From positions 1 through 64,000 of the forward strand of contig CACESO010000006.1 in NCBI GenBank assembly GCA_902562205.1: 64,000 nt of DNA, read 5' to 3'. The DNA comes from an uncultured Pelagibacteraceae bacterium. GTDB taxonomy: Bacteria > Pseudomonadota > Alphaproteobacteria > Pelagibacterales > Pelagibacteraceae. Numbering within the stretch: position 1 is the stretch's first letter; every line of letters begins with the position of its first letter. The notes below the pieces were generated by a model that saw only the letters and a program-made list of their open reading frames with translations, was not told the origin of the DNA and ran no database searches. Of the stretch, positions 1-64,000 are shown one piece after another. Position numbers and translations under genes: made by a program.

Positions 1-1395
1 TCTGAGCCTAAAAAAGTAGGTGCTTTTAAACTTCCATCACTTGATTTCCTTAAGATTCCAGAAAAGAAAGTTAAAAATGCGAAAGAAGAAAAAAAAGTTG
101 ATGCTGATTTTTTGGAAAAAGTATTGTTAGATTTTGGTGTACAAGGAAAAATAACAAAAATAAGTACGGGTCCAGTTGTTACTCTTAATGAGTTTGAGCC
201 TGCTGCGGGAGTTAAAGTCTCAAAAATCGTAAACCTCTCTGAAGATATAGCGAGAAATACAAGCTCTGAGTCTGCAAGGATTTCTACAATTCCAGGATCT
301 AGTACTATCGGTATTGAGCTCCCAAATTCATCTCGAGACAATGTTATGTTAAGAGAAATAATATCTAGTCCAAAATTTAACAATAAGGATTTAAAATTAC
401 CGATAGCTCTTGGTAAAAGTATTTCTGGTCAACCATTAATTGGAGATTTAACTTCAATGCCACATCTTCTAATTGCTGGTACCACCGGCTCTGGTAAATC
501 TGTATGTATAAATACGATTATTCTTTCATTGCTATACAGACACAAACCAGAAATTTGTAAGTTCATTTTAATTGATCCTAAGATGTTAGAGCTTTCGACA
601 TATGAAGGAATTCCCCATCTGTTATGTCCTGTGATAACTGAGGCAAAAAAAGCTGCCTCAGTTTTGGGTTGGGTAGTAAAAGAAATGGAAAATAGATACA
701 AATTAATGACTAAGGTTGGCGTTAGAAATATTGACAGTTACAACGCTAAACATAAAGTTTCTATGCCTTACATTGTAGTTATAGTAGATGAAATGTCAGA
801 TCTTATGTTGGTTGCTAGTAAGGACATTGAAAATTGTATTCAGAAACTTTCTCAAATGGCAAGGGCCGCAGGTATTCATATAATCATGGCAACGCAAAGA
901 CCAAGTGTTGATGTAATAACGGGTACTATCAAAGCAAATTTTCCAACTCGTATATCTTTTCAAGTGTCTTCAAAAATTGATAGTAGAACAATTCTCGGAG
1001 AACAAGGTGCTGAACAATTATTAGGGAAAGGGGATATGCTTTTCATGTCTTCAGCTAATCGAATTACAAGAATCCATGCGCCATTTGTTTCGGATAATGA
1101 AATTGAAAAAATAAATTCTTTTCTTAAATCACAAGGAGATCCGGAATATGTTGATGAAATTTTAAATTTATCTTCTGAAAGTCCATCTGAGGATGGATCT
1201 GACGACTCAGATCAAGATGATGAGCTTTACAATAAAGCCCTCGAAATAGTCAAATCTGAGGGAAAAGCATCAACCTCCTTTTTGCAAAGAAAACTTCAAA
1301 TAGGTTACAATAGGGCCGCGAGAATAATAGATATTATGGAAAGTAGAGGCATTGTAAGTAAAGCTAATCATGTTGGCAAAAGAGAATTGTTGTAA
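1..1395 (+). CDS. ftsK: DNA translocase FtsK/SpoIIIE (5' partial)
   Basis: Frame is open from base 1 ([16 protein letters not shown]...); Walker [19 protein letters not shown] and C-terminal gamma-like winged helix. Confidence 0.95.
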
Positions 1396-1940
1396 TGAGA
1401 GCAATTTTTCTGATTTTAATCATTTTTTTTATATTTGCTCAAAAACATGCTTACACAGAACCTAAAATCATTAAAAAAATTTCTGAGATTGAAAATTTTA
1501 CATTTGATTTTGAACAACTAATTAACGATAAAAAAGAAACTGGTAACTGTATTATTTCATTCAATAATAAAATGATGTGCAAATACGATGAGACTGGGAA
1601 GTTAATCGTATCTAATGGAAAGACACTTTTAATCAAAAACAAAAGCTCAAATTTTGCGAATACTTATAAAACTGAAAATACTTACTTTAAATATTTTCTT
1701 AATAAAGAATTTTTAATCTCGAAAATTGTGGGAAATGTAGTCGAAAAAGAACAAAATTTTCTCCTATTAATTAATGATCAAAGTAATCAATTAAGTATTT
1801 TTTTTGATAAAAAAAATTACTTAATTAAAGGATGGGAAACTATTGATTTATATGGCAATAAAGTAAGGTCCAATATTATCGTTAAAAATATTAATCAAGA
1901 ATTGTCTGATAATATTTTTAATCTTAATCTTTATAACTAG
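1395..1940 (+). CDS. lolA: Outer-membrane lipoprotein carrier LolA-like
   Basis: Signal peptide, LolA-like FDFEQ...; position after ftsK. Confidence 0.75.
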   Translation: MRAIFLILIIFFIFAQKHAYTEPKIIKKISEIENFTFDFEQLINDKKETGNCIISFNNKMMCKYDETGKLIVSNGKTLLIKNKSSNFANTYKTENTYFKYFLNKEFLISKIVGNVVEKEQNFLLLINDQSNQLSIFFDKKNYLIKGWETIDLYGNKVRSNIIVKNINQELSDNIFNLNLYN

Positions 1941-2446
1941 CTAGCTCTGATATTAAGGTTTTCTTCTTTAAAAATTTTCATCCCTCTTGCTAAATAATTT
2001 TTTATCGCATTAGGATGATCTAGTGTACAAGTATGAACCCACATTCTTTTGATTTTTTTTTCAAAGGATTTTAAAATTGCAGTTGTTAAAGCATAACCAC
2101 CAACTCCTTTACCAAAATAATCTTCAAACAAACCTAAGTATGCAAGTTCTGTCTCATTTTTTTCTGGATGATGTATAAGTTCAAAATATCCAACTAAATC
2201 TTCGCCATTCTTTATTACGTAGGTATCTAGATTTTTATTTGAGACATAATTTGACCACTGAAGATCTGTCCAAATCAATCTATCAGTCCATCGATATTTC
2301 TTACCAATTTGTTTATAGAAAAACTTGTTCAGTTGGAAATCTGGTTTTGTTTTTTCCACGGAATAATTGTCCTCTGGCTTATCTTTTTTAATTAGATCAT
2401 TGATATTTTTTAATTCTAAAAAATTTCTTTTTACACTTATTATCAT
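1937..2446 (-). CDS. GNAT-family N-acetyltransferase
   Basis: GYFELIHHPEKNETELAYLGLFEDYFGKGVGGYAL acetyl-CoA binding motif. Confidence 0.8.
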   Translation of the reverse strand: MIISVKRNFLELKNINDLIKKDKPEDNYSVEKTKPDFQLNKFFYKQIGKKYRWTDRLIWTDLQWSNYVSNKNLDTYVIKNGEDLVGYFELIHHPEKNETELAYLGLFEDYFGKGVGGYALTTAILKSFEKKIKRMWVHTCTLDHPNAIKNYLARGMKIFKEENLNIRAS

Positions 2447-2808
2447 TGAACCATTCTCCCTACTTTTTCACCACCAAACAAATGAAAGTGTAAATGAGGC
2501 ACTTCTTGGCCACCATTTTCTCCTACGTTTGATAAAGTTCTAAATCCTTCATTATCGATGCTCGATATTCCAATCTTTTTTGCAACAGTTGAAATTCCTT
2601 TCATAAGTCCAACTATTTCGTCTGAACTTGCTTTAGAGGTAAAATCCTCTAAATTTACATATTTGCCTTTTGGAATTACCAAAGCATGAACTTTTTTTTG
2701 TGGATTTATATCATGAAAAGATAAAACAAATTCGTCCTCATAGATTTTTTTGCATGGTATCTCGCCTCTCAGGATTTTTGCAAAAATGTTATTATCGTCG
2801 TAGCTCAT
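2443..2808 (-). CDS. HIT family protein
   Basis: HLHFHLFGG histidine triad; IFAKILRGEIPCKKIYED start. Confidence 0.95.
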   Translation of the reverse strand: MSYDDNNIFAKILRGEIPCKKIYEDEFVLSFHDINPQKKVHALVIPKGKYVNLEDFTSKASSDEIVGLMKGISTVAKKIGISSIDNEGFRTLSNVGENGGQEVPHLHFHLFGGEKVGRMVQ

Positions 2809-3077
2809 TTTTTTCTTTTATCTAGTTCTTTCATGACATCTTCCATTTTGACGTTATTTGCTTCGAGATACACAATCAGATGATACAATACATCGGCTGT
2901 CTCATGAACTTTATTTGTATTATTTTCCACAGCCTCAATTAATTCTTTAACTTCCTCTTTTACCTTTTCTACTGACAATTCTTTGTTAGCTAATAATTTA
3001 TTTGTATAAGATTCGCTTTGAGGTTTAGTCTTCCTCTCTCTTACCATTAAAATAATATCTTCCAGAGTTTTAAGCAT
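2805..3077 (-). CDS. hisE: Phosphoribosyl-ATP pyrophosphatase
   Basis: HisE/MazG-like sequence ending the his operon. Confidence 0.9.
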   Translation of the reverse strand: MLKTLEDIILMVRERKTKPQSESYTNKLLANKELSVEKVKEEVKELIEAVENNTNKVHETADVLYHLIVYLEANNVKMEDVMKELDKRKK

Positions 3078-3078
3078 A

Positions 3079-3834
3079 TTATGTTCTAACAGGAATTCCT
3101 TTAGACTCCAAATATTGCTTTGCTTCTTTCACTGAGTATTTGCCATAATGAAAAATTGATGCTGCAAGAACTGCACTAGCTTTACCTGATTTAATACCCT
3201 CTACTAAGTGATCAAGATTTCCAACACCGCCAGATGCAATTAGCGGAATATTTACTTTTGACGATATCCTAGACATCAATTCAATGTCGTAACCAACCTG
3301 TGTTCCATCTCTATCCATTGAAGTAACCAACAACTCACCAGCTCCGCTATCTTCCATTTTTTTAGCATATTCCAATGCATCAATGCCGCTATTGTTTCTT
3401 CCTCCATGAGTGAAAACTTCCCACTTATCTCCTTTTTTTTTTGCATCTATTGCAACAACAATACACTGGGAACCAAATTTTTTAGAACTATCTACTACAA
3501 CTTTAGAATTTTCTACTGCAGCAGTATTAATTGAAACTTTGTCAGCTCCACAGTTCAATAATTTATTAATATCATCAACGCTTCTTACTCCACCACCTAC
3601 TGTTAGGGGCACAAAACATTTCTTTGAAGTGTTCTCGACAACCTCATAAATAGTATCCCTATTCTCATTTGAAGCAGTAATATCTAAAAAACAAATTTCA
3701 TCTGCTCCACCATCACTATAGATTTTTGCTTGCTCAACAGGATCGCCAGCATCTTTCAGATCAACAAAGTTTATACCTTTAACTACACGACCATTTTTAA
3801 CGTCTAAGCAGGGTATAATTCTATTTTTAAGCAT
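3079..3834 (-). CDS. hisF: Imidazole glycerol phosphate synthase cyclase subunit
   Basis: [20 protein letters not shown]; start trimmed from the ORF-track start at 3888 to the canonical Met. Confidence 0.95.
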
Positions 3835-4543
3835 CTTCTTTAGCCAGCTCCTCCAGTTTAATATCACCATCGTATATTGCTTTGCCAACTATAACACCTT
3901 CAATATTTTTTAATGTCTTAGCTTTTTTGATATCCTCTATTGATGATACCCCGCCAGAAATTAGTACAGGACAATTTGAAATTTCAGCAACTTTTAGTGT
4001 TTCTTCAAAATTCGGACTTTCTTTTGTACCATCTTTATTAATATCAGTAAAAATTAATCTACTAATACCGTAGTCGTTTACTTCAGTTAAAAAATCTAAA
4101 GTTGATATGCCTGAACTTTCTTTCCAACCTGATAAAGAGAGTTTTCCATCTTTTGCGTCCAAACCCAATGCAATTTTTTTTGGAAATTTCTTACAAGCCT
4201 TTTTCAAAAAAGTTTTATCTTTAATGGCCGCACTTCCTAAGATTATTTTATCTACACCTATATCAGCATATTCTTGAATACTATCAAAATCTCTCACGCC
4301 TCCTCCTACTTCTACTTTAAAATCAAATTTACTCACGATCTCTTTAATGATATCAAGATTAACTGTTTCTCCCGCCAAAGCTCCATCAAGATCAACAATG
4401 TGTAAATTTTTAAACCCTTTATCAATAAATTGTGTTGCCTGTTCGACTGGTGACATTTGGTATTCTGTCTTTTGACTAAAATCACCTTTAATTAATCTTA
4501 CACACTTTTTATCTTTAATATCAATTGCTGGAAATATTTTCAT
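3827..4543 (-). CDS. hisA: Phosphoribosylformimino-AICAR ribotide isomerase
   Basis: [24 protein letters not shown]-barrel HisA. Confidence 0.97.
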
Positions 4544-5170
4544 TTATAAATTTATAAAGTTGTCGATTATTTTTAATCCAGTTTTATCACTTTTTTCTGG
4601 ATGAAATTGGGTGCCAAAAATATTTTCTTTTTCAACTGCGCAAACATGTTTTGACGAATAGTCAGTTGTTGCTGATATTGAATTTTTGTCAGTTGGGACA
4701 AACTCATAACTGTGAACAAAATACATGTGTGATTTATCTTTTATATCTTTAAAAATTTTACTACCTTTAACTATGTTTATTTGGTTCCATCCAATGTGGG
4801 GAAGCTTATATTTGCCATTTTGATTATCTATTTTTGTAACTTTGCCTGAGATCCAGCCCAATCCCTTTGTCTCTGACTCTTCATATCCAACATCAGCGAA
4901 CATTTGTAATCCAACACATATTCCAAGAAGAGGTTTTTTCTTATTCATTACAAAGTCATTTAGGCAGTCTACAAGTCCATTAATAGATTGTAATGCATCT
5001 ACACAACTTTTGAATGACCCCTGTCCCGGCAAAACAACTTTGTCTGCAGATTTAATTTTGCCTACATCAGAGGTTACCTCGATTATAATTTTATTATCAG
5101 CTACTTCTTTAAATGAATTAATAACAGAGCTTATGTTCCCTGATTTGTAATCAACAATTGTTACGTTCAT
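4544..5170 (-). CDS. hisH: Imidazole glycerol phosphate synthase glutaminase subunit
   Basis: GICVGLQMFAD nucleophile elbow; FHPEKS. Confidence 0.97.
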   Translation of the reverse strand: MNVTIVDYKSGNISSVINSFKEVADNKIIIEVTSDVGKIKSADKVVLPGQGSFKSCVDALQSINGLVDCLNDFVMNKKKPLLGICVGLQMFADVGYEESETKGLGWISGKVTKIDNQNGKYKLPHIGWNQINIVKGSKIFKDIKDKSHMYFVHSYEFVPTDKNSISATTDYSSKHVCAVEKENIFGTQFHPEKSDKTGLKIIDNFINL

Positions 5171-5176
5171 TAATTT

Positions 5177-5767
5177 TTATAAAGAGCCCTTAGTAGATGG
5201 CACGACTTTTTTATTTTTTGAATCTATTTCTAATGCAGCTCTAAGTGATCTTGCTAAACCTTTAAAACACGACTCTACTTTGTGGTGACTATTGTCTCCA
5301 TATAAATTTTCAATATGTAATGTGATTCCTGCAGATTGTGAAAAAGCTTGAAACCACTCCTTAAAAAGTTCTGTGTCCATTTCTCCAAGTTTTTCTACTT
5401 TCAAATCCACTTTCCAAATTAAATACGGTCGGTTTGAAACGTCTAATGCAACTCTTGTCAAAGTTTCATCCATTGGTATCATTGCGTGAGCATATCTTTT
5501 TATTCCAATAAACTTTTTTGATGCTTTTTTAAGACATTCACCGATAGCAATACCAGTATCCTCTGTTGTGTGATGAAGATCTATGTGTGTATCGCCTTTT
5601 GCTTTTACCTTTAAATCAATCGATGAATGTTTAGAAAGTTGTTCAAGCATATGGTCAAGGAAACCTATACCAGTATCAATTTTGTATTGACCTTTTCCGT
5701 CTATGTTTAACTCGACGTCGATTTTTGTCTCTTTTGTTTTTCTTGTAATTGATGCTTTTCGCTTCAT
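5177..5767 (-). CDS. hisB: Imidazoleglycerol-phosphate dehydratase
   Basis: [27 protein letters not shown] motifs. Confidence 0.97.
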
Positions 5768-5783
5768 ATATACCTAGGTATAT
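5768..5783. promoter_or_regulatory. 16-bp perfect palindrome ATATACCTAGGTATAT directly upstream of hisB; possible operator
   Basis: Exact palindrome read in sequence; overlaps the hisB SD-like AGG. Function unproven. Confidence 0.35.
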
Positions 5784-5821
5784 CTGTATTATTTAATCAT
5801 ATCAACAAAACTAATTTGCCA

Positions 5822-5850
5822 CTTGAAGATTAGAAATTCGTATCCATTTA
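5822..5850 (+). promoter_or_regulatory. Candidate heat-shock sigma32 (RpoH)-type promoter for hslVU
   Basis: CTTGAA - N14 - ATCCATTTA, close to CTTGAA-N13-15-CCCCATtTa; 7 nt before the hslV ATG. Confidence 0.5.
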
Positions 5851-5856
5851 TAACTT

Positions 5857-6372
5857 ATGACAACAATTGTACTAGTAAGAAAAAAAGATGACGTAGTTGT
5901 GGCAAGCGATGGCCAGGTCAGTATGGGAAATACTGTAATTAAAAGCAATGCAAACAAAGTTCGTAAAATAGAGAAACGAAATGTGATTGCAGGTTTTGCA
6001 GGGTCAACGGCAGATGCACTAACTCTTTTTGAACGATTAGAGGCCAAACTTGAAAAACATGCTGGAAACTTAACCCGAGCCGCAGTCGAACTTGCAAAGG
6101 ATTGGAGAACCGATAAATATTTAAGGCGACTAGAAGCATTAATGGCAATTGGTGATAAAGAAAAAAGTTTTATTATTTCAGGAACTGGAGATGTTTTAGA
6201 ACCTGAAGGAGATGTTATTGGAATTGGATCGGGTGGAAACTACGCTCTTGCAGCTGCAAAGGTATTAATGGATACAGAGTTAAACGCTGAAGAAGTTGCG
6301 AAAAAAGCAATTAAAGTTGCAGCTGATATTTGTGTTTTTACAAACGATAACGTTAGAATTGAGAAAATATAA
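5857..6372 (+). CDS. hslV: ATP-dependent protease subunit HslV
   Basis: [27 protein letters not shown]; canonical N-terminus. Confidence 0.98.
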
Positions 6373-7736
6373 TGGAAAAGTCAAACATTAAATCATTCCC
6401 AAAAAAAAATGCTGAGGAGAAAAAAAATGATATAGATTCTCTTTCACCAAGAGAGATTGTATCTGAATTAGACAGATACGTCGTGGGTCAAAATAAAGCT
6501 AAAAGGGCTGTTGCTATTGCTCTTAGAAATAGATGGAGAAGACAAGCTTTAAAAGGTGAAATGAGAGATGAAGTTTTACCAAAAAATATATTAATGATTG
6601 GGCCAACTGGTGTTGGTAAAACTGAGATATCAAGAAGGCTTTCAAAATTAGCTGAAGCACCTTTTGTTAAAGTTGAGGCTACAAGATTTACAGAGGTTGG
6701 TTATGTTGGAAGAGATGTAGAACAAATTATAAGAGACTTGCTAGAAATTGCAATTGCAATGGAGAAAGTTAAAAAAAGAAAAGAAGTTCATGCAAAAGCA
6801 CAAAAACTTGCAGAAGAAAGAGTTTTAGATGCGCTTGTAGGAAATAAAGCGAGTGTAGCAACAAGAGAAAGTTTTAGAAAGAGACTTAGAAACGGAGATT
6901 TAGACGACAACGAAATTGAAGTTCCAGTAAATGAGAGTGGAAACATGCCAAGCTTTGAAATACCTGGAATGCCTGGAGCAAATATTGGAATGATAAATAT
7001 TGGTGACATGCTGGGTAAATCAATGGGCAACAAATCAAAAAAGAAAAAGATGACTGTAAAAGAATCTCATGAAATCTTATTAAATGAAGAGGCTGATAAA
7101 CTAATTGAACAAGACAAAATTATTAAATCAGCAAAAAATGTAACTGAAAATAACGGAATTGTTTTCCTAGATGAAATTGACAAAATTTCTGCGAGAACGG
7201 ACAGGGTTGGTGGAGATGTATCAAGAGAAGGAGTTCAGAGAGATTTGTTGCCATTGATAGAAGGTACAACTGTAAGCACAAAATATGGACCAGTAAAAAC
7301 TGATCATATATTATTTATAGCTTCAGGAGCTTTCCAGCTTGCTAAACCTTCAGATTTACTTCCCGAGTTACAAGGAAGACTACCAATAAGAGTTGAACTT
7401 GATGCATTAAACAGTTCTGACTTTAAAAGAATTTTAAAAGAGCCAGATAATAGTTTAATTAAACAGTATAAGGCATTATTAAAAACTGAAAATGTTGATT
7501 TGGAATTCTCAGAGGATGGAATTGATACTATTGCTAATCTAGCAAGTGAAGTTAACTCGTCTGTCGAAAATATTGGTGCAAGAAGACTTCACACTATAAT
7601 TGAAAGAGTTTTGGATGAAATTAGTTTCACAGCAACTGACAGATCAGGGGAAAAAATTGTAATTGATTCAAATTATGTGAAAGAAAATCTTGGACAATTA
7701 GTAAAAGATAACGATTTATCTAAATTTATTCTTTGA
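6372..7736 (+). CDS. hslU: ATP-dependent protease ATPase subunit HslU
   Basis: [44 protein letters not shown]. Confidence 0.98.
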
Positions 7737-8132
7737 TTTTAAATAAACATTAAAAGAACCTAAATTCTTTACATCAGTACTATCAATACTTTTAATCTTT
7801 TTCATAAGCTCAACATTAGAATTTATAAATTCAGGTATAGAGTGTTTTAATATGCTTAGTTCAGATGATTTATAAGGATCTTCAGCAGATTTAGATCTCA
7901 TTCCTTTACCAGTAATAATATTTACTATTGAAAATTGTTTCTCAAAACATTCGTTAATAGTTTTTTCAACAAATTTATTTGCTTGATCCAGACCATAACC
8001 ATGTAAATCTATAACAAATTTAGACTTATTTATCGAAATTTGGATTGATTCATCTTTAGGATTTATCTTATCTTTACTTTTTATAAATTTTTTCCAGTCC
8101 TTAAGGTCTTTGTCTGATAGTTTTTTTTTCAA
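7716..8132 (-). CDS. Smr-domain protein
   Basis: [11 protein letters not shown] ... [11 protein letters not shown], Smr motifs. Confidence 0.85.
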
Positions 8133-8135
8133 ATA

Positions 8136-8723
8136 TTAAATATTAGTCTCAACTAGTAACCAATTTGGATCATTAGAATTTAAGTTTCTCGAGAATCTCC
8201 AAGTATCATAAACTTTTTTGACTTTTTCTGGGTCTCCTGTAAGAATCTTTGAATTTTTATCTCTATTACATGAAATAATTTCACTTATAAAATCTACTGT
8301 AACTTCAAGCACATTATCTTTTTGCTCGTGGTTTTTAATTTCTGCTGAGTTTATTCCAATAAAAGTTGTCTCAGACTTTATCCCATTTTTTTCTCTATTA
8401 GAAATTGCTTCCTGAAATTGATTTAAAACCTTTTTATCTAATAAGTTTTTAATATCTTTTATTGATCCTTTTGAAAAATTTGTAATAATCGTTTCGTAAG
8501 CAACCTTAGCCCCTTCAATAAAATCTTTTTTCGCACTTTCGTCAAAATTTTTGTAATTCGGTTTTTCTGCAGTTTTCATTTCAGGCATTTCATGTGGAAA
8601 GCTATTAGAAATATCGTCTTCATAGCCTGACCTCTTACCTAAAATCCCTCTTAATCTTAAAAAAATAAAACCAGCTATCATTGCTAGTAAGATGATATCT
8701 AAATATTCAAAGCTATAATTCAT
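8136..8723 (-). CDS. Tim44/TimA-like domain protein
   Basis: N-terminal TM, Tim44-like C-terminal domain (DTWRFSRNLNSNDPNWLLVET). Confidence 0.8.
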   Translation of the reverse strand: MNYSFEYLDIILLAMIAGFIFLRLRGILGKRSGYEDDISNSFPHEMPEMKTAEKPNYKNFDESAKKDFIEGAKVAYETIITNFSKGSIKDIKNLLDKKVLNQFQEAISNREKNGIKSETTFIGINSAEIKNHEQKDNVLEVTVDFISEIISCNRDKNSKILTGDPEKVKKVYDTWRFSRNLNSNDPNWLLVETNI

Positions 8724-8781
8724 AATTAAATAATATTTACTCTATTGCTTAATTTCAACAAGCAATTTAGATTAAAGACAA

Positions 8782-9213
8782 ATGAACACAGTACTTTTGT
8801 TGATAATTTTAGTCCCAATTCTGGAAATCTATTTATTTATTAAAATTGGAAGCCAAATCGGGGCTTTTACAACAATTTCTCTCATATTTTTTACAGCTAT
8901 AATTGGTGTCTTTTATGCAAGGTACGAGGGTTTAAACACTCTTAAGTCTGGCGTCTCTCAACTTTATAAAAATCAAATGCCATTATTTGAGTTAATGTCT
9001 GGAGCGGCATTAGCAGTAGCAGCCATTTTATTAATTTTGCCAGGATTTGCTACTGACATTTTAGGTTTCTTAATAATATTTCCTTTAACAAGAAAATTGA
9101 TTTTTAAATTGGTTACAAAAAAAGGAAAAGATACAAATGAAGTTTATATTAAAGATGATTTGATTGAAGGAGAATTTGTAGATAAGGATAATGAAAATGA
9201 CAAAAAATTATAA
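8782..9213 (+). CDS. fxsA: FxsA family membrane protein
   Basis: FxsA-like TM pattern; EIYLFIKIGSQIG, LLILPGFATDILGF. Confidence 0.85.
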   Translation: MNTVLLLIILVPILEIYLFIKIGSQIGAFTTISLIFFTAIIGVFYARYEGLNTLKSGVSQLYKNQMPLFELMSGAALAVAAILLILPGFATDILGFLIIFPLTRKLIFKLVTKKGKDTNEVYIKDDLIEGEFVDKDNENDKKL

Positions 9214-9619
9214 AATTCTCACCTCTTATATCAAAGATGTATCCTCAAAAATAGCTGGTACTGAAAACTATATATATTTGAAAGAAAATATTCCAAAATA
9301 TTCTCTTGGAATAGATATAAATTCTTTGCCATTAAAAAATAATATGGCAGAGGTAAATATAAAATTGACTTTTGATAATAAAAATAATGAAGACAAAAAA
9401 GCATATTTTGAGATGATTCATACCACTGTTATTAAGGTGGAGGAAGCGGCAGTAAACAAAGATGAGTTAAAAAGAATTTTTTTAAGTGATGTGCCTACTG
9501 AGATGTATCCTGAGATTGAAAAAAAATTTTTTGAGATAGTAAAATCAATTGGTTATCCAGAAATAAAGTTAGAAAAGAAGATAGATTTTAAAGAACTATT
9601 TGAAAAAGATCAAAAGTAA
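9191..9619 (+). CDS. secB: Protein-export chaperone SecB
   Basis: SecB fold region YIKDVSSK...; overlaps fxsA by ~20 bp. Confidence 0.75.
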   Translation: MKMTKNYKILTSYIKDVSSKIAGTENYIYLKENIPKYSLGIDINSLPLKNNMAEVNIKLTFDNKNNEDKKAYFEMIHTTVIKVEEAAVNKDELKRIFLSDVPTEMYPEIEKKFFEIVKSIGYPEIKLEKKIDFKELFEKDQK

Positions 9620-10275
9620 TTTTTCTTGAGAGATTTTTTTAAAAAATTTTGATGTTCTTTTAATTCTTTTGCTGAAGGTTTAATGATATCTTTGCAAAAA
9701 CTTATTTTTGAGCTTTTGTAAATTTCTATATTATCATTTTTCTCTGAAAAGTTTAATTTTGGTTCTTTTTGATCAATTAAGTTAACATAGACTTTGGATA
9801 ATAACTCACAATCAATCAAAGCAGTGTGTAATTTTCTTTTAGAGTTATCAATTCGAAATCTTTTACATAATGCATCAAGACTTATTTGAGAGCCAGGAAA
9901 TTTCTCCCTTGCTAAATCCAAAGTGTCGATTACTTGATCTTTTGATATTGGTTTCTTTCCTAGTAATTTTAATTCATTATTCAAATGAGATAAATCAAAC
10001 TGGGCGTTATGAATTATTAATTTTTTATCTCCTATAAATTTTAGAAAATCATCGGCTATTTCAAAAAATTTTTTTTTATCGGATAAAAAATCGTCTGAAT
10101 ATCCATGCACTTTAAATGCCTCTTCTGAAACTTTTCTTTGGGGGTTCAAATAACAATGAAAACGATTAGAAGTTAAAATTTGATTATCAAGTTCTATGCA
10201 ACCTATTTCAACAATTCGATGTCCATTTTCAACTGAAAGACCAGTTGTTTCTGTATCTAGCACAATTTCTTTCAT
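9610..10275 (-). CDS. dnaQ: DNA polymerase III epsilon subunit
   Basis: EIVLDTETTGL ... HNAQFDLSHL ... exonuclease motifs. Confidence 0.95.
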   Translation of the reverse strand: MKEIVLDTETTGLSVENGHRIVEIGCIELDNQILTSNRFHCYLNPQRKVSEEAFKVHGYSDDFLSDKKKFFEIADDFLKFIGDKKLIIHNAQFDLSHLNNELKLLGKKPISKDQVIDTLDLAREKFPGSQISLDALCKRFRIDNSKRKLHTALIDCELLSKVYVNLIDQKEPKLNFSEKNDNIEIYKSSKISFCKDIIKPSAKELKEHQNFLKKSLKKNYF

Positions 10276-10844
10276 TTGCTAATTTCCTTCATAATTAATT
10301 TTATATTTTTCTTGGCTGTGTTTCTAACAAAATTATTTTTTATAATGTAGGTTGATTTTTTTTTCTTCAATTTTGCTTTCAATTGATTTTTTCTAAGAAT
10401 ATTTATCAACTTAAAATTGATATTTTTCCTTTTGTTGAGTTGTTGTTTTATCTTTTTTTTATTGGCTTCGATAAAAATTATAATATCTTTTTTTGTATTT
10501 AATTTGTTTTCTAAAAACAAAGGGACATCTAAAACAACAAATTTTTTACCTTTATTTTTTTTTAAGAAATTTTTCATATTCTTTCTAACAATTGGATGAA
10601 TCATTTTGCCTAGAGTATTTAAATTTTTCTTTTTCTGAAAAATTATTTTTAACAGTTCCTCTTTTTTTAAGGGAAAATTGCTTACTTTATCAGGAAATTT
10701 TTTTTTAATTTTTCTGAATAAAGGTTTATTCTTTTTATAAAGATTTGAGACTACTAAATCAGCATCAAAAACTGGGTATCTAAATAACTTTGAAAAGAAT
10801 GTTTTTCCAGACCCAATATCCCCAACTAGTGCGATTCTTCTCAT
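10272..10844 (-). CDS. coaE: Dephospho-CoA kinase
   Basis: ALVGDIGSGKTFFSKLF, FDADLVV. Confidence 0.9.
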   Translation of the reverse strand: MRRIALVGDIGSGKTFFSKLFRYPVFDADLVVSNLYKKNKPLFRKIKKKFPDKVSNFPLKKEELLKIIFQKKKNLNTLGKMIHPIVRKNMKNFLKKNKGKKFVVLDVPLFLENKLNTKKDIIIFIEANKKKIKQQLNKRKNINFKLINILRKNQLKAKLKKKKSTYIIKNNFVRNTAKKNIKLIMKEISK

Positions 10845-11629
10845 TTTAAGATTTCTATGGTTTCTTCATCAATCTTTGGTAGTACCTTGTTCCACAAAGC
10901 AAAAGATTGGTGAGCTTGATAGATAAACATCATTCTACCATTTTCTGTTTTATTGCCGCTAAGCTTTGCTTGTTTTAAAAAATTTGTTTCATTTGGATTG
11001 TAAATTACATCATAAAAAAATTTATTATTACCAAATTTATTTGAATCCAAGTCAAGATTGTCTTTGTTCAAACCGACACTTGTTGCATTAATAACTATAT
11101 CAAACTCAGGGATATCGCCCCACTTCTGGATTGTAATATCATTAAAGGTTTCTTTTATTTTTTCTGCTTTCTCATATGTCCTATTAGTTAAATGAATATT
11201 TTCACATCCCATGTTTTTGAGCGCAAGAATAATGGAGGGACTAACTCCGCCCGCCCCTATTATAAGTGCTTTCTTTCTTTTAACATCATAATTGATGTAC
11301 CTTAAAGCTAACTCAAATCCGACAATATCTGTATTGTGACCTATTATTTTGTCTTCCTCTGTACAAATAGTATTTACAGAGTTAGTTTTTTTTGCCTCAG
11401 AACTAAGACTATCCAAAAACGGAATTATTGAATTTTTAAATGGGACTGTAACATTGACACCATTTATTTCTGATTTTCTAATACTCTCAATTAATTTTGG
11501 TATTTCTTTTTCTTCAAGAAGTTTTTTTTCGTAAATTGCTTCAATCTTATTTTTTTTAAGCCAAAAATTATGAAGTTTTGGAGATAAAGAATGATCAATT
11601 GGATTTCCTATTACACAAAATTTTTTCAT
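10841..11629 (-). CDS. aroE: Shikimate dehydrogenase
   Basis: VIGNPIDHSLSPKLHN, GVNVTVPFK, GAGGVSPSI. Confidence 0.96.
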   Translation of the reverse strand: MKKFCVIGNPIDHSLSPKLHNFWLKKNKIEAIYEKKLLEEKEIPKLIESIRKSEINGVNVTVPFKNSIIPFLDSLSSEAKKTNSVNTICTEEDKIIGHNTDIVGFELALRYINYDVKRKKALIIGAGGVSPSIILALKNMGCENIHLTNRTYEKAEKIKETFNDITIQKWGDIPEFDIVINATSVGLNKDNLDLDSNKFGNNKFFYDVIYNPNETNFLKQAKLSGNKTENGRMMFIYQAHQSFALWNKVLPKIDEETIEILK

Positions 11630-12210
11630 TTAATTTTTTCCAAATATTTTCTAATATTTCTAATCGGCAGACCCATTATTGTATCAACGTCTCCCTTAAT
11701 TTCACTGAATAATTTTTTTCCTTCCCCTTCTATTTGATAAACATTGTAAGAATATAAGTTTTTATCAGAAATTTTACTTAAATATTCCTGAAGTTCTTCT
11801 TGAGTGAAGTTTTTCATTTTCATCTCAGCTTTTTCAGTATAATTCCAAATCATTTTTCCGTCTAAAGATATACAGACTGAACTTATAAGAAAATGAGATT
11901 TACCGTTTAGTGAACTTAAAATATTCGTGGCTTCTGTTCTATTTGTTGGTTTTGAGATAAGTTTGCCGTTTAAATCAATTACACTATCTGCGCCTAAAAC
12001 TATTTCTCCTATTTTTTTTTGACTAACCTTATTCGCTTTTAATTCAGCTAAATTTTTAGATATAAGTTCTGGTGTTGCTCCTTGATTTATTAAGGATTTC
12101 TTCACTTCATCTTCATCTAAATTGGAAGGTTCAACAGTACATTTTATATTGTTTTCATCCAATATTTTTTTTCTTACTTCGCTCTTTGATGCCAAAATTA
12201 TTGACTTCAT
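11626..12210 (-). CDS. Maf-like nucleotide pyrophosphatase
   Basis: IILASKSEVRKKIL; Maf fold. Confidence 0.93.
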   Translation of the reverse strand: MKSIILASKSEVRKKILDENNIKCTVEPSNLDEDEVKKSLINQGATPELISKNLAELKANKVSQKKIGEIVLGADSVIDLNGKLISKPTNRTEATNILSSLNGKSHFLISSVCISLDGKMIWNYTEKAEMKMKNFTQEELQEYLSKISDKNLYSYNVYQIEGEGKKLFSEIKGDVDTIMGLPIRNIRKYLEKIK

Positions 12211-13028
12211 TTTTGGTTAAAAATATCATGTATTTTAAGAACTGATGCAGCTGTTTCTTCTACGGATTTTCTTGTTACATCAATACTTGGCCATTTATAT
12301 TTCTGAAAAAGTTTCCGTGCATCTTCCATTTCTTTTTGTACAATATCTAAACTTGTGTATTCGGTACTTTCATTATCTTTAATAGATTGCATTCTATTTT
12401 TACGTAAATCTACCAGCCTGTCAGGTTCTGCTGTCAGTCCAACTACACATTTTTTTTGAGGATTCTCTTTTAGTATATTAGGAACTGAGTTTTCATTTAC
12501 CAGGGGTATATTTGATATTTTCATTCCTTTGTTTGCGAGATAAATCGAAGTTGGGGTCTTGCTTGTTCTGCTTACACCTAAAAGGATGATATCAGATTTT
12601 TCTATGTCCTCTACTGAATTTCCGTCATCGTGATTCATTGTAAATTGTATGGCTTCAATTTTTTTATAATATTCATCGTCCATGATATGTTGTCTGCTTG
12701 GAACATTAAGTGCTTTTTGATCTAAAAGTTTTGAAAAGCTAATTATTAAATCTCCTAATATTCCAAAGCACGGAATATTTTTTGAACTACACTCGTTTGA
12801 TAAATGTCTAGCTAATTTGTTATCAACTATTGTATATAATACTATAGCATTGCTGTTTTTTCCCGAGACTTCAAGGATTTTGGAAATTTGATTTTCTGTT
12901 CGTGTAAAAGAATAAAAGTGGGTTTTATACTTAAAATTTTTGAATTGAGCTTTAATTGCAAGGAATATTCTTTCTAATGTTTCTCCAGTTGAGTCAGAGA
13001 TAAGGTATATGTCATATGTATTAATCAT
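12207..13028 (-). CDS. Pyruvate, phosphate dikinase regulatory protein (PPSR/DUF299)
   Basis: DIYLISDSTGETLERI; GVSRTSKTPTSIYLA. Confidence 0.95.
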   Translation of the reverse strand: MINTYDIYLISDSTGETLERIFLAIKAQFKNFKYKTHFYSFTRTENQISKILEVSGKNSNAIVLYTIVDNKLARHLSNECSSKNIPCFGILGDLIISFSKLLDQKALNVPSRQHIMDDEYYKKIEAIQFTMNHDDGNSVEDIEKSDIILLGVSRTSKTPTSIYLANKGMKISNIPLVNENSVPNILKENPQKKCVVGLTAEPDRLVDLRKNRMQSIKDNESTEYTSLDIVQKEMEDARKLFQKYKWPSIDVTRKSVEETAASVLKIHDIFNQK

Positions 13029-13307
13029 GTATAAAAAGTATATCTATATGTATAAGTCGCTTCATAAAATTAACAAAAACTCTATTCAAAGATTTTAATG
13101 TATAAGTACTCATTTATATACATTTTAAACCATGTTGATAAATATTATACTTTTTAGATTAAAAAATGATAATTAATTAAAACTCTAAGAATTCTAAGGT
13201 AAATTTAATAAATCTTATGTGAAAAAACTGTTATAAACTTGTTAAAAAACATTAACTACCGTTATTAACAATACATATTACAAACAATATAGATAATATT
13301 TAATTAT
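13029..13307. other. Putative chromosomal replication origin (oriC)
   Basis: 279 bp very AT-rich non-coding gap between DUF299 (leftward) and hemE (rightward), the classical alphaproteobacterial oriC neighbourhood; near-consensus DnaA box TGTTGATAA at 13133-13141 and degenerate TTATTAACA at 13262-13270. Confidence 0.65.
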
Positions 13308-14315
13308 ATGAATACCCTTATACAAGATTGCATAAATAATAAATCTTCCAAGACACCTATATGGTTAATGAGACAGGCGGGAAGATATTTGCCAGAATTT
13401 AGATCTATAAGAGAAAAAAATCAAGATTTTATCAAACTATGTTTGAATACTAAATTATCATCTGAAATAACAATACAACCAATTGATAGATTTGATTTTG
13501 ATGCTGCTATAATTTTTTCTGACATTCTGTTAGTTCCATATGCACTTGGTCAACAAGTAAAATTTAAGAAAAATTTCGGACCTGATTTAAAAGAGGTTGA
13601 TTTAAATATATTAAACGATGTTAAAAAAGAAGACTTTCTTAAAAAACTAAATCCTGTATATGAGACAATTAAAGAAACGAGGAAAAAATTATCTATAAGT
13701 AATAAAGATACTATAGGTTTTGTTGGGGCTCCATGGACCCTCTTACTATACATGCTTAACAGAAAATCTCCCAAGGAGGGAAATTTTAATATTTTTCCAA
13801 AAGATAAATATATTAATAATATTTTGATTAAGTTAGATGAATTCTTAAAAATACATATTGAAGCCCAAATTAAAAGTGGTGCATCTATAATTCAGATCTT
13901 TGACAGCTGGGCCGGACTTCTTCCAGAAAAAGATCTAGATTATTTCGTTTATAAACCAATCAAAAGCTTAGTTGATTTTATTAGACAAAAAAAAACAATC
14001 TCAATTTGTTTCCCAAGAAACATCAATAGTTACAAAAAATTTGTAGATAATGTAAATCCTGACATAATCAGTATTGATTATAATGTTGATCCTTTAATTA
14101 TCAGAGATACTATTGATATTCCTGTACAAGGAGGTCTTGATCCAAAAATTTTACTTCAAAACAAAGAAATTGTGAGAAACGAGGTGACAAAATATTTAAA
14201 AACTTTCGATAAAAAAAGATATATATTCAACTTAGGACATGGAGTTTTACCGGAAACAAACCCGGATATCGTTAAATATTTAGTAGACGAAGTTAGGAGT
14301 TTTAATGGACAGTAA
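13308..14315 (+). CDS. hemE: Uroporphyrinogen decarboxylase
   Basis: TPIWLMRQAGRYLPEFR; FVGAPWTL. Confidence 0.98.
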   Translation: MNTLIQDCINNKSSKTPIWLMRQAGRYLPEFRSIREKNQDFIKLCLNTKLSSEITIQPIDRFDFDAAIIFSDILLVPYALGQQVKFKKNFGPDLKEVDLNILNDVKKEDFLKKLNPVYETIKETRKKLSISNKDTIGFVGAPWTLLLYMLNRKSPKEGNFNIFPKDKYINNILIKLDEFLKIHIEAQIKSGASIIQIFDSWAGLLPEKDLDYFVYKPIKSLVDFIRQKKTISICFPRNINSYKKFVDNVNPDIISIDYNVDPLIIRDTIDIPVQGGLDPKILLQNKEIVRNEVTKYLKTFDKKRYIFNLGHGVLPETNPDIVKYLVDEVRSFNGQ

Positions 14316-15306
14316 TCATCCCCAAGTAAACTTTGGAAAAACTGGTGTTTTATTAATTAATCTTGGAACACCAGACTCTACAGGCTGGTGGGATATAAGA
14401 AAATACTTAAAAGAATTTTTATCAGACAGACGCGTTATTGAAGTAAACCCTTTTTTATGGAAAATAATTTTAAACTTATTTATTCTAACTTTTAGACCCT
14501 CTAAAACAGCAAAAGCTTATAAAGAAATATGGATGAAGAAAGAAAATACTTCTCCTTTACGATATTACACAATCAAACAGACCGAAAAGGTTAAGTCTAT
14601 TATATCTAATGAAAACTTGATCGTTGATTATGCAATGAGATATGGAAATCCAAGCATAAAGAGTAAAATGTTAGATTTACAAGAAAGCGGATGTGAAAAC
14701 ATTATAATACTTCCTTTGTATCCACAGTATGCAGCAGCAACAACAGCTACAGTTTGTGATGAAGTTTACAGGACGCTAATGAAAATGAGATGGCAGCCTA
14801 GTCTTCAAATTATTCCTCACTATGAATCTGAACCACTTTATATTCAAGCAATTGTTAATTCTATAAATAACAAGCTGAGCAACATTAATTGGAAACCCGA
14901 TTTAATATTAGCATCCTATCACGGTATACCAAAAAAATATTTTGACAAAGGTGATCCATACCATTGTTATTGTCACAAAACTTCTAGATTGATTAAAGAA
15001 AAGTTTAATAAAGACATACCCATTTTGACAACTTTTCAATCAAGATTTGGTCCACAAGAATGGCTTCAGCCCTATACAGATAAAACTTTGGAAAATTTAC
15101 CCAAAGAGGGAAAAAAAAATATCTTAGTAATTTCTCCTGGTTTTTCCTCTGATTGCGTTGAAACCCTTGAGGAAATTTCTATTCAGGGAAAAGAAAGCTT
15201 TTTAGAGTCTGGTGGTGAAAAATTTGATACAATTCCTTGCTTAAATGATAACGAGGATCATATAAAATTATTGGTGCACCTAATCAACAAGAGCTTAAGA
15301 AAATGA
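14305..15306 (+). CDS. hemH: Ferrochelatase
   Basis: GVLLINLGTPDS; ASYHGIPKKYFDKGDPYHCYCHKT. Confidence 0.98.
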   Translation: MDSNHPQVNFGKTGVLLINLGTPDSTGWWDIRKYLKEFLSDRRVIEVNPFLWKIILNLFILTFRPSKTAKAYKEIWMKKENTSPLRYYTIKQTEKVKSIISNENLIVDYAMRYGNPSIKSKMLDLQESGCENIIILPLYPQYAAATTATVCDEVYRTLMKMRWQPSLQIIPHYESEPLYIQAIVNSINNKLSNINWKPDLILASYHGIPKKYFDKGDPYHCYCHKTSRLIKEKFNKDIPILTTFQSRFGPQEWLQPYTDKTLENLPKEGKKNILVISPGFSSDCVETLEEISIQGKESFLESGGEKFDTIPCLNDNEDHIKLLVHLINKSLRK

Positions 15307-15743
15307 ATTTTTATCTAATATTTAAATCCCTACATTTAATTGCTGTAATTTCGTGGATGGCTGGATTACTTTACTTGCCAAGAATATTTGTTTATCACAC
15401 AGAAAACTCATCAAATATTGAGGTTTGTAAAGTTTTTAAAGTAATGGAGAGAAAATTGTATTTCTACATTATGTATCCAGCAATGTTGCTTTCTTGGATA
15501 TTTGGTTTGGCCCTAATACACTCTGTTGGCCCTGAATTACTAAGTGCGCTTTGGATGCAAGTTAAATTTTTTTTGGTAGTCATTCTAACGGCTTATCATT
15601 TTTATCTTGGATCGTGTTTAAGAGCTTTTAAAGATGACAGAAATACATCAAGCTCAAAATATTTTAGATTTATTAATGAAATACCAACTATACTGTTAAT
15701 TTTAATCATATTCTTTGCGATTTTAAAGCCATTAGGAGGTTGA
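15303..15743 (+). CDS. hemJ: Protoporphyrinogen oxidase HemJ (CopD-like)
   Basis: FKSLHLIAVISWMAGLLYLPRIFVYH. Confidence 0.93.
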   Translation: MNFYLIFKSLHLIAVISWMAGLLYLPRIFVYHTENSSNIEVCKVFKVMERKLYFYIMYPAMLLSWIFGLALIHSVGPELLSALWMQVKFFLVVILTAYHFYLGSCLRAFKDDRNTSSSKYFRFINEIPTILLILIIFFAILKPLGG

Positions 15744-15795
15744 AATATAATAAATATATATTATATTAATTCTATCAAATTACTTATCTCCCCAA

Positions 15796-17067
15796 ATGAA
15801 AATTCAAGAACTTAAAAAAAACAGTCCCGCACAACTAATTGAACAAGCTGAAAAGCTAGGTATAGAAAACGCCAGTACACTCAGGAAACAAGAAATTTTA
15901 TTTGCAATACTAAAAAAACTTGCCGAGAAAGGTGAAGAGATTACCGGAATGGGCGTACTTCAACTTCTTCAAGATGGATTTGGTTTTTTAAGAGCGCTTG
16001 AGTCAAACTATTTACCTGGAGCCGATGATATTTACGTTAGCCCAAGTCAAATTAGAAAATTTGGTTTAAGAACAGGCGACACCGTTGAAGGGCCTGTTAG
16101 AGCTCCAAAAGAGGGAGAGAGATATTTTGCTTTACTTCAAGTAAGCAAGATAAATCTTGAAGATTCTGAAAAATCAAGACACAAAATTGCTTTCGACAAT
16201 TTAACACCGCTATATCCCAACAAACAAATAGTTATGGAAGTTGAATCAAATACAGTTGAAAAAAAACCAAATTTAACGCCAAGGTTAATTGATCTTGTAA
16301 GTCCAATTGGAAAGGGTCAGAGATCTTTGATTATATCCCCGCCTAAGGCAGGAAAAACTATGATTTTACAAAGCATAGCTAATTCGATTACCGCAAATCA
16401 TCCAGAATGTTATCTGATGGTTTTGCTTATTGATGAAAGACCTGAGGAGGTAACTGATATGCAGCGTACTGTAAAAGGTGAGGTAATAAGTTCAACTTTC
16501 GATGAACCTGCACAAAGGCACGTCGCAGTAGCAGAAATGGTAATAGAAAAAGCTAAAAGAATGACGGAACATAAAAAAGATGTTGTAATTCTTTTAGACT
16601 CAATAACAAGACTTGGAAGAGCATATAATGCTGTTGTTCCATCTTCAGGAAAAGTTTTAACGGGTGGTGTAGACGCTAATGCACTTCAAAGACCAAAAAG
16701 ATTTTTTGGAGCAGCCAGAAACATTGAAGAAGGTGGGTCATTAACAATTATAGCTACAGCGTTAATAGATACTGGAAGCAGAATGGATGAGGTTATATTT
16801 GAAGAATTTAAAGGAACAGGTAATAGCGAAACTATACTTGATAGAAAAATATCTGAAAAAAGAATATTCCCAGCTATTGATATTACAAAATCAGGAACAA
16901 GAAGAGAGGAACTTCTTTTCGATAAAAATGACCTTCAAAAAATGAATGTTCTTAGACGTATCATAGCTCCGATGGGATCAATGGATGCAATAGAGTTTAT
17001 AAATTCCAAGCTTAAAAATACCAAAAGCAACAACGAATTTTTTAATTCTATGAATAAGCCTTCTTAA
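15796..17067 (+). CDS. rho: Transcription termination factor Rho
   Basis: [40 protein letters not shown]. Confidence 0.99.
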
Positions 17068-17122
17068 GAAATAGGACTTATTAATTCATTTAAATAAGCC
17101 TTTTATTTGATAATATTTGTTC

Positions 17123-18823
17123 ATGAATGACGCAAATTTGTCAAAATATAAAAAACTTTTTTATGAAAAAAGATATGGCGAAATTATTGTTGAATTAGAG
17201 TCATCTACTATAGAAAAAGACAGGTCCGCCGCCATTTTAAATTTGTTAGGTATTTGTAGAGCATCACAGAAAGGTAAAACCGATGAAGATGTTGATTATG
17301 CTTTGAAAGACTTTGAAGCAGCATTTAATAAAGATAATTTTGGCAAAATTTCATTAGATGCCTTATGTAATCACATTAAGCTTTGTGCTGAAATGGGTCG
17401 GAAAGAGTCTGATAAAGTAAATAATTTAATTGTATCTGAAAAAATGTACTCCGACGCTAGCAAAAAGTTCTCAAATAATGAAAGGTATTTAGCGCATGGT
17501 ATTGACTTATATAAATATCTTTTAAAACATAAAGAGAGAGTCTCAAAAATAGAAGAACTTTTAAAATTCAAAAAATTAAATAAGCTTTTTGGAACAGTTT
17601 ATATTACTTCTCAGATGTACTTGAGTAGTTGGCGACAAAAGGATTTTGGTGATTTCCAAAAAAAATTTTCGAAAGTTTTCAGTTCTTTTGATGCCAAAAA
17701 ATTATCCAAAATTGATACAAAAAAAGAAAATATTAATATTGGATTTTTATCTCCTGATTTTTGTAAATCTCATTCAATATCTTATTTCGTAAAAAATTTG
17801 ATAAAAGATTTAAAACAAACAAAATTTAAATCCTACGGATTATCTCTTTTGCGCGTTGAGGAACAAGATGAAACAACGCAGATTTTTAAAGATCTTTTTG
17901 ACGATTGGATTGATCTTGGAAATAAATCAGATCAAGACACTGTAAATATAATACAAAACTCAAACATTGATATTTTGGTTGATCTTGCCGGCCTATGGTC
18001 CTCAAACAGAATATCTATTTTTAATACAAGAATTTGTCCTCTACAGATATCATGGTTAGGATTTAATAATTCATCGGGCCTTAACGAAATAGATTTTATT
18101 TTAGCTGACAAAAATACTGTAAAAGAAGAAGAAACAGAATATGGACCAAAAATTTGCAAGCTTCCTCATATTTGGAATTCACATTGTGGTTTTGAAAATG
18201 AACGTCTATTTAACGAATTACCGTTTAATAGGAATAATTATTTTACCTTTGGGTCTTTGAACAATTTCATGAAAATAAATGATGAAGTTCTTGATGTTTG
18301 GATAAAGATATTAAAAAAAGTTAAAAACTCAAAAATAATCCTTAAATCATCTTTATATATTTGTGAAGATGTAATTAAAAAAAGATTTGAAAAAGAGGGG
18401 CTATCAAACTCACTTGAAATATTGAAAAAAACTAAAAGAAATGATTTTTTGTCCCATTTAAACACTTATAACAAGATAGACCTATGTTTAGACACATTCC
18501 CATTTAATGGAGTTACCACAACATTTGAAGCTTTGTGGAAAAACGTTCCTGTGCTAACAAAAAAAGGATATAATTTTAATTCAAGATGTGGTGAAAGCAT
18601 TTTAAAAAATGCGAATTTAAGTAATTTTGTTGCAGTTACTGACGAAGATTATATAGAAAAAGCATCTTATTACGCATCAAATACTAGTGTATTAGATACC
18701 ATTAGAAAAGATCTTTTCAATCGACTTTATCAAACACCTTTATTTGATACTAAACAGTTTACTAATGATTTTTGTCGGTCCCTTAATCAAATGATAATAG
18801 AAATAAATAAAAATTATAAATAA
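17123..18823 (+). CDS. GT41 (O-GlcNAc transferase/SPINDLY-like) glycosyltransferase
   Basis: Catalytic motifs DILVDLAG, CPLQISWLGFNNSSGLNEIDFILAD, DLCLDTFPFNGVTTTFEALWKNVPVLTKKG; start set to first ATG. Confidence 0.88.
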   Translation: MNDANLSKYKKLFYEKRYGEIIVELESSTIEKDRSAAILNLLGICRASQKGKTDEDVDYALKDFEAAFNKDNFGKISLDALCNHIKLCAEMGRKESDKVNNLIVSEKMYSDASKKFSNNERYLAHGIDLYKYLLKHKERVSKIEELLKFKKLNKLFGTVYITSQMYLSSWRQKDFGDFQKKFSKVFSSFDAKKLSKIDTKKENINIGFLSPDFCKSHSISYFVKNLIKDLKQTKFKSYGLSLLRVEEQDETTQIFKDLFDDWIDLGNKSDQDTVNIIQNSNIDILVDLAGLWSSNRISIFNTRICPLQISWLGFNNSSGLNEIDFILADKNTVKEEETEYGPKICKLPHIWNSHCGFENERLFNELPFNRNNYFTFGSLNNFMKINDEVLDVWIKILKKVKNSKIILKSSLYICEDVIKKRFEKEGLSNSLEILKKTKRNDFLSHLNTYNKIDLCLDTFPFNGVTTTFEALWKNVPVLTKKGYNFNSRCGESILKNANLSNFVAVTDEDYIEKASYYASNTSVLDTIRKDLFNRLYQTPLFDTKQFTNDFCRSLNQMIIEINKNYK

Positions 18824-19647
18824 CCTAGCTCTATCATTTCTTTATGAAAAAGTTTTTCAATTTTTTTTATAATATTTACTGGAACTTCATCTTTCCACGT
18901 ACCAATTTTTCCACTTCTAAAAAAAAGAGCACCCTTACCCTTTTCTTTAAATCCTTCATTTTTTTCCATTTTTTGTAACTCATTGAACCGAGTTTGTTTT
19001 AGAGCTTTTTTTAGTTTATCCATATTAAACTCAGTTCCATCAATTTCCTTTAAATAATTTATTACTTTTGTAAAAGTATTGAGTTCATTTAAGATCATAT
19101 CTTCATATTTAAGAATTAGGACTTTACAAGAATTATAATTTTTCCAGGAATTATAATGTTCTGACCATGTGCCCATGAGAGTTTTTTCGTAACTTTTGCC
19201 ACCTGAGGATGGATATTCATAACTATAAGATGAGGATAAATGAACAAAAGTTTTCTCGTAGTCAGAGCCTAAGTGATGAGAATAAGATACCAAAACATCT
19301 CTTGGATCTCTAACTAGGTAAATTGCTCCAATAGTATTTTTAGATGATGTAAATTTATAAGAGCCCACTGTACACATTGCATTATGTGTTTTAACAAAGT
19401 TTGTTTGTTTGTTTAAATTTATATAGTCTTGCAAAGTTTCCCAATTTTTTACTATCTCTTCAAACTTATAATAATCCACTTTAAGATGATCCAATATTAC
19501 TTGATCAGGAAATCCTTGAGCTTTAAAGTTATCTAGAATTGAGCTCTCAAGGCTCAGTTTTTCATCGGATTTAAGGAAATAACTTTTTAAAAACATACGC
19601 AACCAAGTGTTTCCACTCTTTGGATATGATGCTAACCAAATGATCAT
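18814..19647 (-). CDS. PAPS-dependent sulfotransferase family protein
   Basis: WLASYPKSGNTWLRMFLKSY 5'-PSB motif, YLVRDPRDVLVSYSHH 3'-PB motif, FFRSGKIGTWKDE; start trimmed from 19857. Confidence 0.88.
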   Translation of the reverse strand: MIIWLASYPKSGNTWLRMFLKSYFLKSDEKLSLESSILDNFKAQGFPDQVILDHLKVDYYKFEEIVKNWETLQDYINLNKQTNFVKTHNAMCTVGSYKFTSSKNTIGAIYLVRDPRDVLVSYSHHLGSDYEKTFVHLSSSYSYEYPSSGGKSYEKTLMGTWSEHYNSWKNYNSCKVLILKYEDMILNELNTFTKVINYLKEIDGTEFNMDKLKKALKQTRFNELQKMEKNEGFKEKGKGALFFRSGKIGTWKDEVPVNIIKKIEKLFHKEMIELGYL

Positions 19648-19696
19648 AGTATATTTTAATGATATCCTTATATTAAATTCAATATATAATATATTT

Positions 19697-21028
19697 ATGA
19701 CAATTTGTGCCCTATCTACAGGAATAGGGGCTTCCGGAGTTGCTATAATTAGAATTTCTGGCCCTGATACAAGTTTCCTTCTTAAAGCATTAACAAACAA
19801 GGTGATGCCGAAGCCTAGAGAGGCAACTCTTCTAGAATTAAACAATATCAACAACAATAGACCAATAGATCAAGGCATAGTTTTGTGGTTCCCTGGTCCA
19901 AAAAGCTATACAGGCGAGGATATGGCAGAATTACATGTTCATGGAAGCAAAGCAGTAGTCAAAGAACTTCAAGAAACACTTTTAAGCACAAAAAAATGCA
20001 GATTAGCTGAACCAGGAGAATTTACAAAGCTTGCTTTTTTAAATGGGAAAATAAATCTTCTTCAAGCTGAAGCCATAGGAGATTTAATAGCAGCAGAAAC
20101 TGAAATTCAAATGGAACAAGCTCAAAATATTCTAAAAGGTAAATCTTTTTTAAAATTTAATAAACTTAGAGAGAATTTAATTAAAGTTTTATCAAAAATT
20201 GAGGCAAAGATTGACTTTCCAGATGAAGATTTACCCTCCGATGTTCTTGATGATGTCAAAAGAGATATTTCTAATATTGAGGATGAAATTAAAAAAATAT
20301 TAAATAGTTATGAAGTTGGAGAGAGAATAAGAACAGGTTATAAAATCGCAATTGTCGGTCCGCCAAACTCTGGTAAATCAACATTAATGAATTATTTAAG
20401 CAAAAGAAATGTTGCAATAGTATCTGATGTTGCAGGAACTACTCGAGATGTATTGCAAACAAATTTAAATTTTTATGGTTACCCGGTTATAATTTCAGAC
20501 ACTGCAGGCATAAGAGACTCAAAAGATGTAATCGAAAAAGAAGGAATTAAGCTTGCTTTTGAAAAAGCAGAGGAAGCTGATCTTAGAATAGTTGTTATAG
20601 AGCCAAAAAATGTTGATTTTTATGGCTTTTTAAATGATCTATTTAATAAGAACACGATCTTAGTAATTAACAAATCTGACCTTAATAAATTTGATGTGAA
20701 AGAGAGACTTAATAAATATAAACCAATTTCTGTGTCTTTTCTTAAAGAAAAAAACATTGATGAATTATTAGATCGTATTAAAAAAAATTTAATCACTGAT
20801 ATGAAATTTAGTGATGATGTTTTTGTAACTAGAGAGAGACATAGAAATAATTTAAAAGAGTGTTTAATAAACTTGCAAAACTTTAAAGACAAAACTGAGT
20901 CTTTAGATTTTGATAAAGGTGCGGAAGATCTTAGACTAGCACAAGTTAGTTTAGGTAAAATTGTTGGAAAAGTCGATGTAGAGGCCATATTAGGTAGTAT
21001 TTTCAACGATTTTTGTATTGGTAAATAA
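19697..21028 (+). CDS. mnmE: tRNA modification GTPase MnmE
   Basis: MTICALSTGIGASGVAIIRISGP; GPPNSGKSTLMN; terminal CIGK; start trimmed from 19607. Confidence 0.98.
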   Translation: MTICALSTGIGASGVAIIRISGPDTSFLLKALTNKVMPKPREATLLELNNINNNRPIDQGIVLWFPGPKSYTGEDMAELHVHGSKAVVKELQETLLSTKKCRLAEPGEFTKLAFLNGKINLLQAEAIGDLIAAETEIQMEQAQNILKGKSFLKFNKLRENLIKVLSKIEAKIDFPDEDLPSDVLDDVKRDISNIEDEIKKILNSYEVGERIRTGYKIAIVGPPNSGKSTLMNYLSKRNVAIVSDVAGTTRDVLQTNLNFYGYPVIISDTAGIRDSKDVIEKEGIKLAFEKAEEADLRIVVIEPKNVDFYGFLNDLFNKNTILVINKSDLNKFDVKERLNKYKPISVSFLKEKNIDELLDRIKKNLITDMKFSDDVFVTRERHRNNLKECLINLQNFKDKTESLDFDKGAEDLRLAQVSLGKIVGKVDVEAILGSIFNDFCIGK

Positions 21029-21070
21029 CCATAATTTTGCTGAATTTTTAGTATCTTTTTAAACTAAATC

Positions 21071-21091
21071 GTTGGTATTAGCCAACTTTTT
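21071..21091 (+). terminator. Possible weak intrinsic terminator after mnmE
   Basis: GTTGG-TATTAG-CCAAC followed by TTTTT. Confidence 0.4.
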
Positions 21092-21144
21092 AATGTTTTT
21101 TTGTTAAAACTTGTAAAATTCTTCATCAATTATAAATTCTAGGT

Positions 21145-23016
21145 ATGAAAAATAATTTTTCATTTGATGTTGTTGTAATTGGCGGTGGTCACGCTGGTTG
21201 TGAAGCAGCTGCTGCATCTGCTCGAATGGGTGTTACAACTGCATTGTTTACGAACGACACTAATACTATAGGCGAGATGTCTTGTAACCCAGCAATCGGT
21301 GGGCTAGGTAAAGGGCATTTAGTAAGAGAAATAGATGCTTTAGATGGTGTTATGGGAGATATAGCTGATAAGTCTGGCATTCAATTTAGATTATTAAATA
21401 GAAGCAGAGGACCAGCAGTGCAAGGACTACGAACTCAAAGTGATAGGTCTATTTATAAAAAAGAAATGCAGTCAAAACTTCTAAACTATTGTAATTTAAG
21501 CATATTTTCGATATCGATTAATCAATTTATAATTGAAAATAATGAGATAAAAGGTCTCAAGGCAGTAGATGGTACTGAAATCAAATGTTCTAAGGTAATT
21601 CTGACAACTGGCACTTTTTTAAATGGTTTGATACATATAGGTGATAAAAGAACACCAGCTGGTAGGTATGATGAAAAACCGACGTTAGGTTTATCGGATC
21701 AATTAAGAAAATATGATTTTAAATTAGGTAGACTAAAGACCGGAACCCCTCCAAGGTTAGATGGCACAACAATCAATTATGATAATCTTGAACGACAAGA
21801 TGCAGATAAAGATATTTCTTTTTTTTCTTTCTTAACTAAGAAAGTTCATAACGATCAAATTTCATGTAGCATGACTTACACAAATAAAAAAGTTCATGAC
21901 ATTATTTCTGAAAATTTAAAAAAGAGTGCAATGTATTCTGGAAGTATTCAGGGTGTTGGTCCTAGATACTGTCCATCTATAGAAGATAAAATTTATAAAT
22001 TTAAAGATAAGACTAGACATCAGATCTTTTTAGAACCTGAAGGCCTTAACGATAATACAGTGTATCCAAATGGTATTTCTACATCTCTTCCAGAAGAGAT
22101 ACAGTACAAAATATGTCATAATATCAATGGTTTAGAAGAGGTTAAAATTATAAGGCCTGGATATGCAATAGAATACGATTATGTTGACCCTAGAGAGCTT
22201 TTCTCAACCTTAGAGACTAAGAAGATTAAAAATTTCTATTTAGCAGGACAAATAAATGGAACAACAGGTTATGAAGAAGCTGCAGCACAAGGATTGATTG
22301 CCGGGGCCAATGCAGCGTTGTCGACTCAAAATAGAGAACCATTAATTTTAGATAGATCTCAAGCTTATATCGGTGTCATGATAGATGACTTAGTAACCAA
22401 AGGAGTCGCTGAGCCTTATAGGATGTTCACTTCAAGAGCCGAATACAGATTAACCCTTAGATCTGACAATGCTGATTTAAGATTAACCCAAATAGGAATA
22501 AGTATTGGCTTAGTTTCAAAAGAAAGAGCTAAAGTTTTTAATTTTAAAAGTAAAAATTTAAAGAATATTTCTAGCAAAATGGATGAATTAAAAATCTCAC
22601 CCTCAAAGGTATCTAAATTCGGTGTAAAAATAGCAAAAGACGGTATTTTAAGGACTGCTAGCAACATACTTGCTCAAAAAGGTGTGACTATGGACAAAAT
22701 TAGGGAAATTTGGCCTGATTTGACTTTTGTTTCTAAGGATATAGATGAACAATTGGAGACGAATGCCCATTACAGGGGTTATCTAAAGAAGCAAAATGCT
22801 GATATATTAGCTTTTAAAAGAGATGAAAATCTTAAAATCCCAGACAACATTAATTATGATAGTTTTTCTGGGTTTTCAAACGAGGTTAAGTCAAAATTCA
22901 AGCAAATTAAGCCAAAAACAATGGGTCAAGCACTCAGAATTGACGGTATAACCCCAGCGGCAGTATTTATTCTGTTGTCACATCTTAAAAGAAAGTCTAT
23001 TAAGAAGATAGCTTGA
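21145..23016 (+). CDS. mnmG: tRNA uridine-5-carboxymethylaminomethyl modification enzyme MnmG
   Basis: [41 protein letters not shown]. Confidence 0.99.
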
Positions 23017-23651
23017 TAGATTCGCATAAAATTAATTACTCAAAACTAGACACTTTGAATGTTTCACGTGAAACATTTCTTGAATTAGATGAATTTAAAG
23101 AAATGATTTTGGATGAAAACAAAAAAATAAATTTAATTAGCCAACATACTGAGGAATTAGCCAGAGATAGACATATAATTGACAGTGCACAAATCATTGA
23201 TTTAATTGATGAAAATTACCTATCTTGCACTGATTTAGGATCCGGCTCAGGTTTACCTGGTTTAGTTCTAGCCATAATTAAAAAAAAACAAAAATCGAAG
23301 ATGAAATTTTTCCTTTACGAAAAAAGTTTTAAAAAAAGCAATTTTTTAAAAAAAGTTATTAATAAATTCGAACTTAACGCTGAAGTAATAAATCAGAATA
23401 TATTTGATCAAAAAAAATTAAATTCTGATTTGATTGTAGCAAGAGCATTTAAACCTTTGCCGGTTATTTTAGATTTAGTAACGAAAAACTTTAATGATTT
23501 TAAAGACATCATTTTGTTTTTAGGAAAAACTGGAAAGAGTTCAATTGAACAATGTTTACAAAATTGGGATTTAGAATTTGTAGAGAAAAAAAGCGTAACA
23601 GAAAAAGACTCAATCATAATAAAAATAAATAAAGTGAGTAAAAAAAAATGA
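23013..23651 (+). CDS. rsmG: 16S rRNA (guanine-N7) methyltransferase RsmG
   Basis: TTG start overlapping mnmG stop; [26 protein letters not shown]-terminus. Confidence 0.95.
23058..23077. promoter_or_regulatory. parS: parS centromere site
   Basis: AATGTTTCACGTGAAACATT, 20-bp perfect palindrome containing canonical TGTTTCACGTGAAACA, within rsmG, ~0.6 kb upstream of parA. Confidence 0.93.
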
Positions 23652-24448
23652 AAGAAAAAATTATTTCAGTCATTAATCAAAAGGGCGGTGTTGGGAAAAC
23701 GACGACCGTAATTAATTTAGCGGCAGGACTTAGTTTAAATGGAAAAAAAATATTAGTTATAGATTTGGACCCACAAGGAAATGCAACAACAGGATTAGGT
23801 TTGTCTAATGTATCAGATACTAGCAAATCAATTTATGGTGTCTTGAATGGAAAAGAGGAGATTCAAAGTTCAATTCAGAAGACTAACTTTCAAAATTTGG
23901 ATATCGTAACATCAAATGTAGATTTATCTGGTTTGGAGGTTGAAACCGCAGATGACGAAAATAGAGCATATCTTTTAAAGACTAAATTAACCGCATATTT
24001 AAACAATTCTAGTCACTCATACGACTACGTCTTGATTGATTGTCCGCCTTCTTTGAGTTTATTAACCGTGATGGCTTTGGTGGCATCAGACTCATTAGTT
24101 GTGCCTTTACAGACAGAATTTTTTGCTCTTGAAGGGATAACTCAGCTGATTAAAACTATAGATCGTATTAAGGTCGGTCTTAATCCAAACTTATTTGTAA
24201 GAGGAATTTTATTAACGATGTATGACAAAAGAAACAGACTGTCTGCGCAAGTTGAAACAGATGCAAGAAATTATTTTAAAGACAAAGTTTATCAAACTGT
24301 AGTCCCCAGAAATGTACGTTTATCAGAAGCACCTTCACATGGGGTTCCAGTTTTAATATATGACAAACAATGTCCAGGAAGTAAATCATATATCAAATTC
24401 ACAGAAGAGTTTTTGGCACAAGAATCGAGTTTTGTAACGGCAGCATGA
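23648..24448 (+). CDS. parA: Chromosome partitioning ATPase ParA
   Basis: ISVINQKGGVGKTTTVINLAAGL deviant Walker A. Confidence 0.98.
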   Translation: MKEKIISVINQKGGVGKTTTVINLAAGLSLNGKKILVIDLDPQGNATTGLGLSNVSDTSKSIYGVLNGKEEIQSSIQKTNFQNLDIVTSNVDLSGLEVETADDENRAYLLKTKLTAYLNNSSHSYDYVLIDCPPSLSLLTVMALVASDSLVVPLQTEFFALEGITQLIKTIDRIKVGLNPNLFVRGILLTMYDKRNRLSAQVETDARNYFKDKVYQTVVPRNVRLSEAPSHGVPVLIYDKQCPGSKSYIKFTEEFLAQESSFVTAA

Positions 24449-25290
24449 GCAGTATTTTTAAAAACAAAAAAGGATTAGGAAGAGGATTATCATCTTTAAT
24501 AGGAGATACAAAAACAGTTTCAAAAAACAACAAAATTTCAGTTAGTGATTTAATAAGAAATAGGTATCAACCAAGAAAAACATTCGATGAAGAAAGCTTA
24601 GAAGAGTTAACTAATTCAATTAAATCCAGAGGTATCATTCAGCCAATTATTGCAAGGCAATCAAGTGGAAGTAAATATGAGATAATAGCGGGAGAGAGAA
24701 GGTGGTTGGCAGCTCAAAGAGCAGGTTTGCATGAGGTACCAGTAGTAGTTGTTGATGCTGATGATAAAAAGGCGCTTGAGTTTGGTATTGTTGAGAATGT
24801 TCAAAGACATGACTTAAATTCAATTGAGGAAGCAGAAGGTTATAAAAGGTTGATTGATGAGTTTAGTTATGATCAAGAACAGGTTGCTAAATTTATAGGA
24901 AAAAGCAGAAGTCACATCACTAATAGTTTGAGACTATTAACATTATCAAGTTATATAACTGATTTGATAAAAACTAATAAGATTACCCCAGGTCATGCCA
25001 AAATTTTAGTTGGTCTCGGTAATTCTGATCAAATTGCAAAAAAAATAGTAAAAAAAAATCTTTCTGTAAGGCAAACGGAAAATCTTGTAAGATTTTACAA
25101 ATCTCCAACTAAGTCAATTAAGACATCAAAGGACCCAAATATTAAAAAAATTGAAAACGATCTTATGGAAAAAATAGGGCTCAAAACCCAAATAACAAAC
25201 AAGAAAAACAATAAAGGGTCTTTGACTTTTAATTATAGAGATTTAGATCAATTAAATCATCTCATAGAAATTATCAAAAAATATTATTAA
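24445..25290 (+). CDS. parB: Chromosome partitioning protein ParB
   Basis: KGLGRGLSSLIG; GERRWLAAQRAGL. Confidence 0.98.
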   Translation: MSSIFKNKKGLGRGLSSLIGDTKTVSKNNKISVSDLIRNRYQPRKTFDEESLEELTNSIKSRGIIQPIIARQSSGSKYEIIAGERRWLAAQRAGLHEVPVVVVDADDKKALEFGIVENVQRHDLNSIEEAEGYKRLIDEFSYDQEQVAKFIGKSRSHITNSLRLLTLSSYITDLIKTNKITPGHAKILVGLGNSDQIAKKIVKKNLSVRQTENLVRFYKSPTKSIKTSKDPNIKKIENDLMEKIGLKTQITNKKNNKGSLTFNYRDLDQLNHLIEIIKKYY

Positions 25291-26273
25291 CTTTTTTCTG
25301 AAGTCTCATAAATAAAATTAAAAACTAACATCAAACTAATTGAGCTGTTTTTCTTTAAAAATTCTTCAGTTTTATTTATATTAATTATTAAATGCTTTAT
25401 TTTTTGCATTGACCAATTTTCAAGTTGTTTTTTAATTATTGGTTTATCTTTCCAAAAAATCGGTGGTCTGTGATTGTCTATTAAAATATCAAGATTTGTA
25501 TTTTCATTTTGTTTCTCGTAAAGATTAAGCAATCTTTTTGCTTTCTGCAAGAACGTCCTTAAAATTAATATTCCGTCTTCTGATTTATAATTACTTTCAT
25601 TAATGATATCTGATGTTTTTTGTGAGTTTTTTGATAGAGTTGTGTCCACTAATTCATTTATACTAAAGTTTTCGGCCAAATTAGTTAATTTATATATTTC
25701 TTCTAGATTAATACTTTTCTTATCATGGATGTAGATTAAAATTTTATCTAATTCAGATTTTAGATGACCTCTATCTCCATTGCATCGATTAACTAAAAGA
25801 TTAATAGTTTCTTGTGAAATACTAATTTTATGGTTGTTAAAAAATTTTTTTGCAATATCAACTAACGTTATTGAGCTGTCTTTATAAGTTGGTACTATTA
25901 TCAGTTCTCTACTTTTTTCAAATAAATTTCTCAACTTAGATTTTTTTTCTAGAACATTTGCATTTAATATAATCTTTATATCAGCGTCCTTTTTTTCAAT
26001 AATGTTTTCAATTATCTCACAAATTTTGTCTGAACATCTGTTTATAATTACTATTTTTTCCTTTTCAAAAAGAGATTGATTAAATATCTTTTCATAAAAA
26101 AGCTCATTATTACTTACGATCTGTGATTCATCATATTTTTCAATATTTCTATTAAAATTTTTTTCTAGAAATTTAATGATTTCATTTTTATGACCCTCAT
26201 TTTCCCCGTAAATTAAAAAAAAGTTTTCTTTATCAAATTTTTTTTTATTAATCTCAAAAGACTTAATTATCAT
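25287..26273 (-). CDS. holA: DNA polymerase III delta subunit
   Basis: HolA-like architecture (LIYGENEGHKNEII...; VNRCNGDRGHLKSELDKI). Confidence 0.85.
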   Translation of the reverse strand: MIIKSFEINKKKFDKENFFLIYGENEGHKNEIIKFLEKNFNRNIEKYDESQIVSNNELFYEKIFNQSLFEKEKIVIINRCSDKICEIIENIIEKKDADIKIILNANVLEKKSKLRNLFEKSRELIIVPTYKDSSITLVDIAKKFFNNHKISISQETINLLVNRCNGDRGHLKSELDKILIYIHDKKSINLEEIYKLTNLAENFSINELVDTTLSKNSQKTSDIINESNYKSEDGILILRTFLQKAKRLLNLYEKQNENTNLDILIDNHRPPIFWKDKPIIKKQLENWSMQKIKHLIININKTEEFLKKNSSISLMLVFNFIYETSEKS

Positions 26274-26728
26274 TTTAAAGTTCCTAGCAAAAAGATAATA
26301 TCGTTTGATACTTTGTTATTTAAATTATTAGTAATGTTATCTTCGTATTGAGCCATATTAAATTTATCACTCTGCACGTCATAACTAAATTCTTCACTAA
26401 AATTTCTATTAATTAAAACATTATCTTTTTCATTCTTGACAATCAAATTAACAGTAATAGATACCTTTTTTTTGGATGGATCACCTTTGTTGTCTTTTAA
26501 AATTGTAGAGAAAGTTTGTTTGTAGTTCATTTCTAGTTTAACCTTCTTTACTGCTTCTTGATTAGAAAGTGCCATAACCATTTTTTCAATGGTGAATGAA
26601 TTTTTGTTTTCGTTTTCATTTATAATTTCTATAATTTCGAAATTACTATTTTTTGAACCATAAATTGGTTTAAAACCACAATTAGTTAACATTATTGATA
26701 AAATTACAATTGGTGTTAAAAATTTCAT
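26270..26728 (-). CDS. lptE: LPS-assembly lipoprotein LptE-like
   Basis: Lipobox [11 protein letters not shown]; located between leuS and holA. Confidence 0.8.
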
Positions 26729-29262
26729 TTTACTATTAAATTTATCAGCTTATTTTTAACAATTATATGTTTAAAAACACTCTTCTTTTCGAGAAAATTT
26801 GATACTTTTTTATCTTTTTTAACATTCTCTAAAAGTTTATTCTCATCAACATCTTTTTCAATTTTTATTAAAGATTTTTTTTTACCATTTATTTGAATTA
26901 CTATATTTACGTATTTCTCCTCTAAAAATTCTTTTTGAGGCAAAGGCCAAGAAATTTCACTATCCCTTTTGATATCTATTAAACATTCAGATATCAAATG
27001 TGGAAGAATTGGGAACATCAAAATTAATATCTTCAAATAGTTTTCTTTCAAATCTTTAATATCAAGGTTATTTATCTCTTTATTTAAAAAATTATACGTC
27101 TCGTGAAGGTACGCTATTAAAACATTCATGTTGAACTTTTCTAGACTGAGTGTGAATTTTTCGATTAACTTATTTGTATAGATAGTCAAATTCACATTCT
27201 CATTTCTTCTTCTTTTATTTTTAAACTCATTAATGATTTTTTTATGTAAAAGCCAAAATTTTTGAACAAATTTGTACGACGCAATCATACCTTGATCTGA
27301 CCATTGAACATCCTTTTCTGGAGGACTATCAGATAATATAAAAAATCTTACTGAGTCAGCACCAAACTGGTCCATTATTTTCTCAGGATCGATAATATTT
27401 CTCTTTGATTTTGACATTGATTCAGATGGCCCAACTAAAATCTTTTTTTTATCCTTAATTTTAAAAAAATCTTTTCCATTATCCGTAAAAACTTCATCTG
27501 GACTTAGCCATTTATTGTTTTCATCTTTGTAAGTCTCATGACATACCATCCCTTGTGTAAACAAACCTTGAAATGGTTCTGGTGAAATAAAATTCTGGTT
27601 TTCAAAACCTAAAGCTTGCATAAAAAATCTTGAGTACAATAAATGTAATATCGCATGTTCCACTCCACCTATATATTGATCAACGGGCATCCAATATTTT
27701 ATATCTTCTTTATCAAAACCATATTCATTATTCTCTGGTGAGCAAAAACGAAGAAAATACCAGGAGGAGTCAACAAAAGTATCTAGAGTGTCAGTATCTA
27801 GATTACATTTTTCTCCATTGATTATTATTTCTTTCCATTTTTTTTGATGATCTAGAGGATTTCCTTTCGTGTTGAGGTTTATTTTTTCTGGTAGTTTTAT
27901 AGGTAACATCTCTTTTGGAACCTTTACAATATTTCCTTTTTCATTATACGCAATAGGTATAGGACATCCCCAATACCTCTGACGTGATATCCCCCAATCT
28001 TTGAGTCTAAAATTAATTTTTTTATTTCCTAAATTATTTTTTGTTAAATGTTCAATACTTTTTTCAATTGCTTCTCCAGGTGTTTCAAGTCCGTCCAAAA
28101 AAGATGAATTGATCATAACACCATCATCAATAAAAGCTTCATCCTTTACTTGAAAATCATTACTTCTATCTTTTGGTCTAACAACAGTTTTAATGTCTAA
28201 TTTATATTTTTTTGCAAACTCAAAATCTCTTTGATCGTGTGCAGGGCATCCAAAAACAGCCCCGAAACCATAATCCATAAGCACAAAATTCGCAAAAAAT
28301 ACAGGAACTTTTATTTTAGGATCCATAGGATTAAGAGCTTGCAAATTTGTTTTAAAACCAATTTTCTCAGCCTGAGCAATAGACTCTTCAGTAGTCCCAG
28401 TTTTTGAACACTTATCTTTAAAATTTTGAAATTCAGAATCTTTTTCAAAATATTTTGTCAAAGGGTGATCTATAGATAAAGCAAGAAAAGAAAAACCAAA
28501 CAAAGTATCAGGTCTAGTTGTAAAACATTTGATGTTTTTTACTGGCAGATCCCCTTCAACTTTAAAATTAATTTCGCAACCAAAAGATTTACCAATCCAA
28601 TTCTTCTGCATTGTTTTCACTTTATTAGGCCATTCCTCTAAATTATCTAAACCATTTAGCAATTGTTCAGAAAATTTAGAAATATTAAAAAACCATTGAT
28701 TTAATTTTTTCCTTTCTACTTGCGCACCAGATCTCCACCCTTTACCATCTATCACTTGTTCATTGGCAAGGACAGTTTGGTCAACTGGATCCCAATTAAC
28801 GTAGTTTTCTTTTCTATAAACCAAGCCTTTATCGTATAGCTCTAAAAAAAAAAGTTGTTGATGTTTGTAATAATTAGGCGAGCATGTAGATATTTCTCTA
28901 TCCCAATCAATTGAAAGACCTAATCTTTTAAGTTGGGTTTTCATGGTAGAGATATTTTTTTCCGTCCATTCTTTTGGATCTAGATTGTTTTCTCTTGCTG
29001 CGTTTTCAGCAGGCATTCCAAATGAGTCCCAACCCATCGGATGAAGAACATTAAAGTTTTGTAATTTTTTAAATCTGGCTAGGACGTCTCCAATCGTATA
29101 ATTTCTAACATGTCCCATGTGAATTTTTCCAGATGGATAAGGAAACATTTCTAAACAATAAAATTTTTTTTTTGAAAAATCCTTTTTTGATTTAAAAGTT
29201 TTGTTTTTATCCCAAAACTTTTGCCATTTTTCCTCGATTGATTTGAAATTATATCTATCCAC
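26725..29262 (-). CDS. leuS: Leucyl-tRNA synthetase
   Basis: [21 protein letters not shown] (HIGH-like); MSKSKRN (KMSKS). Confidence 0.99.
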
Positions 29263-29273
29263 TTACGAAAAAA

Positions 29274-29846
29274 TTAGTTTCTTTTAATTAATTTTTTAGC
29301 CTTATTTTTTCCCTCAGTTTCCTTGTATTTTTTGAAATCATCCTTTTCAAATAAAGCTGCTTTTTTCAAAATAGCTATTTTAAGCTCACCTTCAAGTTTT
29401 GATTTAACTTTACTTGTCTTACATTTATTATTCTCATTACATACTTTTTCAAATACTAAAACTTTAATCGCGTCAGCTCTAATTTCATTCGTCATAAACT
29501 GAATTGTAATTTTCAATTCCCTATTTGTATTTTCTGAAGAGAACCACTCGGTAATAATTATTCCTCCTGAGTAACTTGCATTCGTTAATGGTACAAAGTC
29601 CATCACATCTATAGCACCTCTCCAAAGAGGGTTTGAAGATGCAAAATCAAAATCTCCTCCTCTTGTGGCACCTCTACCAAATCTTATTCCTCTACCTTCT
29701 TGAATGTTTTTTTTAACTCTCTCTTCTACATTTACAGGATTATCTTTGATGTCTGATCTTTTGTAAATTCCACACGAATTTAATGCAAATAATGTAAAAA
29801 TTATAAAAATGATAAATTTGACTAAATACGTTTTCATGAAAATCAT
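29274..29846 (-). CDS. DUF3576-type lipoprotein
   Basis: Lipobox LNSCG; FASSNPLWRGAIDVMDFVPLTNASYSGGIIITEWF. Confidence 0.75.
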   Translation of the reverse strand: MIFMKTYLVKFIIFIIFTLFALNSCGIYKRSDIKDNPVNVEERVKKNIQEGRGIRFGRGATRGGDFDFASSNPLWRGAIDVMDFVPLTNASYSGGIIITEWFSSENTNRELKITIQFMTNEIRADAIKVLVFEKVCNENNKCKTSKVKSKLEGELKIAILKKAALFEKDDFKKYKETEGKNKAKKLIKRN

Positions 29847-29929
29847 AGATACCAGAAAATAAGAATTATCTCAGAATTATTTAAAAATCGTCCTTTTTAG
29901 CGTGACAAAAATATCACAAAGTAAGAAAA

Positions 29930-29962
29930 AAAACACTATTTTTACTAAAAATCAAGTGTTTT
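29930..29962 (+). other. Hairpin in the porin upstream region
   Basis: AAAACACT-ATTTTT-ACT-AAAAAT-CA-AGTGTTTT; 14-bp interrupted stem, no U-tract. Confidence 0.5.
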
Positions 29963-30018
29963 AAGTACTTTCTGATAAAAAACCTCTGTTCATATGAATA
30001 CAACAAAAAAGGAGTATT

Positions 30019-31098
30019 ATGAATAACATTAAAAAAATAGGACTTACAGCATTAGCAGGTTCGCTAGTGACTTTAGGTTCAGCAGTTGCAGGCGAAATGT
30101 CTGTTTCTGGAGGTATTAACACTACTTTAAAATTTGGTAAAGGTGGTGGAAATACTAGTAGAGGTATAGGTTCAGACAAAGACGTAACTTTCTCAGGCGG
30201 TGGTGAACTAGATAACGGAACAACGTTTTCTATGAGCACAACTCTTGATGATACCTACGCAGTGTCAGGATCAACAACTACAATCACAACACCATCACTT
30301 GGTTCATTCCAAGTTGGTCAAAGTACTGGTTCAGCAGCTGGTTATTATGATGAGGAAGTTCCTCAAGTATACGAGCAAGCATCTGACGGTATTGAAACAC
30401 CTGCGAACAAAGTCGGTGACTTCATGGACAATAACCATGTTATGTACACATCTCCAACATTAGAGATGATGGGTGCATCATTCACATTACGTGCTGGTTA
30501 TGCGCCACAAGCAAGTGACGCTGCAGTAGCAGATGGTGGTCAGCAAACTTACAGTGGAACATACGGTGCAGGTCAAGAACTTGGTTTAACGATCGGTTAC
30601 GAAGGCTTAACACTTGGTTTCTACGGTGCTGAAAGAGAAAACAGAGGACCAGATCAATCAGCTCAAGACGACGTTAGAGATGAGTTCAACGGTGCATGGT
30701 ATGCAAAATACACAATGGGACCAGTGTCAATTGGTTACTCAGAGACGTATTTTGATGCAGGTGTAGCAAGAGCTATCGATACAGTTGATACAGCTAAAAC
30801 AAGAAGAACTGCTGGTGGTATCTACGAAGATGAACAGATGTCAATTGCGTTTAACGTAAACGACAATATGTCAATCTCATACACAGTTGCTGATAGTACT
30901 TATGACTCTCAGGATGACGCTAAAACAGCGGCTACTACTGATGACGATATAACTCAGGAAATCGATGCGATACAGGTAGCTTACTCTATGGGTGGTATGT
31001 CAATTAAAGCATACAACATGGAAGTATCTAATCCAGCGCATGACGACAACGCAGCTGACCAAAGCGTAACTGAAATTGCTTTAGGTTTTGCATTCTAA
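30019..31098 (+). CDS. Outer-membrane porin
   Basis: Signal peptide with AVAGEMSVSGGINTTLKFG, beta-barrel repeats, C-terminal aromatic ...EIALGFAF; strong SD AAAGGAG. Confidence 0.85.
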   Translation: MNNIKKIGLTALAGSLVTLGSAVAGEMSVSGGINTTLKFGKGGGNTSRGIGSDKDVTFSGGGELDNGTTFSMSTTLDDTYAVSGSTTTITTPSLGSFQVGQSTGSAAGYYDEEVPQVYEQASDGIETPANKVGDFMDNNHVMYTSPTLEMMGASFTLRAGYAPQASDAAVADGGQQTYSGTYGAGQELGLTIGYEGLTLGFYGAERENRGPDQSAQDDVRDEFNGAWYAKYTMGPVSIGYSETYFDAGVARAIDTVDTAKTRRTAGGIYEDEQMSIAFNVNDNMSISYTVADSTYDSQDDAKTAATTDDDITQEIDAIQVAYSMGGMSIKAYNMEVSNPAHDDNAADQSVTEIALGFAF

Positions 31099-31116
31099 TT
31101 TAATTTAGTTTCGAAA

Positions 31117-31671
31117 TTAAAACGGCCCAGTATTTATACTTGGGCCGTTTTTTTTTATCCAAGATATCGCCGCAACACCGCTCGGAGTACATAATTTTGA
31201 TCTTTTAAGAGTTTTTTGGTTAATTCCACCAAGTAAAATAATTTGATTTTTTGCTAATTTTTTTAATAAATTTGTTTTTATGGTACCGAGATATTTTTTA
31301 TTTTTATTATTTTTAAAAATAGGACTTAAAAAAATACATGAACAGCCCTGTCTTTCCTTAATTTTAAGTTCGATTGCGTTGTGAGCTGATCCTATTATTT
31401 CAAGCTTCTTTTTAACTATATTCTGAAATCTTAATTGTTTGTAAAATGAGGGGATATATAAACCATCAAAATTATACCTAATTGCATCTTTTAGGTTATT
31501 AGAAATATAAACCTTTCGTCTATTATTTCTACAATGCCTAACTAATTTTCTCAGTTCTCTAGGATCATTCTTTTTATGATAATTTCTATATATTAATGAA
31601 ATTTGAGCAGATAATTTTTCAATTTCAATTTTGTTAAATTCATCTATAAAATAAAAATACTTAATATTCAT
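31117..31671 (-). CDS. ThiE/TenI-like thiamine phosphate synthase family protein
   Basis: GSAHNAIELK, CIFLSPIFKNNKNKKYLG, ILLGGINQKTL...GVAAISW; divergent from classical ThiE. Confidence 0.7.
   Translation of the reverse strand: MNIKYFYFIDEFNKIEIEKLSAQISLIYRNYHKKNDPRELRKLVRHCRNNRRKVYISNNLKDAIRYNFDGLYIPSFYKQLRFQNIVKKKLEIIGSAHNAIELKIKERQGCSCIFLSPIFKNNKNKKYLGTIKTNLLKKLAKNQIILLGGINQKTLKRSKLCTPSGVAAISWIKKNGPSINTGPF
31121..31156 (+). terminator. Intrinsic terminator of the porin gene
   Basis: AACGGCCCA / TGGGCCGTT stem followed by a T run. Confidence 0.93.
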
Positions 31672-32313
31672 ATGGAGAATGTAGTAAAAAATTTTGATTT
31701 AGTAAAAGAGGAAATAAGCAATTTTAAAAATGCCAATATTATTGCTGTATCAAAAACATTCCCGATCAGTCATATATTACCTTTAATCAATCATGGTCAT
31801 CAGCACTTCGGTGAAAATAAGGTCCAAGAAGCTCAGGAAAAATGGACATCATTAAAGAACGATTTTCCTAATTTAAAATTACATTTAATAGGTAAATTAC
31901 AAACAAACAAAGTAAAGTTTGCGTTACCTTTATTTGATTATATCCACTCTTTAGATAGCATTAAACTCGCAGAAAAAATTTCATTAGAACAGGAAAAAAA
32001 GAAATTTAGGCCAAAAATATTTATTCAAATAAATCTAGGTAAAGAAAATCAAAAGTCAGGTATTGATGAAGAAGGCTTAGAAAGTTTTTACCAAAAATGT
32101 GTAACTAAATATAACCTTAACATCATAGGTATTATGTGTTTACCCCCATTTGATGAAGATCCGACACCTTTTTTTAAAAAAATGCAAAATTTATCAGAAA
32201 GTATTAAATTAAAAGAAATTAGTATGGGAATGTCCAACGATTATATGGATGCGCTAAGGTTTAAGGCAACATACATAAGAGTTGGTTCCAAAATTTTTGG
32301 AAACAGAAGCTAA
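31672..32313 (+). CDS. YggS/PLPBP pyridoxal phosphate homeostasis protein
   Basis: IIAVSKTFP, HFGENKVQEAQEKW, LHLIGKLQTNK, MGMSNDYMDAL. Confidence 0.95.
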   Translation: MENVVKNFDLVKEEISNFKNANIIAVSKTFPISHILPLINHGHQHFGENKVQEAQEKWTSLKNDFPNLKLHLIGKLQTNKVKFALPLFDYIHSLDSIKLAEKISLEQEKKKFRPKIFIQINLGKENQKSGIDEEGLESFYQKCVTKYNLNIIGIMCLPPFDEDPTPFFKKMQNLSESIKLKEISMGMSNDYMDALRFKATYIRVGSKIFGNRS

Positions 32314-32801
32314 GATAACTTAATTTTTGAATTTTTTTTTATTAACTTCAATAATATTTCAATATCATTCAAACTTAATGAAATGCACCCTCTAGTGGGT
32401 CTATAATTATTTGTAACGTGAATAAAAATTGCGCTCCCTTTATTTTTGATTATTCTTCGGGTGTTATAGTTGATTACAATAATAATGTCGTAAATTTTAT
32501 CTTTTCTATACAGCTTTTCAGCTTTAATTTTTTTATTTAATTTTATTTCTTTATTATAATAAATATTGTTAGGGTCATCACACCAACCCTTTTGTTTATT
32601 TATTCTAATAGTTTTTAATTTTGTATAAGGTTTATCTACCCTGTCGTTTCTATAATAAACCGGTCCTAATGAAAATATTCCTGTTGGAGTGCAATTATCT
32701 CCCTCTAGTTTATTTTTTTTTAAACCATTTTTTCCAATAGAGCATTTAAATTGGAAATCATCACAAATTAAGGTGTCTTTATTTTTTAGTTTAATTATCA
32801 T
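32310..32801 (-). CDS. L,D-transpeptidase catalytic-domain protein
   Basis: IFIHVTNNYRPTRGCISLS catalytic His/Cys motif. Confidence 0.85.
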   Translation of the reverse strand: MIIKLKNKDTLICDDFQFKCSIGKNGLKKNKLEGDNCTPTGIFSLGPVYYRNDRVDKPYTKLKTIRINKQKGWCDDPNNIYYNKEIKLNKKIKAEKLYRKDKIYDIIIVINYNTRRIIKNKGSAIFIHVTNNYRPTRGCISLSLNDIEILLKLIKKNSKIKLS

Positions 32802-32815
32802 AAGTTCTAAAATAT

Positions 32816-33406
32816 ATGGTAAATCAAAAATTATATATAATTAATTTATCAAATTTTTACGACATCATTAGTGAACTTAAAGAACATATTGATTACGAAT
32901 TATTAAAATTTGATAATAAAGAAATTTTTTTTGATAAATATAAAAGTGAAAGTATTTCTACAGAAAACTCAATCTTAGTTGTGCATGAGAAAGAATATAA
33001 CTTTTTTGTTAAAAATATAAATGAGGATCAAATTATTAAATTTAAACCTCCAGTAAATATTTTTACGTTTATTGAAAATTTAAATGTGAAATTTATTCAG
33101 AAAAAATACCAAGACCAATCGAATGTAAATGTTAAAGATTTTTTTTTAGACATCAACTCAAGAGAACTAAAAAAGGGTAAAGCAAGTTTAAAATTAACTG
33201 AACGAGAAACTGATATGATATTGTTTCTAAATAATTCAAATAAACCAGTAAATGTTGAAACTTTAGAAAAAGAAATTTGGCAACATTCCTCGGAACTTGA
33301 GACTCATACAGTTGAAACCCATATTTATAGACTTAGAAAAAAAATAAAAGCTGAGTTTGGAAATGATGAATTAATTATAAGTAATAAAGATGGATATACT
33401 ATCTGA
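32816..33406 (+). CDS. Winged-helix (OmpR/PhoB-type effector) regulator with atypical N-terminal domain
   Basis: C-terminus LTERETDMILFLNNSNKPVNVETLEKEIWQHSSELETHTVETHIYRLRKKI is a Trans_reg_C domain; N-terminus lacks an obvious phosphoacceptor Asp. Confidence 0.8.
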   Translation: MVNQKLYIINLSNFYDIISELKEHIDYELLKFDNKEIFFDKYKSESISTENSILVVHEKEYNFFVKNINEDQIIKFKPPVNIFTFIENLNVKFIQKKYQDQSNVNVKDFFLDINSRELKKGKASLKLTERETDMILFLNNSNKPVNVETLEKEIWQHSSELETHTVETHIYRLRKKIKAEFGNDELIISNKDGYTI

Positions 33407-33513
33407 TGAAGAAAAAAAATTTTATTGCCAAGGATCTATTTTCAAAAAAATACAAGCCAAGGGTCATTAAACCAAAAAAAGGAAAGGGAAGTTTTAAGAG
33501 AAAGAAAAAGTAA
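33406..33513 (+). CDS. arfA: ArfA-like alternative ribosome-rescue factor (35 aa), not in supplied ORF track
   Basis: MKKKNFIAKDLFSKKYKPRVIKPKKGKGSFKRKKK resembles E. coli ArfA core [22 protein letters not shown]; start overlaps the upstream stop (TGATG). Confidence 0.75.
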   Translation: MKKKNFIAKDLFSKKYKPRVIKPKKGKGSFKRKKK

Positions 33514-34443
33514 TTAAATCCGAGCACCTATTTGTTGAATTACTTTTGATGACATCTCAGTACCCTTTTCTAAGCATTCTTTCTCAGACATATTGTTAAC
33601 ATGACCATGTAAGAAACCAGCTGCAAATAAATCACCAGCACCTGTAAGATCAACTATTTTTAAATTCTTTTTAATTCCGCACTCCGTTATTTCATTTCCA
33701 TTAATAGATACAGCGCCTTTTTCACCTCTTGTTATTACCAATAACTTTTTTAATTCTTTGGCGAAATTAATTACATCCTCAAAATTTCTCGCATCAATTA
33801 AGGACATAATCTCTTGTTCGTTAGCAAAAGTTATATCTAGTTTATTTTTAACTAATTCTAGAAAATGAGGTTTGTGTCTATCTACACAAAATTGATCAGA
33901 TAATGACATAGCAACTTTATTTGCATTATTTATTGCTTTATCAAATGCTTTTCTTGGATCACCTTCATCCCAAAGATATCCCTCTAAAAAAATAATTTCA
34001 CTTTTTTTTATAGCATTCGTATCAACATCATTCTCATTAATTTTTCCAGCCGTACCAAGAAAAGTGCACATAGTTCTTTCAGAGTCTGGAGTGACTAATA
34101 TTAAACATGTGCCAGTTGGCAACTCTTCTTTCTTTTTAGAATAAAAATATTTAACATTCTCAGTCTTAAGACCTTCCTCATATTTTCCACCTAGATCATC
34201 ATCGTTTACTTTACCGATGAATCCTACATCATTTCCTAATTGTGATAATCCAACGATTGAATTGGCTACTGATCCACCAGAAACAGTTTTTTCAATTTTT
34301 AGGTTTGAGAGCAATTGTTTGAATTCATTTTCATCAAAAATTAATTTCATCGTGCTTTTTGTAAGATTATTTTTTTTAATAAATTCATTGTCAACTTTGC
34401 AAATAACATCAACTATTGCATTTCCAATTCCTAAAATTTTCAT
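33514..34443 (-). CDS. PfkB-family carbohydrate/adenosine kinase
   Basis: GGSVANSIVGLSQLG ... VDLTGAGDLFAAGFLHG. Confidence 0.93.
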   Translation of the reverse strand: MKILGIGNAIVDVICKVDNEFIKKNNLTKSTMKLIFDENEFKQLLSNLKIEKTVSGGSVANSIVGLSQLGNDVGFIGKVNDDDLGGKYEEGLKTENVKYFYSKKKEELPTGTCLILVTPDSERTMCTFLGTAGKINENDVDTNAIKKSEIIFLEGYLWDEGDPRKAFDKAINNANKVAMSLSDQFCVDRHKPHFLELVKNKLDITFANEQEIMSLIDARNFEDVINFAKELKKLLVITRGEKGAVSINGNEITECGIKKNLKIVDLTGAGDLFAAGFLHGHVNNMSEKECLEKGTEMSSKVIQQIGARI

Positions 34444-34444
34444 A

Positions 34445-35113
34445 TTAAGCTTTCTTTGTTTTGATTGGTTTTTTTCTATTAGGATAACAAGATGTGCAAA
34501 TTTTACAAGTTATTCCGTAGCAGTCTCGTGCCTTACAAAACTCTCTTCCATAATAGATTATTTGCAAGTGAAGTTTGTTCCAATATTTTTTAGGAAATAA
34601 TCTTTTAAGATCTTCCTCTGTTTTAAATACGTTTTTGCCGTTAGTAAGTCCCCATCTTTGTGCCAATCTATGTATATGTGTATCTATTGGAAATGCTGGA
34701 TGACCAAAACCTTGAGACATTACTACGCTAGCTGTTTTATGCCCGACACCCGGAAGCTCCTCCAACTGCTCAAAAGTTTTGGGGACTCGACCACCGTATT
34801 TTTCCATTAATATTTTTGATAAATTAAAAATACTTTTGGCTTTAATTCTAAAAATACCTATTCTTTTAATTAATTTTTCTATTTTTTTCCTACCAAGTTT
34901 TACAAAGTGTTTTGGTTTGTGATATTTTGGGTAAATATCCTTTGTAACATTATTCACATTAACATCTGTGCATTGCGCAGAAAGCAAAACTGAAATCAAA
35001 AGCGTAAATACATTTCTACTATGTAATGGTACAGAAATTTTTGGATATGTTTTATTTAAAATTTTAAGAACTATTTTAGCTCTTTTTTTCTTTTCAGCCT
35101 CTTTGAGCCTCAT
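34445..35113 (-). CDS. nth: Endonuclease III
   Basis: LSAQCTDVNVN, LPGVGHKTASVV HhH-GPD, Cys cluster CKARDCYGITCKICTSC. Confidence 0.97.
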   Translation of the reverse strand: MRLKEAEKKKRAKIVLKILNKTYPKISVPLHSRNVFTLLISVLLSAQCTDVNVNNVTKDIYPKYHKPKHFVKLGRKKIEKLIKRIGIFRIKAKSIFNLSKILMEKYGGRVPKTFEQLEELPGVGHKTASVVMSQGFGHPAFPIDTHIHRLAQRWGLTNGKNVFKTEEDLKRLFPKKYWNKLHLQIIYYGREFCKARDCYGITCKICTSCYPNRKKPIKTKKA

Positions 35114-35886
35114 TTAAAATTTAAAACATTTCTCATTGAGTAAAGTCCTGGCTTTTTAGACATAAGCCATTTAGCAGCTGTTAGAGCTCCTTCAGAATAT
35201 AAAGCCCTGTCAAATGCCTCGTGATTTAAAGTTATAATTTCTTTACCACTAGAAAATTTGACTTCGTGTTCTCCAACAGTCTCACCTTTTCTTATTGAAT
35301 TAAAGTTAATTTTTTTCCCATAAGGAAATGTTTTCTTGTTGAAATATTTATTGCCAATCATTTTATAAAAATCTTTCTTTTTACCAACTGCTATACCTTT
35401 ACCCAGCATTAAGGCAGTACCTGATGGATGATCTTTTTTGTGTTTATGGTGAACTTCATAAACTTTGCTTAGGAAATTATTTCCCAATGAACTTGAAGCG
35501 ATCTCAGTAAGATACATTAAAAGATTAATCCCAAGGCTCATATTTCCTGCCTTTAAAATTGGAATTTTTCTTGAGTATTTTTTTATTAATTCTTCTTCTT
35601 TTTTAGAAAATCCAGTAGTACCGATCACTACTTTTTTTTTAAGTTTTGATGCTATTTTTAAAACCTGGAAAGTACATTTTGGTATCGTGAAATCGATAAT
35701 GATATTTGCTTTTTTAAAAGCATTTTCGTCATTTAATTTAGGTTTGATCCCAGAAATTTTTCTATTAATTTTTCTATTTTCAGTAAGAGTAACAAGCTTA
35801 AATTTTTTATCTAATTTTGAAGATTTGATAATTTGTTGACCCATTCGGCCAAGGCAACCAGTTACAGCTAATTTAATTTTATTCAT
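35110..35886 (-). CDS. dapB: 4-hydroxy-tetrahydrodipicolinate reductase
   Basis: MNKIKLAVTGCLGRMGQQI; EVHHKHKKDHPSGTA; start trimmed from 35937. Confidence 0.96.
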   Translation of the reverse strand: MNKIKLAVTGCLGRMGQQIIKSSKLDKKFKLVTLTENRKINRKISGIKPKLNDENAFKKANIIIDFTIPKCTFQVLKIASKLKKKVVIGTTGFSKKEEELIKKYSRKIPILKAGNMSLGINLLMYLTEIASSSLGNNFLSKVYEVHHKHKKDHPSGTALMLGKGIAVGKKKDFYKMIGNKYFNKKTFPYGKKINFNSIRKGETVGEHEVKFSSGKEIITLNHEAFDRALYSEGALTAAKWLMSKKPGLYSMRNVLNFK

Positions 35887-36053
35887 GCAAAAATTAAATA
35901 TGAAAGTATCACAACAACTAAAACAATAATACCCCAAATAGACAAGTTTTTAAAAAGTTGTTTTTTTTCAGAATTACTTCTTAAAAAATTTGGTAATACT
36001 AAAATTAAAACCGCAATTAATGCTATAGCTGGTACTATTTGTTCAAGACCCAT
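35883..36053 (-). CDS. Small two-TM membrane protein (56 aa), not in supplied ORF track
   Basis: MGLEQIVPAIALIAVLILVLPNFLRSNSEKKQLFKNLSIWGIIVLVVVILSYLIFA; stop overlaps the dapB ATG by 4 bp. Confidence 0.7.
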   Translation of the reverse strand: MGLEQIVPAIALIAVLILVLPNFLRSNSEKKQLFKNLSIWGIIVLVVVILSYLIFA

Positions 36054-36056
36054 TAT

Positions 36057-37181
36057 TTAGTTTTTCCAAAAATTTTTAGCTTTTTCAAAGAATTTTTTAA
36101 TACTAGGGTTTGACTTTTCATTCTCAATTTGTCTGAATTTTTCTAGCAACTCTTTCTGCTCTTTATTTAAAGAGATTGGTACTTCAGTATTTAGTTGAAC
36201 ATAAAGATCACCATATCCACTCCCTCTTATGTATGGCATTCCTTTACCTTTAAGTCTAAGTTGTTTTCCACTTTGTGTCCCAGCTGGTATTTTTATTTTT
36301 GCTTTTCCACCATCAATAGTAGGGATTTCAATTGTTGAGCCTAAAGCTGCATCTGCGATTGATATAGGGCATTCAAAATATAAGTTTTCATCAGATCTTT
36401 TAAATAGATCGTGAGAATAAACATTTATGAATAAGTAGAGATCTCCGCTTCCTGCACCTCTAGCACCAGCTTCCCCTTTTCCAGCCAATCTTATTCTTGT
36501 ACCATCATCGACACCTTTTGGAATTGTAACAGATAATCTTTTTGATGCTTGTTTCTTTCCTTGACCACCACAACTAGTGCATGGATGAGTTATCATTTCT
36601 CCTGATCCTCCACATTGAGGACAAGTTTGTTGTACTGTAAAAAATCCTTGACTAGATCTTACTTGTCCATGTCCTCCACACATTGAGCATGTGCTTGGTC
36701 TATGACCTGGTTTAGAACCTGTCCCTTTACAGACTTCACATTTTTCAGATGTTGAAAACTTGATGTCTTGTTTTTTACCTGAATAAGCCTCATTTAAAGA
36801 GATAGACAAGTCATATCTTAGATCTGAGCCTCTATTGTTTGACTTTCTTGATCTTTTTCCACCACCAAAGCCTTCTCCAAAGAAATCTTCAAAAATATCT
36901 GAAAAGTGGCTAGAGAAATCGAAGTTACTAAATCCACCTCTTCCTCCTCCGCCATTTTCAAATGCGGCATGTCCAAAATTATCGTAGTTTTGTTTTCTCT
37001 CGGTATTAGATAAAACGTGATAGGCCTCTGATGCTTCTTTAAATTTTTCCTCTGAAGCTTTATCACCTTTATTTTTGTCTGGATGATATTTTACTGCAAG
37101 TTTTCTGTAAGCGGATTTTATTTGTTCAGGTGAGGCTGATTTATTTATACCCAAGACGTCGTAATAATCTCTTTTTGTCAT
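36057..37181 (-). CDS. dnaJ: Chaperone DnaJ
   Basis: DYYDVLGINKSASPEQIKSAYRKLAVKYHPDKN; four CxxCxGxG-type repeats. Confidence 0.99.
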   Translation of the reverse strand: MTKRDYYDVLGINKSASPEQIKSAYRKLAVKYHPDKNKGDKASEEKFKEASEAYHVLSNTERKQNYDNFGHAAFENGGGGRGGFSNFDFSSHFSDIFEDFFGEGFGGGKRSRKSNNRGSDLRYDLSISLNEAYSGKKQDIKFSTSEKCEVCKGTGSKPGHRPSTCSMCGGHGQVRSSQGFFTVQQTCPQCGGSGEMITHPCTSCGGQGKKQASKRLSVTIPKGVDDGTRIRLAGKGEAGARGAGSGDLYLFINVYSHDLFKRSDENLYFECPISIADAALGSTIEIPTIDGGKAKIKIPAGTQSGKQLRLKGKGMPYIRGSGYGDLYVQLNTEVPISLNKEQKELLEKFRQIENEKSNPSIKKFFEKAKNFWKN

Positions 37182-37207
37182 AATAAATTAGACAAATAGT
37201 TGCTATC

Positions 37208-39130
37208 TTAGGCGCTTTTCTCTTTATTCTCGTCTTTTACTTCTTCAAAGTCTGCATCAACAACGTTGTCGTCTTTTTTTCCTTCTTGTTTTTGATCTTT
37301 AGCATTTTCAGCTGGTTTTGCACTTTGTTGAGATTTGTAAATAGCTTCTCCAAGTTTCATAGAAGCTTGTACTAAATCTTGTGTTTTCTTTTTAATTGCT
37401 TCAACATCAGTTCCTTTCAAAGCATTCCTTAAATCTGCAGCTGCGGTTTCAATAGCTTTTTTATCAGCTTCAGAAACTTTAGAACCATGTTCCTTTAAAT
37501 TTTTTTCTGTTGAGTGCACAAGAGTATCTGCTTGATTTCTTGCATCAACAGCCTCTCTTTTTTTCTTATCTTCTTCTTTATTTGCTTCAGCATCCTTTAC
37601 CATTTTGCTAATCTCTTCATCGCTTAAGCCTCCAGAAGCTTGAATTTGAATTTTTTGTTCTTTACCAGTTCCTTTATCTTTTGCTGAAACATTTACTATT
37701 CCATTTGCGTCAATATCGAAAGTTACTTCAATTTGCGGAACTCCTCTAGGCGCTGGAGCAATTCCAACCAACTCAAAGTTTCCTAAAATTTTATTATCAG
37801 AAGCCATTTCTCTTTCACCTTGAAGAACTCTTATTGATACAGCTGGTTGATTATCCTCAGCTGTAGAAAATACTTGGCTTTTCTTTGTAGGAATAGTTGT
37901 ATTCTTATCGATAAGTTTAGTTGATACACCACCTAAAGTTTCGATACCTAAAGAAAGAGGTGTTACATCTAATAACAATACATCTTTTACATCACCTTGA
38001 AGTACACCTGCTTGAATTGCAGCACCCATAGCAACAACTTCATCAGGGTTAACAGATTTATTCGGTTCTTTGCCAAAGAAGTTTTTAACTTCTTCAATTA
38101 TTTTTGGCATTCTTGTCATTCCTCCAACAAGAACTATTTCGTCGATTTCGCCTGCTGATAGACCAGCATCTTTAAGAGCAGTTTGGCATGGTGGCATTGT
38201 TCTTTTAATTAAATCTTCAACTAAAGCTTCAAGCTTAGCTCTTGTCATTTTTAAGTTTATGTGTTTTGGACCAGTTTTGTCAGCTGTAATAAAAGGAAGA
38301 TTTATTTCAGTTTGTGCTGCAGAAGACAATTCTATTTTAGCTTTTTCTGCAGCCTCTTTTAATCTTTGTAATGCAAGTTTGTCAGATTTTAAGTCAATTC
38401 CATTATCTTTTTTAAATTCAGAAAGCAAGTATTCTACAATAGTGTTATCGAAATCCTCTCCTCCTAAAAATGTATCACCATTCGTTGACTTAACTTCAAA
38501 TACTCCATCACCTAATTCTAGAATCGATACATCAAATGTTCCGCCACCAAGGTCGTAAACAGCAATTTTTTTGTTTGCTTTTTTATCTAGACCATATGCT
38601 AACGATGCAGCAGTTGGTTCATTAATAATTCTTAAAACTTCTAGACCTGCAATCTTTCCAGCATCTTTAGTAGCTTGTCTTTGAGCATCATTAAAATACG
38701 CTGGCACAGTAATTACCGCTTTTGTAACTTCTTGACCTAAATATTTTTCAGCAGTTTCTTTCATTTTTTGTAAAACAAACGCTGAAATTTGAGATGGTGA
38801 GTATTTTTTTCCTTTAGCTTCTATCCAAGCGTCACCTTTTTCTGAGTTAATTATCTTAAAAGGAGATGTTTCAATATCTTTTTTAACTGATGGGTCAGAA
38901 AAGTTTCTTCCAATTAATCTTTTAACAGCAAAAATTGTGTTTTCAGGGTTTGTAACAGCCTGTCTTTTTGCTGGTTGACCAATAAGCTTCTCATCATTTT
39001 CAGTAAAAGCTACTACCGAAGGAGTAGTTCTTGCTCCCTCTGCATTTTCTAAAACCTTTGCCTGTGTGCCTTCCATGATGGAGACACATGAATTTGTAGT
39101 TCCTAAATCTATTCCTATTACTTTGCTCAT
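37208..39130 (-). CDS. dnaK: Chaperone DnaK
   Basis: [21 protein letters not shown]. Confidence 0.99.
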
Positions 39131-39150
39131 AATTTTTATATTTGAAACTC

Positions 39151-39178
39151 ATATATGTGCTTTTTCTTAATCTACAAG
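39151..39178 (-). promoter_or_regulatory. Candidate RpoH-type promoter for dnaK-dnaJ
   Basis: On minus strand CTTG-N17-CATATAT, one mismatch to an alphaproteobacterial-like CTTG-N17-CYTATnT pattern. Confidence 0.35.
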
Positions 39179-39188
39179 TTCCTATATC

Positions 39189-39767
39189 TTATTTTTTTGG
39201 CTCTTTTTCCTCCGTTTTCTGTGGTTTTTTCGATACCCCAACTAATGATGGCCTTAAAAGTCTATCTTTTAACATAAATCCTTTTTGTATTTCCTGCACA
39301 ATTGTTCCAGGCTCTTTACTGTTGTCTTCAATCTCCATCATTGCTTGATGTTTATTTGGGTCAAGCTTCTCATTTATAGAAACTACGGGCAAAATATTAT
39401 TCTTCTTAAAAATTGTTAGTGTGTCATTTAAAATAATTTCTATGTGGTCCATAATTTTCTTCTTTGAATTTTCATCTAAGTTTTGATCATTATTTATCGA
39501 TTGTTTTGACCTTTCAAGATTGTCTAAAAGGTTCAATGCATCTCTCGCAAAAACCATCCCACCATAGTCAAATGCTTCATCTTTTTCTTTTTCAAATCGT
39601 CTACGTTGATTTTCTAATTCAGCAAATGATCTTGTTAGCTTATCTTCTAATTCAACTATTTTTTCTTCAGGACTTATTTTTTTTTCTTCTTCAGCCTTAT
39701 TATCCTCAGACTTATCTTTATTTAAATCTTCTTTGTTTTCTTCAATAGTGTTTTTTTCTTCAGGCAT
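39189..39767 (-). CDS. grpE: Nucleotide exchange factor GrpE
   Basis: Acidic N-terminus; ENQRRRFEKEKDEAFDYG; GFMLKDRLLRPSLVGVSK. Confidence 0.96.
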   Translation of the reverse strand: MPEEKNTIEENKEDLNKDKSEDNKAEEEKKISPEEKIVELEDKLTRSFAELENQRRRFEKEKDEAFDYGGMVFARDALNLLDNLERSKQSINNDQNLDENSKKKIMDHIEIILNDTLTIFKKNNILPVVSINEKLDPNKHQAMMEIEDNSKEPGTIVQEIQKGFMLKDRLLRPSLVGVSKKPQKTEEKEPKK

Positions 39768-39803
39768 TAAAGGTTATATGGTAAGAAATTTGGTATTTAC
39801 TAG

Positions 39804-40406
39804 ATGAAAAATAAAAAAATTTCTAAAATATTAATAGGCACTAATAATCGAGGAAAACTGAGAGAAATTGCTAATTTATTACCTAAAAAGGTAAAAGTTT
39901 TCTCAACTAAAGATTTTAATCTCAAAAGCCCAAATGAAACTGGCAAAACCTTCAAATCTAACGCGATAATTAAAGCAAAATATTTTTCAAAAAAAACAAA
40001 TCTAATATGTTTATCGGATGACTCGGGTTTAGAGATTGATGTTCTCAAAAACAAACCAGGAATTTATTCAGCTAGATGGGGAGGTAAAAAAAGTGACTTC
40101 AATAAAGCAATGCAAAGGGTCTACAAAGAATTGGATAAAAAAGATAAAGAATGGAGAACAAAAAAAGTTTCAGCAAGATTTATTTGTGCTCTAGTTATCT
40201 ATTGGCCAAATGCAAAAAAAATTTATTCTTTAGGTAAAGTAAGTGGAAAAATATCTAAAACCAAAAAAGGAAAAAATGGATTTGGATATGATCCAATTTT
40301 TATTCCAAATGGTCATAAAAAAACTTTTGCTGAGATGAGCAAAAGTTACAAATATAAGATTGACCATAGAGCAAAAGCCTTTAAAAAAATTAAAAGATTT
40401 TTTTAA
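39804..40406 (+). CDS. rdgB: XTP/dITP pyrophosphatase (RdgB/HAM1)
   Basis: ILIGTNNRGKLREI, LSDDSGLEIDVL, GFGYDPIFIPNG. Confidence 0.97.
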   Translation: MKNKKISKILIGTNNRGKLREIANLLPKKVKVFSTKDFNLKSPNETGKTFKSNAIIKAKYFSKKTNLICLSDDSGLEIDVLKNKPGIYSARWGGKKSDFNKAMQRVYKELDKKDKEWRTKKVSARFICALVIYWPNAKKIYSLGKVSGKISKTKKGKNGFGYDPIFIPNGHKKTFAEMSKSYKYKIDHRAKAFKKIKRFF

Positions 40407-41541
40407 ATTTATTGTTTTCCACTTTATAAAAATTTAAAACGTGTTTAATACGTTTATCCTCTATTTCAAACAAACCAATCTTGCCCTTGAAGGTATTTTT
40501 CTGATCAAACATTTTATTATTTAATTGGAAGTTATTTACTTTAGAAAGATAAAAAATTAATCCAACCATATCAAAACCCAATAAAGAGATTTGATTTGGC
40601 TCAGATGAATATTTCTTAAAATATTCCTGTTTGAACTCATCAAAATTTTTTTTATTTACTGAAGGAAAATAAAGATCCTGGGAACTATCTTCGTTAAGTA
40701 AAGACTCATCAAACCATTGGTTTAATGTAATGAAATATGTCTTTTTTGGTGTTACATCTGTATAAATTAAAGATGTTGTTATACTTTTAAGTGTTTCATC
40801 AAAGGCAGAAATTATCACAGAGTCGAAATTTACTTTTCCAAGAGTGTCCTTTTTTTCCAAATTTTCTATTATTTTTTCTTTATTGAACTCATCTGACTCT
40901 TCTACCCTTTTTATTTCGTCAGCTAAATTTTGCTTTCTCCTATCGTATTTGGTAATTTTCTCTATTCTCTTTGTTAACAAAGTTGGATCAGTTTCGTAAA
41001 AATATTTTTTCTTTAATTTTATATTAGTTGAAGATAGACCTTTTTCAATTTCATCTCTGAAACGATCCTCGGGAATTAAACAAATTGTTTTATCTAGTCC
41101 TTCTATTTTTTGAAATTTTTCAATCGCTTTAAGTTGCGATAATGCATTTACACCTACAGAAATAATATTGTTACCTTTTTTTTCAAGTTTATTTGTAAAA
41201 GATAAAAAAATCGCATCATTTAGTTTTGATAAGTTTTTAATATTTTTTTCAAAAATTGGACCTATAAAAATTCTTACACCATTATCGTAAAGTTCTTTAG
41301 CAGCTTTATAGTTTTGTTCAGGATTATCGAAGTTATTTTTTGGTAGAATCTCTAGTTTAGAACTGTCAATCTTATTCACCGCCATACTCACAGATCTTAA
41401 AACAGAGGTCCCAATATTCTTATTCTCACCACTCAAAGGTAATAATAATCCTATCTTTATTTTTTCTGAAGCTGATGTCCAAATAGAGCTTAAAATTAGA
41501 AAGGTTAAAACAGATATTAAAAAGTTAATTTTATTTTTCAT
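40390..41541 (-). CDS. LppC/LpoA-like periplasmic-binding-fold protein
   Basis: KIGLLLPLSGENKNIGTSVLRSVSMAV; position divergent to rsmI is characteristic. Confidence 0.8.
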   Translation of the reverse strand: MKNKINFLISVLTFLILSSIWTSASEKIKIGLLLPLSGENKNIGTSVLRSVSMAVNKIDSSKLEILPKNNFDNPEQNYKAAKELYDNGVRIFIGPIFEKNIKNLSKLNDAIFLSFTNKLEKKGNNIISVGVNALSQLKAIEKFQKIEGLDKTICLIPEDRFRDEIEKGLSSTNIKLKKKYFYETDPTLLTKRIEKITKYDRRKQNLADEIKRVEESDEFNKEKIIENLEKKDTLGKVNFDSVIISAFDETLKSITTSLIYTDVTPKKTYFITLNQWFDESLLNEDSSQDLYFPSVNKKNFDEFKQEYFKKYSSEPNQISLLGFDMVGLIFYLSKVNNFQLNNKMFDQKNTFKGKIGLFEIEDKRIKHVLNFYKVENNKFKKIF

Positions 41542-41573
41542 TTCGTTACTAAATATTATATTCTTTTAAAACA

Positions 41574-42422
41574 ATGAAGTCTAAAACTCAAAAAATTAAG
41601 AAGGGACTTTACATAGTTTCCACACCCATTGGAAATTTAAAGGACATTACTTTTAGAGCAATAGATATACTTAAAAAATCAGATATTATTTTGTGTGAAG
41701 ATACAAGAAATTCAAAAAAACTACTTGCTCATTATGAGATTAAGTCAAAGTTGATATCGTATCATAAATTTAACGAGAGAAAAATTTCTGAACAAATAAT
41801 TTCTGAAATTCAAAAATATAAAATAATATCACTTATTTCAGATGCTGGTACTCCTGTTATTTCAGATCCAGGCAAAATACTGATTAAAGAATGTGTTTTA
41901 AAAAATATATCAATTGTTCCAATTCCGGGTGTTTCTTCTGTAACTGCTACGGCCTCCATAAGTGGTTTTTCAGAAAAATTTATTTTTTTTGGTTTTTTGT
42001 CTGAAAAATCGTCATCATTAAAAAAAGAACTTGAGATGTTAAGTAAAATTGATTGTTCGATAATTTTATTTTCATCTCCGAGAAAATTTCTTAAAAATTT
42101 AGAAAAATTTCAAGAATATTTTAATGGTAGAGAACTAGTAATTTGCAGAGAAATAACAAAATTACATGAAGAGTTTATTAGATTAAAAGTAAGTGATTTA
42201 AAAAAACTTGATTTAAATATCAAAGGTGAATTAACCGCCATTTTTTCCGAAAAGAAAAATACAATTAACAATTTTAATTATCTTACCGAATCTGATAAGA
42301 AAATAATTAATAAGATGTTATTCAAAAAAACAATCAAAGATATTGTATCTTATTTTAAAGATAGAAATATTCCTAAACGTGCAATTTATAATTATTGTCT
42401 CGAAAAAAAAAATGAAAATTAA
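41574..42422 (+). CDS. rsmI: 16S rRNA (cytidine-2'-O)-methyltransferase RsmI
   Basis: GLYIVSTPIGNLKDITFRAIDIL; EDTRNSKKLL. Confidence 0.97.
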   Translation: MKSKTQKIKKGLYIVSTPIGNLKDITFRAIDILKKSDIILCEDTRNSKKLLAHYEIKSKLISYHKFNERKISEQIISEIQKYKIISLISDAGTPVISDPGKILIKECVLKNISIVPIPGVSSVTATASISGFSEKFIFFGFLSEKSSSLKKELEMLSKIDCSIILFSSPRKFLKNLEKFQEYFNGRELVICREITKLHEEFIRLKVSDLKKLDLNIKGELTAIFSEKKNTINNFNYLTESDKKIINKMLFKKTIKDIVSYFKDRNIPKRAIYNYCLEKKNEN

Positions 42423-42999
42423 GTTTTTATTTTTATTTCTAGTATTTTTAAACTCTTGTGTTGGAACAGGAACAAGCGGATTATTTGGGACTGGTGTATC
42501 AGTTGCAGTTGATCCAAGATCTATTGGAACCCAGATTGATGATACCTTAATGCAAAAAAATTTATCAACAAGACTTACCTTAGAGGACAAAAAATATTTC
42601 TTAGCGGTAAAATCAAAAGTTCTGGATGGTAGAATATTTATAACCGGCAAAGTTGATAATCCAGAGGATAAACTTAAAATTACTAAAATAGCTTGGGAAA
42701 CAGAGGGAGTAAGATCTGTAAGAAACGATATAAAAATTAAAGAGGAATTTAATTTTAAACAGTCGGCTAAGGATCTATTAATTACTTCTCAATTAAGAAC
42801 AGCTTTAATGTTTAATAATGAAATCAAATCAAGAAATTATCAAATAGATACTTATAAGAAACGTGTATATATTTATGGTATCGCAGAAAACCAGGATGAA
42901 CTCAAATTAGTAGTTGATGAAGCTAAATCGATTTTAGATGTTGAAAAAGTTATAGCAAGTATCCTTTTAATGGAAGACTTAAGAATTCAAAAGAATTAA
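42412..42999 (+). CDS. BON-domain lipoprotein
   Basis: Lipobox FLNSCVGTG; two BON-like domains; start trimmed from 42343. Confidence 0.85.
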   Translation: MKIKFLFLFLVFLNSCVGTGTSGLFGTGVSVAVDPRSIGTQIDDTLMQKNLSTRLTLEDKKYFLAVKSKVLDGRIFITGKVDNPEDKLKITKIAWETEGVRSVRNDIKIKEEFNFKQSAKDLLITSQLRTALMFNNEIKSRNYQIDTYKKRVYIYGIAENQDELKLVVDEAKSILDVEKVIASILLMEDLRIQKN

Positions 43000-45284
43000 T
43001 TTTTTTTGCTATAGTCAATTACACCAGCAGAGTATGCGGCAACAGAGGCTAAATTTAAAATTTCTGATGTTGAACTTCTGAGAGGAGCTATTTCAATTGC
43101 CTGACCTAATCCTATAAGAAGTGGACCAATTACTTTCGCTCTACTCATTGATTTCATTGTTTTAAATGATATTGCTGCACTGTGTTGACTTGGCATAATC
43201 AAAACATTGGCGTTACCAACTATCTCTGAGAATGGGTATAATTCTTTATAAGTTTCCTCTAAAGCGACATCGGGTTGCATTTCTCCATCAAATTTAAAAT
43301 CCACTTTTCTTTCTTTTAAAATTTGCACTGCATCACTTATTCGCTTTGTTCTATCTGTTACAGGCTGACCAAAAGTCGAATGAGATAAAAAAGCTACCTT
43401 AGGATCAAAACCAAATAATCTTACAACTCTTGCTGTTGAGATTGCCATTTCTGCTAATTGATTTGCATCTGGGTACTCAATTACAGATGTATCACAGACA
43501 AATATTGTTTTACCTCTGTTAATTATCATGTTGAGACCAAACATTATTTCACCCGGTCTTGGATCTACTACTTTTGTAACTTTTTCTAAGGATGAGGAAT
43601 AACGCCTTGTATTTCCAGTAACCATAGCATCAGCATCTCCACATGACACCATACAAGCCCCCCATATCACCCTGTCATTTCTGATAAGTTTATCACAATC
43701 TCTTTCTAATAAACCTTCTTTTCTTTGAAGTTTTTCAAATAAGAATTTAACATATCTTTCTCTTAATTTTTTATCTGTTGAGTTGATTATTTTAATATCT
43801 AGTTTTTCCTCATAACCAATTTCATATAACTTCTTTTTAACTATATCTTCTTTAGCAATCAAGATGGGCTCACCAAGTCCATTATTTTTAAATGCAATTG
43901 CTGCCTTCAAATTATTTTCATCTTCACCATCTGCGAACACCACTCTTTTCTGATTTTTTTTAATTTGGGAGTTTATTCCTTGAATTACCGCTACTGATGG
44001 GTCTAATCGGTTTTTTAGTTGTTCGGCATAAATATCAAAATCTTCAATATTTTTTCTTGCAACACCTGTTTTGATTGCTGCTTTTGCAACAGCAACTGGA
44101 ATAACACTTATTAATCTTGGATCAAAAGTTGATGGAATTATATATTCTCTTCCGTAATGTGGTCTATCCCCACCCATTGCTGCAACTACTTCATCAGGAA
44201 CTCTTTCTCTTGCCAAAGTAGCAATAGCTTTCACCGCAGCAACTTTCATTTCTTCATTTATTGTTTTAGCTCTTACATCAAGAGCTCCCCTAAAAATATA
44301 TGGAAAACCAATTAAATTATTAACTTGATTTGGATAGTCTGATCTTCCAGTTGCTATAATTGCATCTTCTCTAACATCTTCAACATCCTCAGGAATGATC
44401 TCTGGATCTGGGTTTGCACATGCGAATACAATTGGATTCTTAGACATTTTTTTAACCATTTCTTTTTTTAAGACCCCAGCTTGAGAAAGACCTAAGAATA
44501 CATCTGCCCCATTAATTGCATCATTTAAAGTTCTATTTTTTGTTTTGATAGCAAATTTCTTTTTCCATTCATTTAAATTATCCCTTTCAGAATGGATAAC
44601 ACCCTTTGAATCAAGCATTGTGATATTTTTATCTTTTACACCTGAATTTATAAAAAGATTTGCACAAGCCATTGCAGATGCACCGGCACCATTAATGACC
44701 ACTTTTACATCCTTAATATTTTTTTTTGCAATATCACAAGCATTAATAAGAGCCGCACTTGTAATTATAGCTGTACCATGCTGATCGTCATGAAATACAG
44801 GTATATCTAATAATTCTTTTAATTCGTTCTCTATTATAAAACACTCTGGTGCTTTTATATCTTCTAAATTAATTCCACCAAAGCTTTTTGAAATATTTTT
44901 TACAGAGTTAATAATTTCTTTTGTATCTGAAGAATCTATTTCAATGTCAATGGAATCTATGTCTGCAAATCTTTTAAATAAAACAGCCTTTCCTTCCATA
45001 ACTGGTTTTGATGCGACTGCTCCTAAATTTCCAAGACCTAAAATTGCTGAGCCATTACTTATTACAGCTACTAGATTACCTTTAGTAGTATAGTCATATG
45101 CGAGGTCTGGATTTTTTGAAATTGCTTTTACTGGTGCAGCAACTCCAGGTGAGTATGCCAAAGCCAAATCTCTTTTTGAAGTCATCGGTTTAGATGAAAT
45201 AATCTCAATCTTGCCAGATTTATTAGTATTATGAAAATCTAATGCTTCTTTATCCGAGTAATGTTCAATTTTATTTTTTTTCAT
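42996..45284 (-). CDS. maeB: NADP-dependent malic enzyme with C-terminal phosphotransacetylase-like domain
   Basis: TSKRDLALAYSPGVAAPV; FHDDQHGTAI; PTA-like C-terminal half. Confidence 0.97.
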   Translation of the reverse strand: MKKNKIEHYSDKEALDFHNTNKSGKIEIISSKPMTSKRDLALAYSPGVAAPVKAISKNPDLAYDYTTKGNLVAVISNGSAILGLGNLGAVASKPVMEGKAVLFKRFADIDSIDIEIDSSDTKEIINSVKNISKSFGGINLEDIKAPECFIIENELKELLDIPVFHDDQHGTAIITSAALINACDIAKKNIKDVKVVINGAGASAMACANLFINSGVKDKNITMLDSKGVIHSERDNLNEWKKKFAIKTKNRTLNDAINGADVFLGLSQAGVLKKEMVKKMSKNPIVFACANPDPEIIPEDVEDVREDAIIATGRSDYPNQVNNLIGFPYIFRGALDVRAKTINEEMKVAAVKAIATLARERVPDEVVAAMGGDRPHYGREYIIPSTFDPRLISVIPVAVAKAAIKTGVARKNIEDFDIYAEQLKNRLDPSVAVIQGINSQIKKNQKRVVFADGEDENNLKAAIAFKNNGLGEPILIAKEDIVKKKLYEIGYEEKLDIKIINSTDKKLRERYVKFLFEKLQRKEGLLERDCDKLIRNDRVIWGACMVSCGDADAMVTGNTRRYSSSLEKVTKVVDPRPGEIMFGLNMIINRGKTIFVCDTSVIEYPDANQLAEMAISTARVVRLFGFDPKVAFLSHSTFGQPVTDRTKRISDAVQILKERKVDFKFDGEMQPDVALEETYKELYPFSEIVGNANVLIMPSQHSAAISFKTMKSMSRAKVIGPLLIGLGQAIEIAPLRSSTSEILNLASVAAYSAGVIDYSKKN

Positions 45285-45334
45285 TTTGATTATTTATGTA
45301 TACAAATGAGCCAATAATAAGACTAATATGATTT

Positions 45335-46864
45335 ATGAATTTAATTAAGTCAACTGGGACTTTTAGTTTTTATACCATAATTAGTAGAATATCTGGTTAC
45401 GTTAGAGATATTCTTATTGCAATATTTCTTGGTTCTGGACCTGTCGCAGACGCTTTCTTTGTTGCATTTAGAATTCCAAATACCTTTAGGAGAATCTTTG
45501 GAGAAGGTTCCTTCAATGCAGCTTTTGTGCCAAGTTACACAAAAGGGTTAACAAAATCTAAAAAAAATTCTGAAAGCTTTGCAAATAAAGTTTTTAGTTT
45601 ATTAACTTTTTCACTGCTTGGACTTGTAATTCTCGTTGAGTTATTTATGCCTTTATTTGTATCACTTATAGCACCAGGTTTTAAATCAGATCCTGAAAAA
45701 TTTATTATAGCAACTGACTTAACAAGGATTACATTTCCTTTTATATTGTTTATAAGTTTAGCATCTTTTTTTTCAGCAATTTTAAACTCACATAATAAAT
45801 TTGCAGCTGCTTCAGCTGCACCAATAATATTAAATATAGTTTTAATAATTGTATTATTATGTGCTAAATACCTTGACGATCATCTTGTGATTTATATGTC
45901 CTATGGTGTATCAATAGCTGGACTCATTCAAATGATCTTCCTTATTTTAGTATTGAAAAAAACTTATAAGCCCCAATTTGAAATAAATTTAAGTATTGAT
46001 AATAAAACAAAAAGCTTTTTTAAAAAACTTTTACCAAGTATTTTTTCTTCAGGAGTAACTCAAATTAATATTTTGATTGGAACTATCATTGCCTCTTTTC
46101 AAGCCGGAGCTGTATCATATTTATATTATGCTGACCGAATTTATCAAATTAATCTTGCCATTGCAGGTATAGCAATTGGAACTGTCATACTTCCAAAACT
46201 ATCCTCTTATATTGCTCAAAAAAAATTAAAGGATATTGATTTGATACAAAACAAGTCATTAGAACTTTCACTTTTTTTAAGTCTTCCTGCGATGGCAGGT
46301 CTATTAATTGCTTCCGAAGAAATTGTTTCATCGTTATTTGGATACGGATCTTTTAATAAAGAAGGTGTTGAAAATTCTGCAAAAGCATTATTTTATTTTG
46401 CTTTAGGTTTGCCCGCATTTTCACTCATTAAAATTCTCTCAAATTTTGTTTTTGCTAGAGACAATACGAAGATACCGTTTTATTTCTCGTTAATATCAGT
46501 TATCATTAATGCTTCAATAAGTATTTATTACTTTAGAGATTTTGGCTTTATAATAATTCCAATTGCAACATCTATTTCATCCTGGATTAACGCTTTATTA
46601 TTATATTATTATTTAAATCATAAGAAATTTTTTAAAGTAAGTTTAAGTTTGATATTTCAATTTTTCAAAATAAGTTTTTCAGTTTTATTAATGGCTTTAT
46701 TCCTTTTCATCTCAATTAATTTTTTCAGTGCTCACTTAGAATATGATAGCAATTTTAAAGTTATTTATCTTCTTTTATTAATAATTTCATCAGCGATAAT
46801 TTATTTTGTAATATCCTTACTTACTAAAGCTTTCAAATTAAGTGATATTAAAATAAGATATTAA
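45335..46864 (+). CDS. murJ: Lipid II flippase MurJ
   Basis: ISRISGYVRDILIAIFLGSGPVADAFFVAFRIPN; polytopic. Confidence 0.96.
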   Translation: MNLIKSTGTFSFYTIISRISGYVRDILIAIFLGSGPVADAFFVAFRIPNTFRRIFGEGSFNAAFVPSYTKGLTKSKKNSESFANKVFSLLTFSLLGLVILVELFMPLFVSLIAPGFKSDPEKFIIATDLTRITFPFILFISLASFFSAILNSHNKFAAASAAPIILNIVLIIVLLCAKYLDDHLVIYMSYGVSIAGLIQMIFLILVLKKTYKPQFEINLSIDNKTKSFFKKLLPSIFSSGVTQINILIGTIIASFQAGAVSYLYYADRIYQINLAIAGIAIGTVILPKLSSYIAQKKLKDIDLIQNKSLELSLFLSLPAMAGLLIASEEIVSSLFGYGSFNKEGVENSAKALFYFALGLPAFSLIKILSNFVFARDNTKIPFYFSLISVIINASISIYYFRDFGFIIIPIATSISSWINALLLYYYLNHKKFFKVSLSLIFQFFKISFSVLLMALFLFISINFFSAHLEYDSNFKVIYLLLLIISSAIIYFVISLLTKAFKLSDIKIRY

Positions 46865-46865
46865 G

Positions 46866-47870
46866 ATGTCACAAAAAAATATATTTTCGGGTGTTCAACC
46901 TACAGGCAATCTTCATTTAGGAAATTATATTGGTGCAATTAAAAATTTTGTAAGACTACAATCTGAAAATGACTCTAAATGTATTTATTGTGTTGTTGAT
47001 TTACATGCAATTACTACAAAACAAGATCCACAAAAATTAAAAGATAATATCCTTGAGACGACCGCAGTTTTTTTAGCAAGCGGAATTGATCCAAGCAAAA
47101 GTATAATTTTTAATCAATCTATGGTACCTGCTCATTCAGAGGGCGCATGGATACTGAGCTGTATTGCAAGAATGGGTTGGTTAAACAGGATGACCCAGTT
47201 CAAAGAAAAAGCAGGCAAAGATAAAGAGAAAGCAAGTGTGGGATTGTATATTTATCCAATTTTAATGGCAGCTGATATTCTTTTGTACGATGCAACTCAT
47301 GTTCCTGTTGGAGAAGATCAAAAACAGCATTTAGAACTTACACGAGATATTGCTCAAAAATTTAATAAAGATTTTAAAGTTCAAGATTTTTTTAAAATAC
47401 CAGATCCTCTTATACAGGAAAAATTCTCTCGTATTATGAGTCTTAAAGATGCAAAAAATAAAATGAGTAAATCAGACCCATCAGATGCTAGTCGTATAAA
47501 TCTCACAGACACAGAAGAACAAATCCGTAATAAAATTAAAAAAGCAAAAACCGATACGAAATCATTTCCTGCAAATGAAAAAGATTTGAATAAGAGACCA
47601 GAAATTCAAAATTTGATAGGTATATACTCAAGTTTAAAATCCCAAAAAATTGCAGACACAATAAATGAATTTCAGGGAAAAAATTTTTCAAATTTTAAGG
47701 AAAAACTATCAGAGGTTGTGATAGAAAATATTACACCTATTTCAAAAGAGATATCAAAATTAAAATCAGATAAGAGTCATATTCTTCAAGTTTTAAAAGA
47801 TGGAAGTGAAAAAGCTGAAGCAATTGCTTCAGAAAAAGTAAAAAAAATTAAAGAAATTATTGGCTTTTAA
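46866..47870 (+). CDS. trpS: Tryptophanyl-tRNA synthetase
   Basis: FSGVQPTGNLHLGNYIGAIKN; KMSKSDPSD. Confidence 0.99.
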   Translation: MSQKNIFSGVQPTGNLHLGNYIGAIKNFVRLQSENDSKCIYCVVDLHAITTKQDPQKLKDNILETTAVFLASGIDPSKSIIFNQSMVPAHSEGAWILSCIARMGWLNRMTQFKEKAGKDKEKASVGLYIYPILMAADILLYDATHVPVGEDQKQHLELTRDIAQKFNKDFKVQDFFKIPDPLIQEKFSRIMSLKDAKNKMSKSDPSDASRINLTDTEEQIRNKIKKAKTDTKSFPANEKDLNKRPEIQNLIGIYSSLKSQKIADTINEFQGKNFSNFKEKLSEVVIENITPISKEISKLKSDKSHILQVLKDGSEKAEAIASEKVKKIKEIIGF

Positions 47871-47915
47871 AAATATTTTACTTTAAAAAACAACTTCAAT
47901 TACTATATTAACTTA

Positions 47916-48455
47916 ATGTTTATACAGACACAACAAACTCCAAATCCCAATTCTTTAAAATTTGTCACTGAAAAAAAGGTTTCATTAGTTGGCCCTATTG
48001 AATTTAAAGATAAAAGTGAGACATCTGTCAGCCTTATTAAAAATATTTTGTCAATAAATGGAGTAACTGGTATTTTCTTATCTGATGATTATTTATCGGT
48101 TAACAAAGACGTTAATTTTGAATGGGAAGATCTTAAACACGTAATAATTTCGTATATTAACGATTTTTATGATCAAGGTAACGAATGTATAATTTCAGAA
48201 AAAAAATCTGAAAATTCAGATGAACTATCAAGTGTAAAAAATACAATTATCAAAATACTTGAAACCAAGGTTAGACCTGCAGTTGCTAGAGATGGAGGTG
48301 ATATAAAATTTAAAGATTTTAAAGATGGGAAAGTTACAGTGGAGTTACAAGGAAGTTGTTCTGGTTGTCCAAGCTCTACACTAACGCTTAAAAAAGGTGT
48401 TCAAAATCTCTTATGTCATTATGTTCCTGAAGTGAAGGAAGTTGAGGCAATATGA
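47916..48455 (+). CDS. NifU/NFU1-like Fe-S scaffold
   Basis: MFIQTQQTPNPNSLKF; LQGSCSGCPSSTLTLKKGV. Confidence 0.95.
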   Translation: MFIQTQQTPNPNSLKFVTEKKVSLVGPIEFKDKSETSVSLIKNILSINGVTGIFLSDDYLSVNKDVNFEWEDLKHVIISYINDFYDQGNECIISEKKSENSDELSSVKNTIIKILETKVRPAVARDGGDIKFKDFKDGKVTVELQGSCSGCPSSTLTLKKGVQNLLCHYVPEVKEVEAI

Positions 48456-49621
48456 AAAAAGATTTATTTTCAGGTTTATCAAAGAAAAATTTTGATCTAA
48501 AAAAGTTTAAAGAATTAAAAAAAATTTTATCAAAACAAGGTATTGTAATAAAAAGAAAACCTTTTTCGAATATAAATTTTAGATTTGACGAGTTTAAGTC
48601 ATTGTATCTTACAGGAATAGCCTCTTTTTTAATAGTAATGTTTTCCTTTATAATACCATTGTCGGTCGATATTGATAATCAAATAGCAAGTAATAACGAC
48701 TCTAAAATAAATAATTCGAAAAAAGATTTTGAAAAAGTTTTAAGTGGAGAAAGTATTGATAATAAAGAAAAGGTTGATGAAGGTCTTGATTTATCAAACA
48801 TCTTAGAGGATGTATTCAAGTTTGACGAATTGCCAGAGGATACAGTACGATTAAGTGCTTCTACAATTGAGCAATTGTTTAAAGATACCAACTATTCTTT
48901 ATCTGAAGTTAGACGTACTAAAAAAGTTAAACCCATAAGACTATCTTTGCTACCCAATGAAATGAAATCAATCGAGAACTCAGGAAAAAGAAAAAACTTG
49001 TTTATAAAAATTATATTGCCACTGGTTCTTGAGGAAAATAATAGGATTATTATTGATAGAAAAAAACTATTTACAATTTTAAATAAAAATAAAAATTCAA
49101 AAGATGAAATCAAGTGGTTAAATCAAAAATTCAAGCAATATGGGGTTGTAAACAAAGATCTTGCAACTTTAAAAATTAGAATGGATATAATCCCTGTATC
49201 TCTTGCAATTGCCCAAGCCGCTAAAGAGACCGGTTGGGGAACATCAAGATTTGCTATTGAGGGTAATGCGCTGTTTGGCCAATGGACTTGGTCAGGCGAA
49301 GGTATTAAACCAGCTGGAGCTGATACAAATGCAACTTACAAAGTGATGAAGTTTAATGTGCTTAAAGCATCAGTCAGAGCTTACCAAAGAAATTTAAATA
49401 CACATTCAAGTTATAAGAGATTTAGATTTATAAGGGCGCAGTTAAGAGATGATAACAAAAAATTAGATAGTTTGAAACTCGCAGAATATTTAGATAATTA
49501 TGCTCAAACAGGAACCGAATATACGAAGGTATTAAAACAAATCATTCAACAAAATCAATTAAAAGATTTTGATGAAGTTAAACTACTTCCTCTTAGCATA
49601 AAATACAAAAATATTATTTAG
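48452..49621 (+). CDS. Bax-like glucosaminidase-domain membrane protein
   Basis: TM then AIAQAAKETGWGTSRFAIEGNALFGQWTW motif. Confidence 0.85.
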   Translation: MKKDLFSGLSKKNFDLKKFKELKKILSKQGIVIKRKPFSNINFRFDEFKSLYLTGIASFLIVMFSFIIPLSVDIDNQIASNNDSKINNSKKDFEKVLSGESIDNKEKVDEGLDLSNILEDVFKFDELPEDTVRLSASTIEQLFKDTNYSLSEVRRTKKVKPIRLSLLPNEMKSIENSGKRKNLFIKIILPLVLEENNRIIIDRKKLFTILNKNKNSKDEIKWLNQKFKQYGVVNKDLATLKIRMDIIPVSLAIAQAAKETGWGTSRFAIEGNALFGQWTWSGEGIKPAGADTNATYKVMKFNVLKASVRAYQRNLNTHSSYKRFRFIRAQLRDDNKKLDSLKLAEYLDNYAQTGTEYTKVLKQIIQQNQLKDFDEVKLLPLSIKYKNII

Positions 49622-50696
49622 GAATTTGAACCGTAAATTGGTGACCAAACCACTTCCATTTACCATTTTCATTTAAAGAACAATTCAATCTCCCCCTTCT
49701 AAAAGTAAATTTTTCTCTAAAAGAAATTTTCATAACATTATTTTCATTAACTGAAATATTAGGATTACCCCAATTATCACCTTCATTAGAAAAACAATTT
49801 ATATTCTTTATGTTTTTTTGATTATCAAAAAATTCAATTTCAACCGATGGAGGATTATTATTTACTAGCACGTACTTATCCTCGGGTTTAAAATTTTTAT
49901 ACTGCAAAGGCAAGTATTTGATAATAGAGCTGAATCTTTCCATTTTTCCATAATTCTCATTAATAGGAAATCTTGGTAATTCATATTTATCTTTTGTACT
50001 GTCTATTACTCCTGAGTGTTGTCCAAAAGCATATTTAAAATTTTTTTTAATAAAATTTTTTTGTTGCAAAGAATATTCACCAAAAGGATATGAAAAAAAG
50101 ATTGGATTATATCCTAAATTTGTATTGAAAATTTCAATTGATTTATTGATATCATCTTTAAAATCAGAAAATGAAAAATTTATTAGATATTCGTGAGTAT
50201 GTGAATGATTACCTATAAAAGCAAAATTTTCTTTCTCAATTTCTTTAATTTGTTCCCAGGTCATATAACCCCTTTTTCCAATCGGTTCTGTAGAAACAAA
50301 AAGAATAAAAGGTATTTCATTCTTTTTTAAAATTGGCCATGCATTTTCATAGAAAGATAAAAATGCGTCGTCGATAGTTAGTAGTATCTTCTTGTTATCT
50401 TTAGGTTTATCAAATTCCTCACTAAATAATTTTGGATTATAAAACTCAAACCCATTATTTTTAATAGCGGCAATGTGCTCTAAAAAAATATTCACTCTGA
50501 TATTTGTTGATGGGTATTTATTTTCTTCAAATCTATGATACATTATTGAGAGAACCCCTTGATCATCTGGATTGTATTGTGTCACTTCCTCTGATGATAG
50601 ATTTGAGTGAAAAAAAATGAGCAAAAACAAAATCGTAGATTTAATTGTGGACGCAGCAAGTGATAAAATTTTATTTAAACTCATATCTAAAGACAA
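49614..50696 (-). CDS. Secreted polysaccharide deacetylase family protein (start uncertain)
   Basis: ILLTIDDAFLSFYENAWPIL, IGNHSHTHEYL NodB motifs; N-terminal hydrophobic segment overlaps tsaB antisense. Confidence 0.85.
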   Translation of the reverse strand: MSLDMSLNKILSLAASTIKSTILFLLIFFHSNLSSEEVTQYNPDDQGVLSIMYHRFEENKYPSTNIRVNIFLEHIAAIKNNGFEFYNPKLFSEEFDKPKDNKKILLTIDDAFLSFYENAWPILKKNEIPFILFVSTEPIGKRGYMTWEQIKEIEKENFAFIGNHSHTHEYLINFSFSDFKDDINKSIEIFNTNLGYNPIFFSYPFGEYSLQQKNFIKKNFKYAFGQHSGVIDSTKDKYELPRFPINENYGKMERFSSIIKYLPLQYKNFKPEDKYVLVNNNPPSVEIEFFDNQKNIKNINCFSNEGDNWGNPNISVNENNVMKISFREKFTFRRGRLNCSLNENGKWKWFGHQFTVQIPK

Positions 50697-51009
50697 GATT
50701 TATACTAATGAGTACGAAAACTGTAGAAAAAATTTTGATAAATTTTCTGTTTTATTAATGAATTTTTTAACAAAAAAACAATACTCCTTCAAAAAGATAA
50801 GAAATGTTTTCATCAATCAAGGCCCTGGCAAATACACAAGTATAAGAACTTCAATGGCAATTATTAAGGCTTTACAGCTTGTTTATGGTTTTAATTATTA
50901 TGGTTTTAACAATAAAGATAAAGATGATGGAGATTATAAGAAAATTTTACAATTATTTAGGCAAAAAAAATTGATAAAAAATTTGATTAAACCACTTTAT
51001 TTGAGTTAA
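50617..51009 (+). CDS. tsaB: Shortened TsaB (t6A synthesis) homolog, 130 aa
   Basis: FINQGPGKYTSIRTSMAIIKALQLVYG matches TsaB core GPGSFTGLR...; ends IKPLYLS like the TsaB C-terminus; position before fur/miaB. Confidence 0.8.
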   Translation: MSKNKIVDLIVDAASDKILFKLISKDKIYTNEYENCRKNFDKFSVLLMNFLTKKQYSFKKIRNVFINQGPGKYTSIRTSMAIIKALQLVYGFNYYGFNNKDKDDGDYKKILQLFRQKKLIKNLIKPLYLS

Positions 51010-51017
51010 AATATACT

Positions 51018-51434
51018 ATGACAGATTCAATTGAAAAAAAATGCATTGCAAATGGTGTCAAACTTACTGATCAAAGAAAGACAATTGCAAGGGTAATATC
51101 TGAGTCAAAAAAAACATATGGAGAGGCTGATCACCCTGATGTAGATGAACTTTACAAAAGAGTTTCAAATATAGATCCTAAAATTAGTATCGCAACCGTA
51201 TATAGAACCGTAAAACTTTTTGAGGAGTCTGGTATTTTAATGAAACACGATTTTAAAGATGGAAAAGCCAGATATGAATTAAATGATGACCACAATCATT
51301 TAATAGATATTAAATCTGGAAATATAATAGAATTCACAGATGAAGAAATCGAAAAAATTCAAAAAAGAATAGCTGAAAAACATGGTTATAAACTAGTAGA
51401 CTCCAAGCTTGAACTTTATTGTGTTAAAAAATAA
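51018..51434 (+). CDS. fur: Fur-family transcriptional regulator
   Basis: LTDQRKTIARVISES; ISIATVYRTVKLFEESGIL; DDHNHLI. Confidence 0.93.
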   Translation: MTDSIEKKCIANGVKLTDQRKTIARVISESKKTYGEADHPDVDELYKRVSNIDPKISIATVYRTVKLFEESGILMKHDFKDGKARYELNDDHNHLIDIKSGNIIEFTDEEIEKIQKRIAEKHGYKLVDSKLELYCVKK

Positions 51435-51442
51435 TTACATTA

Positions 51443-52777
51443 ATGGCTAATAAAATATTCATCAAAACTTTTGGATGCCAGATGAATGAATATGACTCCA
51501 ATAGAATTTTTGATACTGTGAAAAAAATTGGTTTTTCCAAAACATCTGATCAATCTGATGCAGATTGTTATCTTATTAATACATGTCATATAAGAGATAA
51601 AGCAAAAGAGAAAGTTTATCATGAAGTGGGTAGGGTCAAAAAAATTTTTAGGAATAAGAAAAAACCAATACTCGTTGTTGCAGGATGCGTTGCTCAGGCA
51701 GAAAATGAAGAAATGCTGAAAAGAGAACCTTATATTGATATAGTTGTAGGTCCTCAATCTTATCACCAAATAAATTCTTTAATTTCAAATTATAAAAAGG
51801 GCCGTAAAGAACTTACAGAATTTGAAACTGAAGATAAATTTGATTATTTAGATAGGATTAAGAATACGTCTAGTAAAGTATCATCATTTCTCACAATCCA
51901 AGAAGGATGTGATAAGTTTTGTAGTTTTTGTGTAGTTCCCTATACACGTGGCCCTGAATATTCAAGGCCTTTTGAAAAAATTATTTTAGAGGCTCAAGAT
52001 TTGGTTAAAAGTGGTGCAAAAGAGATAATTTTACTTGGACAAAATGTAAATGCATATTCATTCGAGGGTAAATCAAAAGTATATAGATTATCAGATTTAA
52101 TAAATGAGCTGGAAAAATTTACGGAAATTAAGAGAATTAGGTATACAACGTCTCATCCAAGGGACATGACTGATGACTTAATTGAGTGTTATTCAAACTC
52201 TAAAAAATTGCAACCATTTGTTCATTTACCTATTCAAAGTGGTTCAGACAAAGTTTTAAAATTAATGAATAGGGGCCATAAAGTTGAAAAATATCTTGAG
52301 ATCCACGAAAAACTAAAAAAAATAAGTTCAACAATTAAATTTTCAAGTGATTTTATCATTGGGCATCCAGGGGAGACTGAGAAAGATTTTAACGACACAT
52401 TAAATTTTTTAAATGAAATTAAATTTATCAATTCTTATTCGTTTATATTTAGTCCAAGACCAGGAACTCCTGCGTCTAATTTAGATCTAATTGACCATGA
52501 AATTGCAAAAGATAGACTTATAAAAGTTCAAAAAATTCTTTTCCAATATCAATTAGAGCACAATGAGTCTTTTTTAGGAAAAAAAATTGATGTACTTGTT
52601 GAAAATAAAATGAGAAAAAATCAGATGTATTTTGGAAGAAATAAGTATCTCAATGGAGTGATATTTGATGGAAATGATAAGCTTATAGGGCAAACTGTAA
52701 AAATAAAGATTGATAAAGTAAATCAAAATAATTTATTTGGAAAAATAGATTCTAATTCAGATATGAAGGCTGCGTAA
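51443..52777 (+). CDS. miaB: tRNA-2-methylthio-N6-dimethylallyladenosine synthase
   Basis: FIKTFGCQMNEYDS; EGCDKFCSFCVVPYTRG. Confidence 0.99.
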   Translation: MANKIFIKTFGCQMNEYDSNRIFDTVKKIGFSKTSDQSDADCYLINTCHIRDKAKEKVYHEVGRVKKIFRNKKKPILVVAGCVAQAENEEMLKREPYIDIVVGPQSYHQINSLISNYKKGRKELTEFETEDKFDYLDRIKNTSSKVSSFLTIQEGCDKFCSFCVVPYTRGPEYSRPFEKIILEAQDLVKSGAKEIILLGQNVNAYSFEGKSKVYRLSDLINELEKFTEIKRIRYTTSHPRDMTDDLIECYSNSKKLQPFVHLPIQSGSDKVLKLMNRGHKVEKYLEIHEKLKKISSTIKFSSDFIIGHPGETEKDFNDTLNFLNEIKFINSYSFIFSPRPGTPASNLDLIDHEIAKDRLIKVQKILFQYQLEHNESFLGKKIDVLVENKMRKNQMYFGRNKYLNGVIFDGNDKLIGQTVKIKIDKVNQNNLFGKIDSNSDMKAA

Positions 52778-52779
52778 TC

Positions 52780-53778
52780 TTGAATAATCCTTTGTTAAAT
52801 AAATTAAATAAAGATCTTAAATTTGTTTATTCTGATAATGATACCTTGAGTATAATATTTAACAATAATGAAATTTTAATGGGTGTGGTGGGTGAATTTA
52901 ACAACAATTTAAAAGAGCTAGAAAAAATTACAGAGACAAAAATTTATTCGAGGGGAAACTCTATATTGGTCAAAAGCTCTAGTACAAAAAATGAATTAGT
53001 TAAAAATGCTATAATTTTTTTAACAGATTTGCTAATTTTAAATGGATCGATTGAAAAAAAAGATATAGTTTCCTCAATTAATAAATTTATGATAAATGAA
53101 AAAACAGATAAAAAAATTGAATACATAATAAAAACACCCAAAAAATCTGTTATTCCAAGATCAGAGAAACAAAAAAATTATGTAAGAGCTTTAAGAGAAA
53201 GCGATATTATTATTTCTTGTGGTCCTGCAGGAACAGGGAAAACTTTTTTGGCCGTTGCTGTAGCTCTAACAATGTTATTGGATAAAAAGATTGAAAGAAT
53301 AATTTTATCAAGACCAGCGGTGGAGGCGGGTGAAAGGTTAGGTTTTCTACCTGGAGATATGAGAGAAAAAGTAGATCCTTATCTAAGACCTTTATATGAC
53401 TCACTTTACGATCTGTTAGATTTCGAAAAGATTCAAAAAAGAATTGAAATTGGTGATATCGAAATTGCTCCTTTAGCATTTATGAGGGGAAGAACATTAA
53501 AAAATTCTTTTGCAATTTTAGACGAGGCTCAAAATGCAACTGATACACAAATTAAAATGTTTTTAACTAGGATTGGTGAAAATTCTAAAATTGTTATTAA
53601 TGGAGATCCGTCACAAATTGACCTACCAAATAAATCTCTGTCTGGATTAAATAGATCAAAAAAGCTTCTTGGACATCTTAACGAGATTTCAGTAGTAGAT
53701 TTTGACCACTCTGACGTTGTAAGGCACCCACTGGTTTCAAAAATAGTAAAAGCTTATTCTGATCAAAATAAAGATTAA
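52780..53778 (+). CDS. PhoH-family ATPase (YbeZ-type)
   Basis: GPAGTGKTFLAVAVA; LSRPAVEAGERLGFLPGD; TTG start. Confidence 0.97.
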   Translation: MNNPLLNKLNKDLKFVYSDNDTLSIIFNNNEILMGVVGEFNNNLKELEKITETKIYSRGNSILVKSSSTKNELVKNAIIFLTDLLILNGSIEKKDIVSSINKFMINEKTDKKIEYIIKTPKKSVIPRSEKQKNYVRALRESDIIISCGPAGTGKTFLAVAVALTMLLDKKIERIILSRPAVEAGERLGFLPGDMREKVDPYLRPLYDSLYDLLDFEKIQKRIEIGDIEIAPLAFMRGRTLKNSFAILDEAQNATDTQIKMFLTRIGENSKIVINGDPSQIDLPNKSLSGLNRSKKLLGHLNEISVVDFDHSDVVRHPLVSKIVKAYSDQNKD

Positions 53779-54212
53779 TGATTAAAGCTGAAATAGTTGT
53801 TGATTTCCCAAAATGGAAAACAAAAATTAAAAATCCAAGCCTTTATTTAAAAAAAAAAATAAAAAAACTTTCTTCTGTAAAATCATTTAAAAAAAAGAAT
53901 TTCCAGTTCACTTTATTATTAACTAACAAAACTATTATAAAAAAACTTAATAAAAGATTTCGAAAAAAAAACAAAGAAACTGACGTTTTGTCTTTTCCCA
54001 TTAAAAGTTATTTTAATAAAAATTATAAAGGAGATATAGCTATTTGTTATGAAATTATAAATTTAAGATCAAAAAAAACAAATTTTAATATCGAATTTGA
54101 TAAAATGTGGATTCACGGTCTTTTACACTTGCTCGGTTATGATCATGTCAGACAAAAAGATTACAAACAAATGTTAAGAAAAGAGCAAGACATTTTAAAA
54201 CGAGTTAATTAA
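53778..54212 (+). CDS. ybeY: Endoribonuclease YbeY
   Basis: WIHGLLHLLGYDH; KETDVLSFP. Confidence 0.97.
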   Translation: MIKAEIVVDFPKWKTKIKNPSLYLKKKIKKLSSVKSFKKKNFQFTLLLTNKTIIKKLNKRFRKKNKETDVLSFPIKSYFNKNYKGDIAICYEIINLRSKKTNFNIEFDKMWIHGLLHLLGYDHVRQKDYKQMLRKEQDILKRVN

Positions 54213-54214
54213 AT

Positions 54215-55741
54215 TTGACAAGAAATTATTCTAAGAATTTTATTTTTTACTTAGTGCCATTTATTTGTGGATTAATTTCAACATTTAGTCTACCACCATA
54301 TAACTTTTTTTTTCTTAATTTTATTTCTTTTCCATTTTTACTTTTAATCTATCTGAATTTGGAAATAAAAAAGGGCTTCTCATCTTTTCTTTACGGATGG
54401 ATTTTTGGTTTTTCATACTTTTTTTCAAATATTTATTGGATAGCAAACTCATTAACTGTTGAAGAAATATTCAAGCCCTTAATTCCTTTTGCAATTACAA
54501 TAATACCTCTCTTCCTAGGTATCTTTTATGGAATATCTTTTTTAATTTTTTTTTATTTTAAGCCAAGAAAAAAAATTGTGAGTATTTTTTTATTTGCTTT
54601 AATATTTTCATTCATAGAATATTTGAGGGGCCATATACTTGGAGGTTTTCCTTGGAACTTGATTTCTTTTAGTTTAGTTGAAATTAATGAATTTATACAA
54701 ATCTTGTCGTATGTAGGAACATATTCTTTAAATTTATTTGTTGTAACAATTTTTTTAGTCCCGGCAACCATTTTATTTGACGTACCGTCAAAAGCAAAAT
54801 TAATAACAGTTTTATTGACAGTAATTTTAATTATATCAAATTTAATTTTCGGTAATTTGGTTTTAAATAAACACAATAACACACCAAATAGTCCGATGAA
54901 CATTATAGTAAAAATTATCTCGCCTAAAATTGATTTAAAAAGATTTTTTGATGGGACGGATCCTTCTTTAGTAATAAAAGATTTGGCAGAAGTAGGAAAT
55001 ATTGATAGTAGAGACGCGCTTTATATTTATCCAGAGGGAATATTACCATCAATAAATCTTAATGAAATTCAAGATTACTCTTCGGTATTTGGAAATTATT
55101 TTCAGAATAATCATAAAATTATAGTTGGTATTACTAGATATAAAGAAACAGAAATTTTCAATTCTATGGCTCTTCTTGATAACGATTTAAAATTGATAAG
55201 TGTTTATGATAAAAATAAACTTGTTCCTTTTGGTGAGTATTTGCCATTTGAAAATTTTTTAAAGAATTATGGGTTTAAAAAAATTACTCAAGGATACCAA
55301 TCTTTCAGTTCTGCAAGCGAGAGAGATTTAATAAAAATGAACGATACAAAATTTCTTCCTCTTATATGTTATGAAATTATTTACTCAGGAGGTCTTTACA
55401 AATATTCTGATAATTATGATTTTATCATAAACATTTCAGAAGACGGATGGTTTGGGAAATCAATTGGTATAGATCAACATTTTTATCATTCTATTTTTAG
55501 ATCTATCGAAGAAGGTAAAAATATAATTAGATCTGCGAACAATGGAATTTCAGCATATATTGATAGTAAAGGACAAATTATAAAAAAAATTGAATCAACT
55601 CAAAAGGGAGTAATTGAAATCGACTCTTATAAAAGAGGATCAAAAACAATCTTTAGTTCATTTGGAAATAAGATTTTCTTTTATTTCCTTATTTTTTATA
55701 TTACGGTTATTTTTTTATTAAAAAAAAGGGAGAGACAATGA
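54215..55741 (+). CDS. lnt: Apolipoprotein N-acyltransferase
   Basis: Polytopic N-terminus; [40 protein letters not shown] start. Confidence 0.97.
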
Positions 55742-56901
55742 AAAAAAATTATTTATTTACCAGCGAATCCGTCTCCGAAGGTCATCCAGACAAAGTTTGC
55801 GATAGAATTTCTGATATGGTTGTAGATACTTATTTAGGCGCTGAGCCTCAATCAAGAGTAGCTTGCGAGACTTTAACAACAACTAATAAAGTAGTGCTTG
55901 CTGGAGAAGTTAGAGGTCCAGAAATTAAAAAAGATGATTTAATAGAAAAGGTAAGACACTGTATTAAAGATATTGGTTATGACCAGGATGGTTTTACATG
56001 GAAAGAAGCAACTAAAATTGAGAGTCATCTTCACGCTCAATCAGCAGACATAGCAATGGGTGTTGACTCGTCTGGAAATAAAGATGAGGGAGCTGGGGAT
56101 CAGGGTATCATGTTTGGTTATGCATGTAATGAAACTGATGTTTTAATGCCTGCACCTATACATTATTCACACAAGATTTTAAGATTGATGGCTGCGGATA
56201 GAAAATCTGGAAAATTAAAAAATATTGAACCAGATTCTAAAAGTCAGATAACCATTGAATATAAAGATGGTAAACCAGCAAATGTTAAATCTGTAGTTAT
56301 CTCTACTCAGCACTCTGCAGATGTTGATCAAACTCGGGTTAGAAAATTAGTAATGCCCTATATTGAAAAATCTATACCAAAAAATCTTCTAAATAATTTA
56401 GATGAAAAAGAAATCTATATTAATCCAACAGGAAATTTTGTTATTGGTGGGCCTGATGGAGATAGTGGTTTAACAGGTAGAAAAATTATTGTTGATACAT
56501 ATGGAGGTGCCGCACCACATGGTGGTGGCGCTTTTTCAGGCAAAGATCCAACTAAAGTCGATCGATCAGCCGCTTACGCATCAAGATATTTAGCAAAAAA
56601 TGTTGTCGCTTCAAAAATTGCTGATAAGTGTTTAATACAACTCGCTTATGCTATTGGAGTTTCTAAACCATTATCCATCTATGTTGATTTATTTGATAAC
56701 GATGAGGAAAAAAACAAACATGTAGAAAAATTGATAAGTAAAAATTTTGATTTAAGTCCAAGAGGTATAAGAGAAATGTTAGGTTTAAATAAACCAATTT
56801 ATGAAAAATCAGCTGCTTATGGTCATTTTGGAAGAGAACCGGAAGAAGATGGCTCTTTTTCTTGGGAAAAAACAGATAAAAAATCAATATTTTCAAAGTA
56901 A
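55738..56901 (+). CDS. metK: S-adenosylmethionine synthetase
   Basis: [51 protein letters not shown]. Confidence 0.99.
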
Positions 56902-56905
56902 AAAG

Positions 56906-56934
56906 TTGAAAAAATAGATAAAAATAACTATATA
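56906..56934 (+). promoter_or_regulatory. Candidate sigma70-type promoter for nusA
   Basis: TTGAAA-N17-TATATA between metK stop and the terminator hairpin. Confidence 0.45.
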
Positions 56935-56954
56935 TTTCTTAAATCGTTGAATTT

Positions 56955-56982
56955 AAAAATGGGCTTCGGCCCATTTTTTTTT
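56955..56982 (+). terminator. Intrinsic terminator immediately upstream of nusA (possible attenuator)
   Basis: AAAAATGGGC-TTCG-GCCCATTTTT, C(UUCG)G loop, 9-T tract; followed directly by GGAG SD and ATG at 56991. Confidence 0.9.
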
Positions 56983-56990
56983 GGAGAAGA

Positions 56991-58532
56991 ATGTTAAACA
57001 AAAGAGCAGATAAATTAGAATTACTAAGAATAGCTGAAGCTGTAGCATTGGAAAAATCTATTGATAAAGAATTAATTATAAATTCGATGGAAACAGGAAT
57101 TGCTAAAGCAGCAAAATCTAAATTTGGCAATGAAAATGAAATTAAAGTCTCAATTAATAGAGACAGTGGAGATATTGAATTATTTAGAAAATTAATTGTC
57201 GTGGAAATACCAGAAAATACCAACACAGAAATAAGCCTAAAAGATGCCGAAAAGTATGGAGAAAAAAAAATCGGTGATGAAGTTTTACAGCCTCTACCGT
57301 CTTTCGATTTTGGAAGAATAGCTGCTCAAACTGCAAAACAAGTAATTAGTTTTAATGTAAGAGAGGCAGAAAGAGAAAGACAATTTAACGATTTTATAGA
57401 TAAAAAAGACAGCATATTAAGTGGAATTGTTAAGAGATTAGAATTTGGAAATGTAATTGTCGATCTTGGTAGAACAGAGGCAATAATTCAAAAAAATGAA
57501 ATGATACCAAGAGAAAACATTAAAGCTGGCGATAGAGTGAAAGCTTACTGTTATGATGTAAGAAGGGAACAAAGAGGTCAACAAATTTTCCTATCTAGGG
57601 CACATCCAAAGTTTATGGAAAAATTGTTTATTCAAGAAGTTCCAGAGATATACGATGGCCTTATAGAGATCAAATCATCTGCAAGAGATCCAGGAAGTAG
57701 AGCAAAGATTTGTGTTCAGGCTGTGGATACATCACTTGATCCAGTTGGTGCCTGTGTAGGTATGAGAGGAAGTAGAGTCCAAGCAGTAGTAAATGAACTT
57801 CAAGGAGAAAAAATTGATATTGTAAACTGGTCAGAGGACCCTGCTTTGGTCGTATCTAACGCTTTATCTCCTGCTGAGGTACAGAAAGTAATTGTAGACT
57901 CAGAGCAAAAAAAAATGGATGTAATTTTAACTGAAGAAAATTTGAGCAAAGCTATTGGTAGAAGAGGTCAAAATGTAAGACTTGCAACTAAACTTTTAAA
58001 TTATGAAATTAACATAATGACTGACAAAGAAGAGTCAGAGAGAAGACAAGTGGAATTTAAAGATAAAACAGATACATTAATGAAAAATCTTGAAGTAGAT
58101 GAGACATTAGGACAGTTACTTGTAGCAGAAGGTTTTTCAACAATTGAGGAAATTAAAGATAGTGAGTTAGACAACTTAGCCAAGATAGAAGGTATTGAGG
58201 AAGAAACGGCTAAAGAATTAGTTCAAAGAGCAAAAGAGTTTTATCAAAAGGACCAAGAAGAAATACAACAAAAGATTAAAGATCTGGGAATTCAAACTGA
58301 TTTAACTGAGCACAAAGGTCTAACACCAGGTATGCTTTTAACTCTTGGTGAACAAAAGATCTTATCATTAAATGACTTTGCGGATTTAGCATCTGATGAA
58401 TTAATAGGTGGCTTTGACATTATTAAAGGCGAAAGAATTAAAATTAAAGGTTACTTAGAAGATTTTGCTCTTTCAAGAAAAGAAGCGGACGATTTAATTA
58501 TGACAGCTAGAGATAAAATTTATAAAAATTAG
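56991..58532 (+). CDS. nusA: Transcription termination/antitermination protein NusA
   Basis: S1/KH domains: EVPEIYDGLIEIKSSARDPGSRAKICV; VGACVGMRGSRVQAVVNELQGEKIDIV. Confidence 0.99.
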   Translation: MLNKRADKLELLRIAEAVALEKSIDKELIINSMETGIAKAAKSKFGNENEIKVSINRDSGDIELFRKLIVVEIPENTNTEISLKDAEKYGEKKIGDEVLQPLPSFDFGRIAAQTAKQVISFNVREAERERQFNDFIDKKDSILSGIVKRLEFGNVIVDLGRTEAIIQKNEMIPRENIKAGDRVKAYCYDVRREQRGQQIFLSRAHPKFMEKLFIQEVPEIYDGLIEIKSSARDPGSRAKICVQAVDTSLDPVGACVGMRGSRVQAVVNELQGEKIDIVNWSEDPALVVSNALSPAEVQKVIVDSEQKKMDVILTEENLSKAIGRRGQNVRLATKLLNYEINIMTDKEESERRQVEFKDKTDTLMKNLEVDETLGQLLVAEGFSTIEEIKDSELDNLAKIEGIEEETAKELVQRAKEFYQKDQEEIQQKIKDLGIQTDLTEHKGLTPGMLLTLGEQKILSLNDFADLASDELIGGFDIIKGERIKIKGYLEDFALSRKEADDLIMTARDKIYKN

Positions 58533-58544
58533 AAATGAGAAAAA

Positions 58545-60731
58545 ATGGAAACAAAAAAAACAAAATTAACAATATCGGGCAAACCCAGAAAAAATTTATA
58601 TGATAAGCATGGATTAACAAACAATAAAAATAAACAAAAGTTTGTTACCGAGAAAAAATTCTCTAAACCATTTAATAAAAATAATCCTGGAGCTTCAAAG
58701 TTTCCAAAAAAATCTTTTTCTGGAAAACCATCTTTTCCATCAAAAATAAGTGATTATGAAAGAAGGAAACTTGCTGAGCAAAGAGCAACAAAAAAAATAA
58801 AAGGTGATGCAAAAGATAAAGAAAATAAAAATAAATTTTCAACTAAAAAAAGGGAGCTCAAACTTACTGTTTCCAGAGCCTTAAGTGAAGATATAGAGTT
58901 TAAATCAAGAAGTTTGGCTTCAATAAAAAGGGCGAGAGAAAAAGAACTTAGAGAAACCAAAAATACAAACAACGATGAAAATTCAAAAAATGTAAAAAGA
59001 GAGATCAGCATTCCAGAGCTTATTACAATAAGAGACCTTGCAAATCGAATGGCCGAACAATCTTCTAATATTATTAAGCATTTAATGGGAATGGGTGTTA
59101 CAGTTACTATAAATCATACTATTGATTCTGATACTGCCGAATACTTAGTAAAAGAATTTGGTCATATTCCTCTAAAGGAAAAAAAAGCAGAAGAAATTGT
59201 CAGTAAAATTAAAAACGTAAAATCTGAAAATCTTCAAAACAGACCTCCAATAATAACTGTCATGGGTCATGTTGATCATGGAAAGACTTCTGTATTAGAT
59301 GTGCTTAGAAGTACAAATGTTGTTTCGGGGGAACATGGGGGAATTACTCAGCATGTAGGTGCATACCAAATAATTCATAACAATGAAAAAATAACTTTTA
59401 TTGACACACCTGGTCATGCCGCATTTACAGAAATGAGAGCGAGGGGTTCAAAGTTAACTGATATTGTTGTATTGGTTGTTGCTGCAAATGATGGAGTTAA
59501 ACCTCAAACAATTGAGTCGATCAAACATGCCAAAGCTGCCAAGGTACCTATAGTCGTAGCAATTAACAAATGTGATTTACCAGATGCTGATCCTCAAAAA
59601 GTTAAAAATCAGCTCCTCGAGCATGAATTAATCTCTGAAGATTTGTCAGGAGACACTCTCATGGTTGAAATTTCAGCAAAAACAAAAAAAAATATTGATA
59701 AACTTTTGGAGTCGATAACTTTACAAGCTGAACTTCTTAATTTGAAAACGGATTATGAAAACAAAGCAACTGGTATTGTTTTAGAGTCAAAAATCGACGT
59801 TGGAAGAGGTCCAATCGCAAATATTATAGTGACATCTGGAAGATTAAAAAAAGGGGATCATTTTGTATGTGGACCTCAATGGGGAAAAGTGAGGGCTATA
59901 ATCGATGATAATGGAAAATCTGTTGACGAAGCTTTACCATCAACTCCAGTCGAAATACTAGGTATAAGTGGAGCCTCAAAATCTGGAGATGATTTTTTGG
60001 TTCTTGATAATGATAAAGAAGCCAAAGTTTTAAGTGAAGCAAGGATTAATGAAGCTCAATCCAAAAAAGGGCAAGTATCTCTTATAACTCAAGACTCTGC
60101 TTTCAAAGATCAAACAAGTGAAGAATTAAATATAATTATTAAGTCAGATGTTCATGGCTCCTCTGAAGCGATTAAGAATGCTATAAATCTGATAAAACAT
60201 GACGAGGTTAAACCAAAGATAATTTTGTCAGATGTAGGAATGATTACTGAAACTGACGTTAATTTAGCAAAAGCTTCAAATGCTGTCTTAATAGCTTTTA
60301 ATGTAAAGCCAAGTAAAGAAGCAAAAAAAATAGCTGAGCAAAGTGCTGTAAAAATTTCATCTTTTAATATAATTTACGAATTAATTGACTTTGTAAAAAG
60401 CAAGATGTCAGGTCTATTATCTCCAGACGTGGAGGAAAGCATTACTGGTTCAGCAGAAATTCTGGAGATTTTTAAAGTATCAAAAGTCGGTAAAGTTGCT
60501 GGCTCAAAAGTAACTACGGGTGAAATAAGTCAAGACTCTTTAGCAAGAGTTATTAGAGACGGAACAGTTGTATTTACAGGAAAAATAGGATCAATTTTTA
60601 GGGAAAAAAATCAAACAAAACAAGTTACAGAGGGCCTAGAATGTGGGATAACCTTGAAAAATTTTAATGATTTTCAGAAGAAAGATATTATCGAGGCGTA
60701 TAAATCTAAAACAACAGAGAGATCGGTATAA
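58545..60731 (+). CDS. infB: Translation initiation factor IF-2
   Basis: PPIITVMGHVDHGKTSVLDVLR; FIDTPGHAAFTEMRARG. Confidence 0.99.
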   Translation: METKKTKLTISGKPRKNLYDKHGLTNNKNKQKFVTEKKFSKPFNKNNPGASKFPKKSFSGKPSFPSKISDYERRKLAEQRATKKIKGDAKDKENKNKFSTKKRELKLTVSRALSEDIEFKSRSLASIKRAREKELRETKNTNNDENSKNVKREISIPELITIRDLANRMAEQSSNIIKHLMGMGVTVTINHTIDSDTAEYLVKEFGHIPLKEKKAEEIVSKIKNVKSENLQNRPPIITVMGHVDHGKTSVLDVLRSTNVVSGEHGGITQHVGAYQIIHNNEKITFIDTPGHAAFTEMRARGSKLTDIVVLVVAANDGVKPQTIESIKHAKAAKVPIVVAINKCDLPDADPQKVKNQLLEHELISEDLSGDTLMVEISAKTKKNIDKLLESITLQAELLNLKTDYENKATGIVLESKIDVGRGPIANIIVTSGRLKKGDHFVCGPQWGKVRAIIDDNGKSVDEALPSTPVEILGISGASKSGDDFLVLDNDKEAKVLSEARINEAQSKKGQVSLITQDSAFKDQTSEELNIIIKSDVHGSSEAIKNAINLIKHDEVKPKIILSDVGMITETDVNLAKASNAVLIAFNVKPSKEAKKIAEQSAVKISSFNIIYELIDFVKSKMSGLLSPDVEESITGSAEILEIFKVSKVGKVAGSKVTTGEISQDSLARVIRDGTVVFTGKIGSIFREKNQTKQVTEGLECGITLKNFNDFQKKDIIEAYKSKTTERSV

Positions 60732-61096
60732 TGGGAAAATTAGGAAAACCAATTACTCAAAGACAGTTAAGAGTTGGTGAAATGATTAAACAAGCTTTAA
60801 GTATGATTTTTTTAAAAGATGAGGCAAAACTTCCAAATGTACAAACTAAAGGAATAACAGTTACCGAAGTTAGAATGAGCCCAGATCTTAAAACTGCAAA
60901 AACTTTTGTTCTACCCCTCGGTGGAATAAATTCAGACGAAACTGTAGAAACCCTTAAAGAATTTTCTTTTGTAATAAGAAAAACTTTATCAAAGAAAATA
61001 AATATGAAGTTTTTACCTAAACTTCTATTTGTTAAAGATGAATCTTTCGATTATGCTGAAAAAATTGAGAATTTAATTAAACAAACAAATAAATAG
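60731..61096 (+). CDS. rbfA: Ribosome-binding factor A
   Basis: RQLRVGEMIKQALS; ITVTEVRMSPDLKTAKTFV. Confidence 0.95.
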   Translation: MGKLGKPITQRQLRVGEMIKQALSMIFLKDEAKLPNVQTKGITVTEVRMSPDLKTAKTFVLPLGGINSDETVETLKEFSFVIRKTLSKKINMKFLPKLLFVKDESFDYAEKIENLIKQTNK

Positions 61097-61103
61097 GAAA
61101 GAA

Positions 61104-61352
61104 ATGAATAAAAAATTAAAAGAAGTTGCTTTACATGAAAAAGACACTGGATCATCGGAAGCACAAATTGCTTTACTAACCGATAAAATAGAAAATTTGT
61201 CAGCCCATATGAAGAAATTTAAAAAAGATAAACACTCCTCTGTAGGATTATTAAAGGCAGTGAATAAAAGAAAGAAATTGTTAGATTATCTTAAGAAAAA
61301 TAAATCTGATGCTTATAAAAATATATTAACCAAATTAAACTTAAGGAAATAG
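61104..61352 (+). CDS. rpsO: 30S ribosomal protein S15
   Basis: HEKDTGSSEAQIALLTDKIENLSAHMKKFKKDKHSSVGLL; reduced N-terminus. Confidence 0.98.
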   Translation: MNKKLKEVALHEKDTGSSEAQIALLTDKIENLSAHMKKFKKDKHSSVGLLKAVNKRKKLLDYLKKNKSDAYKNILTKLNLRK

Positions 61353-63425
61353 ATGTTTAAAGTGTTTAAAAAAGAAATAGATTTCGGGGGAAAAAAAATC
61401 ACCCTTGAAACTGGAAAAGTTGCTCGTCAAGCAGATGGAGCAATAATAGCAACTTGTGGTGAGACTGTAGTTTTGGCGACAGCTGTAGGTGCAAAAAAAA
61501 TTAACCCAGATGTAGATTACTTTCCATTATCGGTAAACTACCAAGAAAAATATTACGCTGCGGGTAAAATACCTGGAGGATATTTCAAAAGAGAAGCGAG
61601 GCCAACAGAAAGTGAAACCCTTATCTCTAGATTAATTGATAGACCTATAAGACCCTTGTTTCCAGACGAATTCAAAAATGAAGTGCAAGTATTACCAACT
61701 GTAATATCGTATGATAAAGAGAATGAAGCTGACATTTTATCAATCATTGCCTCTTCAGCTGCTTTAGCTATTTCAGGTATGCCCTTTCTGGGACCGGTTG
61801 GAGCATCAAGAGTTGGTTTTATTGATGGAAAATATGTTTTAAATCCATCAAAAATAGATTTAGAAAATTCAAAATTAGATTTAGTCGTAGCAGGCACAAA
61901 AGATGCTGTTTTAATGGTAGAATCAGAGGCAAGTGGTTTGACCGAGAAACAAATGTTGGATGCTGTGAAATTTGGTCACGAAGGGTTTGTGCCAGTGATA
62001 AAAATGATCGAAGACTTAGCTAAGGAATGTAAAAAACCTAACTGGGTTGTTGAGAAAAAAGACTTATCCTCAATAAAGAAAAAGTTAGAGAAAGAATTCA
62101 CTGAGGACTTAAAAAAAGCATTCTCAATAAAAGATAAACAAGAAAGATCAAATTTAATATCTGAGGTAACTGAAAAAGCAAAAAAACTTTATGAAGAAGA
62201 TGAAAACTTTACAGAATTAGACGTTATGCATGAACTCAAAGATATTGAAAAAGGTATTGTAAGAACTGATATCTTAAAAAATAAGAACAGAATCGATGGA
62301 AGAGGACTTGCTGACGTAAGGCCAATTATGTGCGAAGTTGGAATATTGCCTAGAGTTCATGGATCAGCACTATTCACTCGAGGAGAAACGCAAGCAATTG
62401 TCACAACTACACTCGGTACTTCAGATGATGAACAAAGAATTGAAAGTTTGGATGGCCTTCAAAGAGAAAGATTTATGCTTCATTATAACTTCCCTCCATT
62501 TTCTGTTGGGGAGACTGGCAGAATTGGAACTGGAAGAAGAGAAATAGGGCACGGAAAATTAGCTTGGAGAGCTATCAAATCTTCATTACCTTCCAAAGAG
62601 AGTTTTCCATATACTTTTAGGATAGTTTCTGAAATTACAGAGTCGAATGGATCCTCTTCAATGGCAACGGTTTGTGGATCATCTCTAGCTTTAATGGATG
62701 CAGGAGTTCCAATTAAAGAGCCTGTAGCGGGGATTGCAATGGGATTAATTAAAGAGGGAGAAGACTTTAGCGTACTCTCGGATATACTTGGAGATGAGGA
62801 CCATCTTGGAGATATGGACTTTAAAGTAGCTGGAACCAAAAATGGAATTACTTCTCTCCAAATGGACATTAAAATAACAGGAATTACTTTTGAGATTATG
62901 GAACAAGCTCTTAAACAAGCAAAAGATGGAAGAGTTCATATCTTAGGTGAGATGAATAAAGCTCTAGCTAAATCAAGAAGTGATGTTGGTAAACACACAC
63001 CAAAAATGGAAAAAATAACAGTCGATAAAAAAGATATAGCTACTGTCATCGGTAAGGGTGGAGCAACAATAAGAGAAATTGTTGAAAAATCTGGAGCCAA
63101 AGTAGATGTAAATGATGAAGGAGTAGTAACTGTAGCTGCGCCAGATGAGGATTCGAGAAATAAAGCTATGCAAATGATTAAAGATTTAACAGCTAAAGCC
63201 GAACTAAATAAAATTTATAATGGTAAAGTTATGAAAATTATGGAGTTTGGAGCATTTGTAAATTTCTTGGGAAAACAAGATGGCCTTGTTCATATTTCAG
63301 AACTTGCAGATAAAAGAGTGGCTAAAGTAACTGATGTAGTGAAAGAGGGTGACGAAGTAAAAGTAAAAGTTATTGGTTTTGATAGAGGAAAAGTAAAACT
63401 GTCAATTAAACAGGCGGCTGTTTAA
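61353..63425 (+). CDS. pnp: Polyribonucleotide nucleotidyltransferase
   Basis: RNase PH, KH ([14 protein letters not shown]) and S1 domains. Confidence 0.99.
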
Positions 63426-63430
63426 AAACA

Positions 63431-63553
63431 CTAAAATCCACCTCTCCAATTATTTTTATCATTGAAATGATCTTTTTCATTTTTAGAAGTCGGCCTAAAT
63501 AAATACATAAAAATTACTATTAAAACAAAAACTGATAGTAGTAGTTCTGTCAT
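63431..63553 (-). CDS. Small single-TM protein (40 aa), not in supplied ORF track
   Basis: MTELLLSVFVLIVIFMYLFRPTSKNEKDHFNDKNNWRGGF; fills the pnp-63563 gap. Confidence 0.55.
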   Translation of the reverse strand: MTELLLSVFVLIVIFMYLFRPTSKNEKDHFNDKNNWRGGF

Positions 63554-63562
63554 GTTTAATCC

Positions 63563-63916
63563 TTAAAGTAATAAAGTAAGCACTGTTCCAAGTACAATAG
63601 AACCAAATAACGCATATCCAAATAATTTATTTTTGAAACTAAATTTATAATTTGCAACAAAATATGTTGCAATTATCGCACCTGCAAGAGCAGACAGAAA
63701 GTTACCTAAACCAAAACCAATTTGATATGCGATACCTAAATTTCCTGTATCTAACTGACCTAAAAAGAAACCATAAACAATATAAAAAATTGATAGATAT
63801 ATAAGATTTTGTTTAATATAAAAATTTTTTTGAATGAATTTTATTTTTTTAGAAGCAAAAATACCGACAAAACCAAATATTGTGTATAAAAGTATACTTA
63901 AAAAAATTTCAATCAT
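63563..63916 (-). CDS. Polytopic membrane protein of unknown function
   Basis: Hydrophobic, ~4 predicted TM segments by eye. Confidence 0.65.
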   Translation of the reverse strand: MIEIFLSILLYTIFGFVGIFASKKIKFIQKNFYIKQNLIYLSIFYIVYGFFLGQLDTGNLGIAYQIGFGLGNFLSALAGAIIATYFVANYKFSFKNKLFGYALFGSIVLGTVLTLLL

Positions 63917-63918
63917 AA

Positions 63919-64000
63919 TTATCCTTTCATATTTTTTGGGTCTGGCATTCCAACTTTATTATAACCAGCGTCCACATAATGAATTTCACCAGTCACACCA
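63919..64000 (-). CDS. fabI: Enoyl-ACP reductase FabI (partial, C-terminus)
   Basis: GVTGEIHYVDAGYNKVGMPDPKNMKG* matches FabI C-terminus. Confidence 0.88.
   Translation of the reverse strand, partial: GVTGEIHYVDAGYNKVGMPDPKNMKG

Follow-up and report, generated by a model that had tools for sequence, protein, structure and literature searches.

The gap between the genes for PPSR and HemE is very probably the chromosomal oriC of a SAR11 bacterium, a predicted orthologue of the origin that other alphaproteobacteria carry between hemE and COG1806. In the window, as we call the whole 64,000-nt stretch of Pelagibacteraceae DNA analysed here, the gap occupies positions 13029-13307; its location, its conservation among relatives, its enrichment in DnaA-box-like sites, the triplet pattern beside hemE, the strand skew and the neighbouring parS site were all computed directly. 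An initial annotation of the window had placed a putative oriC between DUF299/PPSR and hemE, and the proposal agrees with the skew of a closed SAR11 chromosome, with the conservation of the boxes and with the presence of parAB and parS.

Genomic setting

At 279 bp, the gap is the longest between listed open reading frames in the window (the runner-up measures 172 bp), and its AT content of 82.4%, against a window mean of 70.0%, places it in the top 0.07% of 279-bp segments. The initial description of this region as the longest non-coding gap, extremely AT-rich and lying where gene direction flips outward, was thus accurate on each count: PPSR and hemE are divergently oriented, and the direction of transcription switches outward between them (Table 1). 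The local gene order is dnaQ-coaE-aroE-maf-PPSR on one side of the gap and hemE-hemH-hemJ-rho ... mnmE-mnmG-rsmG-parA-parB-holA on the other. Between rho and mnmE (17117-19857), within this otherwise origin-linked block, lie genes for a glycosyltransferase-41 protein of 568 aa and, on the minus strand, a sulfotransferase. Searches of the window for tRNA genes and Rfam families returned no match. The source genome comprises 1.03 Mb in 26 contigs and is about 89% complete, and its dnaA gene is on a different contig from the window.

Table 1. Features of the predicted origin region and of the partition locus in the window
Feature	Position	Strand	Evidence
oriC (putative)	13029..13307		AT-rich gap separating PPSR from hemE; length and AT content at 70 loci; skew change point in G018
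PPSR (PF03618, DUF299, COG1806; Kinase-PPPase)	12207..13028	-	Pfam 2.2e-89; flanking gene
hemE (PF01208, URO-D)	13308..14315	+	Pfam 1.5e-83; flanking gene
DnaA-box-like site TTATATACA	13114..13122	+	Highest weighted column identity (0.88) among 9-mers in the gap
DnaA-box-like site TTATCAACA (TGTTGATAA on +)	13133..13141	-	1 mismatch to TTATCCACA
Weaker box-like repeats GTGAAAAAAC, TGTTATAAA, TGTTAAAAA	13219..13248	-	Conserved block, 0.74 vs 0.64 for the whole gap; direct repeat D3
hemE-proximal DnaA box TTATTAACA	13262..13270	+	2 mismatches to TTATCCACA; weighted column identity 0.87
DnaA-trio-like triplets ATA TTA CAA ACA ATA	13275..13289	+	TA-TA lags; NTA runs; window copy degenerate
AT-rich tract reaching the hemE start	13290..13307		Sequence; inferred from box-trio-AT order
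parS TGTTTCACGTGAAACA, perfect palindrome	23060..23075		Exact match; 9.8 kb from the gap
parA	23648..24448	+	AAA_31/ParA-type ATPase
parB	24445..25290	+	ParB_N, HTH_ParB and ParB_C domains

DnaA boxes of the gap

Three sites matching TTATNNACA lie in the window's gap, where about 0.3 would be expected from dinucleotide shuffles. Two of them had been recognized in the initial annotation, as a one-mismatch box at 13133-13141 and a degenerate box at 13262-13270, and both stand as described (the former on the minus strand); the third, TTATATACA at 13114-13122 on the plus strand, was absent from it. The canonical box TTATCCACA occurs nowhere in the 64,000 nt of the window and in none of the relatives' gaps, which hold on average 2.63 TTATNNACA sites vs 0.32 (sd 0.11) in dinucleotide shuffles, 2.07 copies of TTATNAACA vs 0.14, and 1.09 copies of TTATTAACA vs 0.06. 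The gap is also the only place in the window where two TTATN[A/C]ACA sites fall within 300 bp, and on a closed SAR11 chromosome analysed in full (G018; 1,308,759 bp) the hemE/PPSR gap forms the densest cluster of such sites, the second-ranked cluster lying inside an open reading frame. Global avoidance of boxes was considered as a cause of this pattern and rejected, the 16 TTATNNACA words occurring mostly at about Markov expectation across G018, with a few under- or over-represented.

The arrangement is conserved. At 70 loci of relatives, with HemE identity ranging down to 50%, the gap is 267-285 bp long and 81-88% AT. An alignment across relatives, one of the checks proposed initially, was made from 66 distinct gaps (effective number 23) and scored by weighted column identity; the box positions proved to be the best-conserved part of the gap, the most conserved 9-mers being the boxes at 13114 (0.88) and 13262 (0.87), vs 0.64 gap-wide. 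Site 13114-13122 reads TTATTAACA or TTATAAACA in many relatives, position 13262-13270 reads TTATTAACA or TTATTCACA in half of the weighted relatives, and a TTATN[A/C]ACA box stands at the 13133-13141 position in 36% of them. The weaker repeats at 13219-13248 are possibly low-affinity DnaA sites.

On the protein side, domain IV of DnaA from the window's genome could be aligned with the E. coli DnaA of PDB 1j1v, the DnaA-box-bound domain IV, and the motifs RRSR, LPEIG and RDHTT are kept; the alignment gave no sign of a new DNA specificity in this domain, and the DNA-binding domain looks canonical. The change at box positions 5-6 may represent AT drift toward lower-affinity boxes. A shortage of canonical boxes had been taken initially to suggest a 'minimal or divergent' DnaA architecture. 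Divergence is borne out, in that the boxes depart from the canonical form at positions 5-6 and share the core TTATNNACA, but the rest needs revision: the gap holds a conserved, enriched set of sites rather than a mere shortage, and the DnaA domain looks canonical.

A candidate unwinding element beside hemE

In many relatives the triplets ATA CTA NTA ATA are found at the position of 13275-13289, a short distance 3' of the hemE-proximal box. Box, short spacer, triplets and AT tract follow one another in the same order and in the same relative orientation as in the basal unwinding system (BUS) described for Bacillus subtilis and other bacteria (PMC6669920, PMC8287927), which consists of a DnaA box, a spacer and DnaA-trios. 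In the window, TTATTAACA at 13262-13270 has no more than two mismatches to TTATCCACA and is separated from the triplets by a 4-bp spacer, inside the 16 bp that the BUS allows for its box, and two strict NTA triplets in register (ATA TTA) precede CAA ACA ATA.

The BUS is defined by at least three successive 3'-NAN-5' triplets. Since 51% of shuffles pass the published NTN rule, which is thus too loose for DNA so rich in AT, we tightened it to NTA: a box of no more than two mismatches, with three or more NTA triplets after it at a distance of up to 16 bp, is found in 59% of gaps vs 6% of shuffles. TA dinucleotides 3' of the hemE-proximal box recur at lags of 3, 6, 9 and 12 (2.81, 2.64, 2.25 and 1.53, vs about 0.76, 0.67, 0.59 and 0.49 in shuffles), and the last 60 nt are strongly strand-biased (CTA 131 vs TAG 26, well above controls). 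Most of 20 other alphaproteobacterial genomes have TTATCCACA or one-mismatch boxes, and most have CTA/CTAC-rich triplets about 55-150 bp from hemE, so that the SAR11 element appears to be an AT-shifted version of one shared across the class.

We weighed two ways in which the origin might open. That the gap is oriC while its triplets are no DnaA-trio element, melting being achieved by AT-richness and DnaA binding alone, fits the degenerate triplets of the window and a gap more than 80% AT, in which loose trio rules are satisfied by chance, as the NTN result illustrates; the period-3 TA lags, the strict NTA test and the CTA bias, all well above controls, together with CTA/CTAC-rich triplets at the same position in the majority of the other alphaproteobacterial genomes examined, make it unlikely. 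Trio-based melting within oriC is the reading we consider likely, and from the box-trio-AT order the tract at 13290-13307 would probably be the first region to melt.

Origin or promoter region

The hemE gene adjoins PPSR in all 20 of the alphaproteobacterial genomes with a PPSR flank that were examined. In two members of another genus of Pelagibacteraceae (G007, locus L200, and G015, locus L206), hemE-hemH-hemJ are missing between PPSR and rho, and the PPSR-rho gap retains TTATAAACA followed by CTA-type triplets; because box and triplets are kept there without hemE, the conserved block belongs with the origin and not with hemE expression. Outside this locus, the two genomes yielded no more than a distant HemE homologue (34-35%). 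In two further genomes, G028 (L204, contig positions 358203-359182) and G068, one of them closed, hemE is seemingly broken by stops or frameshifts, for which sequencing error is a possible cause.

The genomes G007 and G015, without hemE at this locus, bear on whether the gap is merely the divergent promoter or regulatory region of PPSR and hemE, with the origin elsewhere nearby. Divergent genes need promoters, which would likewise be AT-rich and conserved, and the resolution of skew is tens of kb in some genomes; but the box-plus-triplet block stays beside PPSR in G007 and G015, the conserved 9-mers of the gap are DnaA-box-like, and the box cluster there is unsurpassed in the entire G018 chromosome, all of which renders a promoter-only function very improbable.

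Position on the chromosome and partition locus

In G018 the gap lies at 335,453-335,745 and dnaA at 399 kb. Change points exceeding every block shuffle were found at 336,237 for TA skew and 325,208 for GC skew at 4-fold sites, and at 308,154 for gene strand, whose opposite end at 997,475 agrees with the antipode of the gap (about 990 kb); the raw cumulative GC minimum is at 307,638. Fixing the terminus at 990 kb gives a joint 4-fold-site skew estimate of 335,638 (bootstrap 5-95%, 312-356 kb), and none of the 1000 bootstrap replicates comes closer than 10 kb to dnaA. The proposal accordingly survives the test suggested in the initial annotation, namely a skew minimum elsewhere, for instance near dnaA. 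When the arms are forced to be equal, the GC skew of G018 peaks 62 kb off the gap.

Equal-arm scans of three partly sampled genomes (G003, G030 and G007) gave TA-skew and gene-strand optima lying within about -35 to +63 kb of the gap, and 4-fold GC skew in the three lent the gap no support. Free two-change-point fits to these genomes were discarded: they collapsed on single outlier genes and did no better than shuffles. A switch in strand composition at the gap is thus seen at fine scale in G018 only and is coarse or mixed in the other three, for which reason fine placement rests on G018. Raw GC skew within the window was also rejected as an origin marker, as it tracks gene direction, with a minimum near 47 kb, and is uninformative.

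The initial remark that parAB lies nearby is confirmed, and a single parS accompanies the two genes (Table 1). An exact parS occurs in 28 of 58 genomes of the family, exactly one in each, and the reversed control in none; its distance from the gap is 7-20 kb in comparable closed genomes. In the window, parS lies within the first part of the rsmG open reading frame as annotated (23013-23651), and since the GidB profile starts at residue 25, the true rsmG start may lie downstream of parS. The distance between dnaA and the gap is strikingly constant, at about 61-74 kb, in the closed genomes G003, G005, G007, G012, G015, G018, G024, G028, G030, G038, G044 and G148.

An origin located at dnaA or close to it, the arrangement seen in many bacteria, is scarcely credible: the equal-arm TA-skew optimum of G030 (668 kb) does fall beside dnaA (667 kb), but the G018 bootstraps avoid dnaA, the TTATN[A/C]ACA scan of that chromosome detected no notable box cluster in its vicinity, and in closed genomes parS keeps much closer to the hemE gap than dnaA does.

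Discussion

Experiments have established an origin between hemE and COG1806 in Caulobacter, and one has been inferred for Rickettsia and its relatives (PMC1914354), in agreement with the initial statement that alphaproteobacterial origins lie beside hemE. The SAR11 gap resembles Caulobacter crescentus Cori and the Rickettsia prowazekii origin in its flanking gene pair, its AT-richness and its internal DnaA-box-like sites; it differs in being about 280 bp long, whereas those origins exceed 400 bp, in having no canonical TTATCCACA, and in showing no enrichment of CtrA sites. CtrA sites are frequent in hemE-COG1806 origins, occurring in many and missing in some, and are not strictly defining; they are not expected in the SAR11 gap because Pelagibacter has been reported to be without ctrA (PMC2877005). 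The relatives' gaps contain on average 0.36 TTAA-N7-TTAA sites vs 0.27 expected (sd 0.10) and 0.12 IHF sites (WATCAANNNNTTR) vs 0.08 expected, with no enrichment found for either, and GANTC sites are likewise not enriched in them; HU/IHF-family proteins number three per genome.

Compared with the BUS, the SAR11 element has an AT-shifted box (TTATTAACA/TTATTCACA) and triplets of the form ATA/CTA, degenerate in the window copy, and it adjoins hemE, not dnaA-dnaN. The partition locus is like other origin-proximal parABS systems of alphaproteobacteria in that parS lies a few kb from the origin, beside parA-parB, and unlike them in that there is one exact parS per SAR11 genome that has any. We offer tentatively, and with rather more reserve than the placement of the origin itself, the suggestion that SAR11 origins might use a shifted DnaA-box code, TTATNAACA replacing TTATNCACA, with the base-contact motifs of DnaA unchanged and without CtrA control, in an origin of about 280 bp built of DnaA boxes plus trios.

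From the arrangement of the gap we infer a course of DnaA binding, melting and helicase loading there. DnaA, whose gene lies some 61-74 kb off in closed relatives, would bind TTATNNACA-type boxes across the gap; an ATP-DnaA filament starting from the box at 13262-13270 on the plus strand would extend over the triplets at 13275-13289 on one strand, stretching that strand and melting the AT-rich tract beside hemE, whereupon DnaB could be loaded; and ParB bound to parS some 10 kb away would segregate the new origins.

A literature search covering few subscription journals found no published mapping of a SAR11 origin. The type of locus is already known from Caulobacter and Rickettsia, and the SAR11 case is useful rather than surprising. 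SAR11 bacteria rank with the ocean's most abundant cells, and a defined origin, terminus and parS would allow their growth rate to be read from sequencing depth as a peak-to-trough ratio. Origin finders that count boxes and seek TTATCCACA could miss the SAR11 origin, the canonical boxes being lost. The gap provides a concrete, testable short origin, and the relatives that have no hemE beside PPSR separate the origin part of the region from its promoter part.
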